From a virus: 23,997 bases of DNA. A program made the translations under genes and the position numbers. Below, piece after piece: positions 1 through 23,997 of this stretch. The notes beneath the pieces are model-generated. The model was given only the letters and a program-made list of their open reading frames with translations, was not told where the DNA came from and ran no database searches. The stretch spans positions 1 to 23,997 of IMG/VR virus record IMGVR_UViG_3300050002_000039. The stretch is one strand, 5' to 3'. Within the stretch, counting starts at the first letter, position 1. Each line of letters opens with the position of its first letter.

Positions 1-49
1 GGTGCGGAACGCCGCGAAAAATAGCTAGGTAATAACGCTGGTTTACCCT

Positions 50-586
50 GTGTCGACTGTGCCCAAACGCGCCGCACCCGCCCCTATGACGATCGCCGAC
101 TACGCCCGGCGACGCGGGTGCGCACGCAACAGCGTCCTTCGAGCGATCGATCAGGGTCGGTTGCGCGAGTCGGTCGGCGTCAACGGGCGCGGTCACCGGC
201 TGATCCTGGATCCGGATCTCGCCGACGAAGAGTGGTCGCGGTCGGCGCAGTACCGTCGGCCGAACGACAACCCGGCGACGCCGATCAAGGCGGCAAACAA
301 GCTAGTCGACTTGCGCGAAGCGCGCGAAGCCGAAGCGCTGCGCCGTGATCGGATCAAGACCGCTCAGGCGGAACTCGATCTCGCGCAACAGCGCGGCGAA
401 CTCGTGCGCGTTGCCGACGTGCGCGCCGAAGTGACCGACGCCTTCGCGACCGTGCGAACGCGATTGCTTGCCGTACCGTCGCGATGCGCGCAACAGATCC
501 CGCACTTGACCGCGCGCGACGTGGCCATGCTCGACGACTTGATCCGCGAAGCGCTTGAAGCGTTGGCTGACGGCGACGACCGCTGA
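50..586 (+). CDS. terS: Phage terminase small subunit (Nu1-like)
   Basis: A 178-aa protein that probably recognises viral DNA and recruits the large terminase to start packaging. Residues 13-39 (from MTIADYARRRG to AIDQGRL) look like a MerR/Nu1-type helix-turn-helix. Residues 80-120 form a charged helix (KAANKLVDLREAREAEALR...), probably a coiled coil for oligomerisation. The stretch TVRTRLLAVPSRCAQQIP is a pattern I associate with the Nu1 family. The call uses the GTG at 50; an in-frame ATG at 86 begins exactly at the helix-turn-helix and is a realistic alternative. No clear Shine-Dalgarno sequence precedes 50; instead GGTTTACCCT sits directly before the GTG. Unusually, the large subunit lies about 2.5 kb downstream, beyond a block of minus-strand genes. 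Family assignment is by motif and context only. Confidence 0.8.
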   Translation: MSTVPKRAAPAPMTIADYARRRGCARNSVLRAIDQGRLRESVGVNGRGHRLILDPDLADEEWSRSAQYRRPNDNPATPIKAANKLVDLREAREAEALRRDRIKTAQAELDLAQQRGELVRVADVRAEVTDAFATVRTRLLAVPSRCAQQIPHLTARDVAMLDDLIREALEALADGDDR

Positions 587-616
587 TACGGTCGCCGCGT
601 CGATTCGTCGAAAAAG

Positions 617-658
617 AAAACGCCCGCCCCCCATGCTTTCCCAGGGGGCGGGCGTTTT
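617..658. terminator. Bidirectional rho-independent terminator
   Basis: A perfect 15-bp stem (AAAACGCCCGCCCCC at 617-631 paired with GGGGGCGGGCGTTTT at 644-658) encloses a 12-base loop. The A run on one side becomes a U run when read from the other strand, so the hairpin can end transcription both ways. It lies between the convergent small terminase gene (ends 586) and the minus-strand cassette (ends 691), where such a terminator is expected. Confidence 0.93.
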
Positions 659-690
659 CGCTTGAGCGCGTCGCTACTCGATGCGCGCGC

Positions 691-1044
691 TCACGACTCG
701 CCCCCAATTCCGAACTCGATCCAGTCGATCTCGCGGTGCCCGCACAGGTCGCACTCGCTGTCGCCCTCAACGCTCGCGCGGAATCGCCGCGCCGGGTCGG
801 CTTGCTCGCTCGTGCCGAGCCAACGGATGCTGCCCATCTCGTCGACGAGCGGGTTGTGCGCGCCGTGCGGCAACCGCACCACGACGGCTTCGGTGTCGTG
901 GCTACTCGTCAAAGTGTCGAGCGCGTGCAACGCGCTAAACCCGAGCGCCCAATAACCGTTGTCGGCGACCGCGACGAAAATGCGTTGCTCGGGCCAACCC
1001 GGAGGGAGCGTGACGGCGACGGGCTTGCGTGCTTTGGCGCCCAT
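691..1044 (-). CDS. Hypothetical protein, 117 aa, with CxxCGH motif
   Basis: Last gene of the minus-strand cassette. Not recognised. The ATG at 1044 is preceded by GGGGGGCGAGTAACC, a good ribosome binding site, and lies two bases past the stop of the upstream ribbon-helix-helix gene, so the two are likely co-transcribed. The sequence is soluble and mixed alpha/beta in appearance, with no signal peptide or membrane segment. Near the C-terminus is ECDLCGH, a CxxC-H group that could be half of a zinc site, and mid-protein is PHGAHNP. Codon use and composition match the other phage genes, and the gene ends about 30 bases before the shared terminator. A coding gene is well supported; its function is unknown. 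Confidence 0.7.
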   Translation of the reverse strand: MGAKARKPVAVTLPPGWPEQRIFVAVADNGYWALGFSALHALDTLTSSHDTEAVVVRLPHGAHNPLVDEMGSIRWLGTSEQADPARRFRASVEGDSECDLCGHREIDWIEFGIGGES

Positions 1045-1046
1045 GG

Positions 1047-1262
1047 TTACTCGCCCCCCATCGCGGCGAAGACGGCGGCGGCGGCGGCTTTGGCGGCGGC
1101 GGCGGCGATTGCCGTGCGCTCATGCGTTGCGTATTCGCCGTCGAGCCAACCGCCGAGTACGTCGGCGATTAGGACGTTGCGCGACACGCCGTTGCGGTCG
1201 GCCGCTTCGGTCAAGCGCTCGGCGACGTCGGCGGGCACTCGGAGAAGGATTTGCTTGGTCAT
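1047..1262 (-). CDS. Ribbon-helix-helix (CopG/Arc-type) DNA-binding protein
   Basis: A 71-aa protein. Residues 3-8 (KQILLRVP) fit the DNA-contacting beta strand, and ADVAERLTEAADRNG then VSRNVLIADVLGGWL fit the two helices of a ribbon-helix-helix dimer, which usually acts as a repressor or as the antitoxin of a toxin pair. Residues 52-68 are almost all alanine, encoded by GCC/GCG repeats, a low-complexity tail of unknown use. The ATG at 1262 overlaps the upstream stop in ATGA, suggesting translational coupling, and GGGAG lies six bases before it. No toxin was recognised next to it, so a regulator of this cassette or of phage genes is the more likely role. The fold is fairly sure; the target is unknown. 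Confidence 0.78.
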   Translation of the reverse strand: MTKQILLRVPADVAERLTEAADRNGVSRNVLIADVLGGWLDGEYATHERTAIAAAAAKAAAAAVFAAMGGE

Positions 1263-1729
1263 TGGTTACTCCCATCGGCGTGCGGGCAAGCGGGCGCGTG
1301 CCCGTCGTGCTCGGGGTAATCGCGCACCGCGCCTTGCCAGCAAAAGCACCCGTCGCGGTCGGCGAATCCGTGATCCCACGCGTTCGCGGTCGCGACCAGT
1401 GCGGAACCGTCGGCGAATACCCATCGCTCGCGGTCGGCGTCGCGCTCGCACGACGCGCCGAAGCGCTTGCAAAGCTCGTCGAAGTCGACGCCGTCGCGCG
1501 ACTCCCACCGAGCGCCGTCGTCGTCGAGCAGCGCCGTCACGAGTTGCGAGTGCTCGACGAGATCGATCGACTCGTCGAGCACGACGTCTTCCATTGTCAC
1601 GCGGGCGGGATCGTAGAAGGCGGGCATCGCCACGGCGAACGTGCCGCTCGCGTACCACGAGCCCGCGACGCGCTCGCCGTTGAGAGTGAGCAACTCGACG
1701 CGTCGGTTCGGTTCGGTTGTGACTGTCAT
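1259..1729 (-). CDS. Hypothetical protein, 156 aa, Cys/His-containing C-terminus
   Basis: Not recognised. The ATG at 1729 is chosen because AGGAAGG lies just upstream on the minus strand; the longer open frame further upstream is arginine-rich and looks like a shadow. The N-terminus (VELLTLNGERVAGSWYASG) looks like beta strands. The middle is acidic (MEDVVLDESIDLVEHSQ, then TALLDDDGARW). The C-terminal part holds CKRFGASC and GCFCWQG followed by HDGHAPACPHADG, a cluster of cysteine and histidine that could bind zinc. It overlaps the ribbon-helix-helix gene start by four bases. No signal peptide or membrane segment is visible. A real gene is likely; no function is proposed. Confidence 0.68.
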   Translation of the reverse strand: MTVTTEPNRRVELLTLNGERVAGSWYASGTFAVAMPAFYDPARVTMEDVVLDESIDLVEHSQLVTALLDDDGARWESRDGVDFDELCKRFGASCERDADRERWVFADGSALVATANAWDHGFADRDGCFCWQGAVRDYPEHDGHAPACPHADGSNQ

Positions 1730-1881
1730 GTTTCGGCCTTCCTGGTTTGAAGTTGTTCTTAGAGAGCCGCCGCGCCGAATGCGAGGGCGACTTGAAAGAG
1801 AGTGCGGCTCGCGACGGAGCGCTTCGCTCGGCCGTAGAGGCGGGGGGCCCGAGCAATCGCCCGGGGCCCCGATGGCGTTGG
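1730..1881. other. Intergenic gap with GC-rich dyads
   Basis: A 152-base gap between the winged-helix-like gene and the next minus-strand gene. It contains GAGCG-CTT-CGCTC at 1817-1829 and GGGGCCC (1844-1850) facing GGGCCCC (1864-1870) across 13 bases. Neither has a T run, so a standard terminator is not supported. The end near 1729 holds the AGGAAGG ribosome binding site of the 156-aa gene. These could be RNA structures that tune read-through; this is a weak suggestion. Confidence 0.35.
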
Positions 1882-2916
<1,035 letters not shown>

Positions 2917-2973
2917 GGCGGTTTCCTGGGTTCGGGTGGCGGGCTTTGCGGCCCTCAAAAACTCAACTCAACT

Positions 2974-3026
2974 GGTATCAGAATACCCGACGGGTGATAT
3001 CACGCAACCCCTTTTGATATCACCCG
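2974..3026. promoter_or_regulatory. Candidate operator: paired palindromes between divergent genes
   Basis: CGGGTGATATCA (2991-3002) and TGATATCACCCG (3015-3026) form a perfect 12-bp inverted repeat around a 12-base spacer. Each arm contains the palindrome TGATATCA, and the two copies are offset by 20 bases, about two helical turns, which suits two regulator dimers on one face of the DNA. Next to them, GGTAT-CAGA-ATACC (2974-2987) is a third dyad. The site sits between the start of the minus-strand winged-helix-like gene and the plus-strand large terminase. No promoter close to consensus is clear; on the minus strand TTGCGT and TATTCT, 16 bases apart, are a weak candidate overlapping the palindromes. 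Confidence 0.6.
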
Positions 3027-3057
3027 GTGTAAGCCCCCGAGACGGCGTCGCTTTTCC

Positions 3058-4959
3058 TTGACTTTTTTTCGCCAGTCGGTACGCGTTGACGGCGTGACGA
3101 CGCCCGCCGCCGCCGTGCTCGCGCCAACCTGGGAAACGCTGCGACCGCCCGCGCGGTTGGCGTTGAGCGATTGGGCGGAACGGTATTTCTATCTCTCGGC
3201 CGAGTCAGCCGCCGAACCCGGTCGTTGGCGATCGTTGCCGTACCAAGTCGGGATCATGAACGCGATCACGGATCCCGACGTCGAGCGCGTTTCGTTCATG
3301 AAATCGGCGAGAGTCGGCGCTACGAAGATCATGAACGCGGTCTGCGGCTACTACGCCCATCAAGATCCTTGCCCGATCATGATCGTTCAACCGACGGTCG
3401 AAGATGCGCAAGGCTACTCCAAAGAAGAGATCGCGCCCATGCTTCGCGATTGTCCCGAGGTCGGCGCGCTCTTCGCGTCGAAGTCGCGCACAAGCGAGTC
3501 GACGATCCTGGCGAAGTCGTTTCCGGGCGGCTCTCTTACGATGGTTGGCGCCAATTCGGCGCGCGGCTTTCGTCGCGTCTCGCGTCGCGTTGTGATGTTC
3601 GACGAAGTCGACGGGTATCCGCCCAGCGCTGGCAACGAAGGCGACCAAATCAAGCTAGGGATCATGCGAACTCAGTTCTACTGGAACCGCAAGATCATCG
3701 CGGCGAGCACGCCAACCATCGCCGGTCACTCGCGGATCGAACGCTTGTACGCCGAAGGCGATCAACGGCGGTACTTCGTACCGTGCCCGCACTGCGATCA
3801 CTCCGACGTGCTCACGTTCCGCGAAGACGCCGACCGCGGGCACTTTATGAAGTGGCCCGACGGCAAGCCCGAAGCCGCGCACTTCGTTTGTCGCGGGTGC
3901 GGTCAAGCGATCGACGAGCGGCACAAGCTCGCCATGCTCGACGCGGGCGAGTGGCGCGCCGCGAGTGAGTTTCACGGTCACGCGTCGTTCCATATTTGGG
4001 CGGCGTATAGCGTTTCGCCCAACTCGCGGTGGGGGCAACTCGCGACCGAATTCGTTGACGCGGCGAAACAAGGCGTTGAGCAACTCAAGACGGTCGTTAA
4101 CACGGTACTTGGCGAGACGTGGCAAGACCGCGGCGATGCGCCCGATTGGGCACGACTCTTCGAACGTCGCGAGCGCTACCCGATCGGAACGGTACCCGAC
4201 AAGCGCGCCGCGTTTTTGACCGCTGGCGTCGACGTGCAACGCGATCGCTTTGTGTTCGAGGTCGTCGCGTGGGCGCCGAACAAAGAATCTTGGAGCGTCG
4301 ACGCGGGAATACTCTTCGGGGATACCGCCGCCGACGCGACGTGGTCGCAACTCGACGAGTTGATCGCGAATCAGTACCAAACCGACGGCGAGCCAATGCC
4401 GATCTCGCTTATGGCGATCGATTCCGGCTACAACACGCAACGCGTGTACAACTTCGCGCGTCGCTACCCGATGAACCGGGTGATTGCCTGCAAGGGCGTC
4501 GCGACCGCGCGGGTACTCGTCGGTACGCCGTCGCCCGTTGACGTCGCGATCGGCGGTCGTGCGCGTCGTCGCGCGTACAAGGTTTGGCCCGTTGGCGTCG
4601 ATATCGCCAAAGCAGAGCTATACGGGTTGCTTCGCCTTCCGGTTGCCGCCGACGGCGAAGAAGCCGCGCCCGGGTTTGCGCACTTCCCGGAGTACGATCA
4701 AGAGTTTTTCCGCCAATTGACCGCCGAGCACTTGGTTACAACCAAGACGAAGAGCGGCTTCGCGCGCCATGAATGGCAAGTGATACCCGGGCGCGAAAAC
4801 CATTGGCTCGACGCCCGCGTGTACGCCCGCGTAGCGGCTTCCGTGCTCGGTCTCGACCGCGTGATCACCCGCCGACCGGCGGCGCGCACGGGGGAAACGA
4901 GCACGCCCAAGAAGAAGCGCAAGGCGTCGGGCGGTTGGCTCTCAAAGCGCCGACGTTGA
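3058..4959 (+). CDS. terL: Phage terminase large subunit (GpA family)
   Basis: The 633-aa ATP-driven packaging motor and nuclease. The N-terminal ATPase has LSDWAERYFYLSAESAAEPG (37-56), Walker A KSARVGATK (82-90, almost as in lambda gpA) and Walker B VVMFDEVDGYP (178-188), followed by STPTIAGHSRIERLY. CPHC (243-246) and CRGC (278-281) are probable zinc ligands. The C-terminal RNase H-like nuclease has AGVDVQRD (Asp392), MAIDSGYN (Asp455) and NHWLDARVYA (Asp585). FHIWAAYS and VNTVLGETW are also GpA hallmarks. The TTG at 3058 is the first start codon in frame after an upstream stop and lacks a clear ribosome binding site; GTG at 3094 is an alternative. The lysine/arginine-rich tail (from about 617) may contact DNA or the portal. 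GpA-type enzymes usually make cohesive ends; no cos site was identified here. Confidence 0.97.
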   Translation: MTFFRQSVRVDGVTTPAAAVLAPTWETLRPPARLALSDWAERYFYLSAESAAEPGRWRSLPYQVGIMNAITDPDVERVSFMKSARVGATKIMNAVCGYYAHQDPCPIMIVQPTVEDAQGYSKEEIAPMLRDCPEVGALFASKSRTSESTILAKSFPGGSLTMVGANSARGFRRVSRRVVMFDEVDGYPPSAGNEGDQIKLGIMRTQFYWNRKIIAASTPTIAGHSRIERLYAEGDQRRYFVPCPHCDHSDVLTFREDADRGHFMKWPDGKPEAAHFVCRGCGQAIDERHKLAMLDAGEWRAASEFHGHASFHIWAAYSVSPNSRWGQLATEFVDAAKQGVEQLKTVVNTVLGETWQDRGDAPDWARLFERRERYPIGTVPDKRAAFLTAGVDVQRDRFVFEVVAWAPNKESWSVDAGILFGDTAADATWSQLDELIANQYQTDGEPMPISLMAIDSGYNTQRVYNFARRYPMNRVIACKGVATARVLVGTPSPVDVAIGGRARRRAYKVWPVGVDIAKAELYGLLRLPVAADGEEAAPGFAHFPEYDQEFFRQLTAEHLVTTKTKSGFARHEWQVIPGRENHWLDARVYARVAASVLGLDRVITRRPAARTGETSTPKKKRKASGGWLSKRRR

Positions 4960-4974
4960 CACGATGCGCGCGCC

Positions 4975-4989
4975 GTGATCCCGCTTGGC
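4975..4989 (+). promoter_or_regulatory. Start-proximal GTGATCC motif, copy A
   Basis: GTGATCCCGCTTGGC lies just before the ATG of the head-tail joiner (4993). It resembles sequences before the protease-capsid gene and the gp46 gene. It may be a translation or transcription signal; its role is unknown. Confidence 0.3.
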
Positions 4990-4992
4990 CTC

Positions 4993-5232
4993 ATGGCGTT
5001 TTGGACACAAGCCGACGTCGACGCGCTCAAGGCGGCGATCGCGAGCGGCGCGCTCGAAGTCGAGTACCACGGGCCACCACGTCGGCGCGTCGTGTACCAG
5101 TCGTTCGCCGCAATGCGATCGCTCTTGGCTGAAATGCGGCGCGAAGTCGAAGGATCCGTGACGCATCGCAAAGCAATTCACCGGAAGGGCTTTCGCGGCC
5201 CGGGCTCTTCGAGGTTTCGCAGCAATGACTAG
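4993..5232 (+). CDS. Head-tail joining protein (gpW-like)
   Basis: A 79-aa protein beginning MAFWTQADVDALKAAIASG, the usual opening of gpW-type joiners found between GpA terminase and lambda-family portal genes. These small proteins bind under the portal and complete the head for tail attachment. After the first helix come a short beta hairpin (LEVEYHGPPRRRVVYQS) and a second helix (FAAMRSLLAEMRREVEG), as in gpW, then a basic tail. The ATG at 4993 is preferred to the in-frame GTG at 4975 because it gives the family's normal N-terminus. There is no strong Shine-Dalgarno sequence. The stop overlaps the portal start by eight bases, suggesting coupled translation. Confidence 0.88.
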   Translation: MAFWTQADVDALKAAIASGALEVEYHGPPRRRVVYQSFAAMRSLLAEMRREVEGSVTHRKAIHRKGFRGPGSSRFRSND

Positions 5233-6790
5233 CTTGGTTGACGTCTCGTGGTTCGATCGGCTCGTGCTCGCGGTCGCGCCGTCGTACGGAGTCAAGCGGC
5301 TTCGCGCGCGCGCAACGACGCGCTTGCTCACGTCGGGCAATGGGATCGCTCGTCGGCACTTCGACGCCGCCGCGGGCGGTCGCCGGGCGCACGGTTGGCA
5401 CCGGCGATCCAGCGACGCCAACGCCGCGAACTCGGCGTCACTGGTAGCGCTTCGCGAACTGTCGCGCGACTTGCGCCGCAACAACGGATGGGCGCGCCGC
5501 GCGATCCAAGCGATCGGAAACAACGTCGTTGGTTGGGGCATCGAAGCGAAGCCGATCGGCGTTCCCGACGCGCTCGCCGCGACGGTGGGCGACGTGTGGC
5601 GCGAATGGTCTGCTACGCCCGCGTGCGACTTCGACGGTCGTCTCAACTTCGCCGGGCTTCAGCGACTCGTGCTCGATACGGTGGTCGAGTCGGGCGAAGC
5701 GTTGATCTTGCGCGAGACCGGCGACAGTACAACCGACGGGTTGCGCGTTCCGTTGCGCGTGCGCGTGCTCGAACCCGACTATCTCGATAGTACGCGCGAC
5801 GTCCTACAAGGCGACGCGGGCCCGATTCGGCAAGGGATCGAATTCGACGACAACGGGCGCCGCGTCGCGTACCACCTATTCGACAGGCACCCGGGCGCAA
5901 CCGACGGCGCGCTCGGCGCGGTCACGTCGCGGCGCATTCCCGCGGCCGAAGTGATTCACGTGTACACGGTCGAGCGGCCCGAGCAAGTGCGGGGCGTACC
6001 ATGGCTCGCCGCCGCGATCGCGAAGTTGAACGACTTCGACGATTACGACGACGCCGTCCTGATGCAACAAAAAATCGCGAGTTGCTTCGCCGCGTTCGTT
6101 CAAGATTTCGACGGCACGGCGTCGCCGATTGGCGAACTCGTCGAAGATACCGAGACCGGCGACGACCTCGAAGAGTTGCAGCCCGGGCACATTGCGCACT
6201 TGCCGCCGGGCAAGTCGATCGCGTTCGCGTCGCCGCCCGCGGTAAGCGACCACGGCACGTTCACGAGCACGAATCTTCGGCGCATCGCAGCAACGCTCGG
6301 CGTCACGTACGAAGATCTCACCGGCGATTACTCGCAAGTGAACTTTTCCAGCGCGCGCCTTGCCCGCTTGGCTCATTGGCAAAACGTCGAATCCTGGCGT
6401 TGGCAAATGCTGATTCCGCAATTCTGCGACGGCGTGTTCGGCTGGTTCGCCGAGCGCGCTCAAGCGAGTGAGGGATGGCCCGAACAACCGCGCGCCGAAT
6501 GGTCGCCGCCGCCGATGCAGATGATCGAACCCGACAAAGAAGGTCTCGCGTACACGCGCCTGATCCGCTCGGGCGTCATGACGTTGTCGCAAGCGATCCG
6601 CGAGCGCGGCGAAGATCCAACGGCGCACTTTGCCGCCATTGCCGCCGACAACGCCGAACTCGACCGACTCGGAATCGTGCTCGACTCGGACGCGCGCAAG
6701 ACGACCGGCGCGGGAATGATCCAGCAAGACGACGAAGGCGACGACGCCAGCGCGGCCGAAGGCGACGACGCCAGCGCGGCCGCGGCTTGA
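5225..6790 (+). CDS. Phage portal protein, lambda family
   Basis: The 521-aa portal subunit; twelve copies typically form the ring through which DNA enters the head and to which the tail joins. Residues 76-110 contain RELSRDLRRNNGWARRAI and IGNNVVGWGIEAKP, the characteristic opening of this family. Later hallmarks are RVRVLEPDYLDS, GIEFDDNGRRVAYHLF, AAEVIHVYTVERPEQVRGVPW and GVTYEDLTGDYSQVNFSSAR. The C-terminus ends in an acidic, alanine-rich tail built from a 24-bp DNA repeat. The ATG at 5225 overlaps the gpW-like gene; GAGG about ten bases upstream may serve as ribosome binding site. Length fits the family, and position between joiner and protease is standard. Confidence 0.96.
   Translation: MTSLVDVSWFDRLVLAVAPSYGVKRLRARATTRLLTSGNGIARRHFDAAAGGRRAHGWHRRSSDANAANSASLVALRELSRDLRRNNGWARRAIQAIGNNVVGWGIEAKPIGVPDALAATVGDVWREWSATPACDFDGRLNFAGLQRLVLDTVVESGEALILRETGDSTTDGLRVPLRVRVLEPDYLDSTRDVLQGDAGPIRQGIEFDDNGRRVAYHLFDRHPGATDGALGAVTSRRIPAAEVIHVYTVERPEQVRGVPWLAAAIAKLNDFDDYDDAVLMQQKIASCFAAFVQDFDGTASPIGELVEDTETGDDLEELQPGHIAHLPPGKSIAFASPPAVSDHGTFTSTNLRRIAATLGVTYEDLTGDYSQVNFSSARLARLAHWQNVESWRWQMLIPQFCDGVFGWFAERAQASEGWPEQPRAEWSPPPMQMIEPDKEGLAYTRLIRSGVMTLSQAIRERGEDPTAHFAAIAADNAELDRLGIVLDSDARKTTGAGMIQQDDEGDDASAAEGDDASAAAA
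6734..6781. repeat. Two tandem 24-bp units in portal 3' end
   Basis: Two identical, adjacent 24-base units (6734-6757 and 6758-6781) each encode EGDDASAA. They form the acidic tail of the portal protein just before its stop codon, and look like a recent in-frame duplication. Confidence 0.95.
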
Positions 6791-6805
6791 CAGATTTTTG
6801 AGCGC

Positions 6806-6820
6806 GTGATCCGGGTTTGC
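6806..6820 (+). promoter_or_regulatory. Start-proximal GTGATCC motif, copy B
   Basis: GTGATCCGGGTTTGC ends three bases before the ATG of the protease-capsid gene (6824). It matches the copy before the gp46 gene at 14 of 15 positions. The GTG itself is in frame and could be an earlier start. Confidence 0.35.
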
Positions 6821-6823
6821 CCA

Positions 6824-8845
6824 ATGGCGAACCCTGTAACGCATCGCGACGTCGAACCCGGTTACGCCCGGGCGGCGTTCCAGCCGGCCACGATCAACGA
6901 CGACGCGCGCACGGTGGAACTCGTTTGGACTACCGGCCAGCGAGTTCAGCGCGGGATGGCGGCGCCGTTTTGGGAAGAGCTTTCACTCGACCCTAGCCAC
7001 GTACGCCTAGAGCGACTCGCGAACGGCGCGCCGCTTCTTGACGCGCATCGCGCTTACGACACCCGATCCGTGATCGGGACGGTCGAGTCGGTTCGCCTCG
7101 AAGGCGGTCGCGGCGTCGCAACCGTTCGCTTCGCCGAAGGCGACAGTGTTTCCGACGGCATTTGGCGCAAGGTCTCGCAAGGGATTCTGCGGAACGTCTC
7201 GGTTGGCTATCGCGTGCACCGATTCGAGCGACTCGACGAAGAAGGCGAGGGCGGCTTGCCTGTCTATCGCGCGACGAGTTGGGAACCCATGGAGATTTCA
7301 GTCGTGCCGATTGGCGCGGATTCGGGCGCGTCTATTCGACACGACGGCGCGCGATCAAACCGTTGCGAGTTTTTCGAACTCGCCGAAAGGGATGCAATGA
7401 AAAACGAGAAAGCGGTAGCGTCGGCACCCGAAAGCCCGGCCGAGCAAACCCCCGTCGACGTCGAGGCGATCCGCGCCGAAGAGCGCAAGGCGGAACGCGA
7501 GCGGATCGAAACGATCCAGACAATCGGCACGCGCTTGAAAGTCGACGACGACTTCACCCGCGGGCATATCGCGGCGGGAACGACCGTCGCCGACTTCCGA
7601 ACGTATGCGATCGACATGTTCGCCGCGAACGACGAGAAGTCGCGCGAAGAGCGCGGCGAGAAGTTGCCCGCGCCGACCGGAACGATCGAAGCGGGCGACG
7701 ACGAGCGCGACAAGTTCCGCGCGGCGGCGAGCGATTGGATCGTTGTGCGCTCGGGCGTGAGCGACGTAGTCGCCGACGCCGACCGGCGCAACGGCGGTAC
7801 CGGCGCAATCGATCCGGGCCCGGCGCGCGGTTGGAACTTCGTCGACATGGCTCGGCGTTGCCTCGAACGCATGGGCATTTCGACGGCCGGCATGGATCGC
7901 CAACGACTTCTCGGCGACGCCATGACCGTTCGCGCGGGCGGCATGAGCACCACGAGCGACTTCCCGGTCATTCTCGAAAACACTCTCAACAAGATCCTTT
8001 TGGCGGCGTACGCCGTCACGCCCGACAAGTGGTCGCAGTTTTGCGCCGTCGGTTCGGTGAGCGACTTCCGAGTCAACAACCGGCTGCGCATGGGATCGTT
8101 CGGACGACTTGAGAAAGTCAACGAGTCGGGCGAATTCCGTAACAAGTCGATCCCCGACGCCCGCAAGGAAACGATCCAGGCGTCGACCTACGGAAACATC
8201 ATCGGTCTGTCGCGTCAGGCGCTTATCAACGACGACGTTTCCGCGTTCCAGCGACTCGCGACCATGCTCGGTCGCGCCGCGCGCCTGTCGATCGAAGTCG
8301 ATGTTTTCGACTTGCTCAAGCTGAACTCCGGGCTCGGTCCGCTTATGGCCGACGGCTTGCCGCTCTTCGATGCGTCGCACGCCAACCTGGGTGCGGGCGC
8401 CGCGCTTTCGATCGATTCGATCGACGAAAACGCAACCGTGCTTGCCGAACAAACCGACGAATCGGGCAACGAGATCCTCGACCTTATGCCGTACGCGCTC
8501 GTCGTTCCGCGCGGGCTGCAGAGCCAAGCGCTGAACATCAACGGCGCCGAGTTCAATATTGATCCCGACGCGGCGGGCTCGACGAAGTCGCGCGTTCCAA
8601 ACGTGGTGCGCGGCATGTTCGAGCGCGTCACCGGCACGTCGCGGCTCACCGGAACGCGTCGTTATCTCTTCGCGTCGCCGAACGTCGCGCCGACGATCGA
8701 AGTCGTCTTTCTTGACGGCAATCAGTCGCCGTTCCTGGAGAGCCGCGACGGTTGGACCGTCGACGGAGTCGAATGGAAAGTTCGATTGGACTACGGCGTC
8801 GACGCGATCGACTACCGCGGCGCGGTCACCGACGCGGGCGCATAA
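6824..8845 (+). CDS. Prohead protease / major capsid protein fusion
   Basis: A 673-aa polypeptide with two functions. Residues ~10-175 are an HK97-type (U35) prohead serine protease: His75 in LLDAHRAYD, Ser126 in LRNVSVGYR and Glu157 in WEPMEISVVP fit the catalytic triad. Residues ~195-300 are charged and helical (VEAIRAEERKAERERIETI), like the scaffold or delta region removed during maturation. The remainder, including GGMSTTSDFPVILENTLNK and VVRGMFERVTGTSRL, is the shell-forming capsid protein of HK97 fold. Fusions of this kind are known in other prophages. ATG 6824 is called; GTG 6806 is possible. An internal ATG at 7397 with its own ribosome binding site may yield the scaffold-capsid part alone (482 aa). 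A 48-base gap follows. Confidence 0.94.
   Translation: MANPVTHRDVEPGYARAAFQPATINDDARTVELVWTTGQRVQRGMAAPFWEELSLDPSHVRLERLANGAPLLDAHRAYDTRSVIGTVESVRLEGGRGVATVRFAEGDSVSDGIWRKVSQGILRNVSVGYRVHRFERLDEEGEGGLPVYRATSWEPMEISVVPIGADSGASIRHDGARSNRCEFFELAERDAMKNEKAVASAPESPAEQTPVDVEAIRAEERKAERERIETIQTIGTRLKVDDDFTRGHIAAGTTVADFRTYAIDMFAANDEKSREERGEKLPAPTGTIEAGDDERDKFRAAASDWIVVRSGVSDVVADADRRNGGTGAIDPGPARGWNFVDMARRCLERMGISTAGMDRQRLLGDAMTVRAGGMSTTSDFPVILENTLNKILLAAYAVTPDKWSQFCAVGSVSDFRVNNRLRMGSFGRLEKVNESGEFRNKSIPDARKETIQASTYGNIIGLSRQALINDDVSAFQRLATMLGRAARLSIEVDVFDLLKLNSGLGPLMADGLPLFDASHANLGAGAALSIDSIDENATVLAEQTDESGNEILDLMPYALVVPRGLQSQALNINGAEFNIDPDAAGSTKSRVPNVVRGMFERVTGTSRLTGTRRYLFASPNVAPTIEVVFLDGNQSPFLESRDGWTVDGVEWKVRLDYGVDAIDYRGAVTDAGA
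7385..7399 (+). promoter_or_regulatory. Internal ribosome binding site and start within protease-capsid gene
   Basis: GAAAGG (7385-7390) lies six bases before an in-frame ATG (7397-7399) at the boundary between the protease and the scaffold/capsid part. Starting here would give a protein beginning MKNEKAVASAPESP. The signal is better than that before the main start at 6824, so a nested product is plausible. Confidence 0.5.
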
Positions 8846-8893
8846 GCGACCGACGCGTAGCAACGACAACGAACCGAACACAAGGAAACGCAC

Positions 8894-9241
8894 ATGCAGA
8901 ATTACAAGCAACCGGGCGACGTCGTCACGTTTACCGCGCCAGTCGGCGGCGTGACGTCGGGCCTTGGGTACAAGGTCGGTCAGTGCTTTGTCGTCGCGAC
9001 CGGCGACGCGGCGGCAACCGAAGAGTTCGAGGGCCGCGTCGTCGGCGTTTGCGAACTCGTGAAAGCGACCGGCGCGGCGTGGACCGAAGGCGCCCTCCTG
9101 TATTGGGACGACGGCGCAAGCGAAGTGACAACCACGGCGAGCGGCAACCTGTTGATCGGGTGCGCCGCGGTCGCCGCCGGTAGTGGCGACACAGTCGGCG
9201 AAGTTCGCCTCAACGGAATCGCGTCGGCGGATATCCCCTAG
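8894..9241 (+). CDS. DUF2190 family capsid cement / decoration protein
   Basis: A 115-aa protein beginning MQNYKQPGDVVTFTAPVGGV with GLGYKVGQCFVVATGDAA close behind, the usual pattern of DUF2190 proteins, which sit next to capsid genes and are thought to stabilise the shell from outside. Further family features are FEGRVVGVCELVKATG, GALLYWDDGASEVTTT and LIGCAAVAAGSGDTVGEVRLNG. It is nearly all beta structure and lacks a signal peptide. AAGGAAA about seven bases before the ATG at 8894 is a clear ribosome binding site. It directly follows the capsid gene, as expected. The decoration role is inferred from the family and position. Confidence 0.88.
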   Translation: MQNYKQPGDVVTFTAPVGGVTSGLGYKVGQCFVVATGDAAATEEFEGRVVGVCELVKATGAAWTEGALLYWDDGASEVTTTASGNLLIGCAAVAAGSGDTVGEVRLNGIASADIP

Positions 9242-9256
9242 TCCGTTTCTATCGCC

Positions 9257-9586
9257 ATGGGTTTCTCCGACCTCGTACTCGCAGCGGATCGCGTCGTGCT
9301 CAACAAGTTGGGCGAGACGACGATCACGTACGCGCCGACGGTCGGAGATCCCGTGGCGGTCGACGCGGTGTTCGACCAGCCGTTCACTCAAGTCGACGGC
9401 ACGACCGCCTTCGGCGTCGAGCAGTTGTCGCCCGTTGTGTGGGTCGTGCTCGCCGACTTGCCCTCTGACCCTGAAACCGACGATCCCACGATCACGATCG
9501 ACGCGATCCCGTATCGCGTCGTCGCCCGTGAGTACGACTCGCTTCGTGGAACCGTTCGGCTTTCGCTTCACCGTACGGACACCTAG
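9257..9586 (+). CDS. Head-tail connector / stopper protein
   Basis: A 109-aa, beta-rich protein (FDQPFTQVDGTTAFGVEQLS, VVWVVLADLP, ITIDAIPYRVVAREYDS, TVRLSLHRT). The pattern matches small head-to-tail joining proteins of the gpFII/phage attachment type that close the head after packaging. Its place between the capsid cement gene and the tail terminator gene supports this. The ATG at 9257 has no strong ribosome binding site; the preceding gap is 15 bases and the next gene begins two bases after its stop. The family call is moderately sure; a head-closure role is inference from gene order. Confidence 0.68.
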   Translation: MGFSDLVLAADRVVLNKLGETTITYAPTVGDPVAVDAVFDQPFTQVDGTTAFGVEQLSPVVWVVLADLPSDPETDDPTITIDAIPYRVVAREYDSLRGTVRLSLHRTDT

Positions 9587-9588
9587 CG

Positions 9589-10110
9589 ATGCCGCACCCG
9601 CGCCAACTCATACGAGACGCGGTCGTGACGGCATTGACGGGATCAACCGCCGCCGGTTCACGCGTGTACGCGACGAAATGGATCGCAACGCGCCGATCCG
9701 AAATGCCGGAGATCACCGTTTCGATCACCGACGAACCGGTCGACGACATTGGCGACAGTGCGCCGCGCGAATACTTCCGACGCCCGTCGATCATCGTCGA
9801 GGCGTTTGTCGGCGCGGTTGGCGTGGCCGATATCGACAACACGGTCGACGATCTCGCGTCGGAGATCGAAGCCGCAATGGACGTCGATCGGTACTTCGGC
9901 GGCGTGCTTTCCGACTCGCGCTTGAGCGGTACGGAGATCGACGTCGACACCGAAGGCGACCGCCTTACCGCGCGACTCACTCTCACCTATGTCGGCTTGT
10001 ACTTCACGTACCCCGATGCGCCGACGCTCGACGACGAGTTCACGACGGTTGAGGCCAGTTTCGACCTCGGGGCCGACGCGCCGACCGTCGATCAATTCGA
10101 CGTGAAATAG
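9589..10110 (+). CDS. Tail terminator / completion protein
   Basis: A 173-aa protein with the opening MPHPRQLIRDAVVTALTGST and SRVYATKWIATRRSEMPEITV, a pattern of small tail completion proteins (lambda gpU or Mu gp37 type) that cap the tail tube and join it to the head. An alpha helix comes first, then ITVSITDEPVDDIG, IIVEAFV, and the helix VDDLASEIEAAMDVD, ending in beta strands (LTARLTLTYVGLYFTYP), consistent with the gpU-like fold. A 30-residue acidic tail follows. It starts two bases after the connector gene. The terminator role is inferred from this pattern and its place before the sheath; a minor tail protein is the alternative. Confidence 0.68.
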   Translation: MPHPRQLIRDAVVTALTGSTAAGSRVYATKWIATRRSEMPEITVSITDEPVDDIGDSAPREYFRRPSIIVEAFVGAVGVADIDNTVDDLASEIEAAMDVDRYFGGVLSDSRLSGTEIDVDTEGDRLTARLTLTYVGLYFTYPDAPTLDDEFTTVEASFDLGADAPTVDQFDVK

Positions 10111-10121
10111 GAGCAACCATC

Positions 10122-10337
10122 TTGCCGAAGATCACGATCAAGCCGCGCGCCGGTTTCATAGTGCGCGACCCGACGAGCAAGCAAGCCCTCCCGCCCGAGG
10201 GCAAGGCGGTCGTTGTGACGTCCTATTGGGCGCGTCGTCTCGCCTCGGGCGACGTCGTCGAAGTGAAGCCCGCCGCGCCCAAGCCGAAGAGCACGGCGCG
10301 CGGCGAAGCCGTCTGGACGAAAGGCGACGACTCTTGA
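10122..10337 (+). CDS. DUF2635 family protein (Mu gp38-like)
   Basis: A 71-aa protein starting at TTG, supported by AGGAG about seven bases upstream. The line KITIKPRAGFIVRDPTSKQ and VVVTSYWARRLASGDVVEV is typical of DUF2635, a small protein encoded before the sheath gene in Mu-like tails. Its role in those phages is not well defined; a tail assembly role is assumed from synteny. The C-terminus is lysine- and proline-rich. Its stop overlaps the start of the next gene. Confidence 0.8.
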   Translation: MPKITIKPRAGFIVRDPTSKQALPPEGKAVVVTSYWARRLASGDVVEVKPAAPKPKSTARGEAVWTKGDDS

Positions 10338-10657
10338 TCTTGCTGATTCACAATCGCACGCCCGGGCTTCGCGATATCCGCACGAAGCAACCGGTCGGAA
10401 CCGATCAACCGGTGACCGTCGCCGACTCGCCTTACTGGCGACAACGAATCCGCCAATCGCACGTCGACCTCGTGGCCGAGTTCGCGAGCGAAGCCGACCT
10501 CCAGCGTCACGTCGCCGCCGCCAACAAGCGCGCCGACGCGCTGACCAAGAAGCCACGCGCACCGAAGGCGCCCACCACAAAGCCGCGCGGAAAGCGAAAG
10601 CGGAAGCCCGCGCCGACGCTCGAACTCGATCCGCAACCTGAAACCAACAAGGAGTAG
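10334..10657 (+). CDS. Small tail-region protein, possible DUF2635 paralogue
   Basis: A 107-aa protein; the TTG at 10334 is chosen because it overlaps the preceding stop (TTGA) and everything upstream in this frame is an arginine-rich shadow. The first 50 residues include RDIRTKQP and VADSPYWRQRIRQSHVDLV, which line up with RDPTSKQA and VTSYWARRLASGDVVEV of the preceding DUF2635 protein. A helix (FASEADLQRHVAAANKRAD) and a strongly basic tail (KKPRAPKAP, KPRGKRKRKP) follow. The basic tail suggests binding to DNA or to an acidic partner. It sits six bases before the sheath gene. The function is unknown, and duplication is a hypothesis from a short, weak alignment. Confidence 0.65.
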   Translation: MILLIHNRTPGLRDIRTKQPVGTDQPVTVADSPYWRQRIRQSHVDLVAEFASEADLQRHVAAANKRADALTKKPRAPKAPTTKPRGKRKRKPAPTLELDPQPETNKE

Positions 10658-10662
10658 CGAAC

Positions 10663-12132
10663 ATGGTCGCTTTCAATTCAATCGGGAACGATCTTCGTAC
10701 GCCCTTCGTGGCGGTCGAGTTCGATAACACGCGGGCGAGTCAAGGGCCCTCGTTGCTCGCGTACCGCGCGCTGTTGATCGGGCAGAAGATCTCAGGCGGT
10801 ACCGCAACGGCCGATACCGTCTATCGCGTCACGTCGGCCGACGACGTGCTGACGCTTGCCGGTCGCGGCTCGCAATTGCATCGCATGGCGATCGCATGGT
10901 TCGCCTCGAACACGTCGACCGAAGTCTGGATCGGCGTGCTCGACGACGACGGTTCGGCGGTCGCGGCAACCGGTACGATCACGGTCACCGGCCCGGCGAC
11001 CGCGGCGGGCACGATCTCGCTTTGGATCGGCGGAACCCGGGTGACGGTAGCGGTCGCCGACGGCGACGCGCAGAACGATATCGCCACGGCGATCGATGCC
11101 GCGATCAACGCGAACGCCGATCTTCCGGTGACGTCGGGCGTCGCGACGAACGTCGTCACGTTGACGGCGCGCAACGGCGGCGAGGTCGGTAACGGTCTTG
11201 ACGTTCGCGACTCGTACCGAGACGGCGAAGCGTTGCCCGCGGGCGTCGCGCTCGCGTACGTGGCACCCGCGAGCGGCGCGACGAACCCGGCGCTTACCAA
11301 CTTGATCGCCGCGCTCGGCGACACTTGGTACCAGATCATCGCGCACCCGTTCACGGATGCGACATCATTGACCGCGATCGAGAATGAGATCTCGGATCGC
11401 AACGGTCCGCTTCGCATGATCGACGGCGTCGCCGTGACGTCGGCGGCGGGTACCGCGGGAACGCTTACGACGCTCGGGAACGGGCGTAACAGCGAGTTCT
11501 CGTCGATCGTCGCGCAACCCGGCGCGAACCCGCTCACGTGGCCCCCGGAGTTCGCCGCCGAAAGCGCCGCGCTCGCCGCGTTCTACGGCGCGATCGATCC
11601 GGCCCGGCCGTTCCAAACGCTCGCGTACTCGCACGCGCTACCGCCCGCCGAAGTCGACTACTTCACGCTTCAAGAGCGCAACCTGTTGCTCTTCGACGGT
11701 ATCGCCACGAGCGAAGTCGCCGCGGGCGACGTGGTGCAGATCGGCCGCTTGATCACGACGTATCAAACCAACGGCGCGGGCGCGCCGGATACCTCGTATC
11801 TGGACGTCACGACGCGGCTGACGCTGCTGTATCTCCGGTACTCGTTTCGCGTCCGAATGCAAACGCGTTTCCCGCGGCACAAGTTGGCCGACGACGGCGT
11901 GCGACTCGGATCCGGGCAAGTCGTCATGACGCCGAGTCTCGGCAAAGCCGAAGCGCTCAATTGGTTTCGCGACATGGAATCGCTCGGTCTTGTCGAAAAC
12001 TTCGACCAGTTCAAAACCGATCTGGTTGTCGAGCGCAACGACGTCGATCCGAATCGGCTCGACTTCTTGCTGCCGCCCGACTTGATCAACTCGTTGATCG
12101 TGACCGCGGCTCAAATCCAGTTTCGCCTGTAA
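10663..12132 (+). CDS. Contractile tail sheath protein (Mu gpL-like)
   Basis: A 489-aa protein forming the sheath that contracts to drive the tube into the host. Family features are VAVEFDNTRASQGPSLLAYRALLIGQ near the start (10-34 region), a variable beta domain at ~100-195 (TITVTGPATAAGTISLWIGG, NVVTLTARNGGEVGN), and the conserved C-terminal part with DYFTLQERNLLLFDGIATS, LDVTTRLTLLYLRYSFR and DPNRLDFLLPPDLINS. Its length is close to that of Mu-type sheaths. AAGGAG before the ATG at 10663 is a strong ribosome binding site, fitting a protein needed in many copies. The tube gene follows after 25 bases. Confidence 0.95.
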   Translation: MVAFNSIGNDLRTPFVAVEFDNTRASQGPSLLAYRALLIGQKISGGTATADTVYRVTSADDVLTLAGRGSQLHRMAIAWFASNTSTEVWIGVLDDDGSAVAATGTITVTGPATAAGTISLWIGGTRVTVAVADGDAQNDIATAIDAAINANADLPVTSGVATNVVTLTARNGGEVGNGLDVRDSYRDGEALPAGVALAYVAPASGATNPALTNLIAALGDTWYQIIAHPFTDATSLTAIENEISDRNGPLRMIDGVAVTSAAGTAGTLTTLGNGRNSEFSSIVAQPGANPLTWPPEFAAESAALAAFYGAIDPARPFQTLAYSHALPPAEVDYFTLQERNLLLFDGIATSEVAAGDVVQIGRLITTYQTNGAGAPDTSYLDVTTRLTLLYLRYSFRVRMQTRFPRHKLADDGVRLGSGQVVMTPSLGKAEALNWFRDMESLGLVENFDQFKTDLVVERNDVDPNRLDFLLPPDLINSLIVTAAQIQFRL

Positions 12133-12157
12133 CCGAACCCGATAGGAGCAAACGACA

Positions 12158-12523
12158 ATGAGCCAACGAAGAGCAGGGATCATCCAGTTGCAGGTCGACG
12201 GCGAGATCTTCGACGCGAAGGGCAACTTCACGTTCAACTTGGGGCGCCCGATGCGCGAAGCGATCGTCGGTCACGACACAACGCACGGTTTCAAGGAAAC
12301 GCCTCAGGTCGCGTTCATTGAAGGCGAGATCACGGATCGCGGCGATCTGGATCTCGCGTCGCTTGTCGATATCGACGACGCGACCGTAACGCTCGCGCTC
12401 AACAACGGCAAAACGATCTCACTTCGAAGCGCCTGGTTTGCGGGCGAGGGTACCGGCAACAGCGAAGAGGCGAACTTCAAGGTTCGCTTCGAAGGTATCG
12501 GCGCCGAAGAAGTGGTGCGGTAA
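12158..12523 (+). CDS. Tail tube protein (Mu gpM-like)
   Basis: A 121-aa beta-barrel protein whose rings make the inner tube. The opening RRAGIIQLQVDGEIFDAKG and FTFNLGRPMREAIVGHD, then GFKETPQVAFIEGEITDRG and LALNNGKTISLRSAWFAGEG, match Mu-type tube proteins, and the length is typical. TAGGAG about ten bases before the ATG at 12158 is a good ribosome binding site. The stop overlaps the next start in TAATG, linking its translation to that of the chaperone gene. Confidence 0.94.
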   Translation: MSQRRAGIIQLQVDGEIFDAKGNFTFNLGRPMREAIVGHDTTHGFKETPQVAFIEGEITDRGDLDLASLVDIDDATVTLALNNGKTISLRSAWFAGEGTGNSEEANFKVRFEGIGAEEVVR

Positions 12524-12837
12524 TGCCAACGCTCAAGATGCAGCCCGTCGACGACGCCGAGCGCACGACGATCACACTTGCGCAACCGGTCACGTTCGGA
12601 AGCGAGACGTATGGCGAACTCAATTTTCGCCCGCTCAAGGGCAAGGATCTTCGCAAGCTCAAGATCGTCGACGGGTACTCAATGGACGTGATCCTATCGC
12701 TCGCGGGCAAGCTCGCGGGCGTACCCACTCAAGTGATCGACGAGTTGTCGGGCGACGACCTAGGCGCCGTGATCGCGCTCGTGTCGGGTTTTATGCCGGG
12801 TTCCCCGTCGACTGGCGAGACGCCGTCGGAGCCCTAG
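12523..12837 (+). CDS. Tail assembly chaperone, short form (Mu gp41-like)
   Basis: A 104-aa protein of the phage tail assembly chaperone type that works with the tape measure before tube assembly. TITLAQPVTFGSETYGELNF and RPLKGKDLRKLKIVDG are typical, followed by the helical part ILSLAGKLAGVPTQVIDEL and DDLGAVIALVSGFM. The slippery site near its 3' end lets a fraction of ribosomes continue in another frame. The short form ends in a serine/proline/threonine-rich tail (PGSPSTGETPSEP), whose reading is not conserved-looking. Confidence 0.9.
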   Translation: MPTLKMQPVDDAERTTITLAQPVTFGSETYGELNFRPLKGKDLRKLKIVDGYSMDVILSLAGKLAGVPTQVIDELSGDDLGAVIALVSGFMPGSPSTGETPSEP

Positions 12838-12938
12838 CGGAAAGTTTCCACTTCGGCGCGACTGAGTTGCTCGATATGACCGCCGACGATCTCGCTTTCT
12901 GGTGTGACCGCCTAAGGGATATCCGTGCCCATCGGTAA
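12523..12938 (+). CDS. Tail assembly chaperone, -1 frameshift product (gp41-gp42 type)
   Basis: A second frame open past the short chaperone's stop encodes YAGFPVDWRDAVGALAES, FHFGATELLDMTADDL and AFWCDRLRDIRAHR, the typical GpE/gp42-like extension. It has no good start of its own. Slipping at GGGTTTT (12786-12792) joins residue 90 of the short form to this frame, read from 12792, giving about 138 aa. The extension overlaps the tape measure start at 12925. Such a fusion is a conserved device in long-tailed phages, where the ratio of short to long forms matters for tail assembly. The slip itself is inferred from sequence. Confidence 0.88.
12786..12792 (+). promoter_or_regulatory. -1 ribosomal frameshift slippery heptamer GGGTTTT
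   Basis: Read in the chaperone frame as ..G GGT TTT, this fits the X XXY YYZ rule: tRNAs on GGT and TTT can re-pair with GGG and TTT after a one-base slip back. It lies exactly where the two frames overlap. A short GGCG-AGA-CGCC stem at 12814-12824 could aid pausing, but it is small. Confidence 0.85.
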
Positions 12939-14562
12939 CAACTACCCGCTTTCGATCATCTTGACCGCCGTCGATAAGGCGTCGGCGGTCTTGTCGAAAG
13001 TCAACGCGAAGATCGGCTCCGTCGGGAAGTCGGCGACGAAAGTCGGTCGGTCGCTAACGACTGGCGTCACGTTGCCGATCGTCGGTATCGGCGCGGCGGC
13101 GACGAAAATGAGCGTCGACTTTGAGAAAGGGATGAGCGACGTCTCGACGTTGATCGATACCAACACGGAGTCGATCGACGCGATGGGAAACGAGGTCTTG
13201 CGGATCGCGAAGGATACGCCGGTCGCGATTGAAGATCTTACGTCGGCGCTTTTCGACGTTCGGTCGGCGGGCGTATCCGCCGCCGACCAATTCACGGTCC
13301 TCGAAGGTTCGGCGCAACTCGCGGTCTCCGGGCTTGGTTCGACAAAGGAAGCCGTCGACCTTGTGACGTCGGCGACCAACGCCTTCGGGCTCGAAGGCGA
13401 CGAAGTCGCCGCTACGTTCGACACGATCTTCAAAACGACGAAGTTCGGCAAAACGACGATCTCTGAACTGTCGAAGGGATTCGGCGCGGTCGCCGGTCAA
13501 GTCGCCGCAACCGGAACGCCTCTCGACGAGTACCTCGCGACCGTTTCCGCGTTGACGACTACGGGTATGAAAGCGTCGCAGGCGCATACGCAAATGCGCG
13601 CTGTAATCTCGGGTCTCACGCGCGACACGTCTCAGACGCGGAAAGTGTTTGGCGCGCTCGGTGCGAAAGATTTTAAAGATCTGATCAAGCAAAGCGGCGG
13701 GCTCGTAAACGCCGTGCGCGCGGTATCGAAACAGGTTGGCGGCAATGAAGGCCAGATCCTAAAACTCGTCGGCTCAACGGAAGCGCTAAACGCGATCCTT
13801 GGGATCACGGGTTCGGTCGCCGACACGGTCGACGAGTCGCTCGGTGCCATGCGCGACGGTTCGAACGAAGCCCGCAAGGCGTTCGAGAAACAGAACCGCA
13901 CGACGGCGGCGGTTCTGCAACGGACAAAGAACACGCTACAGGCGACCGCCGTCACGATCGGCAACGCCCTTGCGCCGCACCTTGAACGTTTGTCGGAATT
14001 GATCCGGGACGCAGCCAATTGGTTTGCGGGGCTCGACGAAACCACGCGCGGGTGGATCGTGACCGCCGCGGGGATCGCCGCCGTGCTCGGCCCCGTGCTT
14101 TTGGTCTTCGGCAAGATCGCGACGATCGTCGGTGTGATCGGTGCGCCGCTTGCCGCGGCAATCGCGTTGCTCGTAACCGCCGCGGGAATGATCATCGCGG
14201 AATGGGAACACTTCGAGGCGTTCTTCAAGCTCCTATGGGATGGCGTTGTCGACGTGTTCGAATGGGCGTGGTCGAAGATCGAGCCGATCATTGATGGGAT
14301 TCGCGACGGTGCGAAAGCGATCAAAGATGCGCACAAAGCCGCCGTCGACTTCTTCGTGAGCGACGACAACGGAACCGTCCCGCTTCGCGCCCGTCGTCGC
14401 GTTGCGCCGCCGTCACCCGCGGCGGCGGCGGGTGCACCCGGGAACGCGAATATCACGATCGACTTTCAGAACATGCAGCCCGGCGTGCGAACGCACGTCG
14501 AATCGGACGACCGAACCAACGTCGACGTTAGCGCCGGCATTCCCGTGGCGCCGCTCCTATGA
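12925..14562 (+). CDS. Tail tape measure protein
   Basis: A 545-aa protein that sets tail length and is released into the host during infection. The GTG at 12925 has AAGGGA about five bases upstream and overlaps the frameshift extension. Residues 7-65 open with YPLSIILTAVDKASAVLSKV and a glycine/threonine-rich stretch, then MSVDFEKGMSDVSTLIDTNT starts the TP901-type tape measure core, which continues through VAATGTPLDEYLATVSAL and MKASQAHTQMRAVISGL. Residues ~375-420 are hydrophobic (IVTAAGIAAVLGPVLLVFGK, APLAAAIALLVTAAGMI), a usual membrane-active part. The C-terminus is low-complexity then beta (NITIDFQNMQPGV). By the usual ~0.15 nm per residue, the tail would be roughly 80 nm. The stop overlaps the next start (ATGA). 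Confidence 0.93.
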   Translation: MPIGNNYPLSIILTAVDKASAVLSKVNAKIGSVGKSATKVGRSLTTGVTLPIVGIGAAATKMSVDFEKGMSDVSTLIDTNTESIDAMGNEVLRIAKDTPVAIEDLTSALFDVRSAGVSAADQFTVLEGSAQLAVSGLGSTKEAVDLVTSATNAFGLEGDEVAATFDTIFKTTKFGKTTISELSKGFGAVAGQVAATGTPLDEYLATVSALTTTGMKASQAHTQMRAVISGLTRDTSQTRKVFGALGAKDFKDLIKQSGGLVNAVRAVSKQVGGNEGQILKLVGSTEALNAILGITGSVADTVDESLGAMRDGSNEARKAFEKQNRTTAAVLQRTKNTLQATAVTIGNALAPHLERLSELIRDAANWFAGLDETTRGWIVTAAGIAAVLGPVLLVFGKIATIVGVIGAPLAAAIALLVTAAGMIIAEWEHFEAFFKLLWDGVVDVFEWAWSKIEPIIDGIRDGAKAIKDAHKAAVDFFVSDDNGTVPLRARRRVAPPSPAAAAGAPGNANITIDFQNMQPGVRTHVESDDRTNVDVSAGIPVAPLL

Positions 14563-15782
14563 CTTTCCGCGACAAGCTAAACCGAGTCGTACTCGCCGAC
14601 GGGCGGATCGTGATCGGCGCTTCGTTCCGAGCGGTGCCGTTTCTGGTAAGCGACGGCGACCGAGCGGGCGGGCGGCGTGTCATCGTGCACGAATTCCCCC
14701 AACGGGATGCGCCCTTCGTCGAAGAGTTGGGGCGGCGGTCGCGACGGTTCCGCGTCGACGGGTACGTGATCGGCGACGACTACTTGGAGCAACGCGACGC
14801 GCTACTTGGAGCGCTCGAAGATACGTCGGGCCCGGGCGAACTCGTGCACCCGAACTACGGGCGCGTGCGCGCGGTATGCGCCAACGTCACGACCCGCGAG
14901 TCAACGCGCGACGGGCGAATGGCGACGTTTCAGATCGACTTCGTCGAAGCGCCCGAGCAAACGACCGCGCCCGTCGAGTCGGCCGACCTCGCCGCCGGTG
15001 TTTTGATCACGGCGGAAAGTTCATTGCTCGCGATCGGCACCGAACTACAAGAGGGATACGACGCGACCGACGCGCCCGCGTACGCGACCGCGAGCTTGAT
15101 CGCAGAAACGACCGACCGCGCCAACGGGCTGAACGACGCGCTCGCGAAAGTCGTCGACGTGATCCAGGAACTCGCCGCGCTCGACAACGCGATCGACTCG
15201 TTGATCTCCGACGTCGCGACGTTGATTCGCACGCCGTCGGCTCTCTTCGCCCGGTTCGTTGGCGTGTTCGCCAATATCGAAGAGACGATCCAGAGCGCGC
15301 CCGACCGCGTGTGGCAAGCCTGCGTCGACGCGTACAACGTCGCCGAGCAAGCGGCAGTACTCGGCGCGTCGCTGATTCGCCAAACCGAGCAGGCAAACCT
15401 AGACGCCCTGACCGCGAGCTTGAAGCGGGCCCTCGTGGTCGAAGCCGCAAAGCTGTTGCCGTCGATCGAGTTCGAGACGACCGACGACGCGCGAACGTTC
15501 CGGGCCGATACGCTCGCATTGCTCGACGAGCAAGCCGCCCTCGCGGCCGACGATGCGACATATGGGGCGTTGCTCGACTTGCGCGCGTCGATCGTCGCCG
15601 CGATTCCGGGTGACGACGAGTTGGCGCGCGTGCTCACGTTGACGCGCAACACGGCGATCCCGTCGTTGCTCTTGACGTATCAAGCGTACGGCTCGGTCGC
15701 CCGCGAGTCGGAGATCATCGCGCGCAACAGCGTCGAAGATCCCGCGTTCATTTCGGGCGAGATCGAGATCCTGTCGTCGTGA
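14559..15782 (+). CDS. DNA circularisation / baseplate protein (Mu gpN-like)
   Basis: A 407-aa protein. The N-terminal ~130 residues carry the DNA_circ_N pattern: ASFRAVPFLVSDGDRAGGRR, HEFPQRDAPFVEELGRRSR, FRVDGYVIGDDYLEQRD and GPGELVHPNYGRVRAVC. In Mu this protein is a tail/baseplate component, though the family is named for an older proposed role in DNA circularisation. The rest is alanine-rich and helical, with DRVWQACVDAYNVAEQ and LTRNTAIPSLLLTYQAYGS near the end. It overlaps the tape measure stop by four bases and the gp44-like start by four bases, so translation along the baseplate genes is probably coupled. Confidence 0.9.
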   Translation: MTFRDKLNRVVLADGRIVIGASFRAVPFLVSDGDRAGGRRVIVHEFPQRDAPFVEELGRRSRRFRVDGYVIGDDYLEQRDALLGALEDTSGPGELVHPNYGRVRAVCANVTTRESTRDGRMATFQIDFVEAPEQTTAPVESADLAAGVLITAESSLLAIGTELQEGYDATDAPAYATASLIAETTDRANGLNDALAKVVDVIQELAALDNAIDSLISDVATLIRTPSALFARFVGVFANIEETIQSAPDRVWQACVDAYNVAEQAAVLGASLIRQTEQANLDALTASLKRALVVEAAKLLPSIEFETTDDARTFRADTLALLDEQAALAADDATYGALLDLRASIVAAIPGDDELARVLTLTRNTAIPSLLLTYQAYGSVARESEIIARNSVEDPAFISGEIEILSS

Positions 15783-16840
15783 CCGTTGCGCTGCTAGTCA
15801 ACGGGCGACGATACGACGGTTGGCGGTCGGTCGCGGTCACTCGCACGATCCAGGCGGCAAGCGGCACGTTCGCGCTGGAGATCTCCGACAAGTGGACGGG
15901 GCAATCGTTGTCTTGGCCGATCGTCGAAGAAGACGAATGCACCGTCGAGCTTAACGGCGAACCCGTGATAACCGGGTGGGTCGATACGAGGTCACAGGCG
16001 ATCGGGCCGTCGACGCGAACGTTCGCCGTCAACGGTAAAGACAAAGCCGCCGCGCTCGTCGAAAACAGCGCCCTCCTGGATCGCTATAGCTACAAGCAAA
16101 CGACCGCGCTCGAAGTGGCGCGCGCCGTTGCCGCGCCGTTCGGCGTGACCGTGCGAGTCGGCGGCGGGATCGAGTTGCCGCGCTTGCGCAAGATTGCGAT
16201 CAACCCGGGCGAGACCGCGTTCGAGGTCGTGCAACGGGTGGCCGAAGCGTCGGGTTTGATCGTCGTGAGCGACGGCGTCGGCGCGATGATCTTGACGCAA
16301 GCGGGCGAGTCGCGCGCCGACGCGATCATCGAAGGGCGGAACGTGCTCAACGCGTCGATCACGTACAACGCGGCCGAGCGCTTCGCCTCGTACGTCGTGC
16401 TCGGTCAACGCCCGGGCGACAACAACTCGACGGCGAGCGGGCTTCGGGCCCGAGGCGAAGCGATCGATTCGGACGTTCGGCGATCCGACCGGGTGCAAGT
16501 GATCCGCCCGCAACGCGCGGTTACCCGCGCCGAAGCGCGACGCCTTGCCGATTGGACGGCCCGCAACCGCGCTGCAACGGCCGAAGAGGTCACGGTGGGA
16601 GTGCAGGGTTGGGAACAATCGTCGGGCGCCGTGTGGCCCGTCAACGCGCTCACGGCGGTACGGATCGAGTCACTCGGGATCGACGGCGATATGCTCATTG
16701 CGGGCGCGTCTCACTCGCTATCGTCGCGCGGCGAGACGACCGCCCTAACGCTCGTGCGCCCGGACGCGTACGAACCGAACCCCGCGGGTATCGTTGCCGC
16801 CGCCGATTGGAAGCAAGAACGGGGGGCGGGCGTTGCGTAG
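15779..16840 (+). CDS. Baseplate hub protein (Mu gp44/gpP-like)
   Basis: A 353-aa protein of the gp27/gpD hub type that links tube and spike. It begins at GTG 15779 within GTGA, overlapping the previous stop. Family features are VALLVNGRRYDGWRSVAVTR, GTFALEISDKW, EPVITGWVDTRSQAIGPSTR and FAVNGKDKAAALVENSALLD near the N-terminus, then VARAVAAPFGVTV and ETAFEVVQRVAEASGLIVVS, and late LADWTARNRAATAEEVTV followed by WPVNALTAVRI. The order between gpN-like and spike genes is that of Mu. It overlaps the spike gene by eight bases if the TTG start there is right. Confidence 0.92.
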   Translation: MTVALLVNGRRYDGWRSVAVTRTIQAASGTFALEISDKWTGQSLSWPIVEEDECTVELNGEPVITGWVDTRSQAIGPSTRTFAVNGKDKAAALVENSALLDRYSYKQTTALEVARAVAAPFGVTVRVGGGIELPRLRKIAINPGETAFEVVQRVAEASGLIVVSDGVGAMILTQAGESRADAIIEGRNVLNASITYNAAERFASYVVLGQRPGDNNSTASGLRARGEAIDSDVRRSDRVQVIRPQRAVTRAEARRLADWTARNRAATAEEVTVGVQGWEQSSGAVWPVNALTAVRIESLGIDGDMLIAGASHSLSSRGETTALTLVRPDAYEPNPAGIVAAADWKQERGAGVA

Positions 16841-17414
16841 ATCGCTGCTGAATGAGATCCGGATCTTGCTTCGCCCGTTGGCGACACGGATCGCGAACAC
16901 GGTCGCGCGCGCTGTTGTCGATCTGGTTGACGACGGAAGCGACTTGCAAGAACTCCAGTTGATCGTGCTCGACGGCGAAGTGGTGAGCGACGCCGAGCGG
17001 TTCCAGGACTACGGGTTCACGTCGGTTCCGATCGAAGGCGCCGAAGCGGTCGTTTTGTTCCCGAACGGCGACCGCGCTCACCCGCTTGTCGTCGCGGTTG
17101 ACGATCGACGCGTTCGCCCGATCGATCTGCAAGCGTCCGAGGTCGCCTTGTATTCGCAGAACGGTCAGCGCGTCTTGCTCAAAGCCGACGGTTCGGTGGA
17201 GATCACGGGCACGGAGATTCGACTCGGTACCGACGACGCGGCCGATCCCGTGATCCGCAAGAGCGACCTTGACGACTTCGTCGCCGAGTACAACGGGCAC
17301 GCGCATACAGCGCAAGGCCCGGCGGCGGTCACGACTGCACCCGTTCCCGCGGTCGGCTCTAGCGGTACGTATGTAGCGCCCGCGGGTTCCGACAAAGTCA
17401 AAGCGCCCGCGTAA
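16833..17414 (+). CDS. Baseplate spike protein (Mu gp45 / gpV-like)
   Basis: A 193-aa protein forming the central spike that pierces the outer envelope. TTG 16833 is called because it overlaps the preceding stop, follows a purine-rich GGGGGGCGGG, and gives the family's normal N-terminus (RSLLNEIRILLRPLATRIAN). An OB-fold part (ERFQDYGFTSVPIEGAEAVV, FPNGDRAHPLVVAVDD) leads to the beta-helix shaft (ALYSQNGQRVLLKADGSVEI). Near the end, NGHAHTAQGP has the HxH motif (His156, His158) that in related spikes holds an iron ion at the tip. A long open frame continues upstream to 16794. A Gram-negative host is suggested, since such spikes face an outer membrane, but this is inference. Confidence 0.9.
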   Translation: MRRSLLNEIRILLRPLATRIANTVARAVVDLVDDGSDLQELQLIVLDGEVVSDAERFQDYGFTSVPIEGAEAVVLFPNGDRAHPLVVAVDDRRVRPIDLQASEVALYSQNGQRVLLKADGSVEITGTEIRLGTDDAADPVIRKSDLDDFVAEYNGHAHTAQGPAAVTTAPVPAVGSSGTYVAPAGSDKVKAPA

Positions 17415-17444
17415 ACGGGCCCGCCTTGACGCGCTCGCGGGCGC

Positions 17445-17459
17445 GTGATCCTGGTTTGC
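17445..17459 (+). promoter_or_regulatory. Start-proximal GTGATCC motif, copy C
   Basis: GTGATCCTGGTTTGC lies two bases before the likely GTG start (17462) of the gp46 gene. Here the motif is out of frame with the gene relative to copies A and B, so its similarity is at the DNA or RNA level, not the protein level. Confidence 0.35.
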
Positions 17460-17461
17460 GG

Positions 17462-17920
17462 GTGGCGGATCTTGCACTGCGACTCGGCCCGGTCGACGAG
17501 TACCTCGCCGACCTAGCGATCGAAAGCGACGACCTCGCTTCCGACGCCGGGCTCCAAACGGCGATCCTGCTCTCGCTGGCGACCGACCGTCGCGCCAACG
17601 ACGACGATCCGCTACCGACCGGCAACGGCGACAAGCGCGGGTGGTGGGCGGATCAGTTCGCCGACGTTGACGGCGACAAGTTCGGATCGCGCCTTTGGTT
17701 GATCGAACGCAAGGTGACGACCGACGTCGAAACCGTCGCGAGCGCGTACGCGTCCGAGTCGTTGCAATGGCTCGTTGACGATCTGGTGGCCGACGCGATT
17801 GAGGTCGACGCCTCGTACGCGAACGGCGTTCTTGAGTTCGCGATCGTCGTCGCCCGGCCGACGGGCGAACGCGTTTCTTTTCGTTTCGATCATATTTGGG
17901 AGGGCCAACTTGCCCTTTGA
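17462..17920 (+). CDS. Baseplate protein gp46 (Mu GP46 family)
   Basis: A 152-aa protein with SDAGLQTAILLSLATDRRAN followed by DDPLPTGNGDKRGWWADQF, the clear signature of the GP46 family, whose members are baseplate wedge parts (T4 gp25-like). The GTG at 17462 gives the start MADLALRLGP; a TTG at 17426 is in frame but adds only an arginine-rich stretch. Later residues (LQWLVDDLVADAIEV, LEFAIVVARPTGERVSFRF) form the gp25-like fold end. It overlaps the gp47-like gene by 11 bases, and that gene's ribosome binding site lies inside it. Confidence 0.92.
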   Translation: MADLALRLGPVDEYLADLAIESDDLASDAGLQTAILLSLATDRRANDDDPLPTGNGDKRGWWADQFADVDGDKFGSRLWLIERKVTTDVETVASAYASESLQWLVDDLVADAIEVDASYANGVLEFAIVVARPTGERVSFRFDHIWEGQLAL

Positions 17921-18977
17921 CCGACCGACTCTATCCGAGTTGATCACGCGCACGCGATCCGACTTCCGATCGCGTCTCGGGATCTCCGGTTCCCTGTTGC
18001 GTCGAGCCATGGCCGACGTGCTCGCGACCGTATGGGCGGGCGCAGTGCATATGCTCCATGGCCACTTGGAATACGTCGCCGAACAACTCTTTGCCGACTC
18101 GGCCGAAGAGTTTTACCTGACGCGGATCGCGGCGATCTATGGGCTGACGCCAACGCCCGCCGCGTTCGCAACCGGAAGCATTGACGGCACCGGTACCAAC
18201 GGAACGGCGATCCCGATCGCTACGGTTTTCGTGCGCGACGACGGTGCCACGTACGAGGCGACCGCGGGCACTGTGATCGCGGGCGGCGTCGTCTCGGTTC
18301 CAGTGCAAGCGACCCTCGCGGGCGACGACGGCAACCTAGCGACCGGCGAAACGCTCGACTTGGAATCGCCGATCGCGGGCGTCGACGAAACGTTCACGGT
18401 CGACGGGTCCGGGCTCGGCGGCGGTACGGATCAAGAGTCGACCGAAGAGTTGCGCGACCGCCTATTGCTTCGGCTTCAAACGCCGCCCGCGGGCGGTAGC
18501 GCGCAAGACTACGAAGCATGGTCGCTCGCGGTCGCGGGCGTTACGCGCGCGTGGGTGTTCCGTCACGAAGGCGGGCTCGGCACTGTTACCGTGCGATTCG
18601 TTCGCGACAACGACGCGACGATCTTTCCCGACGCGGGCGAGGTCGCCGCGGTTCAGAGCGCGCTCGACTTGCAACGACCGCTGACGGCCGAAGTAACAGC
18701 CGAAGCGCCGGTCCAACTCGACGTCGACTTCACGATCGCACTGTCGCCCGATACGGCGGCAATCCGAACCGAAGTCGAAGCGAGCCTCACCGACTTGCTG
18801 TTGCGCGAAGCCGAACCAGGCGACGGCGCGGGCGGCGGAACGATCTTGCTTTCGCAGATCCGAACGGCGATCGGCGTTGCCGTCGGTGAAGGCGACTACA
18901 CCCTGACGGTACCCGCGGCCGACGTCGTGCCCGCGCTCGGCGAGTTGCCGGTTATCGGGACGATCACTTGGAGTTGA
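17910..18977 (+). CDS. Baseplate protein gp47 / baseplate J
   Basis: A 355-aa protein of the baseplate J family (T4 gp6-like), which forms the ring linking baseplate wedges. TTG 17910 is called because GGGAGGG lies six bases before it; the longer frame upstream overlaps gp46. Family features are MPFDRPTLSELITRTRSDFR, ADVLATVWAGAVHMLHGHLE, EFYLTRIAAIYGLTPTPA and the middle GGTDQESTEELRDRLLLRL, then AQDYEAWSLAVAGVTRAWV. A C-terminal beta part (LPVIGTITWS) closes it. Length agrees with Mu gp47. In Mu a gp48 gene comes next; here only four bases separate it from the fibre gene. Confidence 0.94.
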   Translation: MPFDRPTLSELITRTRSDFRSRLGISGSLLRRAMADVLATVWAGAVHMLHGHLEYVAEQLFADSAEEFYLTRIAAIYGLTPTPAAFATGSIDGTGTNGTAIPIATVFVRDDGATYEATAGTVIAGGVVSVPVQATLAGDDGNLATGETLDLESPIAGVDETFTVDGSGLGGGTDQESTEELRDRLLLRLQTPPAGGSAQDYEAWSLAVAGVTRAWVFRHEGGLGTVTVRFVRDNDATIFPDAGEVAAVQSALDLQRPLTAEVTAEAPVQLDVDFTIALSPDTAAIRTEVEASLTDLLLREAEPGDGAGGGTILLSQIRTAIGVAVGEGDYTLTVPAADVVPALGELPVIGTITWS

Positions 18978-18981
18978 TGGC

Positions 18982-21831
18982 GTGAGCATAATCTGTCCAG
19001 GACCGACGACGGGCGGCGGCGGCGGCGGCGTTACAAGCGTTTTCGTTTACCGCCCGGGCGGCGTCGCGGCCGACAACGTTTACGACGATTGGTCGACGCT
19101 CATGACGGCGGTCGACGGTGTCGAGGGCTTGCGAACGATCCAGTTCGACGACTCGTTGGCCACGGTCACGATCCCAAGCGGCGCGTGGGATATGACCGAC
19201 GTCGTTTGGTCGGGGAAGCCAATTGCGCCGTTTGCACAGGCGGATCGCACGGCGATCAACGTCAGTGAGGGCGCGACGTTCCCGGGCTTGCGCCGCGTCT
19301 CGGGCGGCTTGCTGATACTCAACAACGCAACCGCGACAACGCCCGTCACTGTCAGCGACGGGGTGCCCTTTCGCCTCGAAGGGACGCAGTTAAGTCAGGG
19401 CACCGGGACGGTCCCGTTCATCGACTTCGACTATGCCGGGTTCGGGGCGTTGTTGGTTTCCGAGTTCGGCACGGTAAACCAAACGGACGGCCCGCCAGCG
19501 ACGCCGAACGTGTTGTGGAGTGCGGGATTCGGCGCCCTCATTCTTGAGGCCGCCCGCGTTGGACCGAGCGCGATCGACAACACGAGCGGAAACGCGATCT
19601 CCGTTTTACAGTCGAACCACGGCGCGGTAGCGCAAGGCTTCCAGGATTCGGGCGTCGCGCCGTTTCTGGATCTGTCGCAGTATTCGACGTTCCGCGTCGA
19701 TATCGACCGAGCGTTGAGCACCGACGCCGCGCGCGACCTTGCGCCGCTCAACTTTGGCGGCGCGGGCCCGGTAATGGATCTCATCGCGCGGCAAGACACA
19801 ACCGCGGCCGCTCATACCGTGACGCTCGCCGATCCCGAAGATCGCCCCGGTCAAATCCAGGGCGTAAAGAACGAAGCGGGTGGCAACGATGTCACGGTCG
19901 AACCACCGAGCGGAAAGAAGATCGACGGCGTCGTCGACCAACAAGTCGTTCTGCGCCCGGGTGAGGTCGCGCTCTTCGCTCCCGACGGCGTCGACAACTG
20001 GACGACGATCGGGCGCGGGCACTCGTCGATCTTGAGCGCGCCGCAAGTCGTGCTCGACGTTGACGGCGATTCGCTGATTCTGTCGAGTGCCGACGACGTA
20101 ATCGACTTCCATACGAATGGGGTGCGTCAACTACGGATCACAGCGTCCGAGATCCGCGCTGACCGCGTGATCAACACGGTCAGCGGGCTTCGGCCGAACG
20201 CCGCGGGCGGCGCAGACTTAGGCACTGTTGGAATCCCATACGGCGCGCTTTTTTTGCAAGAAGGCGGAACGGGCCTTGTGCTCGATAGCGACGGGGATTC
20301 CTACCTCGTCGGCACTTCCGACGACGCTGCACAATGGTATTTCGGCAACGTTCGCCGGGCGACGTGGGGAAGCGGATCGTTTGACTTCAATATTCCGCTT
20401 CGCCCCGAGAGCAACAATCAGACAACGCTCGGTGGCGACTTTCGCGGTTGGTCGCGTCTGTACCTCGGCAACGCGGGCACGTATACCGCCGACGTCTCGG
20501 AAGTCGCGCCGACGACGCCGAACGCACAAGCCGCGATCTTCCACGCCGAAGGGCCGAGTTCGAGCAAAGAACTCTGGGTCCGTCATGCAGACGGATCGCT
20601 CAAGCAACTTGACGCCGAAGGCGGCGGCGGCTCGGTCGAGACGGTCAGCGGTTTCATAACGTGTCACGACACGACCGCGGGGTCGCCGTCAATGCCGACC
20701 GACGGCACGGCGTTTACGCTCGGCGATTCCGACGGCGACGGCAATATCGATTACGACTCGGTCACCGGTCGTTGGACGCTGAAAGCCGACACGCCCTACG
20801 CGCTGCAAGCCGAAATCCGGATCGTTGGCGTGTCGGGCGACCTCGGGAAGTACCGCTTTTACGACGTTACCAACTCGACCTATATCGGGCTCGAAGGCTT
20901 CAACCAAGAGGAAAACCGGAGTACCGGCGCCGCGTCTGCAGCGATGGCTGTTGCGCAACTCAAGCCGACAACCGACGTTGAGATCGAACTTCGCAATACG
21001 ACCGGCAACTCGACGGGCACGTACACGGGCGATCTTTCGAAGGCGTGGATCTTCTCGACCGGCGGCGTACTAACCGCCGGGCAAGCGAAGAGCGCGTTCG
21101 CCGTCGAGTCGATCGAAGGCGCGGTCGGTTCCGCCGACGGCGGGCAATACGCAACGAGCGGCGTCGAGTACCTCACGTTGCGGCAAGGCGAAGCCGACAC
21201 GATCGAGTTTCAGTTCATCGCGTCGGGCGACTTCTCGGTTGAACTGGTTTACGCAATGAGCGTCGCCAACGGCGGCGATATCGATCTGCGTCTCGACTCG
21301 TTGGCGGTCGCCGACGGCGAAGATTCGAACGCCGCGCTTGCGACGGGCACGGTCACGACGTTCGTTCCGGGCTCGGATACCGATCGCCATACCGCCGCGT
21401 CGGCGAACTTCGCCGTTACCGCGCAAGAAGGCGACCTCTGCAAGATTCTGATCCAGCGCCCGGATACAGACACCCATACGGGCGACGTTCGGGTGACCGA
21501 TATCCGAGTTCGCGCCGCGGTTAGCGGGCTCGCCACGGAAAGCGACGACGCCCACAAAGAACGCGACCAACTCGTACACGAGGTCGCCGAAGATTCGTAC
21601 GAAGAGATCACGTACTCGGGCGGCAACGTCTCGACCGTGATCATCTACACCGACAACGGCAAGACGACGAAGATCCGCGAGACCGCGTACACGTACTCGG
21701 GCGGCGCGATATCGACGATCACAACGATTCAGTACAACGCCGCGGGTGCAGTTGTGAGCGGTCAAACCATGACCGAAACGCTCACGTATTCCGGCGGCGC
21801 GCTCGCCAGCATTGACCGGGTAATGTCATGA
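18982..21831 (+). CDS. Large multidomain tail fibre / appendage protein
   Basis: A 949-aa protein, probably a host-binding tail appendage. GTG 18982 has GGAG upstream. After a G6 run, residues ~17-290 look like a parallel beta helix (VTSVFVYRPGGVAADNVYDD, FDDSLATVTIPSGAWDM). About 350-500 hold two related units, each opening LD(V/S)DGDS and closing with LRPNAAGGADLG... or LRPESNNQTTLGG... plus LFLQ/LYLG. DSDGDGNID near 583 resembles a calcium-binding loop. Residues ~590-690 (GRWTLKADTPYALQAEI, YRFYDVTNSTYIG) look like a C1q/TNF-type jelly roll. Another beta domain (VEYLTLRQGEADTIEFQ) and a tail with three ITYSGG/TYSGG repeats follow. No chaperone or lyase motif was recognised. Domain calls are by eye. 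Confidence 0.82.
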   Translation: MSIICPGPTTGGGGGGVTSVFVYRPGGVAADNVYDDWSTLMTAVDGVEGLRTIQFDDSLATVTIPSGAWDMTDVVWSGKPIAPFAQADRTAINVSEGATFPGLRRVSGGLLILNNATATTPVTVSDGVPFRLEGTQLSQGTGTVPFIDFDYAGFGALLVSEFGTVNQTDGPPATPNVLWSAGFGALILEAARVGPSAIDNTSGNAISVLQSNHGAVAQGFQDSGVAPFLDLSQYSTFRVDIDRALSTDAARDLAPLNFGGAGPVMDLIARQDTTAAAHTVTLADPEDRPGQIQGVKNEAGGNDVTVEPPSGKKIDGVVDQQVVLRPGEVALFAPDGVDNWTTIGRGHSSILSAPQVVLDVDGDSLILSSADDVIDFHTNGVRQLRITASEIRADRVINTVSGLRPNAAGGADLGTVGIPYGALFLQEGGTGLVLDSDGDSYLVGTSDDAAQWYFGNVRRATWGSGSFDFNIPLRPESNNQTTLGGDFRGWSRLYLGNAGTYTADVSEVAPTTPNAQAAIFHAEGPSSSKELWVRHADGSLKQLDAEGGGGSVETVSGFITCHDTTAGSPSMPTDGTAFTLGDSDGDGNIDYDSVTGRWTLKADTPYALQAEIRIVGVSGDLGKYRFYDVTNSTYIGLEGFNQEENRSTGAASAAMAVAQLKPTTDVEIELRNTTGNSTGTYTGDLSKAWIFSTGGVLTAGQAKSAFAVESIEGAVGSADGGQYATSGVEYLTLRQGEADTIEFQFIASGDFSVELVYAMSVANGGDIDLRLDSLAVADGEDSNAALATGTVTTFVPGSDTDRHTAASANFAVTAQEGDLCKILIQRPDTDTHTGDVRVTDIRVRAAVSGLATESDDAHKERDQLVHEVAEDSYEEITYSGGNVSTVIIYTDNGKTTKIRETAYTYSGGAISTITTIQYNAAGAVVSGQTMTETLTYSGGALASIDRVMS

Positions 21832-23057
21832 CTTCAACGATCGTAGTTGCGAACCCTGTACTTCCGACCGTCCTTCGGCCGACGCCCGCCGATGCGACGC
21901 ACGACGCCTTCGGTCGGTTGCGCGTTAGCGACCCGAACGTGCTCTTCGACTCGAAACAGGTCTATGACTCGCAACCGCTGCTGTGGTCGGAAAAAACGGT
22001 CGGATCGGCGACCGCAACGTACCGCGCGAACGAAGCGTCGACGCGGCTCACGGTAACGACGAGCGCAAGCGATCGCGTGGTTCGGCAAACGCGGCAAGCG
22101 TTCAACTACGAACCCGGCCGATCGCAGCTTGCGTTCATTACCTTCAACGCGAAGAGCGCGGTCGCCAACGTCGAAAAAGCGGTGGGCTACTACAACGACG
22201 ACAACGGCCTCGCCTTCGTGCTCGACGGTCTTACGCCGAAGTTTAGGGTTCGCTCGTACGTGAGCGGTAGCGCGGTGGATACCGACGTCGAGCAATCCAA
22301 TTGGAACTTGGATGCGATGGACGGGACCGGCCCGAGTTCGATCGACTTAGATTGGTCGCTTAACCAAATCCTGGTTATCGACTTCGAGTGGCTGGGTCTA
22401 GGAAGCGCTAGGCTCGGGTTCGTCGTTGGCGGATCGATCGTGTACGCGCATCAGTTCAATCACGCGAACATCTTGTCGACGGTTTACATGAGCACGCCGA
22501 ATCTTCCGGTTCGGTACGAAGTGCAAAACAGCGCGGCAAGCGCGGGCGCATCGCTCGACGCTATTTGCGCAACGGTCATGGCCGAAGGCGGCGAGCGCGG
22601 CAACGGTCAAACGTTCGCCGTTGATCGCGGCGTGAGCGGTCTCGATCCGAGCGGCTCAGACACCGTTGGCTTGGTAGCGCTTCGCCTGAAAACGGACCGT
22701 CTCGGCCCCGTTCGCCCGATCGACTTGAGCGTAATGGCGCCCGCCGCCGCCGACTTTCGGTGGTGCCTACTCGTGAACCCGACGCGCGGCGCGGGCACGG
22801 CGCCTAGCTGGACGTCGGTTTCGGATAGTCAGATCGAGTTCGATATAACGTCGACCGAAGTGCTCACGGGCGGGACGCAAATCGCTAGCGGTTACGCCGC
22901 GACGGGTCTCAGTACGGCGAGCCGCCAAATCAATCCGTTCTACGCGCTCGGTACCGACGTCGACGGCGTCGCCGATGAATTGGTCCTCGCCGTGCAACAA
23001 GTCGACGGCAACGCGGGCGATACGTACGTTGGCTCGATCACTTTCTTGGAGCAATGA
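21828..23057 (+). CDS. Phage structural protein, distal tail/fibre-associated
   Basis: A 409-aa protein starting in ATGA overlapped with the fibre gene stop. The pattern AFGRLRVSDPNVLFDSKQVY, then RQTRQAFNYEPGRSQLAFIT, QSNWNLDAMDGTGPSSIDLD, IDFEWLGLGSARLGFVVGG, YAHQFNHANILSTVYMSTPN and LPVRYEV is one I have seen in structural proteins of several unrelated phage groups, where no precise role is known. It is beta-rich without a signal peptide or membrane segment. Its place right after the fibre suggests an appendage or fibre-attached part. The family likeness is from memory of the motif and was not searched. Confidence 0.75.
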   Translation: MTSTIVVANPVLPTVLRPTPADATHDAFGRLRVSDPNVLFDSKQVYDSQPLLWSEKTVGSATATYRANEASTRLTVTTSASDRVVRQTRQAFNYEPGRSQLAFITFNAKSAVANVEKAVGYYNDDNGLAFVLDGLTPKFRVRSYVSGSAVDTDVEQSNWNLDAMDGTGPSSIDLDWSLNQILVIDFEWLGLGSARLGFVVGGSIVYAHQFNHANILSTVYMSTPNLPVRYEVQNSAASAGASLDAICATVMAEGGERGNGQTFAVDRGVSGLDPSGSDTVGLVALRLKTDRLGPVRPIDLSVMAPAAADFRWCLLVNPTRGAGTAPSWTSVSDSQIEFDITSTEVLTGGTQIASGYAATGLSTASRQINPFYALGTDVDGVADELVLAVQQVDGNAGDTYVGSITFLEQ

Positions 23058-23063
23058 AAACGA

Positions 23064-23399
23064 ATGGCGAGAAACAGCACCCAGACCTACGTCGGCGACC
23101 AACTCGATATCCGGTACTTTCTCGTTGACGACGAATCCGGCGCAACGATCGACGAACGGATGCATTGCGTCGTCGTCGTCGAGTACCTAGACGATGCGAG
23201 CGGTTTGTCGCGGCGCGAGTCGATCACGTACAAAGTCGCCGACAGCGGGCCGCAATTGCCGGGCTCCGAAAAGCTCACCGAAGCGACCGACCGCGGGAAC
23301 AACTCGGCGAACAATCGCTTTACCGCTGGCGATATCAACAAGCTGACCGACGTCACAACCAAGACTGTCGATCTCGCCCGCGAAAAACTCGACGTGTAG
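23064..23399 (+). CDS. Hypothetical protein, 111 aa
   Basis: Not recognised. ATG 23064 lies six bases after the preceding stop; GGAG is about 14 bases upstream, rather far. The N-terminal half is beta-like (TYVGDQLDIRYFLVDDESG, CVVVVEYLDDASGLSRRESI), resembling a small immunoglobulin-like or coat domain. The C-terminal half is helical (AGDINKLTDVTTKTVDLARE). Composition matches its neighbours, and the next frame opens three bases after its stop. Its position among fibre genes suggests a small appendage or assembly protein. Confidence 0.65.
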   Translation: MARNSTQTYVGDQLDIRYFLVDDESGATIDERMHCVVVVEYLDDASGLSRRESITYKVADSGPQLPGSEKLTEATDRGNNSANNRFTAGDINKLTDVTTKTVDLAREKLDV

Positions 23400-23402
23400 C
23401 AG

Positions 23403-23997
23403 TTGCGCAACTACGCATCCATAGCGCCGATCGCGCTCGCGAAGGATTTCGTCGCCGATCAAACGCTTCGCCAAGTTCACGAAAAGTTGAATACGAGCGG
23501 CCTCAACTTCGACGTGACCGAAGGCTACGGGTACTCGGCGGCGTCGACGTCAACCGGTTGGGTAATGGCGCACGGCGGATATCCGAATCAGTACTGTCAG
23601 GCGGTACTGAAGTACGTGACGCCGACCGCGGCGGGCTCGGAAGATATCGGCGTCATGCTTCGTTGCCAGACGCTCGACTCGCCCGACGCGACTTACTACT
23701 ACGCCCGTTGCGACGCGGGCAACGCGAAGATCACACGCGTTGTCGACGGCTCGTTTTCGACGCTCACGCAAGGCGCGTACGTGTTGCCTCAAGACGAGTT
23801 GGTAACGGTCACGTTCACGGCGGTCGACGATACGTTGATCGCGACGTTTTCGGCGGCGACGCCGGGCGACCTCACACTGAGCACGGTTGATACGCAAATC
23901 CCCGACGGAGGCTCGCCGGGTTGCCGGTCGCTATCGTCGACCATTCGTTGTCGGTCGATCTCTTGTAGGGATGTGGATTGTTGTTTTGGTTGTCTTT
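23403..23997 (+). CDS. Partial LamG/concanavalin-like structural protein, cut by window edge
   Basis: An open frame of 198 codons with no stop before the window ends. TTG 23403 follows the previous stop by three bases; no good ribosome binding site is seen. The body has TGWVMAHGGYPNQYCQAVLK, DIGVMLRCQTLDSPDATYYY and DELVTVTFTAVDDTLIATFS, the rhythm of LamG/concanavalin-like sugar-binding domains common in phage appendages. The last ~25 codons become cysteine-rich (CRSLSSTIRCRSISCRDVDC) while the DNA turns T- and G-rich. In the frame one base earlier the reading would end at a TAG near 23967, so a base error or true frame end near 23915 cannot be ruled out. Confidence 0.6.
   Translation, partial: MRNYASIAPIALAKDFVADQTLRQVHEKLNTSGLNFDVTEGYGYSAASTSTGWVMAHGGYPNQYCQAVLKYVTPTAAGSEDIGVMLRCQTLDSPDATYYYARCDAGNAKITRVVDGSFSTLTQGAYVLPQDELVTVTFTAVDDTLIATFSAATPGDLTLSTVDTQIPDGGSPGCRSLSSTIRCRSISCRDVDCCFGCL

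Follow-up and report, generated by a model that had tools for sequence, protein, structure and literature searches.

A predicted two-box operator for a ribbon-helix-helix protein cassette between the terminase genes of a phage

Results

Layout of the locus

The small and large terminase genes of the phage described here are separated by a four-gene cassette on the opposite strand, and the gap between this cassette and the large terminase gene carries a perfect inverted repeat with an identical palindrome in each arm. The question raised by this locus is which protein reads the repeat and which genes it serves. The window (the whole stretch of DNA analysed) is a virus record of 23,997 bases, a genome fragment whose plus strand encodes phage head and tail genes, namely the terminases, a head-tail joining protein, the portal, the capsid, and tail genes. 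The cassette occupies 691-2916 on the minus strand, and the features around it are as follows:

50..586, plus strand, small terminase subunit (phrog_57, E 2.4e-26)
616..659, no strand assigned, strong hairpin flanked on either side by T runs, a terminator where the cassette and the small terminase gene converge
691..1044, minus strand, cassette gene 4, 117 aa, orphan, starting directly after the stop codon of gene 3
1047..1262, minus strand, cassette gene 3, 71-aa ribbon-helix-helix (RHH) protein of the CopG family (Pfam RHH_1) with beta-strand KQILLRVP, the proposed binder
1259..1729, minus strand, cassette gene 2, 156 aa, orphan
1882..2916, minus strand, cassette gene 1, 344 aa with an (EP)n low-complexity stretch
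3094..4959, plus strand, large terminase subunit gpA, start inferred at GTG 3094, with TTG 3058 also possible

The divergent gap between the cassette and the large terminase gene spans 2917-3093 (177 bp) and contains the box pair. The contig starts 49 bp before the small terminase gene (window 1-49), possibly at or near a packaging end.

The inverted repeat and its boxes

The elements of the site are the following:

2973..2980, no strand, degenerate box 3, TGGTATCA, centre 22 bp from box 1
2991..3026, no strand, perfect inverted repeat of 36 bp with 12-bp arms and a 12-bp spacer, the predicted two-box operator
2995..3002, no strand, box 1, TGATATCA
3015..3022, no strand, box 2, TGATATCA, centre 20 bp from box 1

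The first-pass annotation had described twin palindromes within a 12-bp inverted repeat, set two helical turns apart, and the sequence agrees with this precisely: the arms are CGGGTGATATCA (2991-3002) and its exact reverse complement TGATATCACCCG (3015-3026), each arm contains the 8-bp palindrome TGATATCA, and the box centres lie 20 bp apart. It had also placed a third dyad next to the repeat. The dyad GGTAT-N4-ATACC is indeed present at 2974-2987, but a degenerate third box is the better interpretation, since TGGTATCA, which forms part of it, differs from TGATATCA by one mismatch. The three boxes are thus separated by intervals of 12-14 bp, with centre spacings of 22 and 20 bp.

A search of the rest of the window for the box, as proposed in the first-pass annotation, returned only the two copies in the gap, compared with 0.04 expected, and two or more copies were obtained in 0/100 shuffles. 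When up to one mismatch was allowed, there were four sites in the 24 kb, three of them in the gap. Exact 12-bp inverted repeats do arise by chance over a length of 24 kb (mean 0.63, nested ones included), and the window has another one at 1550, in coding DNA, which leaves room for the site being a product of chance or a recombination scar from insertion of the cassette. We regard this as very unlikely, however, because the box is AT-rich and rare in DNA of 64% GC, three boxes stand within 50 bp, and the same box recurs upstream of RHH genes, as described below. In simulations, an exact 12-bp inverted repeat fell within the 177-bp gap in only 6 of 20,000 cases, and 0.6% of simulated windows contained two identical AT-rich 8-bp palindromes close together. 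The exact long pattern, CGGGTGATATCA-N11..13-TGATATCACCCG, was found in no second viral contig.

The boxes belong to the cassette

The terminase comparison covered about 50 loci that have related terminase genes and in which a small subunit can be recognised. Most of these relatives have overlapping terminase genes or no more than some 60 bp between them, and a minority have small genes inserted at the junction, on the plus strand in those read. The cassette was present at the junction in none of the approximately 50 loci, and the single TGATATCA among them lies inside the small-subunit region and outside the junction, so that boxes in this position are limited to the cassette-bearing phage. 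The first-pass annotation had counted absence of the arms from relatives with conserved flanking genes against its reading. For the terminase genes this is nominally what is seen, the relatives keeping the genes without the arms. The cassette, however, is missing from the same relatives, and the result therefore ties the site to the cassette and does not mark it as meaningless. The boxes would then have arrived with the cassette, or evolved with it.

These loci also bear upon the idea of a packaging site, in which the small terminase subunit would bind the boxes. The boxes do adjoin the large terminase gene and the N-terminus of the small subunit is helix-turn-helix-like. However, packaging sites are usually located ahead of the small subunit gene, and only one of the related terminase loci has a box, which is inside its small-subunit region. 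We consider such a function extremely improbable.

In this phage group, the junction between the small and large terminase genes is a recurrent insertion place for small genes (L002, L058, L060, L062, L067, L068, L071, and L077). The window is the only one of the loci read in which an antisense cassette occupies this junction.

The box recurs upstream of RHH genes

Paired-box scans of sequence collections returned a mix of coding repeats, terminators, and likely regulatory regions. Because the first pattern matches were often coding repeats or terminators, paired-box counts alone were not taken as evidence, and the genes standing beside the box were considered. In several high-GC phage contigs (L016/L019, L167/L174, L168/L172/L177, and L171), arrays of 3-5 boxes adjoin an RHH gene, and the encoded proteins have Q-x-x-x-R-x-P in the DNA-reading strand in common with the RHH protein of the window, to which the L016 protein is 39% identical over 36 aa. 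In a betaproteobacterial genome (L125), GGTGATATCA-N12-TGATATCACC, with spacing identical to that of the window, lies directly upstream of a VapB-like RHH gene that is followed by a PIN toxin gene (PIN E 3e-11). Elsewhere, the box stands upstream of RHH genes singly and at other spacings, which is difficult to reconcile with an RNA element, in which the 12-bp inverted repeat would form a leader hairpin in the transcript of the terminase or of the cassette. The repeat does fold on both strands, at -22 kcal/mol (z -3.6 and -2.3), yet a hairpin has no need of arms that are themselves palindromic, no T run follows the repeat, and no Rfam match was found, all of which renders an RNA element highly improbable.

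A protein-first test was made with a five-sequence RHH profile, which was searched in about 700 genomes from Actinomycetota and Pseudomonadota samples. The 3-kb stretches around the profile matches were read, yielding 69 full-length loci, nearly all from the Actinomycetota sample. TGATATCA occurred as 9 copies in 7 of these loci, all of them at most 350 bp upstream of the RHH match (p 3e-9), a value to be read in light of the mild circularity of a profile built partly from loci found by the box, although the genomic loci themselves were chosen regardless of the box, and of the kinship of some loci in the set (L205 and L243). No copy lay elsewhere in the 69 loci, and among all 256 8-bp palindromes, TGATATCA ranks first for enrichment upstream of RHH genes. 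With one mismatch allowed, 25 boxes were found within 150 bp upstream in 18 of the 69 loci (p 2e-15), which is far above the other palindromes tried.

Three of these loci are particularly close to the window. L211 and L248 carry TGCTATCA-N11/12-TGATAGCA at the RHH gene and L247 has a close variant; in each, the RHH gene is followed by a PIN-like protein and the strand reads KQLLLRVP, compared with KQILLRVP in the window. The L248 protein is 50% identical to that of the window over 34 aa. VapB/FitA-like antitoxins with a KQ(I/L)LLRVP strand thus have two near-identical boxes 19-20 bp apart, the spacing being 19-20 bp in L125, L211, and L248 and 20 bp in the window. The first-pass annotation had proposed an operator-like site suited to pairs of dimers two turns apart, with the neighboring RHH protein as one candidate binder, and both suggestions gain from this comparison: the two-box spacing recurs at RHH operators, the box is enriched upstream of RHH genes, and the strand is common to the RHH proteins found at such operators.

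The association has its limits. Among 30 RHH loci sampled from Myxococcota, most of them from one other subfamily, TGATATCA was not found anywhere, and no boxes accompanied the six distant plasmid RHH genes that were read (36-52% identity). Therefore, the box is limited to some RHH subfamilies.

Candidate readers encoded within and outside the cassette

The 71-aa protein scores 21.6 bits against Pfam RHH_1 (cut-off 20.5), which places an RHH domain in it. A single-sequence structure model has helices at 11-24 and 28-41 with no strand resolved (pLDDT 61), and the C-terminal tail appears by eye to be Ala-rich, unlike those of L211 and L248. No relative of this protein was found in phage records and viral contigs, nor were relatives of the 344-aa, 156-aa, and 117-aa proteins found where searched. 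No cassette protein, the 117-aa protein included, matched a PIN or other toxin family, and none of those scanned matched ParA. A winged-helix-like neighbor, which the first-pass annotation had offered as the other candidate binder, is not supported: family searches with the 344-aa protein gave low-complexity hits and nothing informative, and a structure model of it (mean pLDDT 36) has no confident fold and is too poor for a structure search. In the gene for this protein, GGGCTC repeats at window 2317-2350 encode the (EP)n stretch in frame.

The boxes could also be read by a protein other than the RHH protein, such as an AlpA/Cox-like helix-turn-helix protein of the phage or its host, or a phage repressor encoded outside the fragment. 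P4-like satellites offer a parallel, with a pair of GTGATATCAC boxes spaced 21 bp apart preceding their AlpA genes. The N-terminus of the small terminase subunit shows a weak Cox-like match, and further regulators would be out of sight in a genome fragment. On the other hand, none of the window genes scanned was recognised as AlpA, and the RHH protein encoded by the cassette itself has the strand found at TGATATCA/TGCTATCA operators. We consider a different reader rather unlikely.

Discussion

Proposed mechanism and promoter

Taken from the sequence comparisons, the box pair is probably the operator of the accessory cassette, bound by the 71-aa RHH protein that the cassette encodes and serving to repress the cassette. 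RHH proteins bind as dimers, with a two-stranded sheet placed in the major groove (PMC3325190). Each 8-bp TGATATCA box would take one dimer of the 71-aa protein, the paired beta-strands (KQILLRVP) of which would recognise it from the major groove. Cooperative binding would be expected of two dimers situated on the same helix face, two turns apart, and a third dimer may occupy the degenerate third box. The bound protein would cover the cassette promoter and lower transcription, leaving the cassette autoregulated. Consensus promoter scans passed no promoter near the site in either direction, and repression is therefore a step that we infer. A weak candidate for the cassette promoter, missed by the scans, was read directly from the sequence:

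2980..3007, minus strand, TTGCGT-16-TATTCT, weak candidate cassette promoter

Box 1 lies between the hexamers of this candidate and touches the -35, while box 3 touches the -10. A further point against the operator reading is that the RHH gene is third in the cassette and does not adjoin the site. An additional effect of the operator on the terminase gene across the gap, or on late transcription as the first-pass annotation had suggested, is conjecture. If the operator reading is true, the phage itself carries an ordinary autoregulated accessory cassette.

Comparison with known systems

FitA-FitB is an RHH-PIN toxin-antitoxin pair, four heterodimers of which occupy an operator of 36 bp and contact 6/8 positions in each 8-nt half (PMC3920265, PMC6118392). 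The site described here is similar to that of FitAB from Neisseria gonorrhoeae in the length of its repeat (36 bp), its two 8-bp half-sites, and its predicted RHH reader, just as it resembles the FitA-like antitoxin loci L211 and L248 in its two-box operator and in its strand (KQILLRVP versus KQLLLRVP). Unlike FitAB and VapBC, the cassette has no recognised PIN toxin beside the RHH gene, the RHH protein has an Ala-rich tail in place of a FitA-like one, and the whole unit resides in a phage late region. With no recognised toxin and a different RHH tail, the cassette is therefore not classed as VapBC, despite its VapBC-like operator. A stand-alone phage switch, in which a VapB/FitA-like antitoxin has lost its PIN toxin and controls both the cassette and the start of the packaging genes across the gap, is conceivable, though we consider it unlikely.

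Other RHH systems differ further. Omega (ParB) of pSM19035 binds as RHH dimers to 5'-WATCACW-3' heptads in arrays (PMC9499535); it is similar in placing RHH dimers on a short arrayed box containing ATCAC, whereas its 7-bp repeats are contiguous and non-palindromic and those of the window are separated 8-bp palindromes, with no ParA match among the cassette proteins scanned. The cassette also resembles moron cassettes, as an extra opposite-strand unit among late genes that has its own terminator and is absent from relatives, except that its promoter is a weak candidate only. Arc/Mnt-type repressors are small phage RHH proteins that act upon palindromic boxes, but the RHH gene here belongs to a cassette wedged between terminase genes, rather than to an immunity region.

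The box in other genomes

The comparisons link TGATATCA and TGCTATCA/TGATAGCA to an RHH class that includes VapB/FitA-like antitoxins and phage regulators. Among the open-library papers searched, none was found that names this box alongside RHH or VapB. The enrichment approach could be applied again to predict operators in uncultured phages, along with the proteins that read them.

Further occurrences of such boxes were encountered in other settings. In P4-like satellites (L011, L014, L022, L161, L170, L175, and L176), the AlpA gene is preceded by two boxes of the GTGATATCAC type, whose centres are separated by 21 bp. A 67% GC phage, G001 (the 58,004-base virus record of L023; L152-L154), has 28 TGATATCA sites, several of them paired at distances of 27-35 bp; the sites of one pair lie on either side of TTGACA-18-TATAAG (L023 6669-6707) and others overlap possible start codons. 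The record has no match to RHH_1, and its sites look like a phage-wide regulon. In a Myxococcales contig (L128), eight TGATATCA boxes at 4003-4262 precede a ParA-like gene, and the next gene (5145-5672) encodes a protein with an RHH-looking C-terminus and no Pfam match; this array is possibly a partition centromere.
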